A DNA stretch of 64,000 bases, from the NCBI RefSeq assembly GCF_001428435.1, contig NZ_LMSO01000009.1, positions 518,389 to 582,388 of the forward strand, given 5' to 3'. Positions 1-64,000 of the stretch are shown piece after piece. The position numbers and the translations under genes are program-made. Under the pieces are notes generated by a model. It was not told the origin of the DNA. It did no database searches and was given only the letters and a program-made list of their open reading frames with translations. How positions within the stretch are numbered: the first letter of the stretch is position 1; each line of letters starts with the position of its first letter. The stretch is from Arthrobacter sp. Soil782 (GTDB taxonomy: Bacteria > Actinomycetota > Actinomycetes > Actinomycetales > Micrococcaceae).

Positions 1-248
1 TCCTCACCCAACTGGGTGACCTCGACCGTCAGCCCGGTCTCTTCCTCGAACTCGGGGATGGCCTCGATGATCTGCTCGGTCCAGACGTGGTTGGCGAGAG
101 TGACCCGCAGGGTGTCCGAACCCGCTTCCGCGTCTCCGCCGCTGCCGCCGCAGGCGGCCAGTGATCCGCCGGCGAACATTGCGATTGCTGCCGTGATTCC
201 GGCTTTTCGCAGGATTGTGCGCTGCACTGTGTCTCCACTTCTCTTCAT
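1..248 (-). CDS. ABC transporter substrate-binding lipoprotein (N-terminal part, cut by window edge)
   Basis: Only the first 82 or so codons lie in the window. The reading frame begins with ATG at 248 and shows a basic start, a hydrophobic stretch and a lipobox LAAC with the lipidated Cys at residue 33, followed by a Gly/Ser linker. The mature part, with LRVTLANHVWTE, looks like the first strand of an extracellular sugar-binding protein (SBP family 1). It would be anchored outside the membrane and feed a sugar ABC importer whose permeases lie beyond the left edge. A FadR-type GntR regulator is divergently transcribed 130 bp away and is the natural candidate to control it. The substrate cannot be told from this fragment. 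Confidence 0.8.
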   Translation of the reverse strand, partial: MKRSGDTVQRTILRKAGITAAIAMFAGGSLAACGGSGGDAEAGSDTLRVTLANHVWTEQIIEAIPEFEEETGLTVEVTQLGE

Positions 249-279
249 TGAGGGACGTCCGCTGTACGCGGGCTGGAGT

Positions 280-295
280 AGATGCTGAAACATCT
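280..295. promoter_or_regulatory. Possible GntR operator between lipoprotein and GntR genes
   Basis: A short dyad AGATG-N6-CATCT lies in the intergenic region shared by the divergent lipoprotein and GntR genes. Arms are only 5 bp, so this is a weak candidate resting mainly on position. Confidence 0.25.
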
Positions 296-378
296 GCTGT
301 ATAGCTCGAGTGTAGTGAGAAAGATCATACTTATGCAACCTATCTGAGTGATTGGGATGCTGTTGGTACGCTTCCTCC

Positions 379-1122
379 ATGCCACCCGCCGAAATCGAGT
401 CTCCCGATGTCGCAGTATTCTCAGGCCTGCACGCCTCGGTGATCGATCAGATGGGACTGGCGATCGGCGCAGGCGAGTGGCAGAGCGGCAGCATCATGCG
501 GATCGAAGAGCTGGAGGAACGCTACGGTGTCTCCCGCTCGGTGATCCGGGAAGTGCTGCGAGTGCTGGCCTCAATGGGCATGGTGCAATCCCGCCGCCGG
601 GTCGGCGTGCAGGTCCTCCCGGCCACCGAATGGAACCTCTACGATCCCCAGGTGATCCGCTGGCGCCTAGCCTCACCCGGCCGGGTGGCGCAGTTGCGGT
701 CGCTGACCGAGCTGCGTACCGCCGTCGAGCCCCAGGCCGCGCGCCTTGCAGCGATGCGCGCGCCGCTGGCGGATGCCAGCGAGCTGATGGGCCTCGCCGG
801 GAAGCTGTGGGCGGCGGGCCAGGATGGCGATACGGAACTGTTCCTGAAACTCGATATCCAGTTCCACCACCTGGTGCTCTCAAGTTCAGGTAATGAGATG
901 TTCGGCAAGCTCAACTCGCTGGTCGCGGAAGTCCTGACCGGGCGGACGCACTACGGAATGATGCCGGACCATCCGCATGAGGAAGCACTGCAGATGCACG
1001 TCGACGTGGCCAGCGCCATCCAGCGCGGCCACGCCGTTGACGCGCACGCAGCCATGCTCGCCATCATGGAACGGGCCATGACCGAGATGAGCACCCTGTG
1101 GGATGAGGCCGCGCACACGTAG
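379..1122 (+). CDS. GntR family (FadR subfamily) transcriptional regulator
   Basis: A 247-residue protein with an N-terminal winged helix-turn-helix (about residues 15-80; MRIEELEERYGVSRSVIREV is the recognition region) and a C-terminal all-helical FCD ligand domain with the usual spaced acidic and histidine residues (LDIQFHHLVL, near residue 160). FCD regulators normally bind small carboxylates or sugar acids and repress a neighbouring operon. I chose the ATG at 379 because the homologous region starts soon after it; the frame stays open to 352 but those residues look unlike the family. It is divergent from the sugar-binding lipoprotein at the left edge, the likely target. Confidence 0.88.
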   Translation: MPPAEIESPDVAVFSGLHASVIDQMGLAIGAGEWQSGSIMRIEELEERYGVSRSVIREVLRVLASMGMVQSRRRVGVQVLPATEWNLYDPQVIRWRLASPGRVAQLRSLTELRTAVEPQAARLAAMRAPLADASELMGLAGKLWAAGQDGDTELFLKLDIQFHHLVLSSSGNEMFGKLNSLVAEVLTGRTHYGMMPDHPHEEALQMHVDVASAIQRGHAVDAHAAMLAIMERAMTEMSTLWDEAAHT

Positions 1123-1163
1123 GGGCTGTTTGTTGCTCCTGCTTCAGCTGATTTTATTTGTCG

Positions 1164-2420
1164 TCAGGCGGAGAGCGGGCGGGCGGTTCGCATCGTCGTC
1201 GCACCGGCAACGATGAGCAGCACCAGCAACCCCGCTGACCACGCAAGTCCGGAGTAGCCGACCATCGACAGCACCAGACCGGATGCCGCTCCCCCGAACG
1301 CGCCGGCGAGGTTCATGGTGAGGTCAGTTCGGCCCTGGATGCGGGCCCGGGCAGCGCCGGTGACGAGGTCTGCGACCAGCGCTGATCCGGAAACTGTGGA
1401 CGCGCTCCAGCCGAGGCCGAGCAGAATCAGGCCAATCGTGACGAGCACCGGGTCGTCTTCCCCGAAAGCCACGGTGACCAGCGCAACCGCGAACAGTGCC
1501 TGGCCGATCAGGATGGTACCCACGCGGCCAAGGCGGTCGCTCAGCCAGCCGAACACCGGTGATAGAGCATACATACCGGCGATGTGGAGGCTGATAGTGA
1601 GCCCGACGATCGTGAGCGTCACGCCATGGTTCACCAGGTGGACCGGGGTCATGGACATGACCGAGACCATGACCGCGTGGCTGGCCGCGATCGATCCGAT
1701 GGCGAAAATCAGCGCTCCCCTGCCTCGGACCATGCCTGGTGCGTCATCTTTAGGGTCCGACGGCGTTGCCCGGCTGATGAGGTAGGGATCCGGCCGCAGT
1801 GCGATCAGATAGACGGCCGCTGCCGCGACCTGCGCGCCGACGGCGATGAGGAACGGTCCCGTCAGCTCGGGCATGCCAAGCCTTTCGGCGATTACCTCGC
1901 CCGGTCCGATGAGGTTGGGGCCGAGCACTGCTCCGACGGTGGTGAACCAGACCACCAGTGACAGGTCCCGCCCACGGTGCTCCGGACTTGCCATGTCGGT
2001 TGCAGCGAAGCGGGACTGCAGATTGACGGCCGTGCCGACCCCGAGCAGCGCGAAGGCCAGGAGCAGCAGCGGAAACGATCCGAGGGCGGCCGCACCGATA
2101 ACGGTGAGTGATCCCGAAGCAGCGATAAACGCTCCGGTGGTCAGGGCAGCCCGGCGGCCGAGCCGCTGCGCCAGCCGTGCCAGCGGGATGGCGCTGGCTG
2201 CCGCTCCGAGGGTGCTCAGGGTGGCCGCCGTACCGGAAAGCGCCTCGGATCCGGAGAGTTCGGCGGCCATGACAGCGCCGATCGAGAGAACGGAGCCCAT
2301 GCCAATTCCGCCGAGGATTTGCGCGGCAATAAGGACCCGCACGGTGTGGCGCTGGATGGCAGGAAGATCGGGCGCAGTCGTCGTACTGTTGCCGGCCGGA
2401 GTCCTGCTGGAGGTGGGCAT
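1164..2420 (-). CDS. MFS transporter
   Basis: A 418-residue polytopic membrane protein with about 12 hydrophobic segments and the MFS loop signature between segments 2 and 3 (RLAQRLGRRAAL); a second GWLSDRLGRVG-like motif follows in the C-terminal half, the classic pseudo-symmetry of the family. Such proteins work as proton-driven exporters or importers in the cytoplasmic membrane. The ATG at 2420 is chosen since everything upstream in this open frame is antisense to the next gene. It ends about 40 bp from the GntR gene in convergent orientation and is divergent from the small gene at 2509. Substrate unknown; drug or sugar efflux is possible. Confidence 0.85.
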   Translation of the reverse strand: MPTSSRTPAGNSTTTAPDLPAIQRHTVRVLIAAQILGGIGMGSVLSIGAVMAAELSGSEALSGTAATLSTLGAAASAIPLARLAQRLGRRAALTTGAFIAASGSLTVIGAAALGSFPLLLLAFALLGVGTAVNLQSRFAATDMASPEHRGRDLSLVVWFTTVGAVLGPNLIGPGEVIAERLGMPELTGPFLIAVGAQVAAAAVYLIALRPDPYLISRATPSDPKDDAPGMVRGRGALIFAIGSIAASHAVMVSVMSMTPVHLVNHGVTLTIVGLTISLHIAGMYALSPVFGWLSDRLGRVGTILIGQALFAVALVTVAFGEDDPVLVTIGLILLGLGWSASTVSGSALVADLVTGAARARIQGRTDLTMNLAGAFGGAASGLVLSMVGYSGLAWSAGLLVLLIVAGATTMRTARPLSA

Positions 2421-2508
2421 GGACTCAGGGTATTCGTGTGTCGGCCGTGAGCATAGTGGGAGGCTGGGATCTGCCCAACCGGGGGTGCCGCTGTATATGG
2501 TAAGCAGT

Positions 2509-2964
2509 ATGACTATCTCAGGATCGGACGGGCCGGACAGCAACCACCAGCGGCCCGGATCGGCAACAGACAAGACGGTGGAGGCGCTCGGGAAACTCTC
2601 GGAAGCGCTTGAAGTAGTGGAACATGCACGTGGGCTGCTGTATGGATTCCACCGGTTGACGGGTACGGCGGACCTCGCGCTGGGGGAGGCCGTTGACCTG
2701 TTGCGTGAGGCGGGACATGAGAGTCTCGCCGAGGAAGTCAACCGGGATGTCCTGGGCCGAAACGTCATCGAGGGGCGGTGGACGTTCCAGATCGTCGAGG
2801 ACTATGACGACAACTATTACGCAGAGTTCAAGGCCATCGAAAAGCGTGCGCGCGATGAGCTTGTGGAGGGGAAACGGCATCTGTTTGAGGCGGAGATGAA
2901 GGAAGACCGGCGGACGCATGGCCGCGCTCACCATGAGGCGCTGCCCCCGGAAGCCAACCAGTAG
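2509..2964 (+). CDS. Conserved hypothetical protein
   Basis: A 151-residue soluble, mostly helical and strongly charged protein. I recognise the general form (HARGLLYGFHRLTGTADLAL, then a motif around GRWTFQIVEDYDDNYY) as a protein conserved in Arthrobacter and relatives, but no function is known to me. An alternative ATG exists four codons upstream at 2497. It is followed after 22 bp by the DUF3072 gene, which has its own strong ribosome binding site, so the two are probably cotranscribed. Confidence 0.7.
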   Translation: MTISGSDGPDSNHQRPGSATDKTVEALGKLSEALEVVEHARGLLYGFHRLTGTADLALGEAVDLLREAGHESLAEEVNRDVLGRNVIEGRWTFQIVEDYDDNYYAEFKAIEKRARDELVEGKRHLFEAEMKEDRRTHGRAHHEALPPEANQ

Positions 2965-2986
2965 AACCAACACTGAAGGAGCACTT

Positions 2987-3241
2987 ATGTCTGATGAAAC
3001 TTTGGGAAGCCCGACGCCGGAGCCGCAGGGCGGTTTTGCACGTGACCCTGAGGAGTGGGTCACCGGAGATGAACCGATGACGGACGCTCAGCGCAGCTAT
3101 CTGGACACGCTGGCACGGGAAGCCGGGGAGGAAATTCCCGCGGACATCACCAAGGCGCAGGCATCCGAGCACATCGACCGGCTGCAGAAATCCAGCGGAC
3201 GCGTCGGTGGCGGATCTGACGAGGCGCAGACCGGCGGGTAG
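2987..3241 (+). CDS. DUF3072 domain protein
   Basis: An 84-residue acidic protein. The core MTDAQRSYLDTLAREAGEE and the following helix (TKAQASEHIDRLQ, about residues 55-67) are the hallmark of DUF3072, a small actinobacterial domain of unknown role; the second helix resembles the SAP-like or DUF3072-type fold often used for peptide or nucleic-acid contacts, though that is inference. GAAGGAG at 2975-2981 gives a good Shine-Dalgarno spacing to ATG 2987. A terminator hairpin follows 25 bp after the stop. Confidence 0.85.
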   Translation: MSDETLGSPTPEPQGGFARDPEEWVTGDEPMTDAQRSYLDTLAREAGEEIPADITKAQASEHIDRLQKSSGRVGGGSDEAQTGG

Positions 3242-3266
3242 TGCCGGCCTCGGGCTTGAACGACGC

Positions 3267-3292
3267 AAAGGAGGGCGGTTTCGCCCTCCTTT
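3267..3292 (+). terminator. Rho-independent terminator after DUF3072 gene
   Basis: Perfect 11-bp inverted repeat (AAAGGAGGGCG / CGCCCTCCTTT) with a GTTT loop; the right arm ends in TTT. It closes the 2509-3241 transcription unit. Confidence 0.8.
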
Positions 3293-3358
3293 GTCATTCT
3301 CTCGACGTTGGCTGCTTTCCCGAGTAGACCATGTATTCAGCGGTGCGATGATGGCCTT

Positions 3359-3508
3359 GTGAGCAACGTCTTCCTGAGCGGCCAACTCGTCTGCAGCGAC
3401 GAAGACCAGGCGGCGATCGTTGTCCAGTTTTCAGGGCAACCGCTGAGATTGCTCGACGGTACGAGATTGAGGGTTTATAACCGAGCACAACTCGGCTCCA
3501 GCCACTGA
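3359..3508 (+). pseudogene. Truncated antibiotic-biosynthesis monooxygenase-like fragment
   Basis: A GTG at 3359 opens VSNVFLSGQLVCSDEDQAA, which matches the first strand and helix of ABM (quinol monooxygenase-like) proteins. The resemblance ends after about 24 codons, at the point where the family continues with the second strand; the remaining 25 codons (to a stop at 3508) show no family character. A complete ABM protein is about 95-100 residues, so this is a broken copy. It sits next to a second broken gene, the GNAT fragment on the other strand. Confidence 0.5.
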
Positions 3509-3539
3509 ACTTCGGCGCCTGCGAACTCCACCCGCAGGA

Positions 3540-3710
3540 GGATCGCAGGTAGATGTGATCAAACCCGACGGTTCTTGCCTTTGCCTCAAGCCAATCGCAG
3601 AGGGCTGCTCCTACGCCCTCACCTCTTCGGGTCGGATTCACGAAGAGATTCTTCATTTCGGGCGAATAGGTTGCTTCAAGGTCCAAGACCACCGTCCATT
3701 CTGCGGGCAA
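3540..3710 (-). pseudogene. GNAT acetyltransferase fragment
   Basis: On the minus strand the frame encodes KNLFVNPTRRGEGVGAALCD followed by WLEAKARTVGFDHIYL, that is acetyl-CoA-binding motif A (R-R-G-x-G-x-G/A) and the next helix and strand of a GNAT N-acetyltransferase. The N-terminal half of the fold is missing because the frame is fused at its 5' side to the tail of the CPBP protease gene, and the C-terminal motif B (the FYxxxGF stretch) is absent. The frame remains open to 3294 but carries nothing recognisable. I read it as a decayed gene. Confidence 0.6.
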
Positions 3711-4651
3711 CCCCTCGCCGGGCTACCGGGCGTGCGGGCGGGCCCTGGTTTGCGTGTTTTCCACCAGATGATGCCGGTGATGAGAACGAATGCGGCGCTT
3801 GGGATGAGGAGGGTTATCGAGCCTGTGGCATCTGCCCGGCTGTTAAGTTGACCGGCCACATCGACGTGAAGCGTTGTGGCGAGAACGAGTCCAGTGATGT
3901 TGTAAAGGCCGTGAAGGACGACAGCTGTCTCGAGTCCTCCGGTGCGCCAGGTGATCACCGCCATCGATCCGAACAGGACCAGGTACGAGGTGAGGATGTA
4001 GGGGTCAAGTGAGCCGTGAAAAAGGGAGAAGAAGACGGTCGGGATGATGATGCCGATGACGGTTCCGAGGCGTGCGCTGCGGGACCATCCACCGACGACG
4101 CGGAACATGAAGCCACGGAAGCCATATTCTTCGCCTGCTGCTGCAAGTGGTGTGAGGAGCATCCCGATCACGAAGTAAGCGATGAGATCGATCATCGTCC
4201 AGGCGGCCGGTGGACTGGGCATCATGAGGGATGACAAAGACACAGCGATGACTACCACGGGGCCGAAGCCGAGCAACGCCCGACTGAAGATGCCGAATCG
4301 AAAGCGCCCGGTCACGGAGTGCAGCGAGCGGAACGGAATTCCGTAAAGCAGGCGTTGCAGCAGCATGCTGTAGGGGATGAGCGCGACAAGGGAGAGGGCG
4401 CCGGCGGCGTGCTGAAGGGGCGAGGAGCCCGCCCGTCCAAGAAGTTCCGTATCGATGAGGCGTGCCCCCATCAAGGACAGTTGCGCGAAGCAGACGAGCC
4501 CGACGAGTAGCAGGATGATGGCGAAGATGCCGCGGAGGATTCGGCGTTTCTCTCCCGCGTAGACGCGGTGATATTCGACGCCGGGCGGAACGCGAGGAGT
4601 CGGTGTGGGTGCGTCCTGCTCGCCAAGCGGATTCAGGGTGGTGTGCTGCAC
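3653..4651 (-). CDS. CPBP family intramembrane glutamic metalloprotease
   Basis: A 332-residue membrane protein with about eight hydrophobic segments and the three CPBP (Abi) motifs in order: EEYGFRG (EExxxR), FFSLFHG (FxxxH) and VVLHGLYN (HxxxN). This family includes Rce1-type proteases; bacterial members process membrane peptides or act in bacteriocin self-immunity. Start is a GTG at 4651 preceded by GAAAGGAA; it begins 22 bp after the end of the upstream gene, with which it probably forms an operon under the divergent TetR regulator. The last ~17 codons overlap a GNAT gene fragment in another frame, so the natural C-terminus was probably altered by rearrangement. Confidence 0.85.
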   Translation of the reverse strand: MQHTTLNPLGEQDAPTPTPRVPPGVEYHRVYAGEKRRILRGIFAIILLLVGLVCFAQLSLMGARLIDTELLGRAGSSPLQHAAGALSLVALIPYSMLLQRLLYGIPFRSLHSVTGRFRFGIFSRALLGFGPVVVIAVSLSSLMMPSPPAAWTMIDLIAYFVIGMLLTPLAAAGEEYGFRGFMFRVVGGWSRSARLGTVIGIIIPTVFFSLFHGSLDPYILTSYLVLFGSMAVITWRTGGLETAVVLHGLYNITGLVLATTLHVDVAGQLNSRADATGSITLLIPSAAFVLITGIIWWKTRKPGPARTPGSPARGCPQNGRWSWTLKQPIRPK

Positions 4652-4673
4652 AGTAGGTTCCTTTCGGGGGGGG

Positions 4674-5306
4674 TCAGCTGGCAAGTTCATCGATCCAGCT
4701 CGATCGCATCCGCAGCGCTCGCTCCATACTCCCGATGACAGCGGCAAGTCCGATGAGCAGGTTGATTTGGATGGGGAGTTGTATCGGTGAAGTGAAGGTT
4801 CCGATGGAGTCGGCGATGAGGGGAATCTGGGAAAGCAAGGCGATGACTTGCGGCACTTCGACGCCCAAGCCAACGATGACCAGCGCGGTGGAGATGGCCC
4901 CGATGACGCGACTCGTACCGGGGTGTCGATGATGGAGCCGGGCGCGACGTCCTTCTGCGGAAGCGGGGTCAGGAGAGAGTTGCTGCTCGATTCCGTCTGT
5001 GCGCACATAGTGGCAGCGTTTGAGTCCGAAACCGTTGATTGCGACCTCGATATGACCGTCCGGCACCTCGAACCGGGTCGGCAGCTTCGCGTATGACCGC
5101 AGCGCGCCGTCAACGTAGAGTCGCGCGCGGATCTCGCCGTCGGTCATATCTCCGGCATGGCGGACATCAACGGAGTAGGTCAACCTCGTGCCGTCGGACG
5201 AGTCCAACGTGATCGAACGCAGTGATCTGCCGAACATCTGCCACCAGCGGTAACGGCGCAGCGGTTCGCCTGATCCTGTTCGAACCCGACGGTGTCTGAT
5301 ACCCAT
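4674..5306 (-). CDS. Conserved actinobacterial membrane protein of unknown function
   Basis: A 210-residue protein: a soluble N-terminal half containing RRYRWWQMFGRSLRSITL and INGFGLKRCHYV, then the typical PASAEGRRARLHHRHP linker, followed by two hydrophobic segments (about residues 135-160 and 175-195). I recognise this as a protein common in Microbacteriaceae and Micrococcaceae but know no function. ATG 5306 has GAGGAG upstream. The promoter region holds two palindromic boxes shared with the divergent TetR gene, the nearer one only 22 bp from this start codon, so repression by that TetR protein is likely. CPBP protease follows in the same operon. Confidence 0.75.
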   Translation of the reverse strand: MGIRHRRVRTGSGEPLRRYRWWQMFGRSLRSITLDSSDGTRLTYSVDVRHAGDMTDGEIRARLYVDGALRSYAKLPTRFEVPDGHIEVAINGFGLKRCHYVRTDGIEQQLSPDPASAEGRRARLHHRHPGTSRVIGAISTALVIVGLGVEVPQVIALLSQIPLIADSIGTFTSPIQLPIQINLLIGLAAVIGSMERALRMRSSWIDELAS

Positions 5307-5327
5307 TTCTCCACTCCTCGCTCAGGA

Positions 5328-5344
5328 CTAGTACAGCGTAATAG
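5328..5344. promoter_or_regulatory. Putative TetR operator, box 1
   Basis: CTAGTAC-AGC-GTAATAG is a 7-3-7 dyad with 6 of 7 symmetric positions. It is repeated 33 bp away (14 of 17 identical), three helical turns, on the same DNA face, in the region between the TetR gene and its divergent neighbour. Confidence 0.6.
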
Positions 5345-5360
5345 TCAGCCAAGAGATAAG

Positions 5361-5377
5361 CTAGCACACTGTAATAG
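5361..5377. promoter_or_regulatory. Putative TetR operator, box 2
   Basis: CTAGCAC-ACT-GTAATAG, the second copy of the dyad; 5 of 7 arm positions are symmetric. It lies 25 bp before the TetR start codon, consistent with autoregulation. Confidence 0.6.
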
Positions 5378-5402
5378 AAAGCTGTCTCGCTAAGGAGCAG
5401 AC

Positions 5403-6014
5403 ATGAGCGATCAGGCGAAAGAACCAGGCACGCGCGACAAGATCTTGATCGCCGCGGCGACGATGCTCGGCGAGGATCCAACCGCTCGGCTGAGTGTGCG
5501 TGCGGTAGCGGCTCGCGCACAGGTGAGCACTGGGTCGCTACGGCACTTTTTCCCGACGCAGCGCGAGCTCATCGATACCGTCGTCGCGGGCATGAACGTC
5601 CTCGATATTCCGGACGACCCGATTAACGATCAAGCGCTGTCACCGGCTGAGCGCCTTCTCGCGTGCTTACGATTGATCCTCGCGCAAGTGGGCGTCGGCG
5701 AGCGCGCCCGACAGCAGTGGGGTGCTCTATACGACGCATACGTGGCATCGCCCCCGTCCGATGACGAAGCGGCCACATACCGCGCTCTTGAGCGGATGGG
5801 TCGCTACCGCATCGAACGGTGGCTAGCCGTTCTGGTCGAGGATGGCGCCATCCCTGCAGGTGGGATTGAGCGGAGAGCGAGGTTCCTTGCTACCGTTCTC
5901 ACCGGGCTCATGACGGAGCGCGCTCTGCCCGCCGAACCGTTGCGGATCGAGACGGAAACGGAAACTCTCCGCCTAGCCATTCACGCCGCGACGACCGCAT
6001 GGACCATGTCCTGA
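5403..6014 (+). CDS. TetR family transcriptional regulator
   Basis: A 203-residue protein with an N-terminal TetR helix-turn-helix (about residues 10-60; LSVRAVAARAQVSTGSLRHF is the HTH, here with LRHFF where many members have YHHF) and a helical C-terminal ligand/dimer domain containing LATVLTGLMTER. TAAGGAG lies 5 bp before ATG 5403. It is divergent from the membrane protein/CPBP operon, and the 96-bp gap holds two copies of a palindromic box, so it most likely represses that operon and itself. Ligand unknown. Confidence 0.9.
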   Translation: MSDQAKEPGTRDKILIAAATMLGEDPTARLSVRAVAARAQVSTGSLRHFFPTQRELIDTVVAGMNVLDIPDDPINDQALSPAERLLACLRLILAQVGVGERARQQWGALYDAYVASPPSDDEAATYRALERMGRYRIERWLAVLVEDGAIPAGGIERRARFLATVLTGLMTERALPAEPLRIETETETLRLAIHAATTAWTMS

Positions 6015-6110
6015 ACAATCTTCCCTACAAGGCTGCTGCGCAGGTCGGTTCAGGTCGAGGGCGCTGGCGGTTCCGGCTTGCCGGGATGCGTGGGTGCGTG
6101 GGTGCGTGGA

Positions 6111-7583
6111 TCAGCCAACCGGCGGGATGCGCCGCTCGCGGATCAACTGTGCATACCAGCGCGAACTGTCTTTCGGCGTCCGCTCCAAAGTGTCGTAGTC
6201 GACGTGCACAATCCCGAACCGCTTGGAGTAGCCGTAACCCCACTCGAAGTTGTCCATCAGCGACCACACCTGATAGCCGCGCAGATCCACGCCGCGGGCG
6301 ATGGCCCGGTGAGCGGCAGTGAAGTGGCGACGCAGGTAATCGATGCGTTCGACGTCGTGAATTTGCCTTGTCCCGTCCGCGTCAACTTCCACCGTGTCGG
6401 GGAAAGCCGCACCGTTTTCGGTAATCATCAGCGGCAGCTCAGGGAACTGCTCATGGAGTGAGACGAGCAGGTCCTCGAGTCCGGAGGGGTCGATGTTCCA
6501 CCCCATGTCCGTGTACGGTCCGGGCTGCTGCAGGAACTCCACGTTCTCCGCACCCGGCCAGGCCGTTCCGGCGGCGGCACCGTGGCCATCGGAGGATTCC
6601 TTCTGGCCCTCCCCGTCCCACATCCGCACCCGGTTGGTGGAGTAGTAGTTGACCCCGAGGACGTCCAGCGGCTGCTGGATCAGCTCCAAGTCGCCGTCCT
6701 GAATGAAGAACCAGTCAGTGATCTCCGCCGTGTCGTCCAGAACGTCCTGGGGGTAAGTGCCGTTCAGCACCGGGTCGAGGAAGAGCCGGTTCGCCAGGCC
6801 GTCCACGCGGCGTACTGCCTCGGGACCGGTCTCGCCGTCCGGGCGGAACACGTGCAGGTTGAGGGTGATAGCGAAGTCGGGATTGTTGGTCACCACCTCA
6901 CGCAGAGCCGACACCGCCAGGCCGTGGGCCAGGTTGAGGTGGTGCACGGCGGCAAGCGCAGCGGCGGATTCCGTCCGTCCCGGTGCATGCGCGCCGGAGC
7001 CGTAACCGAGGTAGGCGCTGCACCACGGTTCGTTCAGGGTGGTCCACAAGGCGACCCTGTTCCCGAGCCGCTCACCCACTATGCGGGCGTAGTCTCCGAA
7101 GGCGAGGGCCGTCGCGCGGCTGGTCCAACCGCCGTCGTCCTCGAGTGCCTGCGGCAGGTCCCAGTGGTAGAGGGTGACGATGGGCTTGATGCCGCGGGCC
7201 AGCAGCCCGTCGACCAGGCGTTCATAGAAGGCGAGACCTGCCTCGTTGGCCGGTCCCCGGCCGGTGGGCTGGATCCGCGGCCAGGCGATGGAGAAGCGAT
7301 AGGACTCCAGCCCGAGGTCCTGCATGAGATCGAGGTCCTCGTCCAAACGGTTGTAGTGGTCGCAGGCGACGTCACCGGTGTCACCGTTGAAGACCTTGCC
7401 CTCGGTGTGGCTGAAGGTGTCCCAGATGGAGGGTCCACGGCCATCGGCGTTGTGCGCACCCTCGATCTGGTACGAGGCTGTGGCGGAACCGAAGACGAAC
7501 CCCGCAGGGAATTCGAGACCGGTGTCGCGGTAGTCGGGATCTCCCATGGTGCGGGTGTCTCTTTCTTCGAGGTGTTGGGTCAT
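6111..7583 (-). CDS. Family 1 glycoside hydrolase (beta-glucosidase)
   Basis: A 490-residue GH1 enzyme. The general acid/base motif TLNEPW carries Glu185 and the nucleophile motif ITENG carries Glu389; the N-terminal [15 protein letters not shown] signature (about 29-43) is the classic GH1 entry motif, and [12 protein letters not shown] near the C-terminus forms the aglycone/substrate pocket. No signal peptide, so it acts in the cytosol on imported beta-glucosides or related disaccharides. Its ATG overlaps the stop of the GH95 gene by four bases (ATGA), and it is the last gene of the GH42-GH95-GH1 operon. Beta-glucosidase is most likely; beta-galactosidase or fucosidase side activities are common in the family. 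Confidence 0.93.
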
Positions 7584-9985
7584 GGCGTCAGCGATGCCTT
7601 TCCTTTGGTTGGAATGCTAGTCGTGTTGTGTGAATCGAGGTCAGTGAGGACAGTGCGGCGGCCGAATGCGAGCGTGACCGATTCACTGCGGTCCCCCAGC
7701 TGGACGAGATACTCCCCCGCAGCCTCGGCACGCCGCGGGGCAAGCGCGGCTTCGCGGATCACACCGTTTTCCCAATGCAGGTCGACGGCGATTCCCGGCC
7801 TGGCGATGAGGCCTCGGACGCTGCCGGTGCCGGTGCGCAACTCAGCCGGGAGGGCGGGCAGGAGTTCGATGATTCCCGCATGACTCTGCACGAGCACCTC
7901 GGCCAGCGCCCCCACGAAGCCGAGGTTCCCGTCGAGCTGGAACGGCGGATGGGCGGCGAACAGATTGGCGTAGAGCCCGCCGGCGTGCGGGCCGTTTGCT
8001 TCGGCTGCCGTGCGGAACATCAGGCGGAGGAGGGCTCCCACCTTTCCGCTCTGCTTCAGGCGCGCCCGGAGGCAGGCCTTCCAGATGAGCGACCAGCCGG
8101 TGGAATCATCACCGCGGCGATCGAGGGAGAGGGTGAGCGCGTCCGTCAGCTCCGGCGTCGGGCCGCTTCCGGGATAGGCGAAGAACAGGTGCGAGAGGTG
8201 CCGGTGCGTAGGATCAGCCTCCACCTCGGGGGTACCCCATTCGAGGATTCGGCCGTCCCCGCCCACGGCGGGTGGTGCGATGCGCGGCAGTGCCGCCTGT
8301 ACTTCCGCCACAATCGGGTGGTGCGGGTGGCCAACCGCGTCAGCCAGAGCCAGCACAGTCTCGAAGAGTTCGGTGATGAGCGTCCTGTCCATCGCACTGG
8401 ATGTTGCGACGGCGGCCCTGCCCTGGGCGCTGAGGTAGCAGTTCTCAGGTGACGTGGAGGGGCAGGTCTCCAGGTGGGCGCCGCCGTCGTCAATCAACCA
8501 GTCGCAGGCGAATGCGGCGGCACCGACCGCCAGGTTCCAGAGCCGCTCGAGTTGCTCAGGGGTGGCGGAGCCGAAACGGCACATCTCATCGAGCTGGCGG
8601 ATCAGCCATGCGCCGGCCAGAGGCCACTGCGACCAACTCGCGTGCCCGGCGGTCGGGGAGCTGAACGCCCACGCATCGGAGTTGTGGTGCGCTACCCAAC
8701 CGCGGGCATCGTAGAGAGTCGCGGCGGTGTTCCGCCCTCGTTCGGCCAACGCTTCCGCAAGGTCCAGGAGAGGCTGGTGGCACTCGGACAGCCCGGCGAC
8801 TTCCGCTCCCCAGTAGTTCATCTGGGCGTTGATATTCAGCGTGTAGTTCGACGACCACGGCGGACGCAGGTCCTCGTTCCAGATCCCCTGCAGGGTAGCT
8901 GGAAGGGTGCCCGGCCGGGACGATGCGATGAGCAGGTACCGCCCGTAGTCGAAGAGCAGGGCAACCAGTTGCGGGTCGGCGGTCAGCACGCCCGCTGGGT
9001 GCGCGTTCGCCTGTTCCAGGCGCATATCGGTGGGGACGTGCTCGCGATCCGGCAGTGCGCCCGGGCCGGGCGTGAACGTTACGGACACCCGGTCGAAGAG
9101 CTCCCGGTGCGCACGTATGTGGTCGGCGAGCAGTGCGTCCCAGCCCTTCTCGATCGCTGTATACGCACGGCGGTGTGCCGCTTCTGCGCACGTCGCAGCC
9201 GAGCCTTCCGGTTCCCGGCCGATCCCCGTGAAGGTGGTCTCGGTGGCAACCACGAAGAGCAACTCGGTGACACCCGTGAATACTGTCGCTCCGTCGTCGT
9301 TATGGGTGACGGAACCGTCGTGGCGCGCCGCCAGGCACAGCGTCCCCTCCAGCGGAACGACGCCGTCTATTTCCCATTGCAGTGCCGGCTCGTCGGGTTC
9401 GTGGCCGGGGGCCGCGTCCGCGGGCAGCTTCAGCTCCAGTACGACGCCGTCACTTCGCTTGGTACGGCCGGTTTCCTTGAGCAGGGTGGAGACCGCGACG
9501 GTGAGGTCGACTGGGCTGCCGGAGCGCAACCGGTGCACGAGCACTCCATCAACGGCGCTAATGAAGGTGTCCTGTGTGACGCTGCCGCCGGGTCTATCCG
9601 CGAGAGTGCGATGTGTGGCGTCGGAGAGGGAGAGCCTGCGCTCCTGAAGCCGTACGTCGTCGTTCAGCTGGAGGATGATGTCAGCGAACGGCAGGTATGA
9701 CTGGGAGTAGCCGGACTGTAATTGCTCAAGGTTCCGCTCGGCGTCAACCGGCCGCCCGTCCACGATGGCGCTCCGGGCGTCGGCGAGCGCGGTGACGGCG
9801 GATTCGGCGGAGGTGCGACCATGCCGGTGTTCGCTGGCCGTGCTGCCTGACCAGGCGGTGCTGTCATTGATCTGCAGGCGGGTGGTCGAATCGCCCGCAA
9901 GCACCATCGCTCCGAGCCTGCCGTTCCCCAGGGGCAGGCCCTCCAGCCAGGTAGTCGCAGGGCTGGTGTAGAAGAGGGAGGCCAC
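7580..9985 (-). CDS. Family 95 glycoside hydrolase (alpha-L-fucosidase)
   Basis: An 801-residue protein of the usual GH95 length without signal peptide. GH95 hallmarks are visible: [16 protein letters not shown] at the N-terminus, [12 protein letters not shown] (the Asn pair that supports catalysis), LEWGTPE with HRHLSHL downstream, and [15 protein letters not shown] carrying the conserved Asp. The family splits alpha-1,2-L-fucosyl (sometimes L-galactosyl) residues by inversion. GTG at 9985 lies 5 bp after the GH42 stop; its own stop overlaps GH1. Together with GH42 and GH1 it would remove a fucosyl-galactosyl side chain of the sort found on xyloglucan; that substrate is inferred from gene order only. 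Confidence 0.92.
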
Positions 9986-9990
9986 TGTGG

Positions 9991-12009
9991 TCAGCCGACT
10001 TCCCGGACAATCAGTGCGGCTCCCGGGGCGAGGGTAGCGGTCCCGTTCAACGCGGTGTCGCTGAGGAGGTCATGACCGTACACGTCAATCTCCGCCGTCT
10101 CCGCTGAGTGGTTGAGGAGGAACAGGTAGCTGGAGTCGCCGGCGTAACGGCGGACCGCCTCAAGACCGTAACCGGCGGCCGGATGATCGGGGTGGACGCC
10201 GGCGTCGTTCAGGATGCGGTGCAGATGGTTGCGCAGCGCGTCGTCGCCCAGCCGGGTAGCGATGTAGTGGGCGATGCCGGAGCCCCACGCATGCTGTGTG
10301 ACTGCGGGACGTCCAGTGAGCGGGTAATCCGTGAAGTCTGCGATGCTGGCGGCGCCCGTGAGCTCCACGGTTTCCGCCCAGCAGTCTGCGGTGGATCCGT
10401 CGCTGAGTTTCAGCGCGGTGGCGGCGAGCTGCGGGAAGTGTTCCTCGACGCGGATGCCGAGGAGATCCGCAAACGCTCCGGAGAAGCCGCCGGGCCGGAC
10501 GTTGAGGTTCCCATCCGTGCTACCCGAGAAGTACCAGATGGCGGTGTGTCCGCCGTCGGCGACGTACCGCCGGAGTGCTTCCGCTTCAGCGTCCGAGGCG
10601 GCCAGCTTGCTGGGTACCAGGACGAGGTTGTAGCCGCTCAGGTCCTGATCGAGCCGGACAAAATCAACGTTGATTCCGAGCAGCCAGAGCGCACGGTGGA
10701 CCGCTTTCACGGCGGGCAGGAAAGCGACGTCGGTAGACGGCAGGGCGCTCGTGTCCGTCGACCACCACGCGGCTGAGTCCCAGACGATGGCCACCCGGTT
10801 CCGGTTGACGCGTCGCCCGGCGGCTGGCGGCTCTGCAAGTTCATGCAGGGTGAACAGCGTGGTGCCGAGTTCGACGATTTCTCGGAACGTCCGGGAGTTT
10901 TCACCGACGTGCGGCACCATGGGCGAGTGGAAGAACTCTGCTCCTGCCCGCGGTGACCGCCACTGGAAGAACAGTGATCCGGTGGAGCCGCGTGCCAGGT
11001 ATTGGAGGGTGCTGAACAGCAGCGTGCCCGGATCCCGTGCGAGGATCCGCCCCTGCGCGTAGTTGTAGACCATGGTGGTGGCCTGTTCCATGAGCACCCA
11101 CGGGCGGCCGCCGTTGAAGGAGCGGGCGAGGTCGCTGCCGAAGGCAACCTGGATGTTCCCCTCGATTCCCGGGGTGTCCGGGTAGTGGTCAACGGAGACG
11201 TCGTCAATCTCGGCGGCGAAGTCCCACTGGTCGTAGTGGTTCCAGCTGGGGAGCATGAAGTTGGTGGTGACGGGAACGTCGGCGCGGACACCTCGGACGA
11301 TGTTCACCTGGTCGCGCAGGCAATCTCTCAAGAGGTCAGCCGAGAAGCGCTTGAAGTCGAGCAGCTGGGAAGGGTTGGGTAGGTATTGGGTGGCCTGAGG
11401 GGCGAAGATCTCGTTCCATTCGCCGTACCCCTGAGACCAGAACGCGGTGTTCCAGGTAGCGTTCAGCTGCGTCAGGGTCCCGTACTTCGCGCGTAGCCAT
11501 GCCCGGAACGCCGTATCCGTCTCAGGACCGTAGGAAACCGTGCCGTATTCGTTGTGGAGGTGCCACATCCGCAACGCCGGATGGGCAGAGTACCGCTCGG
11601 CGAGGGCCGCCGTGACCCGCTTGGCGGCGGCGCGGTAGGCCGGTGCCGCCGGGTTGTAGGTGTCCCTGCTTCCATGGATCAGCCGCACACCGTCCGCTGT
11701 GACCGGCAGGGCTTCCGGATGTGCCAGGGAAAACCAGGGCGGCGGCGAGGCCGTGGGTGTGGCCAGGACAACGCCGATGCCGTTCTCCGCCATCAGATCC
11801 ATGACCTTGTCGAGCCAGCCGAACTCGTAGTGACCTTCCCGCGGTTCGATGGAAGACCACGAGAAGACCCCGATGGTCACCCGATTGACATGTGCTTTCC
11901 GCATCAGACGAACGTCTTCCTGCCACACCGATTCGGGCCACTGTTCCGGGTTGTAGTCGCCGCCGAAGACGAGCTCATCGGCTTTCGGGAAGGGCTGGTC
12001 AGTGGGCAT
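9991..12009 (-). CDS. Family 42 glycoside hydrolase (beta-galactosidase)
   Basis: A 672-residue GH42 protein. The N-terminal FGGDYNPEQWP motif (about 15-25), HNEYG with the acid/base Glu154 and VLMEQAT with the nucleophile Glu308 are all intact; the trimerisation and C-terminal beta domains follow. No export signal, so it hydrolyses galactosides already imported. First gene of the three-gene glycosidase operon. A weak AAGGAC precedes ATG 12009, and 29 bp upstream of the start lies a perfect 22-bp palindrome typical of LacI-family repressors, so induction by a sugar is expected. The repressor gene is not in this window. Confidence 0.93.
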   Translation of the reverse strand: MPTDQPFPKADELVFGGDYNPEQWPESVWQEDVRLMRKAHVNRVTIGVFSWSSIEPREGHYEFGWLDKVMDLMAENGIGVVLATPTASPPPWFSLAHPEALPVTADGVRLIHGSRDTYNPAAPAYRAAAKRVTAALAERYSAHPALRMWHLHNEYGTVSYGPETDTAFRAWLRAKYGTLTQLNATWNTAFWSQGYGEWNEIFAPQATQYLPNPSQLLDFKRFSADLLRDCLRDQVNIVRGVRADVPVTTNFMLPSWNHYDQWDFAAEIDDVSVDHYPDTPGIEGNIQVAFGSDLARSFNGGRPWVLMEQATTMVYNYAQGRILARDPGTLLFSTLQYLARGSTGSLFFQWRSPRAGAEFFHSPMVPHVGENSRTFREIVELGTTLFTLHELAEPPAAGRRVNRNRVAIVWDSAAWWSTDTSALPSTDVAFLPAVKAVHRALWLLGINVDFVRLDQDLSGYNLVLVPSKLAASDAEAEALRRYVADGGHTAIWYFSGSTDGNLNVRPGGFSGAFADLLGIRVEEHFPQLAATALKLSDGSTADCWAETVELTGAASIADFTDYPLTGRPAVTQHAWGSGIAHYIATRLGDDALRNHLHRILNDAGVHPDHPAAGYGLEAVRRYAGDSSYLFLLNHSAETAEIDVYGHDLLSDTALNGTATLAPGAALIVREVG

Positions 12010-12037
12010 GAAGTCGGTCCTTGAGCGAGATAGAGGC

Positions 12038-12059
12038 GTTGTCGAAGCGCTTCGACAAC
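12038..12059. promoter_or_regulatory. LacI-family operator of the glycosidase operon
   Basis: Perfect 22-bp palindrome, half-site GTTGTCGAAGC, with the central CG pair usual for LacI/PurR-type operators. It sits 29 bp upstream of the GH42 start codon, where bound repressor would block the promoter. Confidence 0.8.
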
Positions 12060-12334
12060 TGTATGGCGCGGTGACGTGACGCGCAACACCTTCCGTCTGC
12101 GTTGCCCCTGGCGCGTCACTTTGGGAAGATGCAACGGTAGGAAATCGAGAAATTCGACGACGGATCCAAGGGAATGGACATGCCGCTAACCGCTCCGGTC
12201 AGCGCGGCCATTGGAAGCGAGGCGGCCGCTGTGGCCAGCTGTGAGGAACGCGACTAGCCCTTCCCTGCCGAACCCGGGCAGGTGGAGGGCCACTGTGTCA
12301 TGCCCTCGAACACCCATCTGCAAGGCGATCCATC
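12060..12334. other. Intergenic stretch between GH42 and FBP genes
   Basis: Apart from the LacI palindrome just to its left, this 275-bp divergent region shows only a 9-bp inverted repeat (GTGACGCGC at 12076-12084 with GCGCGTCAC at 12111-12119, 26-base loop). No coding signal or convincing promoter was seen. Confidence 0.4.
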
Positions 12335-12826
12335 ATGCAAAAAATCAGCGACCGCGACATCCGGTCATCGTTCATCAATGCCACCCGCTCCGAAACGGCC
12401 AAACTCAATCTCCCAGCGAACTTCGACTCGCTCGAGTGGGACAAGCTCGACTTCCTCGGTTGGCGTGATGGGAAAATGCCGCTCCGCGGTTATCTCATCG
12501 TGCCGAATGAAACCGGGATCACCGGCGTCCTCCTGCGAGCGCCGGAGGGCGGACCTAAGAAAAACCGTTCGGTACTGTGCGAGATCTGCCGCGATGTGTT
12601 CTCCAAGGAGGACGTCCTGCTCTGGGTGGCCAAACGTGCGGGCCGGTCAGGTAGGAACGGCAACACGGTCGGGACGTTGATCTGTGCCGACTTCATCTGT
12701 TCGGCCAACGTGCGCAAGGCGCCGCCGGTCAATGAGATCAACCCGGATCCCGCGGTCATCGTGAAGCGGCAGGTAGAGGAGCTGAACGTGAGAATCCGGA
12801 AGTTCTTGGCGAGAGTGGCCGAATAG
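12335..12826 (+). CDS. FBP domain protein (EF-G-binding treble-clef zinc finger)
   Basis: A 163-residue protein. Its C-terminal half has four cysteines in two pairs, Cys82/Cys85 (CEIC) and Cys117/Cys122 (ICADFICS), and between them the highly typical WVAKRAGRSGRNGNTVGTLI. This is the treble-clef finger of the FusB/Fbp type, which in Gram-positive bacteria binds elongation factor G and can release it from stalled ribosomes, giving fusidic acid tolerance in FusB proteins. Whether this actinobacterial form does so is not known to me. It is a monocistronic-looking gene with an AAGG 9 bp before ATG 12335, followed 26 bp later by the DUF4287-like gene. Confidence 0.85.
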   Translation: MQKISDRDIRSSFINATRSETAKLNLPANFDSLEWDKLDFLGWRDGKMPLRGYLIVPNETGITGVLLRAPEGGPKKNRSVLCEICRDVFSKEDVLLWVAKRAGRSGRNGNTVGTLICADFICSANVRKAPPVNEINPDPAVIVKRQVEELNVRIRKFLARVAE

Positions 12827-12852
12827 TCGGCGGTGCGTGGCAGGATTCGGGA

Positions 12853-13407
12853 ATGGCAGAAAACCCCAGGATTGCGTCGATCGAGCGTGCCACCGAACGC
12901 CCTTGGGAAGAGTGGGTTACGTTACTGAGCGGCGCCGGCGGCAAGGACCTCAGCCACAAGGACATCGCTTCGAAGGTGTACGAGGAACTTGAGGGCTCAA
13001 TGGAGCAGGCCGGCTGGTGGGCCCAGTCGGTGGCGGTCGCCTACGAACACCACATCGGACGACGCCTTCCCGGCCAGCGCTCGGACGGCACCTTTCAGCT
13101 GAGCGTGAGCAGGTCCACCGCGCTCGGTGTGGAAGGGCTCATGGAACGCTGGTCGGAGTTCGCCTCCACTCACGCAGCCGTGCAGGAGCTCCTTGCCGAG
13201 CCCCCACGGATCAGCGGCACGGACAGTCGGATGACCTGGCGGTCCAAGGCGGTGGACGGCTCAGCTGTCCTCGTCACCAGCGAGCCGAAGAAAGACGGTA
13301 CTGCGTCGATCGTGGCGACGCAGGCAGGCCTTCCCTCTCCTGAAGCGAACGACGCCGCCCGCCAGGTCTGGGTGGGTGTACTCACCGGATTCCTCGAACG
13401 GCTCTAG
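12853..13407 (+). CDS. DUF4287/SRPBCC-like hypothetical protein
   Basis: A 184-residue protein. The first 80 residues (RPWEEWVTLL, DLSHKDIASKVYEEL, GWWAQSVAVAYEHHIGRR) match the N-terminal helical part of actinobacterial proteins that join a DUF4287-type segment to an SRPBCC (AHSA1-like) domain; the remaining 100 residues have the strand pattern of a reduced SRPBCC domain (MTWRSKAVDGSAVLVTSE). Function unknown; SRPBCC proteins bind hydrophobic ligands. It ends with a four-base tail-to-tail overlap with the dehydratase gene on the other strand. Confidence 0.65.
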   Translation: MAENPRIASIERATERPWEEWVTLLSGAGGKDLSHKDIASKVYEELEGSMEQAGWWAQSVAVAYEHHIGRRLPGQRSDGTFQLSVSRSTALGVEGLMERWSEFASTHAAVQELLAEPPRISGTDSRMTWRSKAVDGSAVLVTSEPKKDGTASIVATQAGLPSPEANDAARQVWVGVLTGFLERL

Positions 13408-14426
13408 CCCGCCTGCTGCAGCACCTTGGCCAGAAGGGCGGGATCCACTGATCCGCCGGAGACGACGGCGGCCGTTGTGCCGCCGTCGTTCTGGGCGTTT
13501 CCGGACGGCGGCACGAGGTCGTGCATCCAGGCGGCGGTGGCCACAGCACCGGAGGGTTCAACTACGAGCCGCCCGGCGAGGGTGAGGTGGCGCATTGCGG
13601 CGAGGATCTGCTCTTCGGTGACGGTGATGACGTCGTCGACGTAGCGCTTGACGTGCTCCCACGGATGGACACCGAGCGCGGGTGTGCGGAGGCCGTCGGC
13701 AACGGTGCGGTACGTCAGCTCCTGTTCCCAGGTGATGCGGCGGCCTTCGCGGAAGCTCTGGGCGGCGTCAGCGGCGAGTTCGGGCTCCACTCCGATCACG
13801 CGGGTTCCGGGATTGATCGCTTTAACCGCCGTCGCAATGCCGGAAATGAGTCCGCCGCCGGAAATGGGGACCAGGACCGTGTCGACGTTGGGCAGCTGCT
13901 GCATGATTTCGAGGCCGACCGTTCCCTGGCCGGCGATGATGCGCGGGTCGTCGTAGGGCGGTACGTGGACGTAGCCGTATTGGGCAACGAGTTCGTGGGC
14001 GCGGACGTCGCGCAGCGCGGAAGGCACGATCTCAACCTCGGCGCCGAGCGCACGGACTGCCTCGATTTTGGGGAGCGGCGCGGCGTCCGGCATGACGATC
14101 ACCGCGCGCAGGTTGAGCCGGTGCGCCAGCCAGGCAACGGCGCGGGCGTGGTTTCCGGAGGATTGCGCGACGATGCCGTGTTCGCGTGCCTGATCCAGTA
14201 CCTGCGCAACGGTGTTGTAGGCGCCGCGCAGCTTGAAGGCGCTGGTGGGCTGGAGGGACTCGGCCTTGCAGTGGAGCACCTCATCCGGGCGCTGCGGGTG
14301 CGGAAGTTGAATGATCGGCGTGCGTAGCACCAGGTCGCTGATGCGTTCAGCAGCGGCTTCGATGTCGCTGAGGGTGACGAGCGTGGTCTCTGCCGCTTCG
14401 CTTGTTGCGGCTTCGCTGATACTCAT
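13404..14426 (-). CDS. Threonine/serine dehydratase-like PLP enzyme
   Basis: A 340-residue fold-type II PLP enzyme. SAFKLRGAYN holds the Schiff-base lysine, SSGNHARAVAW is the substrate loop, ISGGGLISGIA is the phosphate-binding glycine loop, and the C-terminal SGG supplies the ring-nitrogen serine. This arrangement fits catabolic L-threonine/L-serine dehydratases (IlvA/TdcB group without a regulatory ACT domain), giving 2-oxobutyrate or pyruvate plus ammonia in the cytosol. Hydroxyaspartate dehydratase or a racemase are alternatives in the same family. An AEC transporter lies 17 bp upstream and probably shares the transcript. Confidence 0.88.
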   Translation of the reverse strand: MSISEAATSEAAETTLVTLSDIEAAAERISDLVLRTPIIQLPHPQRPDEVLHCKAESLQPTSAFKLRGAYNTVAQVLDQAREHGIVAQSSGNHARAVAWLAHRLNLRAVIVMPDAAPLPKIEAVRALGAEVEIVPSALRDVRAHELVAQYGYVHVPPYDDPRIIAGQGTVGLEIMQQLPNVDTVLVPISGGGLISGIATAVKAINPGTRVIGVEPELAADAAQSFREGRRITWEQELTYRTVADGLRTPALGVHPWEHVKRYVDDVITVTEEQILAAMRHLTLAGRLVVEPSGAVATAAWMHDLVPPSGNAQNDGGTTAAVVSGGSVDPALLAKVLQQAG

Positions 14427-14443
14427 GGATCGATCCTAGCGAC

Positions 14444-15433
14444 CTACAGCAGTACCGTCAGCGCGATGAGGATCCAGGCCGGTAGCACTACGCCGGAGAG
14501 GACGGTCTGGGCGGCGGTGATCTGGGCCATCAGTGAGGCATCGCCGCCCAGCCGCCGGGCAAAGACATAGGAACTCGTTGCCGTGGGTAGCGACTGGAAA
14601 ACCACGCAGACGACGGCGGCTGGGCCGGTGAATCCCAGCAGGAGGCACAGCCCCAGGGTGGCTGCCGGAACCGGCACAAACCGGAGCAGCAGTGCGGCCG
14701 TCACGGGCCGCAGGGATTCGCGGGGGAAGACCCGTCCGCGCAGCCCGGCTCCAACGCAGAAAAGGCCGATCGGAAGTGCCGCTCCCCCCAGCAGTCCAAG
14801 CACTGCAGCGATCAGCTGCACGCCGACGGCCGGCGCCGGCGCACTGAGAAAGTCACCCATCCCCGGAGCGGAGCCAATCAGGTTGGCGGCGAGTCCTACG
14901 ACGCAGGCGAGAATTAACGGGTTGCCGAACACCGCCAGGATCAGGGCGGATCCGCGAAGCCTGTGGTGTCCGTAGTGTGCGAGCGCGACGGTTGAGGCGA
15001 GGTTCCCGAACGGTATGAGCACCGCATTGGCGAGTGCTGCGATGGCGATGCCGCTGGATCCAAAGAGGGCTGCCGCCGTCGTTACTCCGATATAGGTGTT
15101 GAAGCGGACGGTGCCCTGGAAAACTGAGGTGAAGGCTGGGCCGTCCCTACCGGTGGCCGGCCGGCGGGCGGCATAGGCGAGCAGTGCGGAGAAGGTCGCA
15201 GATGCTGTCAGGACGAGCACCATGGGACCGGGTTCAATGGAGGCGAAGTCCGCTCCGGCAAGTCCTGTCACCAGCAGTGCCGGCAGCAGCACGAAGTAGA
15301 CGAGCTTCTCGAGTCCGGACCAAAATTCCGGGCTGGGAATGAAGGAGTGTCGGAAGATCGAGCCCAAGCCGATGAGAATGACGGCTCCGATGAGCGCGAT
15401 GACAACGTCTATGTCGATGACGCCACGTCCCAT
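14444..15433 (-). CDS. AEC family transporter
   Basis: A 329-residue membrane protein with about ten hydrophobic segments arranged as two five-helix repeats, matching the auxin efflux carrier (AEC) family in length and in the SLPTATSSYVFARRLGGD region near residue 280 (typical P-x-A-x-x-x-Y/F-x-x-A). Bacterial AEC proteins move carboxylates such as malate or malonate. ATG 15433 opens 21 bp before the DoxX gene stop, and the dehydratase follows after 17 bp. The transported compound may be linked to the product of that enzyme, but this is inference. Confidence 0.82.
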   Translation of the reverse strand: MGRGVIDIDVVIALIGAVILIGLGSIFRHSFIPSPEFWSGLEKLVYFVLLPALLVTGLAGADFASIEPGPMVLVLTASATFSALLAYAARRPATGRDGPAFTSVFQGTVRFNTYIGVTTAAALFGSSGIAIAALANAVLIPFGNLASTVALAHYGHHRLRGSALILAVFGNPLILACVVGLAANLIGSAPGMGDFLSAPAPAVGVQLIAAVLGLLGGAALPIGLFCVGAGLRGRVFPRESLRPVTAALLLRFVPVPAATLGLCLLLGFTGPAAVVCVVFQSLPTATSSYVFARRLGGDASLMAQITAAQTVLSGVVLPAWILIALTVLL

Positions 15434-15454
15434 CGCGGTTTTAGCCTCATGCCG

Positions 15455-15907
15455 TTAGCGGCGTTGGTGCTCATCTGAGGAGCGTAGCAATCGGCGGTCG
15501 CGCCATGCGCCGGTGGACCACAGCGCCCAAAGAATGAGGACCGGCTGGAAGAAGAGGCGGATGAGCCGTGCGCGGTCGGTGTCCAGGCCGAAGGCGTCCA
15601 CACCCTCGACGTATTGCGCGATATTGCCCGGAAAGACCGCCACGAAGAAGGCAGCGACGATCCAACCGACGAGGATCCGGTACCGCGGAAGGACAATCAG
15701 TGCAGCGCCGAGGAGTAGTTCGACGATGCCGGACCCCACCACGACGACGTCGGTAGGCAGGGGAAACCAAGACGGCACCTGAGCGGCGAATTCGGAGCGG
15801 GCGACCGTGAGGTGGGCGGTGCCTGCAGCCAGGAGGATTGCCCCAAGCAGAATTCGGGCGATGCTTCGGGGAAGGGATGTGCGCGCTGGAGTTGGGGTTG
15901 CCGCCAT
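15455..15907 (-). CDS. DoxX family membrane protein
   Basis: A 150-residue protein with four hydrophobic segments and DoxX-type features: an N-terminal RSIARILLGAILLAAGTAHL segment and the GIVELLLGAALIVLPRYR stretch. DoxX-like proteins are small quinone-linked or redox-stress membrane proteins; the exact role of this subgroup is unknown to me. It heads the DoxX-AEC-dehydratase set on the minus strand and is separated from the upstream GntP gene by a strong hairpin. Confidence 0.8.
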   Translation of the reverse strand: MAATPTPARTSLPRSIARILLGAILLAAGTAHLTVARSEFAAQVPSWFPLPTDVVVVGSGIVELLLGAALIVLPRYRILVGWIVAAFFVAVFPGNIAQYVEGVDAFGLDTDRARLIRLFFQPVLILWALWSTGAWRDRRLLRSSDEHQRR

Positions 15908-15978
15908 TCAGCTCAGCCTAGCTGGCAGCGACACTGCCTTCATGCTGCTACGGGTTCGTCTCGATTAGGATGAGCGCA

Positions 15979-16025
15979 GCACAACACTGCTCCCCGGGAA
16001 GCATTCCCAGGGAGCAGTGCTGTGC
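15979..16025 (-). terminator. Large hairpin terminator downstream of gntP-type gene
   Basis: 16-base arms (15979-15994 and 16010-16025) matching at 15 of 16 positions, with a second 5-bp stem GGGAA/TTCCC nested in the loop. Located between the GntP stop and the DoxX start, both on the minus strand. No T-run follows, as is usual for actinobacterial terminators. Confidence 0.7.
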
Positions 16026-16048
16026 ACTAGTCAGGCAGAGTTACGCGG

Positions 16049-17581
16049 TCAGCCGAAGATTGCGTTGGCGATGAACAGGAGCGGGATCGAGCCGGCCCAC
16101 ACCGCCGTCGTAATTCCAGACCAGCCCTTCAGCGCCGCTGTCCCTTCCAGTCCTGAGAAGCGGGTGACCACCCAGAAGTAGGAATCGTTGAAGTAGCTGA
16201 ACACCATGGATCCAGCCGTGCAGGCAAGTGCCGCAACCAGTGGGTCAACGCCGATCGACGTGACCAGCGGAGCCGTGACCGAAGCCGCGGTAATCATCGC
16301 GACTGTGCCGGAGCCCTGGGCGATACGGACGAGGGTGGCAATCAGGAACGGAACCAGGAAGGCCGGAAGGGCTGTCGCTGCTATGGCTTCAGCGAGGGCA
16401 TCGCCGACTCCTGAGCTACGCAGCACCTGCCCGAGGGCACCGCCTGCACCGGTGATGAGCAGAATGAGCCCGGCTGACGCAGCAGCATCAGCGAACCAGC
16501 CCTGCACCTTGGAACGCGGAGTCCAACGGGGCAGGAGCACGTACACGGCAAGGATGACGCCAATCACGAGGGCAACCACGGGGTTACCGATGAAGGCCAG
16601 TGGGACGGCCCACGCGGAGGGCTCGTACTCACCAGTACCGACAACACCCTGGTTGCTCTGGTCGATTGCACCGCTCACCGTGTTGAGAATGATGAGGATC
16701 AGAGGCACGAGCAGCGGGAGGGAAGCAACGAAGGCTCCTACCTTGTGGGGCTTGGCTCCCGCCGGCGGCGTACCCAGTTCGGAACTGTCGAAGTCAATGG
16801 TGGAACCGTATTCGGGATCCTCCGATGGTCCGGTTGCGCCAATGGCATGGGCAGTACCGTCACCCCGCGCGTCGTCGCCATGGTCAGCGAGGGCTGTGGT
16901 TGTCCGGCCACGGTGGTGACTGGCGGCCCTACCGTAAACGGTCTCGCGAATGGTCTCCGACATGCCAGGCTCAATTTTCGGCCCGATCCATTTCGCGTAG
17001 AACACGACCACCGGCAACAGGATGATGGTGAACGCAAGCCCGGCAAGGATGAGAGCTCCAAGATCTGTGCCGAGAATACCGGCAACAGCGAGGGGACCCG
17101 GCGTCGGTGGAACCATATGGTGCGTCAGCGTCATACCGCAGCCAAGGGCCAGTGCCAGCGTGATGTAGCCGGCACGCTTTACCCTGGCGATGGAGCGGGC
17201 CAGCGGGTTCATAATCACGTAGCCGGAGTCACAGAACACCGGGATGGAGACGAGCGACCCAACGCTTGCCATTGCCCAGGGTTCGCGCCCCTTGCCGAAC
17301 AGCTTCAGGAACGCAAGCGCCAGGGCATTAGCGGCACCTGACACCTCGAGAATCTTTCCGATTCCCACGCCCAGACCAATCACAATTCCGATGGACGCGA
17401 GGGTATTGCCGAACCCGGTTGTGATCGCCGAAACAATCTCCAGCGGAGCCTGCCCAGCCACAAGACCGGTCACCAGGGCGGCAATAAGCAGTGCCACGAA
17501 CGCATCAAGGCGCGTTCTCAGCACAAGGATGATGATGGTCGCGATTCCAAGAACCAGCGCCAAAAGTAGTTGTATGTCCAC
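16049..17581 (-). CDS. gntP: GntP family gluconate:H+ symporter
   Basis: A 510-residue polytopic protein with the GntP family pattern, including SIGIVIGLGVGIGKILEVSG, the IPVFCDSGYVIMNPLA motif and GMTLTHHMVPPTPGPLAVA (about residues 149-167), the family signature. It would import gluconate or a related sugar acid with protons. Start is GTG 17581 with GAGGAG about 10 bp upstream. Between residues 217 and 278 there is an unusual hydrophilic insert rich in His, Asp and Gly that makes the protein about 60 residues longer than the E. coli transporters. A divergent GntR regulator and SDR follow, a common gluconate/sugar-acid arrangement. Confidence 0.9.
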   Translation of the reverse strand: MDIQLLLALVLGIATIIILVLRTRLDAFVALLIAALVTGLVAGQAPLEIVSAITTGFGNTLASIGIVIGLGVGIGKILEVSGAANALALAFLKLFGKGREPWAMASVGSLVSIPVFCDSGYVIMNPLARSIARVKRAGYITLALALGCGMTLTHHMVPPTPGPLAVAGILGTDLGALILAGLAFTIILLPVVVFYAKWIGPKIEPGMSETIRETVYGRAASHHRGRTTTALADHGDDARGDGTAHAIGATGPSEDPEYGSTIDFDSSELGTPPAGAKPHKVGAFVASLPLLVPLILIILNTVSGAIDQSNQGVVGTGEYEPSAWAVPLAFIGNPVVALVIGVILAVYVLLPRWTPRSKVQGWFADAAASAGLILLITGAGGALGQVLRSSGVGDALAEAIAATALPAFLVPFLIATLVRIAQGSGTVAMITAASVTAPLVTSIGVDPLVAALACTAGSMVFSYFNDSYFWVVTRFSGLEGTAALKGWSGITTAVWAGSIPLLFIANAIFG

Positions 17582-17783
17582 TTGGTATGTACTCCTCGTC
17601 AGCTAAGCAAGCCTCGTTGCCGTCTTAGGGTCTGCACGTGCCCGAAGTACATTGACGAGCGATGTGCTGACTGTCACACTAGCACCGGACATATGACGTC
17701 TGACAAGTACCCGGAGAGGAAATGGATCGTGCGGATGTGCGTAGCAGCGGTGCTTCCCCGCAGACGGGCCGGGAGGTGGACCC

Positions 17784-18506
17784 ATGGCGCGTGCTTCGCT
17801 GGCTGAGTCGGTCTTCGAAGAGATCCTTGAGCGCATCATCAACGGCACTTATCCGCCCGGCGAGTTCCTTCCGTCTGAGGGCGAACTGGCCGCCTCAACG
17901 GATGTAAGCCGATTGACGGTGCGCGAGGCATTGAAGAAGCTTCAGGCCCAGAATGTGGTTCAGGTGCGGCGCGGACTCGGCACGTATGTGAACCCGAGCG
18001 CCCAATGGACGGACCTGCAGGCCATCCTGCGCTCCGCAACCGCGGCGTCCGCTTCTCCTGACGTCTCACTTCGGCTCCTGGAGATTCGGCGCATGGTGGA
18101 AATCGGGGCTGCCGAACTGGCTGCCCTGCACGCCACCAAAGAAGACCTGACCCGTATGGAGACGGCAAACGCTGCACTGCGGGTTGCGCATCAGGCAGGC
18201 AACCTCGATGCCGTGACCACCGCCGACCTTGCCTTTCATGAAGCAGTTTTCCGGGCATCGGCGAACCCCTTCATTCCGGTGATTCTTGGACCCCTCGGCA
18301 AGCTGCTGTACAGCATGCGGCGGGAGACGTCGTCGTTCCTTGAAGTTCAGAAGCATGCGCTTGAGCACCATGCGCTGGTGCTTGACGCAATCCGGACCGG
18401 TGATGCCGAGGTGGCCGGAAAAGCGATGCAGGCGCACATCAACCAGACCTATGACGACTACGAGCACTTCATCCATCACAACGATCAGCATCAGGAGCAA
18501 AGGTGA
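17784..18506 (+). CDS. GntR family (FadR subfamily) regulator
   Basis: A 240-residue protein: winged HTH at residues 1-70 (FLPSEGELAASTDVSRLTVR) and FCD domain from about 85 to 225, with the metal/ligand residues in DLAFHEAVFRAS and LEHHALVLDAI. FCD GntR proteins respond to sugar acids such as gluconate. It is divergent from the GntP-type symporter and its stop overlaps the SDR start by four bases (GTGA), so it probably controls both. ATG at 17784 is chosen because the homologous region begins there. Confidence 0.9.
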   Translation: MARASLAESVFEEILERIINGTYPPGEFLPSEGELAASTDVSRLTVREALKKLQAQNVVQVRRGLGTYVNPSAQWTDLQAILRSATAASASPDVSLRLLEIRRMVEIGAAELAALHATKEDLTRMETANAALRVAHQAGNLDAVTTADLAFHEAVFRASANPFIPVILGPLGKLLYSMRRETSSFLEVQKHALEHHALVLDAIRTGDAEVAGKAMQAHINQTYDDYEHFIHHNDQHQEQR

Positions 18507-19279
18507 CCGAATCAGCAGAATTCCCCTCAAGCCGTACAGCGGTACTCACAGGGGCGGCCTCCGCACGTGGAATCGGTCGGGCGACAGCCAATCGGTTGGC
18601 CGGCGAGGGCTGGAACATCGGAATTCTCGACATCGACGGCGCCGCTGCCGAAGAGGCAGCAGCGGATATCGCTCAGCGGCACGGCGTTCAAGCAATCGGT
18701 GTTGCTACTGACGTGTCCGATGAGGCTTCGGTGGATGTTGCCATCGGCCGGATCGAAGCCGAGTTGCCGCCTATTGTGGCGCTGGCGAACCTAGCGGGGA
18801 TCAGCTCCCCCACCGAGTTCATGCAGGAGACCAGGGAAGCCTGGGAGCGGGTTTTCGCGGTCAACATGACGGGAACCTTCCTCGTGACGCAGCGGGTGCT
18901 GCACGGGATGATCGAGCGGAAGCTCGGGCGTGTGGTAAGCATTTCGTCGATCTCCGCCCAGCGTGGTGGGGGTACCTATTCCAAGGTGGCCTACAGCGCG
19001 TCAAAGGCCGGCATCATTGGATTCACGCGTGCGCTCGCACGGGAGATGGGCGAGCACGGCATCACGGTCAACAGCATTGCGCCGGGTCCGGTTGACACCG
19101 ACATCATGGGCGGAACCCTCACGGAGGAGCGCAAGCGGGACATGTCGAAGGACATCCTGGTTGGTCGCGTGGGCACCGTCGACGAGATGGCTGCGCTCAT
19201 CTCGTTTTTGGTGGGTCCTGATGCCGGGTTCATTACCGCCGCTACCTACGACATCAACGGCGGCCTGCAGGTTTCGTGA
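18503..19279 (+). CDS. Short-chain dehydrogenase/reductase
   Basis: A 258-residue classical SDR: coenzyme-binding TGAASARGIGRA (about 16-27), LANLAG (the NNAG position), catalytic Ser in SISSISAQR and the YSASK motif with Tyr/Lys, then APGPVDTDI. An acidic residue at the end of strand 2 (DIDG) suggests NAD rather than NADP. Start is a GTG overlapping the GntR stop. With GntR and GntP it probably oxidises or reduces a sugar acid (a gluconate 5-dehydrogenase-like step); the precise substrate cannot be read from sequence. A long inverted repeat follows 60 bp downstream. Confidence 0.85.
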   Translation: MTESAEFPSSRTAVLTGAASARGIGRATANRLAGEGWNIGILDIDGAAAEEAAADIAQRHGVQAIGVATDVSDEASVDVAIGRIEAELPPIVALANLAGISSPTEFMQETREAWERVFAVNMTGTFLVTQRVLHGMIERKLGRVVSISSISAQRGGGTYSKVAYSASKAGIIGFTRALAREMGEHGITVNSIAPGPVDTDIMGGTLTEERKRDMSKDILVGRVGTVDEMAALISFLVGPDAGFITAATYDINGGLQVS

Positions 19280-19338
19280 TGCCGTAGCTTGAATGCGCGG
19301 CAGCCACCGCCAGGCGGCCGCTCGAGCGTGGGCGAGTG

Positions 19339-19410
19339 CCCCGCCGATAGCGTTTCAGTCATCGGATAGCCGTTTACCGCTATCCGATGGCTGGAATGCT
19401 ATCGGCGGGC
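19339..19410 (+). terminator. Long inverted repeat, stable as + strand RNA
   Basis: Arms 19339-19370 and 19379-19410 flank an 8-base loop. Ignoring the outermost base, 31 positions pair; the three departures from DNA symmetry (19352/19397, 19355/19394, 19359/19390) are all G-U pairs on the + strand but A-C clashes on the minus strand. It follows the SDR gene and precedes the MarR stop, so it probably ends or protects the GntR-SDR transcript. Confidence 0.65.
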
Positions 19411-19452
19411 GAAACTGCTAGCAGCGCCGGCTGTCCGGTGACGGCTGCGGAC

Positions 19453-19932
19453 CTACTTCCCCAGGGAAGCAAACATCCGCCCCTCGGGATCGAGCGTCTT
19501 CAATAGCTGGGTGGTGATCTCGGACAGCTGTCCGACCTGCTCCGGCGTGAGCTGGTCGAACACCATCCCGCGCACGAACTCAACGTGGCCTGGGGCAGCG
19601 TCCACCAACTTGGCCCACCCTGTCTCGGTCAGCGTCACGTTCTTCGCACGACGGTCTTCGCTGCACTCGGTCCGCTCCACCAGCGCCTTCTTCTCCAGAC
19701 CCGTCAGCACCCTGGAAAGCCGCGGAAGCGTTGCATTGGTCTGCGACGCCAGCGCTGTGATGCGCAACGTCCGCCCGGGCACCTCGGACAGTGACGCCAG
19801 CACGAAGTACTCAAAGTGCGTCAGATCCTCATCGCGCGTCAGTTGCCCATCGAGCGCCGCCGGCAGCAACTCGAGCACAGCCGCCATCCGCTTCCACGCG
19901 TCCTGTTCGTCCTTGCTGAGCCATCGCGTCAT
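19453..19932 (-). CDS. MarR family transcriptional regulator
   Basis: A 159-residue winged-helix protein of typical MarR length: LRITALASQTNATLPRLSRV is the HTH and DRRAKNVTLTETG the wing with its characteristic D-x-R. It is divergent from the F420-reductase-like gene and DoxX gene, and the 91-bp gap holds two similar dyad boxes, one 18 bp from each start side, fitting autoregulation plus control of the neighbours. Such MarR/DoxX units usually respond to phenolics, quinones or thiol stress; that link is inferred. Confidence 0.9.
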   Translation of the reverse strand: MTRWLSKDEQDAWKRMAAVLELLPAALDGQLTRDEDLTHFEYFVLASLSEVPGRTLRITALASQTNATLPRLSRVLTGLEKKALVERTECSEDRRAKNVTLTETGWAKLVDAAPGHVEFVRGMVFDQLTPEQVGQLSEITTQLLKTLDPEGRMFASLGK

Positions 19933-19949
19933 GCCTTCATTCTACGTAA

Positions 19950-19967
19950 TGGTTGCATGTACAACCA
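19950..19967. promoter_or_regulatory. Putative MarR operator, box 1
   Basis: TGGTTGCATGTACAACCA, symmetric at 14 of 18 positions, 18 bp upstream of the MarR start codon. Its reverse complement matches box 2 at 14 of 18 positions. Confidence 0.6.
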
Positions 19968-19983
19968 ATCGGTGCTAATTTAT

Positions 19984-20001
19984 TAGTTGTACCCGCAAGC
20001 A
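19984..20001. promoter_or_regulatory. Putative MarR operator, box 2
   Basis: TAGTTGTACCCGCAAGCA, related to the reverse complement of box 1 and placed 22 bp before the start of the F420-reductase-like gene. Confidence 0.5.
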
Positions 20002-20023
20002 ATTCTTTCTCAAGGAGCTCCAC

Positions 20024-20602
20024 ATGACTTCGTTCACCATCTTCGGCAAGGGCAACATGGGCAGCGCCATCGCAGGCGTCGTCGCAGCAGGCGGCTCGTC
20101 CGTCGAGCACATCGATTCGTCCAGCACCGGCGCCGCCACCGTCAGCGGCGACGTCGTCGTTCTCGCAGTCCCCTACCCCGCCCTCAAGGACATCGTCGCG
20201 CAGTACGGTGACCAGTTCTCCGGCAAGATCGTCGTTGACATCACCAATCCGCTGAACTTCGAAACCTTCGATTCACTCGTCGTTGCCCCTGACAGCTCCG
20301 CCGCCGCCGAATTGGCGTCCGCACTACCGTCGTCGAAGGTCGTCAAGGCCTTCAACACCAACTTCGCGGCCACCCTCGGTTCCAAGACCGTCGGCTCAAA
20401 CCAGACCACCGTGCTCATCGCCGGCGACGACACCGATGCCAAGAACACCCTCGCCGACGCCGTAAAGGCCGGCGGAGTGGACGCCGTCGACGCCGGCTCC
20501 CTCGCCCGCGCCCGCGAACTCGAAGCTATCGGCTTCCTGCAGCTGACCCTCGCCGCCGGCGAGAAGATCCAGTGGACCAGCGGATTCGCTCTCGTGCGCT
20601 AA
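20024..20602 (+). CDS. NADPH-dependent F420 reductase-like protein
   Basis: A 192-residue Rossmann protein. FTIFGKGNMGSAIA at the N-terminus is the dinucleotide-binding glycine motif, VVLAVPYPALKDI follows strand 4, and VVDITNPLNFETFD and VVKAFNTNF are typical of the NpdG/F420H2:NADP oxidoreductase group (COG2085). Many actinobacterial paralogues act on quinones or unknown substrates rather than F420, so the specific reaction is open. AAGGAG precedes ATG 20024. Controlled, with the DoxX gene downstream, by the divergent MarR protein. Confidence 0.8.
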   Translation: MTSFTIFGKGNMGSAIAGVVAAGGSSVEHIDSSSTGAATVSGDVVVLAVPYPALKDIVAQYGDQFSGKIVVDITNPLNFETFDSLVVAPDSSAAAELASALPSSKVVKAFNTNFAATLGSKTVGSNQTTVLIAGDDTDAKNTLADAVKAGGVDAVDAGSLARARELEAIGFLQLTLAAGEKIQWTSGFALVR

Positions 20603-20621
20603 TCAGGCACAATCACCAGCA

Positions 20622-20656
20622 CGACGCCGGTGCTCACCCGTTGCGCACCGGCGTCG
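20622..20656 (+). terminator. Intercistronic hairpin before DoxX gene
   Basis: Perfect 11-bp arms (CGACGCCGGTG / CACCGGCGTCG) with a 13-base loop lie between the F420-reductase-like gene and DoxX gene. It could attenuate or partly end transcription between the two genes, or protect the upstream message. Confidence 0.5.
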
Positions 20657-20694
20657 CTCGTTCCACCCAGCCCCAAACCCCGAAACGGAACTTC

Positions 20695-21129
20695 ATGAAC
20701 AACGCCACCCAGACCACCACTGCCCGCACCGTGCTTCGCGTCGTCGTCGGCTTCCTTTTCGCCGCACACGGCTGGCAGAAGTTCAACGAGTGGACCATTG
20801 CCGGCACTACCGCAGCCTTCGGTGACATGGGCATCCCCATGGCCGAGGTCGCCGCCCCGGTCATTGCCACCCTTGAGCTGGTCGGCGGAATCGCCCTCAT
20901 CCTGGGCCTCCTCACCCGCCCTGTTGCGGTGCTGCTGACCCTCGACATGCTGGGCGCACTGGTTCTGGTGCACATCTCCGCCGGCGTCTTCGTTGCGAAC
21001 AACGGCTACGAACTTGTGCTGCTGCTCGGTGCCGCCGCGCTGACCCTCGCACTGGTTGGTCCGGGCCGCGCCTCGGCTGACTACGCGCTGTTCGGCCGCC
21101 GCGACTCACGCGTGAGTGTGCTCGCGTAA
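20695..21129 (+). CDS. DoxX family membrane protein
   Basis: A 144-residue protein with four transmembrane segments and the standard DoxX pattern: VLRVVVGFLFAAHGWQKF at the first segment and VAAPVIATLELVGGIALILG in the second. Members often sit with MarR regulators and take part in thiol or phenol stress responses at the membrane. ATG 20695 has only a weak purine-rich site upstream. A perfect terminator follows 12 bp after the stop. Second gene of the MarR-controlled pair. Confidence 0.88.
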   Translation: MNNATQTTTARTVLRVVVGFLFAAHGWQKFNEWTIAGTTAAFGDMGIPMAEVAAPVIATLELVGGIALILGLLTRPVAVLLTLDMLGALVLVHISAGVFVANNGYELVLLLGAAALTLALVGPGRASADYALFGRRDSRVSVLA

Positions 21130-21141
21130 GCACTAAACCTG

Positions 21142-21177
21142 AAAAGGGAGGAAGCCTGCACCGGCTTCCTCCCTTTT
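21142..21177. terminator. Rho-independent terminator between DoxX and LmeA genes
   Basis: Perfect 15-bp stem (AAAAGGGAGGAAGCC / GGCTTCCTCCCTTTT) with a 6-base loop and five T residues at the end on the + strand. Placed between convergent genes, it can serve both directions. Confidence 0.9.
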
Positions 21178-21213
21178 TGCGTACCCGGAGTGCTCCCGCA
21201 GCAGCGGGTGGCA

Positions 21214-21924
21214 CTAAGGACCCAGGCGAACGCCTTCACCCTTCAGATTGGCCCGAAAACCGTCGTCCTGGACGGTGACTTCCTGCAGCATAAGCCCCTC
21301 GGGAAGGCCTTCGATCTCATGCTCGATGGTCACGAGGCTGCGCACCACGGTGCCGATTGCGTTCGAGAGGAAGTCCGGGCCGCCAATGTCGATCGAGCGG
21401 GGTTCGACCACGAGACTGCCGCCCTCGACCTCGACAGTGCCGGTGGCCACGACGCGAAGTTCGCGGCCCAGCGCTTCCACTGTGCGAACGACGGCGGCCT
21501 GGCCGCCCTCCGCTGCACGGACCACGGTTCCCTCCCCCAATTCGTCGGCGACAACCTCGAACGGCACCGTGGCGTCCACGGAGAGCCGGGCCGCGACCGA
21601 ACCGTCCGGCCCAGTGACCACATCCTGACCGACAGCCTGCACGTCACGAAGCGTCGAACCGGCGGTAACCACTGTTCCGGCGTCCAACTCAAGGTCAGCG
21701 AGCCACGTCTCGTCCTCCCGCAGGTCGTCCGGCGGCAGGTCGTCGGGAGCTGCAGGCGGTGGAAGGTCGCCGGGCATAGCCGCGGTCGACGACGGCGTTG
21801 GCTCCGCGCCGGACATTCCCGCCGGGCTGCTCACCGCCCACCAGAGGATCGCAATCGTGATGCCCAGGACAAGGATCATCCCAACGGCACCGATCAGCCA
21901 GTCCTTCGCACGCGTCCAGTCCAT
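21214..21924 (-). CDS. LmeA family (DUF2993) phospholipid-binding protein
   Basis: A 236-residue protein: short cytosolic start, one transmembrane segment (about 12-32), a Pro/Ala-rich linker, then a DUF2993 domain with alternating short strands (VDATVPFEVVADELGEGTVV, ELRVVATGTVEVEGGSLVV) and the VTVQDDGFRANLKGEGVRL ending usual for the family. In mycobacteria LmeA binds phosphatidylinositides and supports lipomannan elongation; this homologue is expected on the outer face of the membrane. It stands alone, with a bidirectional terminator at its 3' end. Confidence 0.82.
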   Translation of the reverse strand: MDWTRAKDWLIGAVGMILVLGITIAILWWAVSSPAGMSGAEPTPSSTAAMPGDLPPPAAPDDLPPDDLREDETWLADLELDAGTVVTAGSTLRDVQAVGQDVVTGPDGSVAARLSVDATVPFEVVADELGEGTVVRAAEGGQAAVVRTVEALGRELRVVATGTVEVEGGSLVVEPRSIDIGGPDFLSNAIGTVVRSLVTIEHEIEGLPEGLMLQEVTVQDDGFRANLKGEGVRLGP

Positions 21925-21971
21925 AAGAACAGTCTGGTGGTTCCGAGCGCGGGATGGGTGGACCCCGTCGG

Positions 21972-22340
21972 TCAGGCGGTCTGGCTCAGTCGATCGGTCG
22001 GAAGGGGAAGTTCGATGACTGCCAGGAGGTCCACCGACTTGGCGATCGGTCCATCCATCGCTTGAGCAACCGAAATGGTGTCCCGCCGAACCTCCTGAAT
22101 CAGCACCTTGACGCGCCGCCCATCAAGGTCCAGCCACCAATCCTCGATGAACATTCGAAGACCCAGTTCTTCTAGAATGTTCTCCGCATCCTCCAGTTCC
22201 GTCGCTTCGCCGGCTGGACGATGCAGGAGGTCGAACGGCGCAAAAAGACCATCGTTGGTGAGATGGATATAGCCAACGTGCTCACCATCGGACGACCGCC
22301 TGTGGTCGAAAGTGTTCTCAGTAGGTAGCGCGCTGGTCAT
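21972..22340 (-). CDS. Hypothetical protein
   Basis: A 122-residue acidic protein starting at ATG 22340. A segment GYIHLTNDGLFAPFDLLHRP followed by an Asp/Glu-rich helix (ELEDAENILEELGL) and IEDWWLDLDGRRVKVLIQEV suggests a compact alpha/beta domain; I do not recognise a family. The frame is open further upstream but that part is antisense to the pxpA promoter and early pxpA. No obvious operon partner. Confidence 0.55.
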   Translation of the reverse strand: MTSALPTENTFDHRRSSDGEHVGYIHLTNDGLFAPFDLLHRPAGEATELEDAENILEELGLRMFIEDWWLDLDGRRVKVLIQEVRRDTISVAQAMDGPIAKSVDLLAVIELPLPTDRLSQTA

Positions 22341-22392
22341 ATGGCCACTATAGGTTCGCTCGTAGCCAGAGCCGCCACCAACGTGAGTGAAT

Positions 22393-22405
22393 ATTGTTGA
22401 ACAAT
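22393..22405. promoter_or_regulatory. GntR operator of the pxp operon
   Basis: ATTGTTGAACAAT is a 6-1-6 dyad, perfect apart from its central base. The same sequence occurs twice in front of the Nramp-like/DUF1445 operon at 31762-31798. Presumed target of the GntR protein encoded at the end of the pxp operon. Confidence 0.7.
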
Positions 22406-22455
22406 CTGTGAATCTCGTGCATGCTGGGGGGACCACAAACGAGACGAGGATCACT

Positions 22456-23214
22456 ATGGCTTTCATCGACCTCAACAGCGACGTCGGCGAGTCCTTCGGC
22501 AACTGGACCATGGGCAACGACGCCGCCATCTTCCGCTCCGTCTCCAGCGCCAACGTTGCGTGCGGCTTCCACGCCGGTGACCCGTCCACCATCGCCCAGA
22601 CGTGCCGCGACGCAGTTGCCGCCGGCGTCACCATCGGCGCCCACGTCGGTTACCGGGACCTGGCCGGCTTCGGACGGCGCTTTCTCGACTGCTCCCCCAC
22701 AGAACTGGCCGACGACGTCCTGTACCAAATCGGCGCCCTCGACGCGATTACCCGCGCAGCCGGCGGCACCATCCGCTACGTCAAGCCACACGGCGCCCTC
22801 TACAACACGATCGTCACCCACGAGGTCCAGGCCAAGGCAGTAGTCGACGCCGTCAAGGCCTTCGGCGGCGACCTCCCTATGCTGCTCCTCCCGGGCTCGG
22901 TCGCGCTCAAGACGGCAGAAGCCGCCGGACTCCGCGGAGTCTCCGAAGCCTTCGCCGACCGCGCCTACAACCCGGACGGCACCCTGGTCTCCCGCCGTGA
23001 ACCCGACGCCGTCCTCCACGATGAAGACACCGTCGCCGCCAACATGGTCCGCCTCGCCACCGAAGGAACCATCATTGCCCGTGACGGCTCCACTATCAGG
23101 ACAACCGCCGAAAGCATCTGCCTCCACGGCGATACCGACGGCGCGGTGGCCATGTCCGCCGCCGTCCGCCGCGAACTCGAGGCTGCCGGCGTCAGCATCC
23201 GGAGCTTCGTGTGA
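22456..23214 (+). CDS. pxpA: 5-oxoprolinase subunit PxpA (LamB/YcsF family)
   Basis: A 252-residue LamB/YcsF protein: [18 protein letters not shown] at the start, [11 protein letters not shown] (about residues 34-44), [16 protein letters not shown] and [10 protein letters not shown] are all family signatures of this TIM-barrel hydrolase-like fold. PxpA works with PxpB and PxpC to open 5-oxoproline (pyroglutamate) to glutamate with ATP. First gene of an operon with overlapping joints: its TGA overlaps the GTG of the fused pxpB-pxpC. A GntR box lies 50 bp upstream of the ATG. Confidence 0.93.
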
Positions 23215-24830
23215 GCGCTGGGATTCCGCAGAGCAGCATGCTGACGGAAATTCACTGGGCCGGGCCGCGCGCCCTGCTCATCGAACTCGAATCGCTCGAC
23301 GCGGTCCTGGCCCTTCATGCGCAACTGGTCGACCATCCGCTGCCTGGCCAGGTTGATGTCCTCGCTGCAGCCCGCACCGTGCTCGCTGTGTTCGACTCGA
23401 GCGGGAACGCCCGCGCTGCCAGCACCGCAGTCGCTGCGCTGGACGTCGCCCAGTCAAAGGACGCGCTTACCTCCGCCGATCCAGTCCGGGTCGAGGTGGT
23501 GTACGACGGCGACGACCTCGCCGAAGTAGGCCGCCTCACCGGCCTGGGTGCTGACGGCGTCATCGAAGCCCACACCGGACAACTCTGGACGGCGGCCTTC
23601 GGCGGCTTCGCTCCCGGTTTCGCCTACCTCGTCGGCGAGAACGAGACCCTCAACGTCCCACGCCGCACCAGCCCCCGCACCGCCGTACCTGCAGGATCGG
23701 TGGCCCTGGCCGGCAACTTCTCCGCCGTCTACCCGCGCCGCTCCCCCGGCGGCTGGCAACTGATCGGCCGCACCTCCACCCGCATGTGGGACCTCGACCG
23801 CGAGCAGCCCGCCCTCCTGCGCCCCGGCACCACAGTCCAGTACGTAGCGGTGCGTGAGGCGATCGAGCTTGCGGACACCCAGGGAACAAACGACGACGAC
23901 GACGCCACCCGCCCTGCCGCTGTCGGCCCCGCCCTCGAGGTACTCAACCCCGGCCCGCAGTCGCTGATCCAGGACCTCGGCCGGCCCGGACTCGGTGATC
24001 TCGGGGTCTCGGCGTCCGGCGCTGCCGATACCGCGAGCGCACGCCAGGCCAACCGTCTGGTCGGCAACGAGCCCGGGGACGCCGTCGTCGAAAGTGTCGT
24101 CGGCGGACTGGCGGTTCGCGCTCATGGGGAACTGACGCTCGCCCTCGCCGGTGCACCGGTGCCCGCCCGCATCGACGGACAGCACAGCGAGCGGACCGCT
24201 CCGCTGTATGCGCCCTTCGCGCTGCATGACGGCGAGAGCCTGCACCTCGAGGTGCCCGAGGCGGGATTGCGAACCTACCTCGGCGTCCGCGGCGGCATCG
24301 ACGTCGAACCGGTACTCGGCAGCCGCTCGACTGACCTGATGTCCGGAATCGGCCCGGCGATCCTCAAACAGGGAACAGTGTTGCCGGTTGGCGACGTCGA
24401 GCACGGGCGGACAGTCGGTACGGCCGAAACCTCAACTCTCCCGCAAGACATCCTCGAGCGCCGGGAAACGGTCACGCTGCGCATCACCACCGGCCCCCGC
24501 CAGGACTGGTTCACACCGGAATCGCAGGCCGCCCTCACAGAGCACCCCTGGACAGTCACCGCGGAATCCAACCGGATCGGCGTCCGCCTTGGGGTGACCA
24601 GCGGCCAGCCGCTCGAACGCGCACGCACCGAGGAGCTCCCCAGCGAAGGTGTGGTGGCAGGCTCACTGCAGGTGCCGCCGTCGGGCCTTCCCGTCCTTTT
24701 CCTCGCCGACCATCCGGTCACCGGCGGCTATCCGGTGATCGGCGTCGTCGTACCCGCTGACCTGCCCGCCGCCGCCCAACTGCCGCCGGGCACCACCGTG
24801 CGTTTCATCGAAATGGAGCCTAAGCCATGA
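23211..24830 (+). CDS. Fused 5-oxoprolinase subunits PxpB-PxpC (KipI-KipA type)
   Basis: A 539-residue protein that joins two subunits usually encoded separately. Residues ~10-220 form the carboxyltransferase C/D domain (PxpB/Kip[43 protein letters not shown]) and ~235-530 the A/B domain (PxpC/Kip[49 protein letters not shown]). An acidic linker with a DDDD run joins them. Start is GTG 23211 (GTGA overlap with pxpA); an ATG at 23238 is the alternative. The next gene overlaps it by ATGA. Together with PxpA it should form the ATP-dependent 5-oxoprolinase. Confidence 0.92.
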
Positions 24831-26566
24831 AGAAGGTCCTGATCGCCAACCGCGGCGAGATTGCCGTCCGGATTGCCCGCGCGTGTGCCGATGCGGAGCT
24901 GAATTCCGTTGCGGTGTACGCCGATCCCGACGCCGATGCACTGCACGTCCGCCTCAGTGACGAGGCCTATGCGCTCGGCGGTTCGGCCAGCGCGGACACC
25001 TACCTGAACATCCCCAAGCTCCTGGACGTTGCAGCCCGCGCCGGCGCCGACGCCGTTCACCCCGGCTACGGTTTCCTCTCCGAGAACGCCGACTTTGCGC
25101 AGGCAGTGCTCGACGCCGGACTGACGTGGATTGGCCCCTCACCGGACGCTATCCGCAGTCTGGGAAACAAGGTCACCGCCCGCGAGATCGCTGTGAAGGC
25201 GGGCGCACCGCTCGTTCCCGGCTCGGACGGCCCGGTTGCCAATGCCGACGAGGTCCGTGCTTTCGCCGAGCAGCACGGCGTGCCGGTAGCGATCAAGGCG
25301 GCATTCGGCGGCGGCGGCCGCGGGCTCAAAATCGCCCACCGGCTCGAAGACATCGACGACGCCTTCGACTCCGCCGTCCGGGAGGCCACAGTGGCGTTCG
25401 GCCGCGGTGAGTGCTTCGTCGAGCGGTTCCTCGACAAGCCCCGCCACGTCGAGGCGCAGGTGCTGGCGGATACGCACGGGAACGTCGTCGTTGTCGGCAC
25501 CCGCGATTGTTCGCTGCAGCGGCGCAACCAGAAGCTTGTGGAGGAAGCACCCGCGCCGTTCCTCACCGATGACCAGCGCAGCCGCATTCACGAATCCGCC
25601 CGCGCCATCTGCCGCGAAGCCGGGTACACCGGTGCAGGAACAGTCGAGTACCTGGTGGCGCCAGACGGCGTGATCTCCTTCCTCGAGGTCAATACCCGCC
25701 TACAGGTGGAGCACCCGGTGACCGAGGAGACATCCGGGATCGACCTCGTGCGTGAGCAGTTCCGCATCGCCGCCGGCCTGCCCGTGTCCATCACCGAGGA
25801 CCCCGTACCGCACGGCCACGCCATCGAATTTCGGCTCAACGCCGAAGACGCCGGCCGCGGGTTCCTGCCCTCCCCCGGGCCGGTCGACGTCTTCGAGGCG
25901 CCGACCGGTGCCGGCATCCGTGTGGATACCGGTGTCCGCTCCGGCTCCAGCGTGCCCGCGGAATACGACTCCCTCATGGCCAAGCTGATCGTCCACGGCG
26001 CGGACCGTGCACAGGCGCTGCGGCGTGCCCGAACCGCCCTGGATGAGCTGCGGATCGAGGGGGTGCCCACCGTCGTCCCGTTCCATCGTGCAGTGGTACG
26101 CGACCCCGATTTCACGCAGCCCGACCGCCTCGGCGTGTACACAACCTGGATCGAGTCTGAGTTCTCCGAACGGCTCGCCGCCTCGCTCACCAGCGGGATC
26201 ACTGGCCCCGTTGCCCGCCGGGAGACGCTCACGGTGGAGCTCGACGGTAAGGCCGTTCAACTAGGTCTGCCGGCACAGGTGTTCGCTGCGCTGATGAGCG
26301 GCGAAAGCACCGCCGTCGCGCCTGGTTCCCGTGTGGAGGAGAAGACAGCGGACGACGGCGCCATCACTGCCCCGATGGGCGGAAACCTCGTGAAATGGCT
26401 GGCCGACGATGGCGCCGAGGTGAGCGCGGACCAGGCCGTCGTGGTGGTTGAGGCAATGAAGATGGAGACCGTGGTCTCTGCATTGTCCGCCGGCACTTTC
26501 CGGCGCGGCGCGCAGGAGCCGGGTGCCGCCGTCGTACGTGGTGAGGTGTTGGGTACGGTTGAGTAG
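24827..26566 (+). CDS. Biotin carboxylase-BCCP fusion of the 5-oxoprolinase operon
   Basis: A 579-residue protein: biotin carboxylase N-domain ([19 protein letters not shown]), ATP-grasp ([14 protein letters not shown]), the [15 protein letters not shown] catalytic segment, C-domain to about 450, and a C-terminal biotinyl domain with EAMKMET (542-548, biotinyl Lys545). It charges biotin with bicarbonate using ATP. Its overlap with pxpBC (ATGA) rather than with a beta-carboxylase makes a role beside the KipI/KipA-like subunits likely, in the manner of urea or 5-oxoproline carboxylation. It could also be a generic acyl-CoA carboxylase alpha chain recruited to this operon. Confidence 0.9.
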
Positions 26567-26568
26567 CC

Positions 26569-27249
26569 ATGAATACTGCAACGGATACGACAACCGCAGC
26601 TGAGCACGCCCATACGACGGCGTGGATTGCTTCGGTGCTGCGCGCACGGATTGCGGCAGGGCAGCTGACGCCGGGGTCGAAGTTGTCGGAGCAGTCGTTG
26701 TCGGAGTCGCTGGGGGTTTCGCGGAATACGTTGCGGCAGGCGTTCGCAACACTCGCGGGCGAATCGATCGTGACGCGCATCCCGAACCGGGGCGTTTTCG
26801 TGGCAGCGCCCGGTGTGGAGGAAGTACGCGAGATTTATCGGGTGCGGCGGACGATCGAACCGGCGGCAGTGCTGTGGGGCCGGCCCACTCCCGCACAGCT
26901 GGATGCGATGGACGCCATCATCCGGAAGGCCCGGGCGGCACGCGATGCCGGCTCCGTTCCCGAGATGGCCAACGCGAACCAGGCGTTCCACGAGGCCGTT
27001 GTCAGCCTGACCGGCAGCGAACTGCTGCGGGAACTGATGGACAAGGTACTGGCGGAGATGCGGCTGGTGTTCCATGCCATGTCCGCGGCCCCCGATTTTC
27101 ACACGCACTACGTGGACCGCAATGCGGCGGTCGTTGAGCAGTTGCGCAGGGGCGAGAACGAGCGTGCAGCCGCTGACCTGCGGGCCTACCTCGACGCCGC
27201 CGAGTCCGAGCTGCTGGGGCACCTCGAGGGCGAGGCCCCTAACCGGTGA
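26569..27249 (+). CDS. GntR family (FadR subfamily) regulator of the pxp regulon
   Basis: A 226-residue FCD-type GntR protein: HTH at about residues 15-80 (LSEQSLSESLGVSRNTLRQA), FCD domain with ANQAFHEAVVSLTGS and the final helices. It begins two bases after the carboxylase stop, so it is the last gene of the pxp operon. The operon promoter and the distant Nramp-like/DUF1445 promoter share a TTGTTnAACAA palindrome of the size usual for this subfamily, which I assign to this protein by proximity. 5-Oxoproline or glutamate would be a logical ligand. Its end overlaps the universal stress gene tail to tail by 11 bp. Confidence 0.9.
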   Translation: MNTATDTTTAAEHAHTTAWIASVLRARIAAGQLTPGSKLSEQSLSESLGVSRNTLRQAFATLAGESIVTRIPNRGVFVAAPGVEEVREIYRVRRTIEPAAVLWGRPTPAQLDAMDAIIRKARAARDAGSVPEMANANQAFHEAVVSLTGSELLRELMDKVLAEMRLVFHAMSAAPDFHTHYVDRNAAVVEQLRRGENERAAADLRAYLDAAESELLGHLEGEAPNR

Positions 27250-28111
27250 TCACCATAACGGGGCACTGCGGATCCAGCAGAAGCTTGTGAGTGACGGACC
27301 CCAACTGGATTCCGGACCTCGCCCCACGGCCGTGCCGCCCGATGACAAGCAGGGAGGCGCCTGAGGCGCGGTACTTCAGCGCTTCGTCTGGAGCACGCTC
27401 CAGATCGGTCAACCGGGAGATCCGCACCTCCGGGTAACTGGCGCGCAGGGCGTCGAGCATGCCCGCGAGTTCCTGAGAAGCAGCATCACCGGTTGGACCG
27501 TCGTCGGCGGTTTCCGTGCCTTTCGATGAAGTGACGACCGTCAGCGCGTGGCCGGAACGGTCTGCTTCAACGACGGCCACGCGAAGCGCTGCATGGGACT
27601 CGGGCGAGCCATCCACGCCCACAACTATTCCCCCGCTGCCGCCGTCAAGAGCCTGCGCATCATGGGGAAGGACCACGACGGGACAGGCACTTCCCAGCGC
27701 GACCTGATGGCCGACCGATCCCAGGTACTCCCCGGTGCGTCGGTCTACCCGGTCAGCCCCTACGACCACCAGTGCCGCGTTCTCCGCGATGCCCAGCAAG
27801 GCGTCGACGATTTCACCGCAGTGAACGGTTGAGGCAAACCGAACATCCGGGTACTCCAGCTCCGCGCGTGCTTCCTCGTCATCCATCAACTGCCGCGCCG
27901 CGTCCACCAGGCTGCGGTAGGGTGTCCCTCCCGCAGCCACCGGCAGGACGAGTGACGGGTCAGGAATCGCATGCACCAGGGTGACGGATTGACCGGTGCG
28001 CCGGGCGCGCTCGGCTGACCACCGTAGAATAGCCGGCCCCCTTTCCCCGTCCCGGAATGCGACGACGATGCGGCGCGACGGAGAGTGAGCGGATCCCACA
28101 GCACTACTCAC
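27239..28111 (-). CDS. Universal stress protein, tandem UspA domains
   Basis: A 290-residue protein made of two Usp domains (about 12-148 and 158-290). The second has the ATP-binding signature GRHGRGARSGIQLGSVTHKL with G-x2-G-x9-G-S/T; the first has the looser GADRVDRRTGEYLGSVGHQV. Tandem UspA proteins are common in actinobacteria under hypoxia or stationary-phase control. Start is GTG 28111, overlapping the stop of the alcohol dehydrogenase gene (GTGA), so the two are cotranscribed; the pairing suggests a stress or low-oxygen redox unit. Confidence 0.9.
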   Translation of the reverse strand: MSSAVGSAHSPSRRIVVAFRDGERGPAILRWSAERARRTGQSVTLVHAIPDPSLVLPVAAGGTPYRSLVDAARQLMDDEEARAELEYPDVRFASTVHCGEIVDALLGIAENAALVVVGADRVDRRTGEYLGSVGHQVALGSACPVVVLPHDAQALDGGSGGIVVGVDGSPESHAALRVAVVEADRSGHALTVVTSSKGTETADDGPTGDAASQELAGMLDALRASYPEVRISRLTDLERAPDEALKYRASGASLLVIGRHGRGARSGIQLGSVTHKLLLDPQCPVMVITG

Positions 28112-29163
28112 CGTCCGGGTTCCTGCTGTTCGGGCACGATGACTGCGCGGCCGCGGACAGCGCCGGCCCGCAGCCGTTCATACGCGACGGGCGCATCGGA
28201 AAGGCTGAAAGTCTCAATCTCAACAGAGATCCTTCCTGCCCGCGCCAGCTGCACCACTTCCATCAGTTCGGACCGCGATCCCCAGTAGGGAGCCCGTGCA
28301 GCGGCATCCCACGGCGTGGAAAAGAATCCGACATCCACCGTTCCGACGCCGACGCCCACAATTGCAATTTCACCGCCGACACTCACCACGTGTGATGCAA
28401 AGGCCGTTGTCGCCGGTGCTCCCACAAAGTCGAATACCGCCGTTGCGCCCCGGCCGCCGGTCAGAGCCCGGATCTGCCTCTCCGCATCCTCACCCGGCAC
28501 AAAGGCGTGGTCAGCGCCGACTTCGAGGGCGAGATCCAGCTTCGGCTCTGACTGGTCAAGGGCGATGATGGTGCTCGCCGTCAGCGTGCGCAAAATCTGG
28601 ATGGCTACATGGCCCAGTCCGCCGACACCGATGACCACTGCGGCCGACCCGGGGACCAGGGTCGGCAGGGACTGCTTGATGGCGTGGTACGGGGTCAATC
28701 CTGCGTCGGTCAGGGACACACTGGCAACAGGGTCCAGGTCTCCCAGCGGCACCAGATGACGAGGATCGTCAATAAGCAGATACTCCGCCATCGCCCCCGG
28801 CGCACCCAGACCGGGAGGCCTGATTTCGAGCTCTGCCGCTACCTCGCAATAGTTCTCCTTGCCCTGCGCGCAGGTGTAGCAGCGTCCGCAGCCCCACGGT
28901 CCGTAGACCAGCATCGGCTCGCCGACGGTAAGGCCCTTCACCCCGTCGCCCCAGGATTCAACGACGCCGGCTCCCTCGTGACCCAGGGTAAGCGGAAGCC
29001 CATAGATGTACTGATCCTCCGGCAGGTCCATGATGAACTGGTCCGAATGGCACACGCCCGCGGCCGTGACGCGCAGAAGCACCTGCCCCGGCCCGGGCAC
29101 CGGAGTCTCGACCTCGACAACCTCCGGCGCGGCACCCACAGCACGGTACTGGAGCGCCCTCAC
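28108..29163 (-). CDS. Zinc-dependent alcohol dehydrogenase
   Basis: A 351-residue MDR-family enzyme. GVCHSDQFIM and GHEGAGVV carry the catalytic zinc ligands Cys and His-Glu, GPWGCGRCYTCAQGKENYC supplies the four structural zinc cysteines, and VIGVGGLGHVAIQ is the NAD-binding motif with an acidic residue (ALDQSE) after strand 2, favouring NAD. The start is taken as GTG 29163 with GGAGGAG 6 bp upstream; the frame is open for another 200 codons upstream but without family resemblance. It probably oxidises primary alcohols or reduces aldehydes; overlap with the Usp gene suggests joint control. Confidence 0.9.
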   Translation of the reverse strand: MRALQYRAVGAAPEVVEVETPVPGPGQVLLRVTAAGVCHSDQFIMDLPEDQYIYGLPLTLGHEGAGVVESWGDGVKGLTVGEPMLVYGPWGCGRCYTCAQGKENYCEVAAELEIRPPGLGAPGAMAEYLLIDDPRHLVPLGDLDPVASVSLTDAGLTPYHAIKQSLPTLVPGSAAVVIGVGGLGHVAIQILRTLTASTIIALDQSEPKLDLALEVGADHAFVPGEDAERQIRALTGGRGATAVFDFVGAPATTAFASHVVSVGGEIAIVGVGVGTVDVGFFSTPWDAAARAPYWGSRSELMEVVQLARAGRISVEIETFSLSDAPVAYERLRAGAVRGRAVIVPEQQEPGR

Positions 29164-29362
29164 GAGTACTCCTCCACAAGCCGGCGTGGGTCGGGATCTC
29201 CCATGACATACCTCCTGGGTCAGCGCGTCGATTGCAGCGGTTGACCCCAGTGTGCCCTCTCCGGGAGCCCCGCGGTAGAGCCCTATGCCCGTTCCATAAA
29301 ATAGGGTGACCAATGGATCGCTACACAGCGACGAATGAACCAAGACCGGGCGGTGACCTGTG

Positions 29363-29587
29363 ATGAAGACAATAAAGGCCAAAAAGTGGAGCGACCTGAC
29401 GCCCGCGCAGCAACGAGCGGTTCTGACCGCTGCGTCGGTGCAGTTGTCGCTAGCGGCTACCGCGTGGGTTGACCTGGCCAGGCGGCCCGAGAGCCAGGTC
29501 AACGGACGCAAGAGCCTGTGGGCGGTAGGGATCGGCCTTAACTTTCTGGGACCGATCCTGTACTTCAGCCGGGGAATCCGCCGCTGA
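29363..29587 (+). CDS. Small PLDc_N-like membrane protein
   Basis: A 74-residue protein (75 if the adjacent GTG at 29360 is used). It has two hydrophobic segments and the pattern WVDLARRPESQVNGRKSLW followed by a G-L-N-F-L-G-P-I-L-Y-F helix, close to the N-terminal membrane domain seen in phospholipase D-like cardiolipin synthases (PLDc_N) but standing alone. Such short proteins are widespread and uncharacterised. It ends 15 bp before a strong inverted repeat. Confidence 0.7.
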   Translation: MKTIKAKKWSDLTPAQQRAVLTAASVQLSLAATAWVDLARRPESQVNGRKSLWAVGIGLNFLGPILYFSRGIRR

Positions 29588-29602
29588 AGTACACCACCCG
29601 CT

Positions 29603-29668
29603 GGAACTTTTGCGCAGATCCGGTGGGTTCGGCGGGGTCGGAAGCCGCCGGATCTGCGCAAAAGTTCC
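29603..29668. repeat. Dispersed inverted repeat, copy 1
   Basis: Two perfect 21-base arms (29603-29623 and 29648-29668; the left begins GGAACTTTTGCGCAGATC) around a 24-base GC-rich loop. Related copies lie at 44101-44180 and 45440-45515. Here it separates two convergent genes and could act as a bidirectional terminator. Confidence 0.85.
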
Positions 29669-29681
29669 CTGAAATCGGGGC

Positions 29682-30482
29682 TTACGGCACCAGGTAGTCG
29701 CTGTCCCTCGCGTCGGTGATGAGCATATGGCCGGGTGCGTGGCCGATCGCGAGCGGCGGCCGCGACTGCATCACCGCCGCCTGCGGAGTGACGCCGCACG
29801 CCCAGAACACCGGCAGGTGTCCGTCGGGGATCTGGACAGCCTCACCGAAGTCGGGGGCGCCAAGGTCAGCAATGCCAAGCTCCTCCGGATTGCCCACGTG
29901 CACCGGCGCGCCATGGACGGCCGGATAGCGCGAGGTGATGCGCACGGCGTCGGCTACCTGTGCAGCGGGAACCGGGCGCATGGAGACCACCAGCGGACCG
30001 GACATGGCGCCGGCGGGAGCGCATTGCCGGTTGGTCCGGTACATCGGCACGTTGACGCCCTGGTCGATGTGCGCAATCCGGACGCCGCCGTCCTGCAGTG
30101 CAGCCTCGAAAGTGAAGGAACAGCCAATCAGGAACGTCACGAGGTCCTCACGCCAGTAACGCCCGATGTCGGTGGGCTCGTCCACCTTCTCGCCGTCCCT
30201 ATACACCGTGTACTTCGGGACGTCGGTGCGGATGTCCCCGCCCGCCAGCAGCGGCCCGGCTGTCTGGCCCGGCTCCAGTACGCCGAGCACAGGGCAGGAT
30301 TTCGGGTTGCGCTGGGCAAAGAGGAGCAGGTCGAAGGCCTGCTCACGCGGGATGGCGAGCACGTTGGCCTGGGCGTACCCGCGGGACCAGCCCGACGTCG
30401 GCACCACCAGTCCGCTGCGGAAGGCCTCCCGCGCTTCGGCCGGCGTGGCCCCAGCGCGGTCTTCGGCACTCCAGCTGATCAT
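29682..30482 (-). CDS. DUF1445 putative hydro-lyase / D-glutamate cyclase-like protein
   Basis: A 266-residue DUF1445 protein. [32 protein letters not shown] and [20 protein letters not shown] (about 150-170), then [13 protein letters not shown] and ITHAPG-like [12 protein letters not shown] at the end are family signatures. Bacterial members are annotated as putative hydro-lyases; the vertebrate protein DGLUCY, which contains this domain, converts D-glutamate to 5-oxo-D-proline. ATG 30482 overlaps the transporter stop (ATGA). Because this operon shares operator boxes with the 5-oxoprolinase operon, I infer a D-glutamate/5-oxoproline role here. Confidence 0.85.
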
Positions 30483-31699
30483 GCGGACCACAGCTGCGCG
30501 AGCCCCATGATCGAGGTCCAGCCGAGGAAGAGGGTGAGCAGCCAGGTCACCACACCGACGATCAGCAGCCACTTGGGATAGTTGTAGCCGTTCATCAGGT
30601 CACGCCGGCGCCAGGCCACCCAGAGGAGCACGCCGAAGCCGACAGGCAGGATCAGTCCGTTGAACGCACCCGCGAAAATCAGCAGCTGCTGCGGTGCCTG
30701 GCCGAGGAAGAGATAAACCGTGGCGCAGACCACGATGAAGGCAACGGTGATGAGGTTTCGCTTGCGCTCGGGGGTCTTCGAGGAGGTGATGAAGGAGACC
30801 GAGGTGAAGGATGCACCGATCACAGAGGTGATGGCCGCGGCCCAGAGGACGATGCCGAACACCCGCATTCCGATCTCACCGGCGGCCGCACCAAAAGCTT
30901 CAGCCGCCATGTTATTACTGCTGAGGACGGTACCGCCGGCAACCACACCGAGGATCGCCAGGAACAGCAGAACCCGCATGACGCCGGTGACGATAATGCC
31001 GATCACCGAGCTGCGGGTGATCTGCTGGACGTGTTCAATTCCGGTGGCGCCGGAGTCGAGCATGCGGTGTGCGCCGGCGTAGGTGATGTAGCCGCCGACG
31101 GTGCCGCCGACCAGCGTGGTGATGATGAGGAAGTCGACCTCCTCGGGCAGGAACGTATTTTTCAGCGCGTCACCCAGCGGTGGAGCCGCGACGATGGCTA
31201 CGTAAATCATCAGCAGGATCATGATGGCGCCGAGAAGAACCACTATGCGGTCCAGTGCCAGGCCCGCGCGCTTGCTGACGAAGATCAGAATGGCGATGAC
31301 AGCGGAAATTGCGCCGCCAATCTTCGGGTCAACGCCGAGCATCGCGTTGGCGCCAAGGCCGGTTCCCGCGATGTTGCCGATATTGAAGACCACACCGCCG
31401 AGGAAGACCAGGCCCGCAAGAAACCAGCCGACGCCGGGAACCACCCGGTTGCCAAGCTCCTGCGCCCTCAGCCCGGAGACTCCGATGACCCGCCAGACGT
31501 TCATCTGCACTGCGATGTCGATGAGGATCGACGCCAGGATGGCGAAGGCGAACGCCGCGCCGAGCTGCGCGGTGAAGACGGTTGTCTGAGTGATGAAGCC
31601 GGGGCCGATGGCGCTGGTCGCCATCAGGAACATCGCGCCCAGCAGGGCTGAGCGCCGAGCTGAGGAGCTCAGATTGAGTTTGGTGCTGCCTTCTGCCAT
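30479..31699 (-). CDS. Nramp-like transporter lacking the metal motif
   Basis: A 406-residue membrane protein with about 11 hydrophobic segments, of the Nramp/APC-fold group (GPGFITQ at residues 32-38 is the entry of the first helix). The metal-coordinating DPGN of true Nramp transporters is missing: the stretch following GPGF reads TVFTAQ. So manganese or iron transport is unlikely and an organic substrate is plausible. The protein is translationally coupled to a DUF1445 gene, and its promoter has two GntR boxes like that of the pxp operon; 5-oxoproline or D-glutamate uptake is my best guess. ATG 31699 is chosen from the homologous start. Confidence 0.82.
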
Positions 31700-31761
31700 G
31701 GGGTCCGTCCGTAACGTCGGGGTGACTAGCGTCACAATTATCGTCCCGAGGAACGATACAG

Positions 31762-31774
31762 GTTGTTGAACAAT
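31762..31774. promoter_or_regulatory. GntR operator of Nramp-like operon, box 1
   Basis: GTTGTTGAACAAT, identical to the pxpA box except for the first base; 63 bp upstream of the transporter start. Confidence 0.7.
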
Positions 31775-31785
31775 ATTGGCAAGAG

Positions 31786-31798
31786 ATTGTTCAACAAC
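31786..31798. promoter_or_regulatory. GntR operator of Nramp-like operon, box 2
   Basis: ATTGTTCAACAAC, the same dyad with the other central base, 24 bp (center to center) from box 1. A further half site ATTGTTG follows at 31806-31812. Confidence 0.7.
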
Positions 31799-31838
31799 TT
31801 CGTTTATTGTTGCAGGCCCAGACTGGCTGACCGGCGGC

Positions 31839-33725
31839 TCACCCGTCGAACTGCAGCAGTGAATCGGCGGTCCGCCCACTCATCCCCACGAGCATGGTGC
31901 GGTTGCGGGCACCGGTCTTGCGAAGGATGGAACCCACGTGTTTCTCCACTGTCTTCACGGAAATCTGAAGTTCACGCGCAATCTGCTTGTCCGCCATCCC
32001 GCGGATCACCATCGCGCAGACCTCCCGCTCGCGGGTGGTGAGGTTATCCGTCTCCTTCTCCTCAGAGGAATCGAGAAGCCGGTCGAAAACGTCCCCTTCC
32101 AGCAACGCTTGCCCCTGCCCGGCCGCCACGATGGTCCGGGCAATGGACTCGCCGCCGGCACGGCGGTTGATGAACCCGCGCACGCCCACCTGCTTCGCCG
32201 AGCGCACCTGGTCGACGGTCGGATTGTCGGTCAACACCACGACGACGGCGTCAGGGCCCAGTTCCCTCATCCTGCCGACCAGCGCGGTATGTGCATGCAC
32301 CATGTCCAGATCCATCAGCACCACGTCGGGATGGAGCAACTCATACGCTTCCAGCAATTGGTCCGCTGAGTGGACCTCCGCTCCAACCTGGATGGCGGGC
32401 TCGGCGATGCCGAGCAGCCTCACCAGACCGGCACTGACCACGGGGGCGTCGTGGGCAATCAGGATCCGCCATCGCGGCTCCTGCACTGCCCGGCGGTCCG
32501 GGGCGGCGTGCGGCAGGACGGCCTTGACCGTTGTCCCCCACCCCGGAACGCTGTCAATCTGCAGGGTTCCGCCGAGATGGATGGCCCGCGATGTCATGCC
32601 GTGCAGGCCGAGGCAACTGGTGGGCAGCGTCGAGTGGTCACCGTGCGCTGTTGCGGGGTCGAATCCCCGCCCGTTGTCTTCAATCACTACGGCCAGGGAA
32701 CCGCCGTCGTGAATCAGCCCGACGCGCACGTTCACAGCGCGCGAGTGGAGGACCACATTGTTGAGGGCCTCCTGCACGATCTTGAACGCCTGATGCTCAA
32801 CCTCGGGGGCAAGCGGCAGCTGGTCCCCGATGATGGTCAAGCGGGTGGCTGCCCCGGACATCGCTTCCGCCCACACCAGTTCCCCGCGGATGGCCTCCGC
32901 CAGGGATTTACCAGCCAACGACGCCGGTCCAAGCCCCAGTGCCGTCCGGCGCGTTTCAGCCAGCGCATCGTGGGCGACGGTTTTCGCCGTGCTGATATGG
33001 GCCGAGGCCTTCCGCGTATCAGGGCCTGCGCCCTCGCTGACCCCGGCCAGGGCCTTGTCCGCATCATCAAGACTGAGCAGCAGCGCTGCGAGTGACCGGC
33101 CGAGGGTTTCATGTACGTCCCGGACCGCGCGTTCACGTTCGGCTGCCACAGCGGCCTCGCGTTCCCGGGCAGCCGCCTGAGCATGGAGATCATAGTTCCC
33201 GAGGGCAATGGCGGCGTGACCCGCGAACAGTTCCGCCAGGCGGGCCTCATCCCGGGTGAAGGTGCGGCTGCTGTCGGGGCTGAAAAGGATGAACGCGCCG
33301 ACGATCCGCTCATCCCACTGCAGCGGAACACCGATCACCGCGCAGTTCCATCGTGGATCGTTGGCAGCAATGTGGCCGCGCTCGATCTCCGAATAGGCAT
33401 CCAGGACAACCGTGGAGCGGCTCCCCACAACCCGGCCCGTAAGGCCCTCCGCAAGCGAGAAGGTCTGGCCTTCCTGACAGCCGACGCCGATATCCACTTT
33501 CTTGGTGTACGTACCTTTTGCCTCGTCGACGAGCGCGATCGAGCCGGACTCGCAGTGGAGAAGGGAGGTGGCGTGGATAAGGATCCGCTGGAGAAGCGCC
33601 TGGATTTCGAACCGTCCGGCGAGATCCCTCGCGATCCCGATCATGGGATCAAGTTCCTCCGGGAAACCGGTCATCCGGCGCACGCCGCTGGGCAGGGAAA
33701 CAGAACTTTGTGCAACTGCGTCCAT
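31839..33725 (-). CDS. Single-chain GAF sensor kinase-receiver-LuxR regulator
   Basis: A 628-residue protein joining both halves of a NarL-type two-component system: GAF domain (about 25-175), HisKA_3 with His205 in VRDVHETLG, HATPase (EALNNVVLHS at 319-328 and EDNGRGFD at 349-356), receiver domain (about 420-540) and LuxR HTH (about 560-620, LTTREREVCAMVIRGMADK). The receiver keeps the phospho-acceptor Asp472 (LMDLD) but has His425-Asp426 in place of the usual acidic pair and Arg521 where the conserved Lys is expected, so phosphorylation chemistry may be altered. It sits upstream of the GntR-controlled Nramp-like operon without clear coupling. Target genes unknown. Confidence 0.88.
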   Translation of the reverse strand: MDAVAQSSVSLPSGVRRMTGFPEELDPMIGIARDLAGRFEIQALLQRILIHATSLLHCESGSIALVDEAKGTYTKKVDIGVGCQEGQTFSLAEGLTGRVVGSRSTVVLDAYSEIERGHIAANDPRWNCAVIGVPLQWDERIVGAFILFSPDSSRTFTRDEARLAELFAGHAAIALGNYDLHAQAAAREREAAVAAERERAVRDVHETLGRSLAALLLSLDDADKALAGVSEGAGPDTRKASAHISTAKTVAHDALAETRRTALGLGPASLAGKSLAEAIRGELVWAEAMSGAATRLTIIGDQLPLAPEVEHQAFKIVQEALNNVVLHSRAVNVRVGLIHDGGSLAVVIEDNGRGFDPATAHGDHSTLPTSCLGLHGMTSRAIHLGGTLQIDSVPGWGTTVKAVLPHAAPDRRAVQEPRWRILIAHDAPVVSAGLVRLLGIAEPAIQVGAEVHSADQLLEAYELLHPDVVLMDLDMVHAHTALVGRMRELGPDAVVVVLTDNPTVDQVRSAKQVGVRGFINRRAGGESIARTIVAAGQGQALLEGDVFDRLLDSSEEKETDNLTTREREVCAMVIRGMADKQIARELQISVKTVEKHVGSILRKTGARNRTMLVGMSGRTADSLLQFDG

Positions 33726-33897
33726 GACGTCCTCTCTGACGCTCGGTCCTCACGTAACGGGTGGCACCCTGCGGGTATTCCCTCATGGCAACGTTCGGGT
33801 TAATCCTTATTTTGCCGGAACAGCGCAAGTGGTTGGGTTGAAGGGTGGAGCGGACTCCTTCTGCACCTCACCAGACGCCATCGAGGAGACACAAACG

Positions 33898-33918
33898 ATG
33901 ATGTGGAACGCTCAATGA
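33898..33918 (+). CDS. Six-codon leader ORF coupled to phosphofructokinase
   Basis: ATG 33898 has GAGGAG at 33883-33888 with ideal 9-bp spacing and encodes MMWNAQ; its TGA overlaps the phosphofructokinase ATG at 33915 (ATGA). The downstream gene has no ribosome site of its own, so initiation there probably depends on this leader. Confidence 0.55.
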   Translation: MMWNAQ

Positions 33919-34952
33919 CCCGCATCGGCATCCTGACCAGTGGCGGAGACTGTCCCGGGCTCAACGCAGTGATCCGCGCCTGCGTGCTGCGTGGAACCCG
34001 GGATCATGGACAGGAATTCGTCGGCATTCTGGACGGGTGGCGGGGATTGGTGGATGCGGACTTCATCGACCTTGACTGGATGAGCGTGCGCGGGCTGGCC
34101 AAGCTGGGCGGCACCATCCTCGGGACCTCGCGGACGAGCCCGTTCGGCGAGCGCGGTGAGGACGGCGGAGTAGCCCATATCAAGGCCAACCTGCGCACCG
34201 CGGGCGTTGACGCGCTCATCGTGATCGGCGGCGAGGGCACACTGGCCGCCGCCCAGATCCTCAGCCGGCACGGGGTGCGGATTGTCGGGGTACCGAAGAC
34301 CATCGACAATGACCTCTCCGCAACCGACTACTCCTTCGGGTTTCACACGGCGGTCGAGATTGCTACCGAGGCGATTGACCGGCTCAAGACGACGGGCGAA
34401 TCGCACCACCGCTGCATGATCGCCGAGGTCATGGGCCGGCATGCCGGGTGGATCGCGTTGCATGCGGGTATCGCTACCAGCGCCCACGCAATCCTGATCC
34501 CTGAACAGGAGGCCACGCTGGACCAGATCTGTGCCTGGGTGCGCACTCCGTTCGAGCGCGGCCGCACTCCCCTTGTGGTGGTCGCCGAGGGATTCGTCTC
34601 CGCGGAGATGACCCAGCCGCATTCGGAGCGTGGCCTGGATGCTTTCAACCGGCCGCGGTTGGGCGGCATCGGCGAACGGCTTGCTCCGATTATCGAGGAA
34701 CGGACCGGCATCGAAACGCGGTCCACCACACTCGGGCACATCCAGCGCGGCGGGGCCCCGAGCGGGGCCGACCGGGTCCTCGCAACCCGCCTGGGCCGGG
34801 CCGCTGTGGACGCCGCCCATGATGGGGACTGGGGCACCATGGTCGCCAGCCGGGGAACGGATATTGTGCGGGTGAGCCTGGAGGAGTCCGTCGGGCGCCT
34901 CAAGACGGTTCCGCAGGCGCGCTACGACGAAGCGTCGTTCCTTTTCGGCTGA
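33915..34952 (+). CDS. pfkA: 6-phosphofructokinase (group III, probably ATP-dependent)
   Basis: A 345-residue phosphofructokinase: ILTSGGDCPGLNAVIR at the start, GGEGT (105-109), PKTIDND (127-133) with the catalytic Asp, and GHIQRGGAPSGADR near the end. In this family the residue equal to E. coli Gly104 separates ATP users (Gly) from pyrophosphate users (Asp); here it is Gly108, while Lys128 replaces Gly124, a combination found in actinobacterial ATP-dependent enzymes. It phosphorylates fructose 6-phosphate in glycolysis. Translation probably starts by coupling to a six-codon leader. It converges on the dhaK operon with a shared terminator between. Confidence 0.92.
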   Translation: MTRIGILTSGGDCPGLNAVIRACVLRGTRDHGQEFVGILDGWRGLVDADFIDLDWMSVRGLAKLGGTILGTSRTSPFGERGEDGGVAHIKANLRTAGVDALIVIGGEGTLAAAQILSRHGVRIVGVPKTIDNDLSATDYSFGFHTAVEIATEAIDRLKTTGESHHRCMIAEVMGRHAGWIALHAGIATSAHAILIPEQEATLDQICAWVRTPFERGRTPLVVVAEGFVSAEMTQPHSERGLDAFNRPRLGGIGERLAPIIEERTGIETRSTTLGHIQRGGAPSGADRVLATRLGRAAVDAAHDGDWGTMVASRGTDIVRVSLEESVGRLKTVPQARYDEASFLFG

Positions 34953-35022
34953 TCGTTCCTTTTCGGCTGATCGGCCGCACAACCGGAAACCGGCATAGAC
35001 GGAGACCGCACGGACACAGAAA

Positions 35023-35067
35023 CACAGCAGGGCCCGTCCGGTGGGGAATTGGACGGGCCCTGCTGTG
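35023..35067. terminator. Bidirectional terminator between pfkA and dhaK
   Basis: Perfect 17-bp arms (CACAGCAGGGCCCGTCC and its complement) with an 11-base loop between convergent genes. Confidence 0.85.
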
Positions 35068-35079
35068 GCTATCAGCTGG

Positions 35080-36075
35080 TTAGAACACGCGGATGGGAAT
35101 CTCCGCGGGGTCGTTCAGGAGCCCTTCGATTTCGTCGTCGAGCTTGACCAGGGTGATGGACGCGCCGGCCATGTCCAGGGAGGTGCAATACTCACCGACA
35201 TAGCTGCGCCCCACCGTGATGCCCTGTTCCGCAAGGCGCTTGTGGGCCTGCCCGTAGAGCAGGTAGAGCTCGCTGATCGGCGTCCCGCCGAGACCGTTGA
35301 CCATGAGGGCCACCCGGTCACCGTCTCCGAACGGAAGATCCTTGACGACCGGGGTGAGCAGTTCCTCGACAATCTCGTTGGCAGGCATCATCTTGGCACG
35401 ACGGCGGCCCGGCTCACCGTGGATGCCTACGCCCATCTCAATCTCATCGTCACCGAGCTCGAAGAGCGGGCTGCCCTTGGCCGGAGGGGTGCAGGCAGTC
35501 AGTGCTACGCCCATGGTGCGGGTTACGGAGTTGACCTTCTCACCGATGCGGATGACTTCATCGAGATCCGCTCCACGCTCGGCGGCAGCCGCGACTGCCT
35601 TGATGACAAAGAAGTTGCCGGCCACCCCGCGCCGGCCGATCGTGTACGTGGAATCCTCCACCGATACATCGTCGTTGATGAACAGGGTCTTGACGTTGAC
35701 GCCGTCGGCGGAGGACATCTCCTGGGCCATTTCGAAGACCATTTTGTCGCCGGTGTAGTTGTTGACCAGCAGCAGCACGCCCTTGGGCGAGGCCAGCATC
35801 TTGGTGGTCTCATACACGTAGTCAAACGGCGGTGCGGCGAAGACGTCGCCCGGGCACGCGGCGTCGAGCATGCCCTTTCCGACGATCATCACGTGTGCGG
35901 GCTCGTGTCCGGAGCCGGAGCCCTGGACAATCGAGACCTTGTTCTCATCCGGGCCGTCGGCCCGCATGATGAGGTTGTACTCGGGGACGTACTTCAGGGT
36001 GTCCGGGTTGGCCAGCGCAAGGCCTTCGAGCATCTCTGGAACAAACTGCTGCGGATCATTGACGAACTTCTTCAT
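35080..36075 (-). CDS. dhaK: Dihydroxyacetone kinase subunit DhaK
   Basis: A 331-residue DhaK of normal length. GSGSGHEPAH (about 52-61) forms the substrate pocket and GIHGEPGRRR carries the histidine that binds dihydroxyacetone covalently as a hemiaminal. With DhaL it makes dihydroxyacetone phosphate. In PTS-type systems the phosphate comes from DhaM via ADP held on DhaL; no DhaM gene is in this window. It is the last of four minus-strand genes (aldolase, HAD, dhaL, dhaK), 51 bp after dhaL. Kinases of this family can also use erythrulose or other trioses/tetroses. Confidence 0.93.
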   Translation of the reverse strand: MKKFVNDPQQFVPEMLEGLALANPDTLKYVPEYNLIMRADGPDENKVSIVQGSGSGHEPAHVMIVGKGMLDAACPGDVFAAPPFDYVYETTKMLASPKGVLLLVNNYTGDKMVFEMAQEMSSADGVNVKTLFINDDVSVEDSTYTIGRRGVAGNFFVIKAVAAAAERGADLDEVIRIGEKVNSVTRTMGVALTACTPPAKGSPLFELGDDEIEMGVGIHGEPGRRRAKMMPANEIVEELLTPVVKDLPFGDGDRVALMVNGLGGTPISELYLLYGQAHKRLAEQGITVGRSYVGEYCTSLDMAGASITLVKLDDEIEGLLNDPAEIPIRVF

Positions 36076-36126
36076 GGGGGCTCCACATCGTTGTGCTGGT
36101 TGGGGAAAGGGGTATGACGGAAAAAA

Positions 36127-36765
36127 TCAGCGGTTGGGCCACTCGGAGACAACGCGTTCGATGATGATGGCAACCGCCACTGCTCCGGCGTCGGGTGAAC
36201 CGATGCTGCGCTCGCCGCTGTAGCTGGCACGCCCGCGTTTGGCCTCCAGCTTGCTGGTGGCATCGGCGCATTCACGGGCGGTCTTTGCAAAGGCAGCGCG
36301 TGCCTCCGCGGCGTCGGAGCCGGACTGGATCTGCCGTTCGAGTTCATCGGTTGCCGGCACCAGTGCGTCGAGCAGCGTCTTGTCGCCCAGGTCGGCATTA
36401 CCGCGGGCCTTGATCCCGTCGGTCGCTGCCCGCAGCATTGCCACGGCTGCTGCGCCGTCGATGGTGTCGTGGCTCTTGGCCGTCATCGAGGCGCGGAGGA
36501 ACGCCGTGCCCCACAGCGGACCGGAGGTTCCGCCGATCCGGCTGGAGATGGCGACTGCCACCTGCTGGAGGAAGGTGGCGACGTCGTCGCGCTTGAAGTT
36601 GTCCCAGTCAGCGAGGACCTTCTCGAAGCCGCGCGCCAGCGAGTAGCCGAGATCCCCGTCACCGACGACGGCGTCAAGGTCACCGAACTCCTTCTCCTGG
36701 TCCACTGCGGTCTGGGCGAGGGTGCGGACAACGTATTCGACATCCGCGAGATCTGTGGCGGTCAT
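36127..36765 (-). CDS. dhaL: Dihydroxyacetone kinase subunit DhaL
   Basis: A 212-residue DhaL: VVGDGDLGYSLARGF (about 33-47) holds the Mg-binding aspartates, GGTSGPLWGTAF lines the nucleotide site and the SYSGERSIGSPDAGAVAV ending is typical. All metal ligands are present. It binds the ADP/ATP coenzyme that phosphorylates substrate held on DhaK. Its ATG overlaps the stop of the HAD gene (ATGA), so the HAD protein belongs to the same pathway. Confidence 0.93.
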   Translation of the reverse strand: MTATDLADVEYVVRTLAQTAVDQEKEFGDLDAVVGDGDLGYSLARGFEKVLADWDNFKRDDVATFLQQVAVAISSRIGGTSGPLWGTAFLRASMTAKSHDTIDGAAAVAMLRAATDGIKARGNADLGDKTLLDALVPATDELERQIQSGSDAAEARAAFAKTARECADATSKLEAKRGRASYSGERSIGSPDAGAVAVAIIIERVVSEWPNR

Positions 36766-37583
36766 GATTTCTCCGTAGGGGTCGAAGCGGTGGTGGAGTG
36801 TGCGGACGGTGCCGGGCGGTCGAGCACATCCTGCAGGACGGCCAGCGAGACGGCATCCGGTACGTCAAGGCCGAGCGGGTTCTGCAACACCTCGGTCGGT
36901 TCGCCGTTGTCAGGATCGCCGAGGGAGGAGACAACCAGCGAAGCGCCGTTGAAATCCTCTTCTTTCGTATAGCCGCTGACCGTGACGACGGTCCGCAGCC
37001 CTGCCGCCAGCGCGGCCAGCATTCCGTTGCGGCTGTCCTCGATCACGACGGCGTCATCCGGTTGCAGCCCCAGGTCACCGAGCGCTACCAGATAGATGTC
37101 CGGTGCCGGCTTCTTGAGCGGCACGATGTCTCCGGCGAACACGGAGAAGTGCGCGGCGAGTTCCGGGCCAACCGCATGGCCGAGTACGGCACGCACGGCA
37201 GGTTCCGCGGAGGTGGATGCGACCGCAAGGGTCCAACCGGCGTCGTGCGCTTCAGTGACGATGCGCGCAATTCCAGGCCGTCCCGGCATGGCGCCGCTTT
37301 CAACCAGTCCCTTGTAGATGTCGGTCTTGCGCTTGTGCCAGTCGCGGATCGCCTGGTCTACAGCGGCGTCGTCATTCAGTCCGAGCGAAGCGGCCAGCTC
37401 ATCGGTCAGGATGCTCCGCATCCGCTCCTTGCCGCCGCCGATCTTCACCTTCTGCGCGTACTCCCCCGAGGTCCACTGCACCGGAACGTTGAAGTCGGTG
37501 AAGGTCTGGTTGAAGGCAGGCAGGTGACCGTGCTGCTCAGTGTCGGCCAGGACGCCGTCGCAATCGAAGATCAGTGCCGGCAT
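36762..37583 (-). CDS. HAD superfamily hydrolase (CbbY/beta-phosphoglucomutase-like)
   Basis: A 273-residue HAD protein: motif I IFDCDGVLADTE (nucleophile Asp7, acid Asp9), a helical cap, motif II VASTSAEPAV, motif III Lys in LKKPAPDIYL, and motif IV VIEDSRNGMLAA. CbbY-like members are sugar phosphatases or mutases. It lies between the aldolase (1 bp gap) and dhaL (ATGA overlap), so it probably dephosphorylates or isomerises a sugar phosphate made or consumed by these enzymes. The C-terminal 25 residues are Ala/Ser/Thr rich and unlike the family. Confidence 0.85.
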   Translation of the reverse strand: MPALIFDCDGVLADTEQHGHLPAFNQTFTDFNVPVQWTSGEYAQKVKIGGGKERMRSILTDELAASLGLNDDAAVDQAIRDWHKRKTDIYKGLVESGAMPGRPGIARIVTEAHDAGWTLAVASTSAEPAVRAVLGHAVGPELAAHFSVFAGDIVPLKKPAPDIYLVALGDLGLQPDDAVVIEDSRNGMLAALAAGLRTVVTVSGYTKEEDFNGASLVVSSLGDPDNGEPTEVLQNPLGLDVPDAVSLAVLQDVLDRPAPSAHSTTASTPTEKS

Positions 37584-37584
37584 C

Positions 37585-38448
37585 CTAGTGTCCGGCCTTT
37601 CCTGCGCTGCCGAACTGGTCCGCGAGCTGTGTCACCATGGCCACGACGTCACCGCGTGTGTGCTTGAACAGTGACGGCGGATCCCACTTGTTGTTCTGCT
37701 CAGCCTGCTTCAGGAAGGACAACGAGGACTGCATGTACGTTTCCTTGAGCGCCGTCGAGATGTTCACCTTGGCGCAGCCGCGGGCAATGAGGTCGGCGAA
37801 CTGTTCCGGGCTCAGTCCGCTTCCGCCGTGGAGCGCAATGGGAATGTTCCGGGCCTCGACGATCTGGGTGACCCGCTCGACGTCGAGCACCGGAGCTGCC
37901 TTGTAGGAGCCGTGTGCGTTGCCGATCGAGGGAGCAAACACGTCAATGCCGGTGGCGTCGATGAACGCGAGCGCGGTCTCCAGGCTCTGCTGCTGCGACA
38001 CTTCGTCCGAGCCGTGATCGTCCTCGACGCCGGTGATGGACTCGATCTCCCCCTCGACCTGCGCGCCGTAGCTGCGGGCTTCGGCGACCACGTCGATGGT
38101 CTGGCGCTGGTTCTCCTCGACCGGCAACTCGGAGGCGTCGAAGAGCACCGAGTTCCAGCCGGCTTTCAGGCACTCCGTCACGACCTCCCGGTCCGGGCAG
38201 TGGTCCAGGTGAAGGGTCACCGGTACCTCGATGCCGCGGGTCAGTGACTGCCACATGTCGAACAGCACCCGCGACCCGATACTGCGCACGGTTTTGACCG
38301 AGGTCTGCAGGATGACCGGCGAGCGGGCTTCAACCGCGCCTGCCAGTACAGCCTCCATGGTCAGGTCATTGAAAATGTTGATCGCAGGAACGCCGTAGCG
38401 GGACTCAAACGCCGGATCAACGATGTCTTTCAGGGGAACAACGCCCAC
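37585..38448 (-). CDS. Class II fructose-bisphosphate aldolase family protein
   Basis: A 287-residue zinc-dependent class II aldolase: VPAINIFNDLTMEAVLAGA, TLHLDHCPDR with the zinc ligand and catalytic Asp, QVEGEIESI, GNAHGSYK (second zinc His), LHGGSGLS (third) and VNISTALK for phosphate binding. This set cleaves ketose 1-phosphates or 1,6-bisphosphates to dihydroxyacetone phosphate and an aldehyde; GatY/KbaY or IolJ-like specificities are possible. GTG 38448 with AGGAGG 8 bp upstream is chosen; an ATG close by is out of frame. First gene of the aldolase-HAD-dhaL-dhaK operon. Confidence 0.9.
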   Translation of the reverse strand: MGVVPLKDIVDPAFESRYGVPAINIFNDLTMEAVLAGAVEARSPVILQTSVKTVRSIGSRVLFDMWQSLTRGIEVPVTLHLDHCPDREVVTECLKAGWNSVLFDASELPVEENQRQTIDVVAEARSYGAQVEGEIESITGVEDDHGSDEVSQQQSLETALAFIDATGIDVFAPSIGNAHGSYKAAPVLDVERVTQIVEARNIPIALHGGSGLSPEQFADLIARGCAKVNISTALKETYMQSSLSFLKQAEQNNKWDPPSLFKHTRGDVVAMVTQLADQFGSAGKAGH

Positions 38449-38514
38449 AACACATACCTCCTGAGTAGGGTTCAAACTCCACAGTAGGGGTGCGTACCGC
38501 ACACCGGAATGGGG

Positions 38515-38544
38515 GGTTACCCACCCCTCGCCTTGCGGGTAATC
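38515..38544. promoter_or_regulatory. Possible dyad in aldolase/GlcG promoter region
   Basis: GGTTACCC and GGGTAATC, complementary at 7 of 8 positions with a 14-base spacer, in the divergent promoter region between the aldolase and GlcG/HbpS genes. Symmetry is limited. Confidence 0.25.
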
Positions 38545-38616
38545 ACCACCTCGTCAGGACCGCCCGTGGCGTGCTTAGGTTGCTCAATCACCCCCCCCCT
38601 ACCGACAGGAAACACC

Positions 38617-39036
38617 ATGGCAACTGGAAGCGTGCTTGAGACAGTCACCGCCGAGGAAGCGCGCCGCGTCATTGATGCCGCGGCCGCCAAGGCAACGGAA
38701 ATCGGGCAGCCGATGGACATTGCCGTCGTCGACGCCGGCGGCAACCTGAAAGCCCATGTCCGCATGGACGGCGCCAACATCGGCAGCATCACCATTGCCA
38801 TCAACAAGGCCTACACGGCCATCGCCTTCCAGTGCGAAACCGGTGACCTGCAGGGGCTCACCCGGCCGGACGGCCCGATCTACGGATTGAATGACGCCCA
38901 CGGCGGCCGGCTGGTGGTGTTCCCCGGCGGCATTCCCCTGGTACGCAACGGTGACATTGTGGGCGCCGTCGGTGTCTCAACCGGAACCATCGAGCAGGAC
39001 CAGGAGGTTGCGGAGGCCGGGGTCGCTGCGTTCTGA
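38617..39036 (+). CDS. GlcG/HbpS family (DUF336) heme-binding protein
   Basis: A 139-residue protein with the GlcG/HbpS fold: MDIAVVDAGGNLKAHVRMDGA (strand with the G-G turn), INKAYTAIAF and FPGGIPLVRNGDIVGAVGVSTG. HbpS of Streptomyces binds heme and iron and feeds a redox sensor; close homologues are often placed beside dihydroxyacetone kinase and glycerol/glycol genes, with unknown purpose. ATG 38617 has AGGA 7 bp upstream. Divergent from the aldolase-dhaKL operon, with which it probably shares control. Confidence 0.85.
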   Translation: MATGSVLETVTAEEARRVIDAAAAKATEIGQPMDIAVVDAGGNLKAHVRMDGANIGSITIAINKAYTAIAFQCETGDLQGLTRPDGPIYGLNDAHGGRLVVFPGGIPLVRNGDIVGAVGVSTGTIEQDQEVAEAGVAAF

Positions 39037-39043
39037 GCAGGGC

Positions 39044-40906
39044 TCAGGCCTGTGCTGCCTGTGCGTCTTCTGACTGGGTGATAGCCCAGGCCGCGTTGAT
39101 GAGGCCGATATGGGACAGACCCTGCGGGAAGTTCCCGATCAGGGCGCCGCTCTTGATGTCGATCTCCTCCGATAGGAGGCCGAGGTCATTTGCGTATCCG
39201 GTCACTTCGTCGAAGATTCTTCTGGCGCGTTCCGGTTGGCCTGCCATCGCCCAGCCGCTGGCCAACCAATAGGAACAGATGATGAAGGCACCTTCATCAC
39301 CGGAGCCCGTCCATCGCTGGATCAGGTTCCCGGTGGCGAGTTCGCGCTCCATCGCCTCCAGGGTTGCCAGTATTCGGCTGTCATCAGGCGGGAGGAACGC
39401 CATGATCGGCATCAGGAGCACACCGGCGTCGAGATGGTCAGAGCCGAAGGCGCCTGTAAAAGCGTTGACCGTGCTGTCCCACCCCTGATCGAGGATAGCG
39501 GCGTGAATCCTGTCCCGTTCACGCTCCCACTCCGGCACCTTCTGGGCGGCGCCGAGACGGTCGGCCAGTTTCAGCGCGCGGTCCAACGCCACCCAGCACA
39601 TCAGTTTCGAGGTGACGTAGTCCCGTGTGCCTTCACGGCCTTCCCAGATTCCCGAATCGTTCTCCCGCCACGTTTGGGCAGCCCTGTCCGCAACGGCGAC
39701 CAGGAACTCCCGGGTCTCGGTAGGGAATTCGCCGAGCTGGTCCCGCAGGATCCAGGCACACTCGAAGACCTCACCGAGGACGTCAAGCTGCTTCTGGTCC
39801 CAGGCGTCATTGCCCACACGGACCGGCCGGGATCCGGCATAACCAGCCAGGTGGTCCAACTCGCGTTCAGTGAGGTCATGCTCGCCGCCCACGCCGAACA
39901 TGATGCTCAGGTGCCCGTCGCGAAGCACGCCGACAGACGTGGTGATCCAGTCGAAGAAATCCTGCGCCTCGTCCGGGCACGCTGCCACCCACAGCGCCTT
40001 GAGGGTCAGGCTGCCGTCACGCAGCCAGCCGTAGCGGTAGTCCCAGTTGGAGGTGCCGCCCGGCTCCTCCGGCAGGGAGGTGGTGGGTGCCGCGACGACC
40101 GCGCCGGTCGGACTATAGGTGAGTGCCTGGAGCACCAGGGCGCTGCGGTGCACCTGCTCGCGGTAGGCACCACGGTAGCTCTGGTGCATGTCGCTCCAGG
40201 ACCGCCACGCGGCAATGGTGTTGTCCAGCTCAGCGGCGCCGTCGGCGGCCGGGTGCGCGGCGGTCACGGCGCCCTGGTGATGGAGCGCAAAAACAGCGGC
40301 GTCTCCAGCCTCGAGCCGGAAGGTGCCGCCGAGTGATCCGTCGGCGGCAGTGAGGTTCAGCCCGGCGGTCAGCGTCAGACGGTCGGCGCCGCCGCGGATC
40401 CCCCATCCGGTCGCCGTCTGCGTGAAATGAGGAGTGATCAGTCCGTATTCCGGACGGGGAGCAAGATCGACCGCCAGTTCAACGGTTCCCCGGGTCACCT
40501 CGACCCGGCGAAGCAGCATGTGCGGGGAGTTGTGTCCGACCTCGTGGCCCCGCTCCCCTGGCCCCAGGGCCAGCGCATCCGTCAGCAGGACGGTTCCTTC
40601 CCCGCAGTCGAACTCGGTTTCGAGGACCATGGTCCCGGGAAGGTAGCGGCGAGTGGCTGTGTAGGTGCCCGTCGGGCGGATAGTCCAATGTCCGGCGTCG
40701 GGATCCAGCAGGCGCCCAAACACGCTGGGGGCATCGAAGCGCGGCGGGCACCACCAGTCGACGGAGCCGTCCCGGGAGGACAGGGCGGCTCCCTGGCAGT
40801 CTGCCAGCAGTCCGTAGTCGGCTATCGCGGCTGCTTCGTGATCCGGCTGGTTGTCCGGCTGGTTGTCCGGCCTTCGCACAGAAAATCTCCCTCGATCGTG
40901 TTTCAC
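39044..40906 (-). CDS. Family 15 glycoside hydrolase (glucoamylase/trehalase-like)
   Basis: A 620-residue GH15 protein. N-terminal beta-sandwich with IADYGLLADCQGAALSSRDG and WWCPPRFDAPSVFGRLL, then an (alpha/alpha)6 barrel with NWDYRYGWLRDGSLT carrying the substrate-binding Arg-Asp, and GSGDEGAFIICSYW near the catalytic base. No signal peptide. Actinobacterial members of this intracellular group often hydrolyse trehalose or maltooligosaccharides. GTG 40906 is chosen; the frame is open to a GTG at 40993 inside the downstream end of the glucose-6-phosphate dehydrogenase gene. Tandem PDNQPDNQPD near the N-terminus reflects a short DNA repeat. Probably cotranscribed with that gene. Confidence 0.88.
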   Translation of the reverse strand: MKHDRGRFSVRRPDNQPDNQPDHEAAAIADYGLLADCQGAALSSRDGSVDWWCPPRFDAPSVFGRLLDPDAGHWTIRPTGTYTATRRYLPGTMVLETEFDCGEGTVLLTDALALGPGERGHEVGHNSPHMLLRRVEVTRGTVELAVDLAPRPEYGLITPHFTQTATGWGIRGGADRLTLTAGLNLTAADGSLGGTFRLEAGDAAVFALHHQGAVTAAHPAADGAAELDNTIAAWRSWSDMHQSYRGAYREQVHRSALVLQALTYSPTGAVVAAPTTSLPEEPGGTSNWDYRYGWLRDGSLTLKALWVAACPDEAQDFFDWITTSVGVLRDGHLSIMFGVGGEHDLTERELDHLAGYAGSRPVRVGNDAWDQKQLDVLGEVFECAWILRDQLGEFPTETREFLVAVADRAAQTWRENDSGIWEGREGTRDYVTSKLMCWVALDRALKLADRLGAAQKVPEWERERDRIHAAILDQGWDSTVNAFTGAFGSDHLDAGVLLMPIMAFLPPDDSRILATLEAMERELATGNLIQRWTGSGDEGAFIICSYWLASGWAMAGQPERARRIFDEVTGYANDLGLLSEEIDIKSGALIGNFPQGLSHIGLINAAWAITQSEDAQAAQA

Positions 40907-40977
40907 CGTAACCCTACCCGTGGGCCGGAATCCGGCCGGGCGGCAATGTAAGACGGCGCCGCTGGAAGGCCGGGGCA

Positions 40978-42348
40978 CTAGGGGCGAGGCCACTGTGGGC
41001 CGTTTGAACCTGCCTCGTATTCATCCAGCGGCACCTCACCACCGGCCCACGCCTCGCGCACCGCATCGACAATCCGCCAGCCTTGCTCAGCCGCGGAACC
41101 GTCCAGGGCGAGCATCGCGTCCTCATCGAGCATTCCACGCAAGACTTCCCCATAGGGATTCAGGTCTCCGGGTCCCACCTCTGCCGAGAGGTGCGTCCGG
41201 TGGAGTTCCAGGGGGTGCCCTGACCCGTTCGCGTTGATTCCGAGATCCACGCCGCCATCTTCGAGGTTCAGTCGCAGCACGTTGGACCGGTTCTCTCCGT
41301 TGAGCCGCTGAGGCAGGTGCGGCACCTCCCGGAAGGTCACGATCACTTCCTTGCGCGGCTGCCCGATCGCCTTGCCGGAACGCAGGGTGAAGGGCACTCC
41401 CGCCCACCGTCGGTTCGCCGCCTCTACGTCGAGCTCGGCAAGGGTTTCGGTGTTGCGCCCGGGATCCACACCGTCTTCCTCGACGTAGGCCGGCAGCTCC
41501 CTTTCGTCAACGGTGCCCGCCGTGTAGCGGGCACGTCTGCTCGCCGTCCGCGGGTCATTACCCCACAGGTGAATCGAGCGGAGCGCCTGGACTTTGGCGG
41601 CGTGGAAATCCGCAGCGTCAAGCTCGGCCGGCGGCTCCATGACGATCAGCGCCATGATCTGCAGCAGATGGCTCTGGAGCATGTCCACCATGGCTCCGGC
41701 CTTGTCGTAGTAGCCGCCGCGGCCTTCGAGCCCGAGTTGCTCGTCATACACGATCTCCACCCGCGCAATATGGTCCCGGTTCCAGAGTGGTTCGAATACC
41801 CGGTTGGCCAGGCGCAACCCGAGGATGTTGAGGACTGTTGACTCGCCCATGAAGTGGTCCACCCGGAAGACCTGCGACTCCGGAACCACCCCGGCGACCA
41901 GTTCATTCAGCTCGGTTGCACTCCTGCGGTCGTTGCCGAAGGGTTTTTCGAGCGCCAGCACCGTGCCCTCCGGCAGCTGTGCATCCTGCAGGGCCTCCAC
42001 TGCAGTGGCCGTTACGCTCGGCGGCAGTGCGAAGTAGATGATCGGCTTGCCGTGTGCTTCCCGGACGAGCCCGGCGAGTTCCTCGGGAGAGGAGAAATCC
42101 ACGGCAAGGTAGCGCGACGTGGACAGGACATGGTCAACGGCAGCGCCATGGGCGTCCACGGTGGAGAAGGCCTCGCTCACCGTGCTGCGCCACTGGTCAT
42201 CGCTCCACTGCTTCCGCCCCGAACCCAGTACCAGAATCCGCCGATCGGGTTCCTCCGTGAGCAGCTTTCCCACCCCCGGCAGGAGCAGCCGGGCTGCCAG
42301 GTCTCCGGTTCCCCCGAGGATGATGAGCGTTGATTCCGAATCGGTCAT
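40978..42348 (-). CDS. zwf: Glucose-6-phosphate 1-dehydrogenase
   Basis: A 456-residue enzyme: LIILGGTGDLAARLLLPG (NADP-binding, close to the usual GASGDL), LEKPFGND (substrate Lys), FRVDHFMGES (catalytic His with Asp), and GVPFTLRSGKA. It oxidises glucose 6-phosphate to 6-phosphogluconolactone. Slightly shorter than the main Zwf of actinobacteria (about 510) and not next to opcA, tal or tkt, so it is probably a second, accessory copy. ATG 42348 has GGAGG 8 bp upstream. The GH15 gene follows, which could release the glucose that is fed in after phosphorylation. Confidence 0.9.
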   Translation of the reverse strand: MTDSESTLIILGGTGDLAARLLLPGVGKLLTEEPDRRILVLGSGRKQWSDDQWRSTVSEAFSTVDAHGAAVDHVLSTSRYLAVDFSSPEELAGLVREAHGKPIIYFALPPSVTATAVEALQDAQLPEGTVLALEKPFGNDRRSATELNELVAGVVPESQVFRVDHFMGESTVLNILGLRLANRVFEPLWNRDHIARVEIVYDEQLGLEGRGGYYDKAGAMVDMLQSHLLQIMALIVMEPPAELDAADFHAAKVQALRSIHLWGNDPRTASRRARYTAGTVDERELPAYVEEDGVDPGRNTETLAELDVEAANRRWAGVPFTLRSGKAIGQPRKEVIVTFREVPHLPQRLNGENRSNVLRLNLEDGGVDLGINANGSGHPLELHRTHLSAEVGPGDLNPYGEVLRGMLDEDAMLALDGSAAEQGWRIVDAVREAWAGGEVPLDEYEAGSNGPQWPRP

Positions 42349-42461
42349 GCCTGTTCCTCCAGGTTGGGGGCATCGTTGGATACTGACCCGTCCAGTCTGC
42401 ACCCTCTCACTGACACATTCCTGACGCGCGGCTGACTGCCACCGGCTCCTACACTGAATCA

Positions 42462-44099
42462 ATGACTGCAACCCTCGTGGCCAAGGCGCTTTCCGGCGGC
42501 CACGCCCACCGCACCCTGTTCGCCAACCTGGACCTCACCGTCACCGAGGGCGACGTCGTCGGGGTGGTGGGTGCCAACGGTGCCGGCAAGTCGACCCTGC
42601 TCCGTCTGCTCGCCGGCGTGGATGAGCCGCTCGCGGGCACCGTGATGGCCTCGCCCAAGGATGCTTTCGTCGGGTGGCTCCCGCAGGAACATGAGCGCAC
42701 ACCGGGTGAGACGGTGGAGCAGTACATTGCCCGCCGGACCGGAGCAACTGCCGCTACCCAGGCGATGGAAGCCGCCGCCGAAGAACTCGGTACCGCCGTC
42801 AAAGGCGCTGATGATCGCTACTCGGCGGCGCTGGAACACTGGCTCGCCTCGGGAGCGGCGGATCTGGAGGACCGGCTCCCGGCGGTCCTGGCCGACGTCG
42901 CACCCGGTGTTGGCCGCGACGCCCTGGTGACTGGGCTCTCCGGCGGCCAGCTCGCCCGGGTTGCCCTCGCCGCGCTGCTGCTGAGCCGGTTCGATGTGGT
43001 CCTCCTCGATGAGCCCACCAACGACCTGGACCTCGACGGACTGGCACGGCTGGAGGCGTTCATGCGGAACCTGCGCGGCGGCGCGGTGCTCGTTTCCCAT
43101 GACCGTGAGTTCCTTGCGCGCTGTGTCACCACCGTGGTGGAACTTGACCTCGCGCAGAATCAGGTAGCGGTGTATGACGGCGGTTACGACGCCTACCTCG
43201 AAGAACGTGCCGTTGCCAAACGGCATGCGCGCGAGGCGTATGAGGAGTATGCGGAGAAAAAGCAGGATCTCGTCTCGCGCGCGCGCACCCAGCGCGAATG
43301 GAGCTCGCAGGGCGTGCGGAACGCCATGAAGAAAAGTCCGGACAATGACAAGATCCGCCGCCGCGCGAGCATGGAGTCCTCAGAGAAGCAGGCGCAGAAG
43401 GTCCGCCAGATGGAATCGCGGATCGCCCGGCTGGATGAGGTGCAGGAGCCTCGCAAGGAGTGGCAGCTGCAGTTCAGCATCGGCTCTGCGCCGCGGTCCA
43501 GTTCGGTGGTGGCGACGCTGAACGGTGCCGTGGCGAGGCAGGGCGACTTCACGCTGGGCCCCGTGTCGGTCCAGCTCAACGCCGGTGAGCGGATCGGCAT
43601 CACCGGCCCCAACGGCGCAGGGAAGTCCACCCTGCTGCGCCTGCTGCTGGGTCATCAACACCCCGACGACGGCGCCGCCTCGGTCGGAGCCAATGTCGCC
43701 GTCGGCGAAATAGACCAGGCTCGCGGACAACTCGCGGAGGACCAGACGCTCGCGGCCGCCTTCGAGGCGGCGGTGCCGGACCTGGCGCAGGCTGAGGTTC
43801 GCACGCTGCTGGCCAAGTTCGGACTGAAGGCGGACCAGACCGGGGCGCTGGTCGGAAAGCTCTCCCCCGGTGAGCGCACCAGGGCCGGGCTGGCACTGTT
43901 GCAGGCCCGCGGGGTGAACCTGCTGGTGCTCGATGAACCCACCAACCACCTCGACCTGCCAGCCATTGAGCAGCTCGAGGAAGCGTTGGAGGACTATACG
44001 GGTGCGCTCCTGCTGGTGACCCATGACCGCAGGATGCTCGAGAACGTCCGGCTGGATGCGCGGTGGGAGGTCAGCGCTGGACAGGTTCGGGTCAGCTAA
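42462..44099 (+). CDS. ABC-F family ATP-binding protein
   Basis: A 545-residue protein with two ABC domains and no membrane segments. Walker A GANGAGKST and GPNGAGKST, signatures LSGGQ and LSPGE, Walker B LLDEPTNDLDL and VLDEPTNHLDL; a charged linker (about 255-330) joins them. ABC-F proteins act on the ribosome, as translation factors or as antibiotic-resistance proteins that dislodge macrolides and similar drugs. Two features typical of the resistance (ARE) group, such as a long interdomain arm, cannot be judged securely here. Divergent from zwf; the stop lies at the edge of a dispersed inverted repeat. Confidence 0.92.
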   Translation: MTATLVAKALSGGHAHRTLFANLDLTVTEGDVVGVVGANGAGKSTLLRLLAGVDEPLAGTVMASPKDAFVGWLPQEHERTPGETVEQYIARRTGATAATQAMEAAAEELGTAVKGADDRYSAALEHWLASGAADLEDRLPAVLADVAPGVGRDALVTGLSGGQLARVALAALLLSRFDVVLLDEPTNDLDLDGLARLEAFMRNLRGGAVLVSHDREFLARCVTTVVELDLAQNQVAVYDGGYDAYLEERAVAKRHAREAYEEYAEKKQDLVSRARTQREWSSQGVRNAMKKSPDNDKIRRRASMESSEKQAQKVRQMESRIARLDEVQEPRKEWQLQFSIGSAPRSSSVVATLNGAVARQGDFTLGPVSVQLNAGERIGITGPNGAGKSTLLRLLLGHQHPDDGAASVGANVAVGEIDQARGQLAEDQTLAAAFEAAVPDLAQAEVRTLLAKFGLKADQTGALVGKLSPGERTRAGLALLQARGVNLLVLDEPTNHLDLPAIEQLEEALEDYTGALLLVTHDRRMLENVRLDARWEVSAGQVRVS

Positions 44100-44100
44100 C

Positions 44101-44180
44101 CCCCGGAACTTCTGCGCACCTACGGGGACTTCAACCGGCAGCGGAGTCGCCGAAGCTGCCCAAAAGTTCCGGGGATTTTC
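44101..44180. repeat. Dispersed inverted repeat, copy 2
   Basis: Imperfect inverted repeat starting CCCCGGAACTTCTGCGCACC and ending CCCAAAAGTTCCGGGG. The first 29 bases after the arm start match copy 3 at about 25 positions. It lies between convergent genes and contains the stop codon and last codons of the minus-strand membrane protein gene. Confidence 0.75.
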
Positions 44181-45399
44181 CGTCCCTCTCACGCAGCTTC
44201 TTCGTCGCCGCCTTCACCACAACGTACGGAACCCAGCACAGCGGCAGGTAGATCAGGGCTGCAATGAAGAAGCTTTCGCTCACCTCCAGCTCCAGCCCTG
44301 GGCGGCTCGGGATCAGCGCCGCGATCGCGCTGAGGAGCACGCCGCCGGAATAGATGAACATGTAGGGCCAGCGCAGGTAGCTGCGGAGCCTATGGAAGAA
44401 GGCGAAGCCGAAGGCAAGAACACAAAGGAAGCTGACCAGCGGGTTGAACGGCTCCAGGTACCCCCATTGTGCGGCGAGCTGCTGAAAGAAAACAGCAATC
44501 ATCAGCCAGACGAAAATCAGTGCCATCGAGATCCAGGTCCGCCCCGAATGCCGGGCTCGCTTGTCCTTCAACTCGGGGTCCCTGGCCTCTTCCTCGTGGC
44601 GGATCGCTGTGTCGAGGGCCCTCCACTGGGTGCCAAGTTCGTGTTCGTCCGCGAGCCAGCCCTCAGCGAACGTGTACGGAATAAGATCAGCCGCGGCGTT
44701 GAGATGCTTGAGCCGGTCTGCATCAGTGAGGATCTGCGTGTCATGCCGGAAGAGGGTCCGCGGAGTGTAAAACAACGGAATGCCTGCGCCGGCGAAGTAG
44801 CCCAGCCACCGGTCAACGCCCTCATCCTTGTGCGACGAGAAGGGCACGCTCAGCAGCTCCTGGCGGCCGTCGTCGTCGTACCGGATGTACAGGACCGGCG
44901 CGGTCTCGATGATAGGGATCGCGTGGCGAGGTGTCGTTGTCCGGCGGACAATCGCGAAAGACGCCACCACAGAGGTGACGGCATTGAGCGGGATGGTGCG
45001 CTCACGCGGCGCCTCATCGGCACGAATTTGCACGCCCTTCATGAACGGCGTGCGCCACTCCACGGCTTCAATCCGGTCCTCATGCAGGGTGAATTCAGAC
45101 AGATGAGCGTAGTGCCAGCGGAGTGTCTGGCCATGCTTGAAGACCTTCACCGCCATCCAGGCCCCGGCCGGCACCAGCGGCAGGAGAAGCAAGAGCCACG
45201 GGTTCCGATAGACGGCCAGCAACACCAACGGCCCGACGGCGAACGCCACCCCGATCAGCACGCCGACGGTCAGGAAGATGACGCCAGCAATGCGCCAGAA
45301 AAGATCCGGCGGAGTCAGTGCATTCGTGTGGATCAGGCCTGGCCGCGTCAAGAGTGTCGTCCCCCGTAAACATTTAGAAGGCAATTCGCCCTCCTGCAT
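44131..45399 (-). CDS. Membrane protein of unknown function
   Basis: A 422-residue protein: two hydrophobic segments near residues 35-80, a soluble middle part with a PH-like strand pattern (HYAHLSEFTLHEDRIEAVEW, then PLNAVTSVVASFAIVRR), and three or four further segments in the C-terminal third (ISMALIFVWLMIAVFF, VSFLCVLAFGFAFFH, MFIYSGGVLLSAIAAL). I do not recognise a family. ATG 45399 with AAGG is chosen; a TTG at 45384 behind GGAGG is an equally good start. The last residues (about SFGDSAAG) are encoded by dispersed repeat copy 2, so the native end may differ. Confidence 0.65.
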   Translation of the reverse strand: MQEGELPSKCLRGTTLLTRPGLIHTNALTPPDLFWRIAGVIFLTVGVLIGVAFAVGPLVLLAVYRNPWLLLLLPLVPAGAWMAVKVFKHGQTLRWHYAHLSEFTLHEDRIEAVEWRTPFMKGVQIRADEAPRERTIPLNAVTSVVASFAIVRRTTTPRHAIPIIETAPVLYIRYDDDGRQELLSVPFSSHKDEGVDRWLGYFAGAGIPLFYTPRTLFRHDTQILTDADRLKHLNAAADLIPYTFAEGWLADEHELGTQWRALDTAIRHEEEARDPELKDKRARHSGRTWISMALIFVWLMIAVFFQQLAAQWGYLEPFNPLVSFLCVLAFGFAFFHRLRSYLRWPYMFIYSGGVLLSAIAALIPSRPGLELEVSESFFIAALIYLPLCWVPYVVVKAATKKLRERDGKSPELLGSFGDSAAG

Positions 45400-45439
45400 C
45401 CTAGTTGCCTTCGGAAACGAGTGCCGCGTGTGCCCGTTC

Positions 45440-45515
45440 CCGGGGAAGTTTTGCGCACCTACGGTGGCTTCAACTGGCCGATAGGTCACCGGATCTGCGC
45501 AAAAGTTCCGAGGTG
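45440..45515. repeat. Dispersed inverted repeat, copy 3
   Basis: Left arm CGGGGAAGTTTTGCGCACC, right arm ending GCGCAAAAGTTCCGAGG; the right arm equals the right arm of copy 1 over ATCTGCGCAAAAGTTCC. It lies upstream of the methyltransferase gene, between divergent genes, so terminator function alone does not explain it. Confidence 0.75.
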
Positions 45516-45561
45516 TTGGAGGCTCTGGTTCGTCGGCGCAATTCGGAGTAGACAGGAGTAC

Positions 45562-46839
45562 ATGGCGAAAGCAAAGGGAGTAGCACCACGGTTGGCGGAA
45601 GCCCTGGGCATCATTCTCGGCACAGAGGTGATTCCGCTGCGGCTCCGTGCATGGGACGGTTCGGAGGCTGGACCGTCGGGTGCGCCGGTGATTGAATTCC
45701 GCTCCCGCCGCGCGTTGCGCCGCATGCTGTGGTGCCCCAACCAGCTGGGCCTGAGCCGTGCGTACGTCGCCGGTGATATTGACGGTCCCGGCGACCTCTT
45801 CGAGAGCTTCTCCGTGCTAAGTTCGGTGGGAAAGTTCGCCGAGCTGAAGGCCTTCCGTCCGCCCACTCTCAGCGAGCGCCTGCGGTTGCTGACCACCGCC
45901 GTCCGGGTTGGCGCGCTGGGCCTTCCGCCCGCGCCGCCACCGGAGGAAATGAGTGTTGCGAAGGCTGGCCGGCTGCATTCGAAGAAGCGCGACGCCGCCG
46001 CGGTTTCCCACCATTACGACGTCGGCAATGACTTTTACGCGCTCGTCCTCGGCCCGTCCATGGTCTACTCCTGTGCTGTCTGGAACGACGAGAACACCGG
46101 GCTCGATGCGGCCCAGGAGGCAAAGCTCGACCTGGTCTGCCGCAAGCTCGGACTGCGGCCGGGCATTCGGGTACTTGATGTGGGCTGTGGGTGGGGCAGC
46201 TTCGCGCTGCATGCCGCGCAGAACTACGGAGTCGACGTCGTTGGTGTCACTCTTTCGAAGGAGCAGGCAGCGCTGGCACAGGAGCGAGCGGCTGCCGTCG
46301 GGCTTTCCGACCGGATCCAGATCCGCGTTCAGGACTACCGCGACGTTGAGGACGGCCCGTTCGACGCCATCAGTTCCATCGGCATGGCCGAGCATGTGGG
46401 GCGGGAGCAGATCGGGCACTATGCATCGAAGCTGCACGGCCTGCTGCGGCCCGGCGGGCGGCTACTCAACCACGCAATCTCGTGGAACGCCGGCGAGATG
46501 CCGCCGGATCCTGACTCCTTCATCCCACGCTATGTGTTCCCCGACGGCGAGATGCTGAGCCTCACCGTGATGCTGGGCGCACTGGAATCCACGGGGCTGG
46601 AAGTGCTCGACGTCGAAGCGCTGCGCCTGCACTATGGACTCACCCTGCGTGCGTGGGTGCGCAACCTCGAGGAGAACTGGGACGAGGCGGTCCGGCTCAC
46701 CAGCGAGGGTAGGGCGCGGGTGTGGAGGCTGTATATGGCCTCGAGCGCGCTTGGGTTTGAGCGCGGGCTGAACGGCGTGAACCAGATTCTGGTGCAGCGG
46801 CCGGGCGGCGAGGATCCGCCGTTGCGGCGTACTTATTAG
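45562..46839 (+). CDS. Cyclopropane-fatty-acyl-phospholipid synthase family methyltransferase
   Basis: A 425-residue CFA-synthase-like protein. After an N-terminal domain (RSRRALRRMLWCPNQLGLSR, YVAGDIDGPGDLF) come HHYDVGNDFYALVLGPSMVY, the SAM-binding VLDVGCGWGSFALHAA, and SIGMAEHVGREQIG with the active-site region. It would transfer a methylene or methyl group from S-adenosylmethionine to unsaturated membrane lipids; 10-methyl branching by a UfaA-like enzyme is an alternative. AGGAG precedes ATG 45562. The amidohydrolase starts 9 bp after its stop, so the two are likely cotranscribed. Confidence 0.9.
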   Translation: MAKAKGVAPRLAEALGIILGTEVIPLRLRAWDGSEAGPSGAPVIEFRSRRALRRMLWCPNQLGLSRAYVAGDIDGPGDLFESFSVLSSVGKFAELKAFRPPTLSERLRLLTTAVRVGALGLPPAPPPEEMSVAKAGRLHSKKRDAAAVSHHYDVGNDFYALVLGPSMVYSCAVWNDENTGLDAAQEAKLDLVCRKLGLRPGIRVLDVGCGWGSFALHAAQNYGVDVVGVTLSKEQAALAQERAAAVGLSDRIQIRVQDYRDVEDGPFDAISSIGMAEHVGREQIGHYASKLHGLLRPGGRLLNHAISWNAGEMPPDPDSFIPRYVFPDGEMLSLTVMLGALESTGLEVLDVEALRLHYGLTLRAWVRNLEENWDEAVRLTSEGRARVWRLYMASSALGFERGLNGVNQILVQRPGGEDPPLRRTY

Positions 46840-46848
46840 AGTGGCTGC

Positions 46849-48210
46849 ATGACACCCACTCTCACAGTCTTCCGGAACGGCCATGTGTTCGACGGCGAAC
46901 GCTTCCTCCCCGAGCCCGCTGACGTTATTGTCCGGGGCACCACGATCGAAGCGGTGGGGCCGCGTGCCTCAGAAGCGCCCCAGTACGACGGCGCCACGGT
47001 GGTCGACTGCACCGGGCGCACAGTGCTCCCCGGGATGATCGACCTGCACATCCACGCGACCACCTCCAACCCCGGTTCCATCCAGGCCGTGGCCGAGCCG
47101 TTTTCGCTGCAGTTCTACGAATCGGTGCGGAACCTGGAGGCCACGCTGCGGGCGGGCATCACCACGGCGCGCGATGCCGGCGGCGCTGACCTCGGCGCCA
47201 AGCTGGCCATCGAGCAGGGCCTCGTGAAAGGGCCGAGGCTCCGACTGGCAATCAGCATCATGTCCCAGACCGGCGGCCACGGGGACTTTTGGCTGCCCTC
47301 CGGTGTGGACTCCCCTGCGCTGGGCCCTCACCCCGGGCGGCCGAGCGGAATTGCCGACGGCGTCGAGGAGGTCCGGAAGGTCACCCGCCAACTGCTGCGG
47401 GCCGGAGCGGACCAGATCAAGATCTGTTCCACGGGAGGAGTACTCTCCCCCACCACCGACCCGCGTCATTCGCAATTCACTCCGACGGAGATCGCCGTCA
47501 TTGTTGAAGAAGCAGAGTTGCAGGGCAAGTACGTCATGGCGCATGCGCAGGGCACCGCCGGCATCATCAACGCACTGCGGGCCGGCGTGCGATCCATCGA
47601 GCACGGAATCTACCTCAACGAGGAGGCGATCCAGCTTTTTCTGGACACCAACGCCTACCTGGTGCCTACCCTCGCTGCGCCCCGGGCGGTCATCCGCAAG
47701 GGCGAGTCCGGTACCAGCGGCCTTCCGCCTCAGGTCATCGATAAGGCGAAGCGGGTCGCCGATGATCACAGTGCTTCAGTTGCCCGTGCTGTTGAGGCCG
47801 GTGTCCGGATCGCCATGGGGACGGACTCCGGCGTGGGAGTTCATGGCGAGAACCTCGAAGAGCTTGCCCTGATGGCGGATGCCGGCATGAACCTCGAACA
47901 GGTGCTGGCCGCCACTACGTCGGTTGCGGGGGAACTGATCACCCCGGAGCAGTCCGTGGGCCGGCTTGCTCCGGACTACCTGGCCGACGTCGTCGTCCTG
48001 GACGGGCTGCTGGAATCGGAAGGGCAGCTTGCGCGGCTGCGCGAGATGATCGGGCAGGTCTATAAGGAGGGCGCGCTGCAGTTTCCTGCACTGCTCGCCG
48101 GCAACGTCCGGCCGGTGAGTTCCGAAGCAGCGGACTTCCGTTTGTTACCCCGTGCGCGTCAAAGTGAGAGTTCGGCCGACGTGCTCGATGATCTGCGCGG
48201 CGACCAATGA
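46849..48210 (+). CDS. Metal-dependent amidohydrolase family protein
   Basis: A 453-residue amidohydrolase: GRTVLPGMIDLHIHATT gives the first metal histidines, QIKICSTGG the bridging lysine, VMAHAQG and SIEHGIYL two further histidines, and GTDSGVG the catalytic Asp. The general group is annotated as Xaa-Pro/Xaa-Arg dipeptidases or imidazolonepropionase-like enzymes; the substrate here is unknown. The last ~35 residues, after VYKEGALQF, lack family character, and the following DNA is a toxin-antitoxin island, so the native C-terminus may have been replaced when the island arrived. Confidence 0.87.
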   Translation: MTPTLTVFRNGHVFDGERFLPEPADVIVRGTTIEAVGPRASEAPQYDGATVVDCTGRTVLPGMIDLHIHATTSNPGSIQAVAEPFSLQFYESVRNLEATLRAGITTARDAGGADLGAKLAIEQGLVKGPRLRLAISIMSQTGGHGDFWLPSGVDSPALGPHPGRPSGIADGVEEVRKVTRQLLRAGADQIKICSTGGVLSPTTDPRHSQFTPTEIAVIVEEAELQGKYVMAHAQGTAGIINALRAGVRSIEHGIYLNEEAIQLFLDTNAYLVPTLAAPRAVIRKGESGTSGLPPQVIDKAKRVADDHSASVARAVEAGVRIAMGTDSGVGVHGENLEELALMADAGMNLEQVLAATTSVAGELITPEQSVGRLAPDYLADVVVLDGLLESEGQLARLREMIGQVYKEGALQFPALLAGNVRPVSSEAADFRLLPRARQSESSADVLDDLRGDQ

Positions 48211-48273
48211 TCGCAGGTCCTCCAGCGAAGTCTTGCTGTAGCACTCCGTAGCATCGAGGGCTACAGGTGATTT

Positions 48274-48520
48274 GTGAAAACCATCGCACAGCGAGAACTC
48301 CGTAACGACAAACGCGAGAGTGATCGATGCAGTGCAAGCGGGAGAAACGTTCATCGTCACGCGCAATGGAGAGCCCGTCGCCGAGTTGCGGCCTGCACGA
48401 ACTGGTCGAAGCACGTTCGTCTCCCGTGAGGAGCTGGCCACATTGGCGGCAGCCGGCGTGCGCATCGATCGGCATCAGTTTCGAGCCGATCTTGACCAGC
48501 AGATTGATCAGGGCCTGTGA
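48274..48520 (+). pseudogene. VapB/Phd-type antitoxin with a one-base frameshift
   Basis: GTG 48274, with AGGTGA just upstream, starts MKTIAQRELRND, the usual beginning of Phd/YefM-like antitoxins. One extra base in the GACAAACG run (48307-48314) throws the frame off; the family sequence resumes in the +1 frame as VIDAVQAGETFIVTRNGEPV and continues with AELRP and a C-terminal toxin-binding helix (LDQQIDQGL). Translation from GTG 48320 would give a 66-residue protein lacking the first DNA-binding strand. The PIN toxin gene overlaps its end (GTGA). Confidence 0.7.
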
Positions 48521-48918
48521 CCGCGCCTCGCAGACTGCTGGATACATCGGTTGTCATCGATTGGCATGATCCTGCAGTGGCCGGCGCACTACCTGATGAG
48601 GTAGCAATTTCCGCGATCACAACGGCTGAGCTCACTGCTGGTCCTCATCTTGCTGCGACGCCGGGCGAAGCGGCTAAACGACAGGCACGGCTGCAGGAGG
48701 TTGAAGCGAGACTTGAACCGATCCCGTTCGACGGCGCCGCCGCCCGCAGCTACGGACTGGTGGTCGCCGCAGTCGTCATTGAAGGACGGAAACCGGGAAG
48801 TCGATTCGCTGATCTGGTTATAGCAGCCACCGCCCATGCGCACGGTCTGGACCTCTACACCCGCAATGGTGATGATTTCGCAGGGCTCGACCATCTGGTC
48901 CGGGTCATCTCAATCTAA
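48517..48918 (+). CDS. vapC: VapC-type PIN domain toxin
   Basis: A 133-residue PIN ribonuclease: LDTSVVID (first catalytic Asp), TTAELTAG (Glu), FADLVIAATA (third Asp) and the ending TRNGDDF. All acidic residues are present, so the toxin should be active against RNA. Start is GTG overlapping the antitoxin stop by four bases, the standard coupling. The antitoxin carries a frameshift, making the state of this module unclear. Confidence 0.9.
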   Translation: MTAPRRLLDTSVVIDWHDPAVAGALPDEVAISAITTAELTAGPHLAATPGEAAKRQARLQEVEARLEPIPFDGAAARSYGLVVAAVVIEGRKPGSRFADLVIAATAHAHGLDLYTRNGDDFAGLDHLVRVISI

Positions 48919-48952
48919 CTCCTGCCTTCAGCACCCTGGCGCTGCCAGTCCG

Positions 48953-49369
48953 CACTGTGTTGTGACCGAGAACCTGGTGAACTTTTTGGCCCTCCCGGAG
49001 CGCACGGGGAGCCTCGCTCTCTTCGGCAAGGGCTACGGCTTTTCAGCGTTGCATGAAGCCGACTGGTTGCGAGAATGCAGCGTGCTTTATTGGGGTGATC
49101 TGGACACGCACGGTTTCCAGATCCTCGACGGACTGCGTTCTGAGCACCCGCATGTGGCCAGCGTGCTCATGGATGAAGCGACCTTGCTGGCTCATCGGGA
49201 TGCCTGGGGCACCGAGCCCTCAGCTACGCGCGCTGAATTGACGCGGCTGACGGCGGAGGAATTGCTCCTGTACCAAGCGCTTCAGGACCATACGTACGGG
49301 TCCGCGGTCCGCCTGGAGCAGGAATTGATTCACTGGGACTGGGCTCTTCAGCGACTCGCGGATGCGTGA
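48953..49369 (+). pseudogene. JetD (Wadjet system) C-terminal Toprim fragment
   Basis: About 137 codons match the C-terminal half of JetD, the Toprim nuclease of the Wadjet plasmid-defence system: VTENLVNFLALP (the Toprim Glu), FGKGYGFSAL, VLYWGDLDTHGFQIL (the D-x-D pair), HVASVLMDEATLLAHRDAWG, and LTAEELLLYQALQ followed by VRLEQELIHW. The N-terminal half and the other Wadjet genes jetA, jetB and jetC are absent, and the upstream side is joined to the end of the PIN toxin. A GTG at 48962 could start it, but a lone Toprim half is unlikely to function. Confidence 0.75.
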
Positions 49370-49393
49370 GCATCCCGCCCTGCCTTCTTGTGT

Positions 49394-49407
49394 TGTTACA
49401 TGTAACA
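49394..49407. promoter_or_regulatory. MazEF operator palindrome
   Basis: TGTTACATGTAACA is a perfect 14-bp palindrome ending 8 bp before the antitoxin start codon, the place for autoregulatory binding by the antitoxin or the complex. There is no clear ribosome site, so the message may be leaderless. Confidence 0.65.
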
Positions 49408-49414
49408 TTGTTCT

Positions 49415-49636
49415 ATGACCAGTAGAACCCGTGTTCAGGAACATCGCAAGCGCCTGCGTGAACAGGGGCTGAGGCCTGTCCAGTTTTGGGTGCCCGATGT
49501 GCGTTCTCCTGAATTTGCCGCGGCGGCGCACCGCCAATCGGCTCTCGTAGCCGCCAGCGGTTCCGAAGCGGACGACCAGGCTTTCGTTGACGCCATATCG
49601 GTCGAGTGGGATGCCGAGGCGGAGCCCGACGCATGA
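49415..49636 (+). CDS. Antitoxin MazE-like (DUF3018 family)
   Basis: A 73-residue protein: RVQEHRKRLREQGLRPVQFW is the ribbon-helix-helix-like DNA-binding start of DUF3018 antitoxins, and the acidic end (VEWDAEAEPDA) is the flexible segment that wraps the toxin. Its stop overlaps the MazF start (ATGA). A perfect palindrome lies just upstream. Confidence 0.88.
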   Translation: MTSRTRVQEHRKRLREQGLRPVQFWVPDVRSPEFAAAAHRQSALVAASGSEADDQAFVDAISVEWDAEAEPDA

Positions 49637-49962
49637 GCCGCGGCGATATCTGCGTAGCTGCCGCAAGAGGATCCTATACAGGCAAGCCGCGGCCCGTCGT
49701 CATCGTTCAAGATGATCGTTTTGATTCAACAGGGTCTCTCACGGTGTGCCCCCTGACCACGCATTGGGTGGAGGCGCCGCTTATCCGCATTCCTGTCGAG
49801 GCGACTGCCACCACCGGTATTTCACAACGAAGTCAGCTCATGGTGGACAAAATTGTGACCATGCCACGGGACAATGTCCGCGAAACCCTGGGGCGGCTGA
49901 CCGACCCTGACATGGTCCGGCTCGATCGCGCGCTGCTCGTCTTTCTCGGCCTCGCCGGGTAG
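49633..49962 (+). CDS. mazF: MazF/PemK family endoribonuclease toxin
   Basis: A 109-residue PemK/MazF toxin: RGDICVAA, GKPRPVVIVQDDRF (with the catalytic Arg region), the TVCPLTTH strand and the QLMVDKIVTMPRDNV segment that carries the conserved Ser/Thr-region and regulator helix. It cuts RNA at short motifs and is held inactive by the overlapping upstream antitoxin. This pair appears complete, unlike the VapBC module 500 bp upstream. Confidence 0.9.
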   Translation: MSRGDICVAAARGSYTGKPRPVVIVQDDRFDSTGSLTVCPLTTHWVEAPLIRIPVEATATTGISQRSQLMVDKIVTMPRDNVRETLGRLTDPDMVRLDRALLVFLGLAG

Positions 49963-49970
49963 CAATAGCA

Positions 49971-50002
49971 GCAGGGCACGGACCCAGCGGCCCGTGCCCT
50001 GC
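49971..50002. terminator. Bidirectional terminator between mazF and nucleotidase
   Basis: Perfect 11-bp arms GCAGGGCACGG / CCGTGCCCTGC with a 10-base loop between convergent genes. Confidence 0.8.
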
Positions 50003-50021
50003 GCGTTTACTGCGGGTGCCG

Positions 50022-51830
50022 CTAATTGAAGACCGGCTCCCCCGCACGGGTGAGCTGCCAGTTCACCTCGAAGAAGTTCGCCGGGTCGATGCTGCCCTGG
50101 GCGATCAGGTAATCGATCAGCAACTGGCGGATCTCGGTCTGCTGGTTCACGAGTACCGGCGCGGTGGCGATATGCGGGAAGTTCCCGCCGCCGGACTGCC
50201 GGTAGTTGTTCGTGGCCACAGCGAAACGCTGCGCAGGATCGATGGGTGCGCCGTTGTAGCTCAGATCCACGATGCGCTCCCCCACCGGCTTGCTGATGTC
50301 GATGCTGTAGGAGACACCGGACATCATGTCGTAGTTGTAGTCCGGAGTGCCGCCCGCGTTGGTCAGCGTGGCCGGATCAACCGGAGCACCGGGTGCGGTC
50401 TGGTTGAAGTACTTCGCCGAGTACTCGAGGTAGTCCTTGATCTGTGCACCGGTCATTTCAACACCGAAGAGCGTGTTCGGGAAGACGTACAGCCCAGCCA
50501 TGTCGCGGATGGTCACGGGCCCCTCAGGAATCACGGCGGCCCGGTTGAACGGCGCAACAATCGACAGGACCGGAAGGTCCGCGTTGGCGGTTCCCTCCAG
50601 CGCCCGGTCCACGGCGTCCGCCTGCACCTTGTTCACGAAGTCCATGACGGCGGTGTCCTTATACCGGGACTCGGCGGCGGACATGGTCTCGGTAGCCGTT
50701 CCGATCGCGGTGTTGACGTAGTCAATGACCTGCTGGTGCTGGTCCGCCACGAGCGCCGAGATCTCCGGATCAGCCTCAACGGTGTTGGCGTTCAGCAGCT
50801 CCGAACTAGCAGAGAGAACATCCCACTGCCCACGGACCTTGACCAGCTCGAAGTCCATGACGGAGAGGCGCTGGCCCCACTGCTTGGGCTCGGTCAGGAG
50901 CACCTGCTCGCCGGTCTCCTTGTTGGTGATGAAGCGCTCGGCGATCTCGCGGTGCTCGTGGCCGGCGAGGATGGCGTCGATCCCCGGCACTTCCTCGGCG
51001 ATCAGCGTTGAAGCGTTCTCGACCGGCAGGCTGTCGCCGTAGGAAGAGGTGCCCGATGGCCCGGAGTGGGAACTGACAACAACGACGTCGGCGCCCGCTG
51101 CCTTCATCTCGGGAACGTACTTTTCTGCCTGCTCAACCATGTCGAGGAAACGCAGTTCACCCTCAACGTTGTTCTTGTCCCAGATGGCGCTGCCCGGCGT
51201 GGTGAGGCCAAGAATGCCGACCTTGATGGGCTTCTGCCCGTTCAGCTTGACCGTCTCGATGACGTAGGGAGTGAAGGCATCTTCGCCGGTCTCCCAGTCC
51301 TTCACGTTGGCGCCGAGAAGCGGGAAGTCGAGCTGCTCCTCGTACGCGCGCAGCAGCGGCAGCCCGTAGTTGAACTCGTGGTTGCCCAGCGTGGTGGCGT
51401 CATAGCCCATGACGTTCATGGCGGCCGCCATCGGGTGCAGCTCGCCGGTCTCGTTGATGGGTTCAACGTTGGCGTAGTAGTCGGTGAGCGCGGTGCCCTG
51501 GATGGTGTCGCCGTTGTCGATGAGGAGGGTGGACTCCTCACCGCGGTCCGCACGGACCTGCTTGACCAGGCTGGAAATCTTGGCGAGGCCAACATCGTTG
51601 GAGGCGGCGTCGTCGTACTCTGCGTTGGTGAAGTAGTCCCAGTTCTCAATGTAACCGTGGAGGTCACTGGTACCCATCACCGTGATGGAGGCAGTCTTGC
51701 CGTTGGAACCCTTGATGGTGGCGTCACCCGGTGCGGCGGTTGCTGCCGGTGCGAGCGTCAGTGCTGCGGCGCAGCTGAGCGCGACGGCCGTGATGGCACG
51801 GCGAGGCCCTCTGTTGAAAGTGTGGAACAC
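50022..51830 (-). CDS. Secreted 5'-nucleotidase/2',3'-cyclic phosphodiesterase (UshA-like)
   Basis: A 602-residue exported enzyme. Signal peptide at 1-33 (basic RGPRR, hydrophobic core, cleavage near ATA-AP). The metallophosphatase domain has MGTSDLHGYI, IDNGDTIQG, LGNHEFNYG, VSSHSG and AGHEH, the full two-metal set; the C-terminal 5'-nucleotidase domain (about 370-600) has the substrate motif NNYRQSGGGNFP. It removes phosphate from extracellular nucleotides. No LPxTG-type anchor is seen, so it is likely secreted. It stands between two toxin-antitoxin regions. Confidence 0.92.
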   Translation of the reverse strand: MFHTFNRGPRRAITAVALSCAAALTLAPAATAAPGDATIKGSNGKTASITVMGTSDLHGYIENWDYFTNAEYDDAASNDVGLAKISSLVKQVRADRGEESTLLIDNGDTIQGTALTDYYANVEPINETGELHPMAAAMNVMGYDATTLGNHEFNYGLPLLRAYEEQLDFPLLGANVKDWETGEDAFTPYVIETVKLNGQKPIKVGILGLTTPGSAIWDKNNVEGELRFLDMVEQAEKYVPEMKAAGADVVVVSSHSGPSGTSSYGDSLPVENASTLIAEEVPGIDAILAGHEHREIAERFITNKETGEQVLLTEPKQWGQRLSVMDFELVKVRGQWDVLSASSELLNANTVEADPEISALVADQHQQVIDYVNTAIGTATETMSAAESRYKDTAVMDFVNKVQADAVDRALEGTANADLPVLSIVAPFNRAAVIPEGPVTIRDMAGLYVFPNTLFGVEMTGAQIKDYLEYSAKYFNQTAPGAPVDPATLTNAGGTPDYNYDMMSGVSYSIDISKPVGERIVDLSYNGAPIDPAQRFAVATNNYRQSGGGNFPHIATAPVLVNQQTEIRQLLIDYLIAQGSIDPANFFEVNWQLTRAGEPVFN

Positions 51831-51989
51831 GTGAAACCAACTCCCTGTCGTAATGCGGTGACAGCAGGTTATCCGTGATCGGTGACACTTTGGGAACGCC
51901 GTGCCCCGATTCGGGTGAACAGGGCGTTGACATGGCCGGCGAAACGAGGACGATCAGAAGTACACACCGGCTCAGCGACGGAGGACAGC

Positions 51990-52274
51990 ATGGACATCAA
52001 TGACAGTGGGCATGTGCCGTTCGAGGTTGAGTTGGTGCCCGATTTCGAAGACCCGGCCCTGCGCGTTCCGGGCGCGGTTGCTGCTGCCGCGATCGCACCA
52101 AGCGCGGTGCTTGCGTTCATGACAGCCGACGACGACGCCTCCCCCTACAGCGATCCAGCCGCGTTGCGTGCTGGGGGCTCCGGCCAGACGTATGCGGGTG
52201 TTGCGGAGCCGGCTCCGGAAGCGGACTTCGCCGGATCCTTCGACGGCGGATTCGCGGACGGCGGGGGCGAGTAA
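51990..52274 (+). CDS. Hypothetical acidic protein
   Basis: A 94-residue, strongly acidic, low-complexity protein starting at ATG 51990 with GGAGG 5 bp upstream. One weakly hydrophobic stretch (AVAAAAIAPSAVLAFM, about 29-44) may be a single membrane segment, followed by a Gly/Ala/Asp-rich end. No family recognised; the good ribosome site and codon use make it a real gene candidate. Confidence 0.5.
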   Translation: MDINDSGHVPFEVELVPDFEDPALRVPGAVAAAAIAPSAVLAFMTADDDASPYSDPAALRAGGSGQTYAGVAEPAPEADFAGSFDGGFADGGGE

Positions 52275-52285
52275 AGCGGGGAAGC

Positions 52286-52678
52286 TTAGCTGAGCAGCTT
52301 CATTCCCTGTAGGTGGGCTGCCTGGGAGTCGAAAGTAGCGGTGTAGTCGCAGCCTCGCTCACGCCCGTTGAGGGCAATCAGAGCATCTGCGAAATCAGAG
52401 CCCTCGGCTGCTTGTCGAGCTGCCTGGCGCACAATATCCGAGTGCTCCACAACCAATTCCTCTGAAGACGCCAGATCAATGAGGACATCGGCGATTTTTA
52501 TATGGCTCACCTTGTAGACGCGCCTGAGCACCCAGAATGTCTCGACGACAACTGGCACGCTGAGGTAGCCCGGTGATTCCGGCGAAAAGGAAGCGAAAAG
52601 CGCAGAGGCGGCAGCGGATTGCTGCGGGTCATCCTTGACCAGATACCGGACCAGTACATTGGTGTCCACACCAATCAC
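52286..52678 (-). CDS. vapC: VapC-type PIN domain toxin
   Basis: A 130-residue PIN protein: IGVDTNVLVRYLVKDD (first Asp), VPVVVETFWVL (Glu), SDFADALIAL (third Asp) and the TFDSQAAHL end. Catalytic residues complete. The ATG at 52678 overlaps the antitoxin stop by four bases. This is the second VapBC in the window and a different subtype from that at 48.5 kb, with an AbrB-type partner. Confidence 0.9.
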   Translation of the reverse strand: MIGVDTNVLVRYLVKDDPQQSAAASALFASFSPESPGYLSVPVVVETFWVLRRVYKVSHIKIADVLIDLASSEELVVEHSDIVRQAARQAAEGSDFADALIALNGRERGCDYTATFDSQAAHLQGMKLLS

Positions 52679-52950
52679 GTGGTTTCACCGGGTTCGAGGC
52701 TTTCACCTGCGGCGCTTCCCGCCTCTTCCTCGATAGCGTCCTGCATATCGGCCAGAGAAACCGGCTCGCGGCGGGCATCATGAAATACGCCTTCAAGCGA
52801 CTTCACCGATGAACGAACGGGCTCGACGACTACGCGGCCCTCTCCGGTGAGAATGAAATCGATCCGGGAGCCCGCCTCGAGGCCAAGTTTCTGCCGGATC
52901 TCGAGAGGTATGGTGACCTGTCCCTTACTGGTTACCTTGGCGAGAGTCAT
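52675..52950 (-). CDS. vapB: AbrB/MazE-type antitoxin (VapB)
   Basis: A 91-residue protein with the swapped-hairpin AbrB DNA-binding domain (VTSKGQVTIPLEIRQKLGLE, then GSRIDFIL) and an acidic C-terminal toxin-binding tail. It neutralises the overlapping VapC and represses the pair. The start lies 17 bp from the terminator hairpin of the RNase J gene, so its promoter must lie close to or within that hairpin region. Confidence 0.9.
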   Translation of the reverse strand: MTLAKVTSKGQVTIPLEIRQKLGLEAGSRIDFILTGEGRVVVEPVRSSVKSLEGVFHDARREPVSLADMQDAIEEEAGSAAGESLEPGETT

Positions 52951-52966
52951 GCACCAATCTTACGCA

Positions 52967-53004
52967 AAGGGAGCTTCCTTACCAAGAGGTAAGGAAGCTC
53001 CCTT
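52967..53004 (-). terminator. Terminator of RNase J gene
   Basis: Perfect 17-bp stem with an AAGA tetraloop, 26 bp after the RNase J stop; read on the minus strand the right arm runs into CTTTGCG. Confidence 0.85.
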
Positions 53005-53029
53005 GCAGGTACTTAGAAGAAACGGAGCC

Positions 53030-54724
53030 TTAGGCGTCGACGATGATGACCGTCACGACGGGCTTGCGTCGCAGCGAGCGGTCAGACCAGCGGACCAGAC
53101 CCTCGGCGATGGCGTGCTCCGCGTCGGGACCGGTCTTTTCGCCCTTCAGCTGAGCGAGCGTCTTCTCCACGATGTCGGTTGCCTTGTCCAGCTCGCCGTC
53201 CTTCGGAGCCCAGCCGACGGGGAAGAACTCAGGGTCCTCCTCCAGCTTTCCGGTATCCGGGTTGACGATCGCCAGCACGGTGAGCGCGCCGTCCTCGGCG
53301 AGGCGGATGCGATCCTGCAGCGACTCTTCGGTGGCGGCGCCGGCCACCATGTTCTCGACGTACACGTAGTCGGCGGTGACCTTGCCGGTTACCCGGGCCA
53401 CTCCGTCCTTGAGGTCAATGGTTGTGCCGTCCTCGACCACGAGGGCCTTCTTCGGGTCCACACCGGTCCGGATGGCAAGCTCCGCGTTGGCCTTCAGGTG
53501 GCGGTGCTCGCCGTGCACCGGCATGACGTTGCGGGGACGCACGAGGTTGTAGCAGTAGACCAGTTCACCGGCGCTGGCGTGGCCGGAGACGTGGACCTTC
53601 GCGTTGCCCTTGTGCACCACGTTGGCGCCGAGCTTGGTCAGGTCATTGATGAGCCGGTAGATGGAGGTCTCATTGCCCGGAATCAGCGAGCTCGCCAGCA
53701 GCACGGTATCGCCCTGGGTGAGATCGATCATGTGGTCCTGGCTCGCCATGCGCGCCAGGGCTGCCATGGGCTCGCCCTGTGATCCGGTGCAGATGATGAC
53801 GGCCTTCTTGGGGTCCATCTTGTCGAGTTCCTTGAAGTCCACCAGCAGTCCGCGCGGGATGTTCAGGTAACCCAGTTCCCGGGCGGTCTTCATGTTGCGC
53901 ACCATGGAGCGTCCTACGAAGGCCACCTTCCGGTGATACAGGTGCGCGGCGTCGATGACCTGCTGAATGCGGTGGATGTGGCTCGCGAAGCTGGAGACGA
54001 TGATGCGGCGCGGAGCGGTGCGCATCACCTCGTCGATGGCCGGCGCCAGGTCCTGTTCGGAGATCTGGAAGCCCGGAACGTCGGCGTTGGTGGAGTCGGG
54101 CAGGAACAGGTCCACGCCCTCCTCGCCGAGTCGCGCGAAACCGGCGAGGTCCGTGATGCGGCCGTCCAACGGGAACTGGTCCATCTTGAAGTCGCCGGTG
54201 GCGAGGACCAGGCCGGCACTGGTGCGGATGGCAACGGCCAGCCCGTCCGGGATGGAGTGGTTGACGGCCAGGAACTCGAGGTCAAACGGCCCGAACTTCT
54301 TGCGGTCCCCCTCCTTGACCTGCACGGTCTTGGCGGTGATTCGGTGTTCCTGCAGCTTGGTCTTGATGAACGCCAGCGTCAGCTTCGCCGAGATGATGGG
54401 GATATCCGCGCGTTCGCGCAAAAGGTACGGAACGGCGCCGATGTGGTCCTCGTGCCCGTGCGTCAGCACTAGGCCTACGATGTCATCCAGGCGGTCCCGC
54501 AGGTAGGAGAAGTCAGGCAGGATCAGGTCCACACCCGGGTGGTGCTCCTCGGGGAAGAGGACTCCGCAGTCGACGATCAGCAGTTTGCCGCCGAACTCGA
54601 AGACGGTCATGTTGCGGCCGATTTCCTCCAGCCCACCCAGCGCGACGATGCGCATGGCGCCCCGGTCGAGTTTGGGTGGCGCCTGGCCGGCTCGCGGTGT
54701 GGAGTGGCGTGAAGTCCTGGTCAT
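53030..54724 (-). CDS. rnj: Ribonuclease J
   Basis: A 564-residue RNase J of standard length: beta-lactamase motif II LTHGHEDHIGA with the zinc ligands, ATGDFKMDQ, beta-CASP motifs (SSFASHIHRIQQ, ICTGSQGEPMAAL), and HVSGHASAGEL. It has combined endo- and 5'-3' exoribonuclease activity for rRNA and mRNA processing. A second methionine at residue 24 (MRIVALGGLEE) is an alternative start. In many actinobacteria rnj follows dapA; here an SDR gene lies upstream on the same strand after a 220-bp gap, so the ancestral neighbourhood was probably rearranged. Confidence 0.95.
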   Translation of the reverse strand: MTRTSRHSTPRAGQAPPKLDRGAMRIVALGGLEEIGRNMTVFEFGGKLLIVDCGVLFPEEHHPGVDLILPDFSYLRDRLDDIVGLVLTHGHEDHIGAVPYLLRERADIPIISAKLTLAFIKTKLQEHRITAKTVQVKEGDRKKFGPFDLEFLAVNHSIPDGLAVAIRTSAGLVLATGDFKMDQFPLDGRITDLAGFARLGEEGVDLFLPDSTNADVPGFQISEQDLAPAIDEVMRTAPRRIIVSSFASHIHRIQQVIDAAHLYHRKVAFVGRSMVRNMKTARELGYLNIPRGLLVDFKELDKMDPKKAVIICTGSQGEPMAALARMASQDHMIDLTQGDTVLLASSLIPGNETSIYRLINDLTKLGANVVHKGNAKVHVSGHASAGELVYCYNLVRPRNVMPVHGEHRHLKANAELAIRTGVDPKKALVVEDGTTIDLKDGVARVTGKVTADYVYVENMVAGAATEESLQDRIRLAEDGALTVLAIVNPDTGKLEEDPEFFPVGWAPKDGELDKATDIVEKTLAQLKGEKTGPDAEHAIAEGLVRWSDRSLRRKPVVTVIIVDA

Positions 54725-54944
54725 GGGATCCGATCTCTGTGACGGGCGGCAACCCGGAGCTCAAATACCGGCGGTAAGGTGCTTCGTGGCGGGAACGCCC
54801 TGCTGGGCCGTAACCCGCGCTGCATCAGCGATGGGGACGGCATTACTTTGTACCGACTTTATCACCGTGCTGCCTAAAGCCGACGACGGCGGCACTTCCC
54901 TCGCACGCGATCTCCACCGTTCCGGGCGGACGCCGTCCGCGACG

Positions 54945-55772
54945 CTATCTCACGCCGCCAACCCGGGCGCCAACGGCATCACCAACCCGTGTCGGCAAGA
55001 TCGCATTCAGTGCGATCATCACGTGAGCGTCAGCCCCGGCCGGATAGCGCGCACGTGGGCGCCGTGCCGTGAGCGCACGCTCAACGACCCGAGCGACAGC
55101 GTCCGGTGGCATTGCCCGGGGCGCGAAGCGACTCACCACGCTGCGCAGCCCCGCCGTGTGGCGGCTGTAAAGCTCCCGGTGTGCCGGGGACATGCCCGTC
55201 TCCATGTCGTCGATCATCCTCTGGACTTCCCGCCATGAACCGGTGTCGGTGGGGCCGGGTTCCACCAGCGATACGCCGATGCACCAGGGCCTCAGTTCAA
55301 CACGGAGGGCGTCGGCGAGTGCCTCAAGGGCGAACTTCGAGGCGCAGTAGGCGCCCTCCAGAGGAACCACAGTCCGACCGCCGGTCGAAGAAATGAACAC
55401 AATCCGACCGCGGGCGGCTCGCAGCCGCGGGAGGACAGCTTGCGTGACCGCGACCTGGCCGAAGACATTGACGTCGAACTGGTGCCGCAGGTCAGCCGGC
55501 GTGACTGACTCGATCGGGCCCAGCACACCGATGCCGGCGTTGTTGACCAGCGCGTCCAACCGCTCGGGCAGTTGGTCAGCCAGGGATGAAAGGTGTGCCG
55601 CGTCGGTGATATCGAGCTGGACCGGCGTGATGTGCCCGTCGCCTGCGGTCAGGCGTTCCTTGCCGGCGTCATCGCGGACTCCGGCGAAGACTGTCCAACC
55701 GGCGCGGGCGAGTCGCAGGGAGATCGCCTGTCCGATTCCTCGTCCGGCCCCAGTGATGAGTGCTGTCGCCAT
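54945..55772 (-). CDS. Short-chain dehydrogenase/reductase
   Basis: A 275-residue SDR: TGAGRGIGQA, NNAGIG, ISSTGGR with the catalytic Ser, and YCASK with Tyr/Lys, then VEPGPTDTGSW. GVRD after strand 2 (Arg) favours NADP. The pattern with a large C-terminal helix is that of the retinol-dehydrogenase-like or steroid-reductase-like SDR group; substrate unknown. Divergent from a TetR gene with a perfect 15-6-15 operator between them, so it is the probable target of that repressor. Confidence 0.87.
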   Translation of the reverse strand: MATALITGAGRGIGQAISLRLARAGWTVFAGVRDDAGKERLTAGDGHITPVQLDITDAAHLSSLADQLPERLDALVNNAGIGVLGPIESVTPADLRHQFDVNVFGQVAVTQAVLPRLRAARGRIVFISSTGGRTVVPLEGAYCASKFALEALADALRVELRPWCIGVSLVEPGPTDTGSWREVQRMIDDMETGMSPAHRELYSRHTAGLRSVVSRFAPRAMPPDAVARVVERALTARRPRARYPAGADAHVMIALNAILPTRVGDAVGARVGGVR

Positions 55773-55815
55773 GGCAGTCGCCTTCCTGAACGGTCTGGCC
55801 CCACAGCACCAATTT

Positions 55816-55851
55816 ACTATAAACGTAGTGCCATGTCACTACGTTTATAGT
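55816..55851. promoter_or_regulatory. TetR operator between SDR and TetR genes
   Basis: Perfect inverted repeat with 15-base arms (ACTATAAACGTAGTG) and a 6-base spacer. Each outer arm end reads TATAGT outward, a -10-like hexamer, so repressor binding would cover both divergent promoters. Confidence 0.85.
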
Positions 55852-55857
55852 GGTTCT

Positions 55858-56400
55858 GTGATTTCCCTCCGAGACCGTGCCATTGATGCCGCCATCGAGT
55901 TGCTGGGCACCCAAGGCCTGAAGTCCCTCACCCATCGCCGGATCGACCAGCAGGCCCAACTGCCACCTGGGTCGACGTCGAATTACTTCCGAACGCGCGA
56001 TGCCCTGCTCATCGGAGTGGCTGATGCCATCGTCGAACAGGAAATGGCAGGGGCCGGCGCAGCGTTCGCCCCCGATTCGGTTGACGAGTTCCTGGACGCG
56101 CTTGCGGCCCTCGTCGACCACATCACCAGCAACCAGCGAATTGTCACCACGGCGCGGCTCGTCCTGTTCATGGAGGCCAGCCACGATCCCGCCCTGCGCG
56201 AGGCCCTCTGGCGCGGCCGAGCCCTGATCGCGACCGCCCTGGAGCCGGTGCTGCGCGGTCTGGGCGCCCGTGACCCCCACACCGCGGCCGGTGCGGTGAT
56301 GGCGTGTTCAGAGGGCCTCATCCTGCACCGCATCGCCCGACATGACGAGACCGACGTCCGCCCCATTCTCGATCTGGTCGTGAGAGCCGCGCTTGGCTGA
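55858..56400 (+). CDS. TetR family transcriptional regulator
   Basis: A 180-residue TetR protein: LRDRAIDAAIELLGTQGLKS then LTHRRIDQQAQLPPGSTSNY is the HTH (residues about 5-55), followed by a helical ligand domain. GTG at 55858 sits only 7 bases after the operator arm, which also carries a -10-like TATAGT, so the message may be leaderless. It ends 3 bp before the convergent response regulator gene. It likely controls the divergent SDR gene. Confidence 0.85.
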   Translation: MISLRDRAIDAAIELLGTQGLKSLTHRRIDQQAQLPPGSTSNYFRTRDALLIGVADAIVEQEMAGAGAAFAPDSVDEFLDALAALVDHITSNQRIVTTARLVLFMEASHDPALREALWRGRALIATALEPVLRGLGARDPHTAAGAVMACSEGLILHRIARHDETDVRPILDLVVRAALG

Positions 56401-56403
56401 AGC

Positions 56404-57117
56404 TCACATCCGGTTCGGCGCCTCCGCCAGTGTTTCCCCGGTGGACACCACACCGGTCTCATACCCGAGCACCACGGCATGGACCCGGTCCCGAAGGTTC
56501 AGTTTCAACAGGATGTGCCCGACGTGGGTCTTCACTGTGGACTCGGACAGGAAGAACGAACGGGCTATTTCTGCGTTATTCAAACCTCTGCCCATGGCGG
56601 TGAAGATTTCCAACTCCCGCTCGGTGAGCATCGAAAGCCGCACGTCCCTCTGATGGGAAGCCGCAGGCGCACCGTCAGGCAGCCGATCCCCAAAGAGCTC
56701 GAGCATCCGCCGGGTAATCCTGGGAGCTACGACCGCGTCCCCGGCGGCCACTGTCCGGATGGCCTCGATCAGCTCCGCAGGCCGCGCGTTCTTGAGCAGG
56801 AAACCGCTGGCTCCCGCGCGCAGGCCGGCAAACGCGTACTCATCCAGGTCAAAGGTGGTCAGGATGATCACCCGGGTTGCCGGGCACTTCTTCACGACCA
56901 ATGCAGTCGCCTCGATCCCATCCATTCCGGACATGCGAATGTCCATGATGACGACGTCGGGCTGCAGTTCCAGCGCGAGCGCCACTCCGGCAGCGCCGTC
57001 GTTGGCCTCGCCCACCACAACGATCCCTCCCTCGCTGTCCAGAACCATCCGGAAGCCCATGCGGATAAGCGGCTGGTCATCGACCAGCAGCACACGGACA
57101 TCAGTGTCGGCGCTCAT
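56404..57117 (-). CDS. NarL/LuxR-type response regulator
   Basis: A 237-residue response regulator: receiver with VLLVDDQPLIR (acidic pair), VVIMDIRMSG (phospho-Asp), ILTTFD and the GFLLKNA lysine, then a LuxR HTH (LTEREL with IARSFFLSESTVKTHVG). All phosphorylation residues are present. Its start overlaps the kinase stop (ATGA). It probably switches on the upstream ABC transporter operon of which it is the last gene. Confidence 0.94.
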   Translation of the reverse strand: MSADTDVRVLLVDDQPLIRMGFRMVLDSEGGIVVVGEANDGAAGVALALELQPDVVIMDIRMSGMDGIEATALVVKKCPATRVIILTTFDLDEYAFAGLRAGASGFLLKNARPAELIEAIRTVAAGDAVVAPRITRRMLELFGDRLPDGAPAASHQRDVRLSMLTERELEIFTAMGRGLNNAEIARSFFLSESTVKTHVGHILLKLNLRDRVHAVVLGYETGVVSTGETLAEAPNRM

Positions 57118-58394
57118 GACTCCCCCGGGCGGACCGGCAGCGCCGCGTGAACCCGCCAGCCGCGCTCGGCAACCGGCCCGGCCGACACGCGGCCGCCGTG
57201 CAGGGCAGCGCGCTCCCCCATCCCGATGATTCCCCGCCCGGCACCCACCGAAGGGGCGGGCGAAACGAGGTGACGGCCGTCGTCGTGCACTGTAAGCACG
57301 GTTTCCGTGGGGTTATAGGCAATGGCGACCGTAACGGTCCGCGCCTCCAGGGAGTAGCGCAGCACGTTGGTCAGTGCCTCCTGGATGATGCGGTAGATGG
57401 TGAGCTCGCGTCCGGCGTCGGATATGGCGACGCCGGTCACCGAATAGCGGATGGGCAGACCGGCGGTGCGGAACCGCTCAACGAGGACGGAAAGATCACG
57501 GTGACCGGGGGCGGGCTCCAGCTGACCCGATGTGTCCAGTCCTTCGCCGAGGACACAGAGCAGGCGCCGCATATCGCTGATCGCCGACCGTCCGGTGTCG
57601 CCCAGCTGGTCGAGGGCCGCTTTGGTGCGCGCCGGATCCCGGTCAGCAGTAGCGGTGGCGCCGTCGGCGAGCGCCACCATGACCGAGAGACTGTGCGCCA
57701 CGATGTCGTGCATTTCCCGGGCAATGCGTGATCGCTCCGCGAGTGTGGCGAGCTGCGCTTGGCTGTCCCGTTCGCGTGCGAGCTGCTCGGCGCGCTCGAC
57801 CAGGGCGCGAACCCGCTCGGCACGGGCATAGGAGTAGGAACCGAACAGTCCAGCGACGGCCATGCATAGCGCAAGGATCAGCAGCAGATTCCACTCGTCA
57901 TAGTTTTCACCGACCTCGGTCACGACGGCGTGCAGCTCCGGAATCCACAACTGCAGGCCCGCGAATCCGACGGCAAACGCGGCCGCCGCTGCAAGCCACG
58001 CTTCCCGGGGCGAGCGGTAGACCGCCACGGCGTACAGCGCGATCGGCACGGCGAGGATGTCCACACTGGCATCGAGGGACCAGGTCAGCACGGTGGTTAA
58101 AACGACGACGACGGCGAGCACCGTCAGCGGATAATGCCGCCTGAACAGCAGTGCCGCTCCGGTCAACACCGCTACGACGAGGTGCCAGACGCTGACGCCC
58201 GGTGCACCGGTTGCCAACGCGATGGCCCGGGTGAAGAGCAGCGGGACGGTGTAGGCCAGGGCGACAATGCTGTCCATCAGCCAAGGTTTTGATTCAAGCA
58301 GGCGACGGGTGCGCGGAACCGCCCCGGGGCGCAGGGCTTCCTCGTCGGGGAAGGGTTGAACCCAGCCCGCCGGGGAAGCGCCCGTCTGTGTCAT
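57114..58394 (-). CDS. Sensor histidine kinase (NarL type)
   Basis: A 426-residue kinase with five or six transmembrane helices in the first 190 residues (no large external loop), a coiled linker (RVRALVERAEQLARERDSQ), HisKA_3 with ERSRIAREMHDIVAHSLSVM containing the phospho-acceptor His, and a HATPase domain (QEALTNVLRYS, GRGIIGMGERA). Kinases of this intramembrane-sensing form often detect envelope stress or peptide antibiotics, frequently through the neighbouring ABC transporter. ATG 58394 overlaps the permease stop (ATGA); the response regulator follows with the same overlap. Confidence 0.92.
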   Translation of the reverse strand: MTQTGASPAGWVQPFPDEEALRPGAVPRTRRLLESKPWLMDSIVALAYTVPLLFTRAIALATGAPGVSVWHLVVAVLTGAALLFRRHYPLTVLAVVVVLTTVLTWSLDASVDILAVPIALYAVAVYRSPREAWLAAAAAFAVGFAGLQLWIPELHAVVTEVGENYDEWNLLLILALCMAVAGLFGSYSYARAERVRALVERAEQLARERDSQAQLATLAERSRIAREMHDIVAHSLSVMVALADGATATADRDPARTKAALDQLGDTGRSAISDMRRLLCVLGEGLDTSGQLEPAPGHRDLSVLVERFRTAGLPIRYSVTGVAISDAGRELTIYRIIQEALTNVLRYSLEARTVTVAIAYNPTETVLTVHDDGRHLVSPAPSVGAGRGIIGMGERAALHGGRVSAGPVAERGWRVHAALPVRPGES

Positions 58395-59212
58395 GTGACA
58401 TCTCTTCTTTTGAACAGAACACCGGCGATGACTGCCGAGATGACTGCCCAACCCAGCAGGATGAACAGCCCGGTGAGGACGGTGGACCAGCCGACGGTGC
58501 CGACGGGCTGGTACAACATTCTACCGGCGGAGGTTGGCAAAATCTGGGAGAGAAAACCTCCAATTCCGGGGATCAGGCCCACGAGCCCGGGGGCGAAGAG
58601 GAGCAGTCCGAGCATCACTCCGCCACCGGAAGCGGTGCTCTTGAACAGGGCTCCGAGGGCCGTGGACAGCACCGCGATCAGACCCAGGTACACGGAGCCG
58701 CCGAGGATCACCTGGATGCTCTGGACGTCGCGGATATCCGCACCGAGTCCGAGTCCCGCAAGCGCCGGCTGGACGCTGAAGAACGAGATCAGTGACGCAA
58801 CCAGGCCCAGGCCGAAGCCCACGGCGCCGCTGAGCAGCAGCTTCGCCGTATACACCGGTGTGCGTTGCGGAACGGCGGCGAGGGTCATGTTGAGCAGGCC
58901 GGGCCCGCGCTCGGCGCTGATGATCAGCACGCCCAGGATCGCCACGACGTACTGGGCGAATGAGTACCCGAAGGCGAGCGTGGTGACGCTCGGGGTCTCG
59001 CCCGCCTGGTCAAGGATCACCGCGCCGGGATCCGGGTTCACATCGGCTGGGACCACGGACACTGCCAGGATGAGTCCGGACGACATCAGGAAGATCGACA
59101 GGACGGTCAGAGCCGCAGCCCAGTAAGTGGACCGCAGTGAGCGAAGCTTGATCAATTCGGAGCGCAGCAGGTTGCTAGCGGTCGGGCTGTGCCGGAGGGT
59201 TGTGGTTGTCAT
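58391..59212 (-). CDS. ABC transporter permease
   Basis: A 273-residue membrane protein with six hydrophobic segments, of the ABC-2 type found with single ATPases (SELIKLRSLRSTYWAAAL at the start, ISAERGPGLLNMTLAAVPQR as the coupling region, LGGSVYLGLIAVLSTALGAL). It would form the membrane part of an exporter with the ATPase encoded upstream. Overlaps both neighbours by four bases. Confidence 0.9.
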   Translation of the reverse strand: MTTTTLRHSPTASNLLRSELIKLRSLRSTYWAAALTVLSIFLMSSGLILAVSVVPADVNPDPGAVILDQAGETPSVTTLAFGYSFAQYVVAILGVLIISAERGPGLLNMTLAAVPQRTPVYTAKLLLSGAVGFGLGLVASLISFFSVQPALAGLGLGADIRDVQSIQVILGGSVYLGLIAVLSTALGALFKSTASGGGVMLGLLLFAPGLVGLIPGIGGFLSQILPTSAGRMLYQPVGTVGWSTVLTGLFILLGWAVISAVIAGVLFKRRDVT

Positions 59213-60141
59213 GGTGTGCTGCCTTCCTGGCCGTCCGGTGAGGTTTGATATTCGACGGCGCTGCGGGTGAGGGACATGTAGGCCTCCTCAAGCGAGGCGG
59301 TGGAGGTGGTGAGCTCGTGCAGCGGGTTGCCCTGGGCTGCGGCGGCGGTGAAGACGGCAACAGCCTCGAGCCCGATCACTTCCAGGCCGCCGGAGTCGGT
59401 GCGGGTGACCGTCACCCCCGGCGCCGCCAGGGCTTCAGCCAATCTCCCGGGGTCGGTGGCCTTGACCAGCACGCGGGTCTGGTCGGTGCCGGCGTCGAGC
59501 ACTTCCGCCATGGTGGAGTCCCGGATGATCCGGCCGCGGCCGATCACGATCAGGTGGTCCGCCACCTGCGCCATCTCACTCATCAGGTGTGATGAGAGGA
59601 AGACGGTGCGGCCGTCGTCGGCAAGCCTGCGGAGCAGCCGCCGCACCCAGAGCACGCCATCCGGGTCAAGCCCATTGATGGGTTCGTCCAGGATGAACGA
59701 CGCCGGGTCCCCCAGTAACGCTGCGGCGATCCCCAACCGCTGCCGCATTCCGAGGGAGAAGGTGCCGGCTCTGCGGCCCGCGACGTCCGCCAATCCGGTG
59801 GCGTCAAGGACCTCGAGTACTCGTGTGCGGCCCATGCCGTGGGTGGCTGCGAGCGCTTCGAGATGGGCCTGCGCGGTCCTGCCGGGGTGGACGTCGTTGG
59901 CGTCGAGCAGTACCCCGAGCTCGTGCATGGGGGACGCGTGGCGGTTCATCGCCTTGCCGTTGACGGCGGTGGTTCCCGCCGTCGGCAGGTTGAGTCCGGC
60001 GATGGCGCGCATCGTGGTCGTTTTTCCTGCGCCGTTGGGACCGAGGAAGCCGGTGACTTTGCCGGGCTGCACGGTGAAGGAGATGTCGTCGACGGCGGTG
60101 GTTTCGCCGAACCGCTTCGTGAGGTTGGTGACCTCAATCAT
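59209..60141 (-). CDS. ABC transporter ATP-binding protein
   Basis: A 310-residue ATPase: Walker A GPNGAGKTTT, Q-loop region, signature FSLGMRQRLG (in place of LSGGQ, common in this BcrA/NatA-like group), Walker B FILDEPINGLDPDG and H-loop SSHLMSEM. A C-terminal extension (about 220-310) is typical for the antibiotic-export type. ATG 60141 is chosen. It powers the adjacent permease; the tight link to a two-component system suggests drug or peptide detoxification. Confidence 0.92.
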   Translation of the reverse strand: MIEVTNLTKRFGETTAVDDISFTVQPGKVTGFLGPNGAGKTTTMRAIAGLNLPTAGTTAVNGKAMNRHASPMHELGVLLDANDVHPGRTAQAHLEALAATHGMGRTRVLEVLDATGLADVAGRRAGTFSLGMRQRLGIAAALLGDPASFILDEPINGLDPDGVLWVRRLLRRLADDGRTVFLSSHLMSEMAQVADHLIVIGRGRIIRDSTMAEVLDAGTDQTRVLVKATDPGRLAEALAAPGVTVTRTDSGGLEVIGLEAVAVFTAAAAQGNPLHELTTSTASLEEAYMSLTRSAVEYQTSPDGQEGSTP

Positions 60142-60169
60142 GGGATCGTCTTTCTTTTGGGTGTATTGG

Positions 60170-60859
60170 TTACAGTGCGCTGGAATGCGACTGGCGCGTA
60201 CTGACAGGCCGGTGCTTCCGCTGCATGGCGCTATAGGCGATCCAGGCACCTGCAACCGCCATCAGTAGCGCACCCAGGGACTGAGTGGGCAGGCTGGCTC
60301 CGATGGTGACCATGCCGGTCACAACTCCGAAGACGTAGAAGATGATCACGCCTGCGATCCAGAGCGCTCCGGCGCCGACTGAGAGGGTGTCTGATCTCCA
60401 GACGGCCACACCCAGCAACACGCTGCCGATGAGGGCAAGCACGATTCCGAGCAGGAAAGTGAACATCATGGAGTCCGAAAATTCCAGGTCCATAACGCCC
60501 GGCACTCCGTCCAGGTACGCCTGTCCAACGGCCGGTGTGGTGAACGTGGAGATGCTCGCAGGCACCAGGAGCAGCGCCTGTCCGAAAACGGCGATGACCA
60601 TGGCCGGCAGTGCGAGCCGCACGGTTGTCCCTGCGGCCAGATACGCGCCGAGCGCGAAGATGCCGAAGATTGCAAGGATTGTTCCGCCGGTGCTACCGAT
60701 CAGGTGGTCAACCAGATAGGACGGTTCGCTGACGAATCGAGCCCACGCTTCGGGATCGGTTTCCTGGTCGGGTTGCGGGTCCAGCGAGGACCAGGCGGTG
60801 AGAAGTCCATACACGGGAAGGGCGAACAACCCTGCACGGATCCAGGAGGTGGTGCTCAT
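60170..60859 (-). CDS. Membrane protein of unknown function
   Basis: A 229-residue protein with about seven hydrophobic segments and one conserved-looking external stretch (PEAWARFVSEPSYLVDHLIG) between segments 1 and 2. I do not recognise a family. It starts the operon membrane protein-ATPase-permease-kinase-regulator; the ATPase begins 28 bp after it. It may assist the transporter or act as its sensor. A perfect 16-bp palindrome lies about 107 bp upstream of its start. Confidence 0.7.
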   Translation of the reverse strand: MSTTSWIRAGLFALPVYGLLTAWSSLDPQPDQETDPEAWARFVSEPSYLVDHLIGSTGGTILAIFGIFALGAYLAAGTTVRLALPAMVIAVFGQALLLVPASISTFTTPAVGQAYLDGVPGVMDLEFSDSMMFTFLLGIVLALIGSVLLGVAVWRSDTLSVGAGALWIAGVIIFYVFGVVTGMVTIGASLPTQSLGALLMAVAGAWIAYSAMQRKHRPVSTRQSHSSAL

Positions 60860-60965
60860 CGGAGATTCCTTTCACGAAGGGAACCCCTGGTGGAGTTCGT
60901 CCTTCGAGATTAGGAATTTCGGGCTCTGCGATCGTCGGGCTGGAGTGCCGATATTTGGTGGTGCG

Positions 60966-60981
60966 TAGTACCGCGGTACTA
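60966..60981. promoter_or_regulatory. Perfect palindrome upstream of the ABC/two-component operon
   Basis: TAGTACCGCGGTACTA, 16 bp with full symmetry, 107 bp upstream of the first gene. NarL-family regulators bind such sites; the operon's own response regulator is the obvious candidate. Confidence 0.55.
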
Positions 60982-60998
60982 GGTCCGGAGCCAGCTTC

Positions 60999-61220
60999 CT
61001 ACAGGGCCCACCCCGTAGAGCGTCCCCAGGCCACGAAGAGCGCGAGCAGCAGAGCCACAATATTGATGGTGAACCCCTTCTCTCCCCGCGAGATGTGGAA
61101 GGCGATCGACAGTGCCATGATCAGGGCCATCCCGATGGCTGCTGCGGGAATCAGGAAGGTGGCGACGCGGAAGATGCCCGGAAGGATCAGTCCTAGCGCC
61201 CTGCAGCGGTGCTGCTGCAC
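60999..61220 (-). pseudogene. Truncated DoxX-like membrane protein (C-terminal half)
   Basis: The 73-codon frame encodes GLILPGIFRVATFLIPAAAI, AFHISRGEKGFTINIVALL and FVAWGR, which match the second half (segments 3 and 4) of a DoxX-family protein of about 120 residues. The first two segments are missing; the frame upstream runs into a GTC-repeat tract and the ACC deaminase gene end. No ribosome site is visible. Read as a 5'-truncated gene. Confidence 0.6.
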
Positions 61221-61262
61221 GCTGGTCGTGCGCGAGTCGCCGTCGTCGTCGTCGTCGTTCTC

Positions 61263-62285
61263 CTAGCTCCTGAACAGGCCACTGTAGGCGTTGAGTGCCG
61301 GCTGCCCGCCGAGGTGCGCGTAAAGCACGGTGCTGTCCGCCGGGATGTCCTTGCTGGTCACGAGGTCGATCATGCCGGCCATGGACTTGCCCTCGTAGAC
61401 GGGGTCGGTGATCATCGCTTCGAGTGAGGCGCTGAGCCGCATGGCCTCCAGTGTGGACTCGACCGGGATGCCGTAGAGGTCGCCGGCCCAGCCTTCGAGG
61501 ACGGTGATTTCGTCATCGCGCAGGTCGCGCTGCAGGCCGATGAGGTTGGCGGTATTGCGGGCGATGCGAGCCACCTGGTCGCGGGTCTTGTCCAGCGTGG
61601 CGGAGGCGTCGATGCCGAGTACCCGGCGCGGGCGCCCACCGGCGTCCTCAAGGGCGGCGAACCCGGCGATCATGCCCGCGTGGGTGGAACCGGTGACCGT
61701 GCAGACCACGATGGTGTCGAAGAAGACGCCAAGTTCCTCCTCCTGCTGCTGCACCTCGTACGCCCAGTTGGCGAAGCCCAGCCCGCCGAACTTGTGTTCC
61801 GACGCTCCTGCGGGGATGGCGTACGGCTTTCCGCCGGCCGCTTCCACTTCGGCGATGGCGTTTTTCCAGGAGCTGCGGATGCCGATGTCGAACCCGGAGG
61901 CGTCAAGGCGCACGTCGGCGCCCATGAGCCGGGAAAGCAGGATGTTGCCGACGCGGTCGGTGAGCGGATCCGGCCAGTCGACCCAGTTCTCCTGCACCAG
62001 CAGCGCCTTCAGGCCCAGTTTCGCGGCGACTGCGGCGACCTGCCGAGTGTGGTTGGACTGGTATCCGCCGATCGACACGATGGTGTCAGCGCCCTCGGCG
62101 AGGATGTCCGGGACGATGTACTCGAGCTTGCGGGTCTTGTTGCCGCCGAACGCAAGGCCCGAGTTTACGTCCTCCCGCTTCGCCCACAGCTGCGCGCCGC
62201 CGAGGTGTTTGCTGAGGCGCGGCAGGTGGTGCACCGGGCTGGGTCCGAAAGTCAGCGGATAGCGTTTGAAGTCGGTGATGACCAT
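61263..62285 (-). CDS. acdS: 1-aminocyclopropane-1-carboxylate deaminase
   Basis: A 340-residue PLP enzyme matching AcdS in length. [11 protein letters not shown] holds the PLP lysine (Lys50), [18 protein letters not shown] the catalytic Ser77 loop, and the residues that separate true ACC deaminases from D-cysteine desulfhydrases are of the ACC type: Tyr297-Glu298 in DPVYEGKS and Leu325 in AHLGG. It turns the plant ethylene precursor ACC into 2-oxobutyrate and ammonia, a trait of plant-associated bacteria. ATG 62285 is chosen. The usual Lrp-type regulator acdR is not nearby, and both flanks hold truncated genes. Confidence 0.92.
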
Positions 62286-62374
62286 GGGTTCTCGTTCCTT
62301 CGCGCGGTGAAGTGGTGGACGGTGAATCCCAGTCAACCACCAACCCTCCTGCGTCGGGATGTCCCGGTCTTCGG

Positions 62375-62521
62375 CTAGTGCGTGCCGTCGTCGTCCTTGA
62401 CCCGCCGCACGAAGGGCGAGAGCACATCGCCAACCAGCGCAAGCACGCCGCCGATCAGGAATGCTGGCTGCGCGCCGGAAGTCTGGGCCGCTTCGCCGGC
62501 CGCTCCCCCGGCTTCGGAGAC
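62375..62521 (-). pseudogene. C-terminal remnant of a membrane transporter
   Basis: The minus strand from a stop at 62375 encodes about 46 codons ending with a hydrophobic segment [20 protein letters not shown] and a short charged tail, like the last helix of an MFS-type transporter. A stop codon interrupts the frame upstream and nothing else of the protein remains, as the NERD gene begins on the other strand nearby. It lies directly upstream of acdS. Confidence 0.4.
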
Positions 62522-62568
62522 CCCTTCAATCGATTACCCTTCGAGTGAGATCTATTTATGGGGGAACA

Positions 62569-63405
62569 ATGCATGAAGCTCAACCACTGCCTGCCCAAGC
62601 TCAACCGACGCAAAGCACTTCGTTGACCGCGCGCATTCCTGGGCATTCAGTAATCGAAGAACTGCTCACCGCTCATCGCTCGGATCCACCCCGCTCCGCG
62701 CTAGGGCGTTTCTTTGGCGCCCGGACCCTCGGTGCCGAGAGCGCACCCTGGTACTGGGGCGCGCTGGGTGAACGCGAGGTCGGCACCCTGTTAGCCCAGC
62801 TCGGCCCCGAGTGGACAGTGCTACATGCCGTTCCAGTGGGCCGGGGTTCGTCGGACATTGACCACGTGCTCATCGGTCCGGGCGGGGTGTTCACCGTCAA
62901 CACCAAACGCCATGCCGGGCAGGCAGTCTGGACCGCGAAAAACACCCTCATGGTGGCAGGCCAGCGTCAGCGACACATTCCGAATGCCGTGTATGAAGCA
63001 AAACGAGCTTCGAAGCTTCTCTCGGACGCGGTTGGTCACCCTATCCACGTAGACGGTGTTGTTGTCGTCGTCGGGGCCAAGAGTCTTACAGTGCGTGAAA
63101 AGCACCCCGAGATTGCCGTAGTCACACCGCGAGAGCTCATTCGTTCCCTTCGCGGTCGGAAGCAGGTTCTGACGCCGGAACGGGTCGCAATCCTGAGCGC
63201 CGCTGCGGCCCGACCAGCAACGTGGCACAAAAATCCGCAGCCCCAGAGTGACGGCCGCTGGCTGGAGTCTGCCTTCTACGAAGTGTCACGCACAGTGAAC
63301 CAGGCACGACGACGGCGCATTGGCTGGGTGCTTGCGTTGTTCGGCACCATCTTGGCGACGTTCTCAGGAGTGCTCCCATCCCTGTTGTCCGCGCTTGTAC
63401 GGTGA
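62569..63405 (+). CDS. NERD domain protein (nuclease-related)
   Basis: A 278-residue protein. Residues ~60-175 form a NERD domain: GALGEREVGTLLAQL, SSDIDHVLIGPGGVFTVNTK (the D...x...K nuclease-like core) and DGVVVVVGAKSLTV. A hydrophobic helix near the C-terminus (GWVLALFGTILATFSGVLPS) would tether it to the membrane. NERD domains share the restriction-endonuclease fold, and their roles are largely unknown. GGGGG lies 5 bp before ATG 62569. Convergent with the EcsC-like gene. Confidence 0.87.
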   Translation: MHEAQPLPAQAQPTQSTSLTARIPGHSVIEELLTAHRSDPPRSALGRFFGARTLGAESAPWYWGALGEREVGTLLAQLGPEWTVLHAVPVGRGSSDIDHVLIGPGGVFTVNTKRHAGQAVWTAKNTLMVAGQRQRHIPNAVYEAKRASKLLSDAVGHPIHVDGVVVVVGAKSLTVREKHPEIAVVTPRELIRSLRGRKQVLTPERVAILSAAAARPATWHKNPQPQSDGRWLESAFYEVSRTVNQARRRRIGWVLALFGTILATFSGVLPSLLSALVR

Positions 63406-63415
63406 CGCCTACTGT

Positions 63416-64000
63416 TCAGCGTTCTTCAAACGTTTCGGGCGGTGGCCCAAAGACCCGACCAGTTGATTTCACCACTGCTTGCCCTATCGCATAGTTCATT
63501 CCTCCGCCGATGGCGGCTCCCAGTCCGAACGGGATGGTTCGACCCAATACAAGTACGCCCTGACGCGTGCCGTACTTCGTCACGAAATTGTGCCCCAGCA
63601 CTCCGTTGATTCGTCGGATGCTCTCCATCGGTATCGCCCCAATCGCTGCCTTGGCCCAGTGCCTTCCTGTTCTACCCGCTACGTCGTGCACAACGCGGTC
63701 GGCGCTGTTCCCGAGCAGGATTGCGAAGAGGAGGGTGCGTCGCCGTTCAATGTCTCGAACACTTACGTCGTAGACTGCCGCGACAGCAAACACGTAAAAG
63801 ACGGTCGCTTCCAGCGAAACTACGGATTCGCCTGCGGACAGCGCCAGACTCACTCCTGTGCCAACACCTGGTGCCGCAGCTGCGGCGCCGACGGATGCCC
63901 CGCTTGCGGACGTTGCAGTCAGAAACCGTCTGTTTAGCTTCTTCAGAAGTTCCTTCGGCGTGGCTTCAGGGTGCTTCGCTCGAAGCCCATCGACGTAGGC
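63416..64000 (-). CDS. EcsC-like protein (partial, runs off the window)
   Basis: At least 194 residues, open at the 5' side beyond 64000. HPEATPKELLKKLNRRFL, then a glycine/alanine-rich helix-pair (SVGAAAAAPGVGTGVS), then AVYDVSVRDIERRRTLLFAI and a final IPFGLGAAIGGGMNYAIGQ amphipathic segment resemble actinobacterial EcsC-family proteins, which carry membrane-inserting helices and have no settled function. Related to a neighbour NERD gene only by position. Confidence 0.7.
   Translation of the reverse strand, partial: AYVDGLRAKHPEATPKELLKKLNRRFLTATSASGASVGAAAAAPGVGTGVSLALSAGESVVSLEATVFYVFAVAAVYDVSVRDIERRRTLLFAILLGNSADRVVHDVAGRTGRHWAKAAIGAIPMESIRRINGVLGHNFVTKYGTRQGVLVLGRTIPFGLGAAIGGGMNYAIGQAVVKSTGRVFGPPPETFEER

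Follow-up and report, generated by a model that had tools for sequence, protein, structure and literature searches.

Three 17-bp dyads in the stretch of Arthrobacter sp. Soil782 DNA that was analysed (64,000 nucleotides; the window) very probably serve, judged from sequence, as operators for a GntR repressor of the PxpR type, the product of the gene at 26569-27249. The window system is a rearranged version of the known PxpR system, the mechanism of which has already been published in another genus. A sequence-only reading had placed one operator motif before pxpA and two near-identical copies before an Nramp-like gene, with no further copy in the 64 kb, and these positions were confirmed. Its claim that the pxp operon ends with a GntR regulator of the FadR type also held, since the last gene encodes a GntR and FCD protein. 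The single regulon that it proposed, of the pxp genes, the biotin carboxylase, gntR, the transporter and DUF1445, is supported by the rarity and conservation of the motif, its co-occurrence with GntR, and its match to the published PxpR site.

The pxp operon was located on the forward strand. The first gene, pxpA (22456-23214), encodes a LamB/YcsF-type 5-oxoprolinase subunit (Pfam PF03746, 330.5 bits; NCBIfam PxpA, 360.9 bits against a cut-off of 226), and the second, pxpBC (23211-24830), encodes fused carboxyltransferase-type subunits (PF02682 and PF02626; TIGR00724 above its cut-off). The separate NCBIfam PxpB and PxpC models scored below their own cut-offs on the pxpBC product because the subunits are fused. 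By domain searches, all parts of a PxpABC 5-oxoprolinase, the LamB/YcsF subunit and two carboxyltransferase-type subunits, were encoded. The third gene (24827-26566) encodes a fusion of a biotin carboxylase with a biotin carrier domain (PF00289, PF02786, PF02785, and PF00364), and its translation contained EAMKM, which we take to be a biotinylation-type motif. A literature search for a link between biotin carboxylase and 5-oxoprolinase gave nothing useful.

The last gene of the operon, gntR (26569-27249), is the candidate pxpR repressor gene, and its product has an N-terminal helix-turn-helix domain of the GntR type and a C-terminal ligand domain (FCD). The pattern SRN[TS][LV]R of the recognition helix was found in 53/53 aligned GntR rows. 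Elsewhere in the class, related GntR genes of other families were also found next to the site, and the bridging homologues beside the site were 39-49% identical to the window GntR and stood in a divergent pxpR-pxpT order. The presumed orthology of the window GntR to cg1143 PxpR rests on these bridging genomes.

The second operon was located on the reverse strand and contained the Nramp-like gene, a pxpT homologue (30479-31699; PF01566, 88.9 bits), and the DUF1445 gene (29682-30482), the start of which overlapped the pxpT stop. The DUF1445 product matched PF07286, named D-glutamate cyclase in Pfam, with 221.8 bits and NF003969, a 'putative hydro-lyase' in NCBIfam, with 403.4 bits against a cut-off of 324. 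Its assignment as a D-glutamate cyclase is a family match alone, and the tested enzyme, from mouse, also carries DUF4392 according to the available text of PMC5339696. The two operons converge, with a Usp-ADH pair between them in Arthrobacter sp. Soil782; this pair was absent at that place in every mapped relative.

The window motif search located ATTGTTGAACAAT at 22393-22405, upstream of pxpA, GTTGTTGAACAAT at 31762-31774 with one mismatch, and ATTGTTCAACAAC at 31786-31798. With up to two mismatches and both strands counted, the window contained 8 matches, compared with a mean of 0.31 and a maximum of 2 in shuffled sequences. The genome-wide scan (3,422,365 bases, 99.68% complete) found TTGTTNAACAA at three places, all in the window, once before pxpA and twice before the Nramp-like gene, whereas the motif read backwards occurred 0 times in the same genome; the motif is therefore not frequent. 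The published 17-bp PxpR site occurred at 5 places with up to three mismatches (control 0), and the three window sites were its best matches in the genome, with 1, 2 and 2 mismatches. The 13-bp core was unspecific at up to two mismatches (21 genome places against 5 for the control). The middle base of the dyad was G or C in 68/68 exact sites counted. Two further candidate sites were rejected: C1:440419 lay in an upstream coding region with synonymous variation and was kept in 2/6 relatives, and C1:741362 lay inside overlapping ORFs. The window had no Rfam match to a known RNA element at gathering scores.

The predicted operator O1 (22391-22407) is centred 57 bp upstream of the pxpA start codon. 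A consensus promoter scan before pxpA found no promoter, and the boxes were assigned by eye from their spacing and from an alignment of 16 upstream regions in which they are conserved: the putative -35 box, TTGAAC (22397-22402), lies inside O1, and the putative -10 box, CATGCT (22420-22425), follows 17 bp after it, both on the forward strand. Before pxpT, the consensus scan yielded a -10-like box, TATCGT (31753-31758), and a -35-like box, TTGCCA (31777-31782), on the reverse strand. The predicted operator O2 (31760-31776) fills the 18-nt spacer between these boxes, and O3 (31784-31800), centred 24 bp from O2, lies directly upstream of the -35 box. One promoter-like site framed by O2 and O3 was found, compared with a mean of 0.1 in shuffled sequences.

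The site was conserved upstream of orthologous operons that have the regulator. When a GntR homologue was present at E <= 1e-50, the exact site preceded pxpA in 25/27 rows, compared with 2/53 rows without such a homologue; at E <= 1e-30, the counts were 27/36 and 0/44, respectively. Within the window's genus, the exact pxpA site was found in 18/19 cases with GntR and 0/18 without it, and one genome (G003) with a pxpA 88% identical had neither the regulator, PxpT nor the site. These counts draw on 79 genomes out of the 83 that gave a match (all except G070, G073, G080, and G087) and use the best copy per genome, with two rows for G046; second copies near 40% identity were excluded. The exact site preceded the Nramp-like gene in 26/30 loci, 18 of those 26 with a second dyad 24 bp off, and it was present in 26/27 loci with GntR (E <= 1e-30), in 0/3 without GntR, and in 25/25 loci gathered around GntR only. 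The 30 loci came from 36 genomes with a match, after exclusion of G022, G010 (partial), G041, and weak matches. The exact 15-mer adjoined pxpA, the Nramp-like gene or GntR in 11 of the 12 class-level genomes that carried it. All of these counts are from related genomes, which are not independent samples.

Nine of the 36 pxpA rows with GntR (E <= 1e-30) had no exact site. In G038, G071, G081, and G056 the site headed the same run of genes instead of directly preceding pxpA, G026 and one G046 copy had a site with one mismatch, and G048, G096, and the second G046 copy had no site before pxpA. G048 has GntR, yet no site was found at its PxpT. Extra sites in G034, G017, G041, and G006 had no adjoining pxp homologue. 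The 11-mer occurred in 51/97 relatives, often without adjoining pxp genes, and its control was also present in many.

In the proposed mechanism, a PxpR dimer would occupy each dyad when 5-oxoproline (pyroglutamate) is absent and block the promoters, with O1 covering the -35 region of pxpA and O2 and O3 flanking the -35 box of pxpT. 5-Oxoproline, which forms when glutamine and glutamate cyclise spontaneously or is taken up, would bind PxpR as it accumulates and release both operons together. The first would then supply PxpA, PxpBC, the biotin carboxylase-carrier protein, and PxpR, and the second the Nramp-like importer PxpT and the D-glutamate-cyclase-family protein. PxpR is encoded in the operon that it would repress and would therefore limit its own synthesis. 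We infer the binding of the window GntR protein to the three sites, and likewise the promoter boxes of both operons, the autoregulation, and the functions of the biotin carboxylase and DUF1445.

The 26569-27249 protein is the right candidate because related GntR genes adjoin the site elsewhere and the same 17-bp site was tested in C. glutamicum. The dyads could instead be operators of another GntR/FadR-type protein, such as that of 17784-18506, with the pxp gntR having other targets. The genome has 11 GntR-type matches, and the exact 17-mer adjoined genes without pxp homology in four Corynebacterium stretches (L201, L206, L236, and L274; 80 of 94 stretches used), and further regulators may thus also use the dyad. 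This reading is very unlikely, since site presence tracks this particular GntR homologue, C. glutamicum PxpR acts through the same site in the available text of PMC13274462, and the helix of the 17784-18506 protein, SRLTVR, differs. It is likewise very unlikely that the protein at the sites is a 5-oxoproline-dependent activator. The position of O3, directly upstream of the pxpT -35 box, is one also used by activators; against this reading, O2 fills the spacer between the pxpT -35 and -10 boxes, O1 covers the putative -35 box of pxpA, and C. glutamicum PxpR acts as a repressor (PMC13274462, in part).

A manganese uptake operon under the same control, with the Nramp-like protein importing metal, was also considered. 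In Nramp divalent-metal transporters, DPGN and MPH are the metal-site motifs. In a MAFFT alignment with E. coli MntH, DPGN stood opposite GPGF and MPH opposite GGY; BLASTP agreed on the D-to-G change and placed a gap at N. GPGF and GGYIT were present in 38/38 Nramp-like rows, and DPGN or MPH in 0. The protein scored 31.4 bits against the NCBIfam metal-transporter cut-off of 50. Solved structures gave no sequence match to it, alone or as a 21-sequence profile, and the profile comparison with MntH gave a probability of 1.9%. Metal import is favoured by the Pfam Nramp match, the sole one in the genome, and by the argument that B. subtilis YcsG imports manganese (PMC10448178, available text). It is opposed by the replaced motifs, by the requirement of C. 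glutamicum PxpT for growth on 5-oxoproline (PMC13274462, available text), and by the finding that this operator precedes DUF969-DUF979 in genomes lacking PxpT. Metal uptake as the main role was rejected on motifs and score and is improbable as a reading of the operon; the missing MntH metal-ligand motifs favour 5-oxoproline uptake, which is a more probable function of the Nramp-like protein than metal transport.

DUF979 was found in 4/97 genomes, none with a PxpT homologue, and the same operator preceded DUF969-DUF979 in 4/4; the Arthrobacter sp. Soil782 genome had no DUF969-DUF979 match. DUF969-DUF979(-DUF2891) is proposed as a 5-oxoproline transporter in Campylobacter jejuni (PMC12795558) and DUF969-DUF979 in others too (PMC11467057), as far as the available texts go. 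In these four relatives it shares the proposed cargo and the operator with PxpT and belongs to an unrelated membrane protein family. Tentatively, the PxpR operator may mark a position for 5-oxoproline importers that are interchangeable: PxpT would occupy it in some genomes and DUF969-DUF979 in others (in one of them together with pyroglutamyl peptidase), and MFS or ECF-BioY transporters might do so as well. As part of the same possibility, the regulon in the window's group would have gained the biotin carboxylase and the D-glutamate-cyclase-family enzyme, and the 5-oxoprolinase would accordingly carboxylate the lactam in a biotin-dependent manner and also act on D-glutamate or 5-oxo-D-proline.

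With these results, the range of PxpR, described in 2026 in Corynebacterium, comes to include the family of the window (probably Arthrobacter and its relatives) as well as two Pseudomonas genomes, and the operator is distinctive enough for genes to be assigned from sequence. They bear on the disputed cargo of the pxp-linked Nramp-like protein, manganese or 5-oxoproline, since PxpT is replaced under the same operator by a proposed 5-oxoproline transporter to which it is not homologous. In addition, they link 5-oxoproline sensing to the biotin carboxylase and to DUF1445 proteins, so that the roles of both become testable.

The closest solved structure to the window GntR was the GntR-family protein 2hs5 (E 4e-33), the title of which assigns no function. 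KipR, a regulator of the B. subtilis kip/pxp operon, belongs to the IclR family. According to the available text of PMC10448178, that operon unites pxpABC, the Nramp-like ycsG, and ycsI, a gene set like that of the window, and differs in its control by KipR, TnrA, CcpA, AhrC, and MntR. The closest system is that of C. glutamicum, as described in the available text of PMC13274462, where PxpR is a GntR-type repressor of pxpTABC that binds 5-oxoproline (KD 726 nM) and acts through the 17-bp operator agattgttcaacaatct, and where a reporter rose 6.5-fold once the site was changed or deleted. Both systems share the GntR-type regulator and the 5-oxoprolinase and Nramp-like transporter genes as targets, the operators differ by 1 or 2 bases, and the operator centre precedes pxpT by 65 bp in C. 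glutamicum and by 69 bp (O2) in the window. In C. glutamicum, the genes form one operon with a divergent pxpR, autoregulation was judged unlikely, and the operator lies downstream of the predicted -10, whereas the window has two convergent operons with gntR last in one, a pxpB-pxpC fusion, a pair of operators on either side of the pxpT -35 with their centres 24 bp apart, and the additional biotin carboxylase and DUF1445 (D-glutamate-cyclase family) genes.

Motif search located three operator dyad cores in the window, exactly where the sequence-only reading had placed them: one before pxpA (O1, 22393–22405) and a pair before the Nramp-like gene, pxpT (O2, 31762–31774, and O3, 31786–31798). With up to two mismatches, eight matches were found in the window (both strands counted) against 0.31 expected. 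The genome-wide scan showed TTGTTNAACAA to be rare, with three occurrences, all in the window, and none of the backwards motif used as control. The 13-bp core with two mismatches occurred at 21 places in the genome versus 5 for the control, so only the strict form was informative. Across the genomes compared, the middle base was G or C in all 68 exact sites (68/68). The three operators differed by 1, 2, and 2 bases from agattgttcaacaatct, the published 17-mer of the Corynebacterium glutamicum regulator PxpR; no other place in the genome matched this 17-mer as closely (control 0).

The plus-strand operon was composed of pxpA, pxpBC, a biotin carboxylase and carrier gene, and gntR, whose ends overlapped or nearly touched (23211/23214, 24827/24830, and 26566/26569). 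It converged with the minus-strand pair of pxpT and DUF1445, which overlapped at 30479–30482. The end of gntR lay near DUF1445 or pxpT in many mapped relatives, with the exception of G009 (3.8 kb gap after gntR) and G057 (2.2 kb). In the window the operons were separated by Usp and zinc dehydrogenase genes (27239–29199), a pair found at that place in none of the mapped relatives. One promoter-like site was found for pxpT; O2 filled its spacer, and O3 ended just upstream of the −35 element. For pxpA, a −35 element placed by conservation would lie inside O1, and the promoter scan upstream of pxpA did not find it. Both arrangements fit a repressor. Given its position at the end of the pxp operon, gntR is probably autoregulated. 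A histidine-kinase/LuxR hybrid gene (31839–33725) immediately preceded pxpT in the same orientation, so transcription could read through past the operators.

The gntR product (26569–27249), a candidate counterpart of C. glutamicum PxpR (cg1143), contained GntR and FCD domains, and its closest solved structure was 2hs5 (E 4e-33). The recognition-helix region carried SRN[TS][LV]R in 53/53 aligned rows, which were selected by similarity to this protein. At 17784–19279 lay another FadR-type GntR gene and, after it, an ORF resembling a short-chain dehydrogenase (named from its translation).

Because some GntR match was present in 95 of the 97 genomes, the window's included, presence was graded by E-value. 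The 250 bp upstream of pxpA were searched for an exact site in 80 rows from 79 genomes. Such a site was present in 25 of the 27 rows with GntR at E ≤ 1e-50 versus 2/53 without, in 27/36 versus 0/44 at E ≤ 1e-30, and, within the window's genus, in 18/19 versus 0/18. Nine rows lacked the exact site at E ≤ 1e-30. In G038, G071, and G081 it preceded the Nramp-like gene, first in pxpA's own gene run, and in G056 it preceded a DUF969-DUF979-DUF2891-pxpA-pxpBC-gntR run. G026 and one G046 copy had a pxpA site with one mismatch. G048, G096, and the second G046 copy had none before pxpA; pxpA and GntR of G096 were on different contigs. G003, with a pxpA 88% identical and the close regulator, PxpT, and site all absent, is a natural control for this co-occurrence.

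The Nramp-like gene had a match, sometimes weak, in 36/97 genomes, and an exact site lay within 250 bp of it at 26 of the 30 loci examined. Conservation before the orthologues of both genes agreed with the proposed single regulon. Three loci without the site also lacked a close GntR (G050, G073, and G088), whereas G048 had one (E 1.4e-44) and yet no site. A second dyad, centred 24 bp away, was present at 18 of the 26 site-bearing loci; in G026 the second dyad had one mismatch.

In a sample of 394 genomes of the class, the 15-mer GATTGTTCAACAATC occurred in 12 (control in 1) and adjoined pxpA, the Nramp-like gene, or GntR in 11 of them, five with the C. glutamicum order, in which GntR is divergent from the Nramp-like gene. 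The neighbouring GntR proteins were 39–49% identical to the window's. The 17-mer was found in 94 stretches of a named genome collection, where about 30 chance matches are estimated for that size. Of these, 80 were examined: pxpA or the Nramp-like gene was present in 26, and another 5 had no more than a weaker match to GntR. Judged by title, the 26 comprised 24 actinobacterial stretches (Arthrobacter, Glutamicibacter, Paeniglutamicibacter, Pseudarthrobacter, Rothia, Cryobacterium, and Corynebacterium) and two from Pseudomonas. Against specificity, a shorter 11-mer occurred in 51/97 relatives, often not next to pxp genes, and its control was also found in many. Four stretches with Corynebacterium in their titles (L201, L206, L236, and L274) had an exact 17-bp site near a gene without pxp homology, which may point to a different regulator or to some other role of the site.

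Biotin carboxylase was present in 23 of the 26 pxp operons that were mapped and preceded by an exact site (hand count, G055 unmapped) and absent from those of G019, G025, and G031. PxpBC is composed of carboxyltransferase-type domains, so a biotin-dependent reaction is possible; PMC13274462, in its introduction, favours phosphorylation of 5-oxoproline. DUF1445 bears the Pfam name D-glutamate cyclase, an activity reported for a mouse protein (PMC5339696) in which DUF4392 is present as well.

Pxp-linked Nramp-like proteins are argued to import manganese (YcsG, PMC10448178) or 5-oxoproline (PxpT, PMC13274462). The Nramp-like protein matched Pfam Nramp (88.9 bits) and fell under the cut-off of a curated metal-transporter model (31.4 versus 50). 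MAFFT aligned DPGN of MntH with GPGF, and MPH with GGY; BLASTP agreed on D-to-G and placed a gap at N, and the hhalign match to MntH was weak. GPGF and GGYIT were conserved in 38/38 rows (a few genomes entered twice). The protein was the sole Nramp match in the window's genome, so metal uptake is a possible role. Also bearing on this question, DUF969-DUF979 runs stood under the operator where PxpT was absent: DUF979 occurred in 4/97 genomes (G055, G047, G056, and G096, the last 73% complete), all without a PxpT homologue, and in all four the operator preceded the run (L096, L097, L102/L318, and L108), with the GntR gene no more than a few kilobases away. DUF2891 was first or later in two runs, and pyroglutamyl peptidase followed that of G096. 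A Campylobacter mutant in these genes lost 5-oxoproline use in a preliminary growth experiment (PMC12795558). Dyads also preceded MFS genes in G043 (L312, 4821–6275) and G055 (L314, 4920–7104, followed by DUF1445), and an ABC-ATPase, CbiQ, BioY (ECF-type transporter), and DUF2891 run in G048 (L315, 1492–4664), whose own pxpA and PxpT lacked the site.

Searches of open-licence PubMed Central papers turned up neither a two-operon arrangement with paired operators, nor the operator link to biotin carboxylase and DUF1445, nor transporter exchange under a PxpR-type operator. The dyad finding is right, and its mechanism is already in print for another genus: in PMC13274462 (Appl Environ Microbiol, May 2026), C. 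glutamicum grew on 5-oxoproline via pxpTABC, which was repressed by the GntR-type PxpR. The site there is agattgttcaacaatct, a RegPrecise proposal, and its alteration or deletion raised reporter expression 6.5-fold; PxpR bound 5-oxoproline with a KD of 726 nM. PxpR autoregulation was judged unlikely there, whereas in the window gntR closes the pxp operon.
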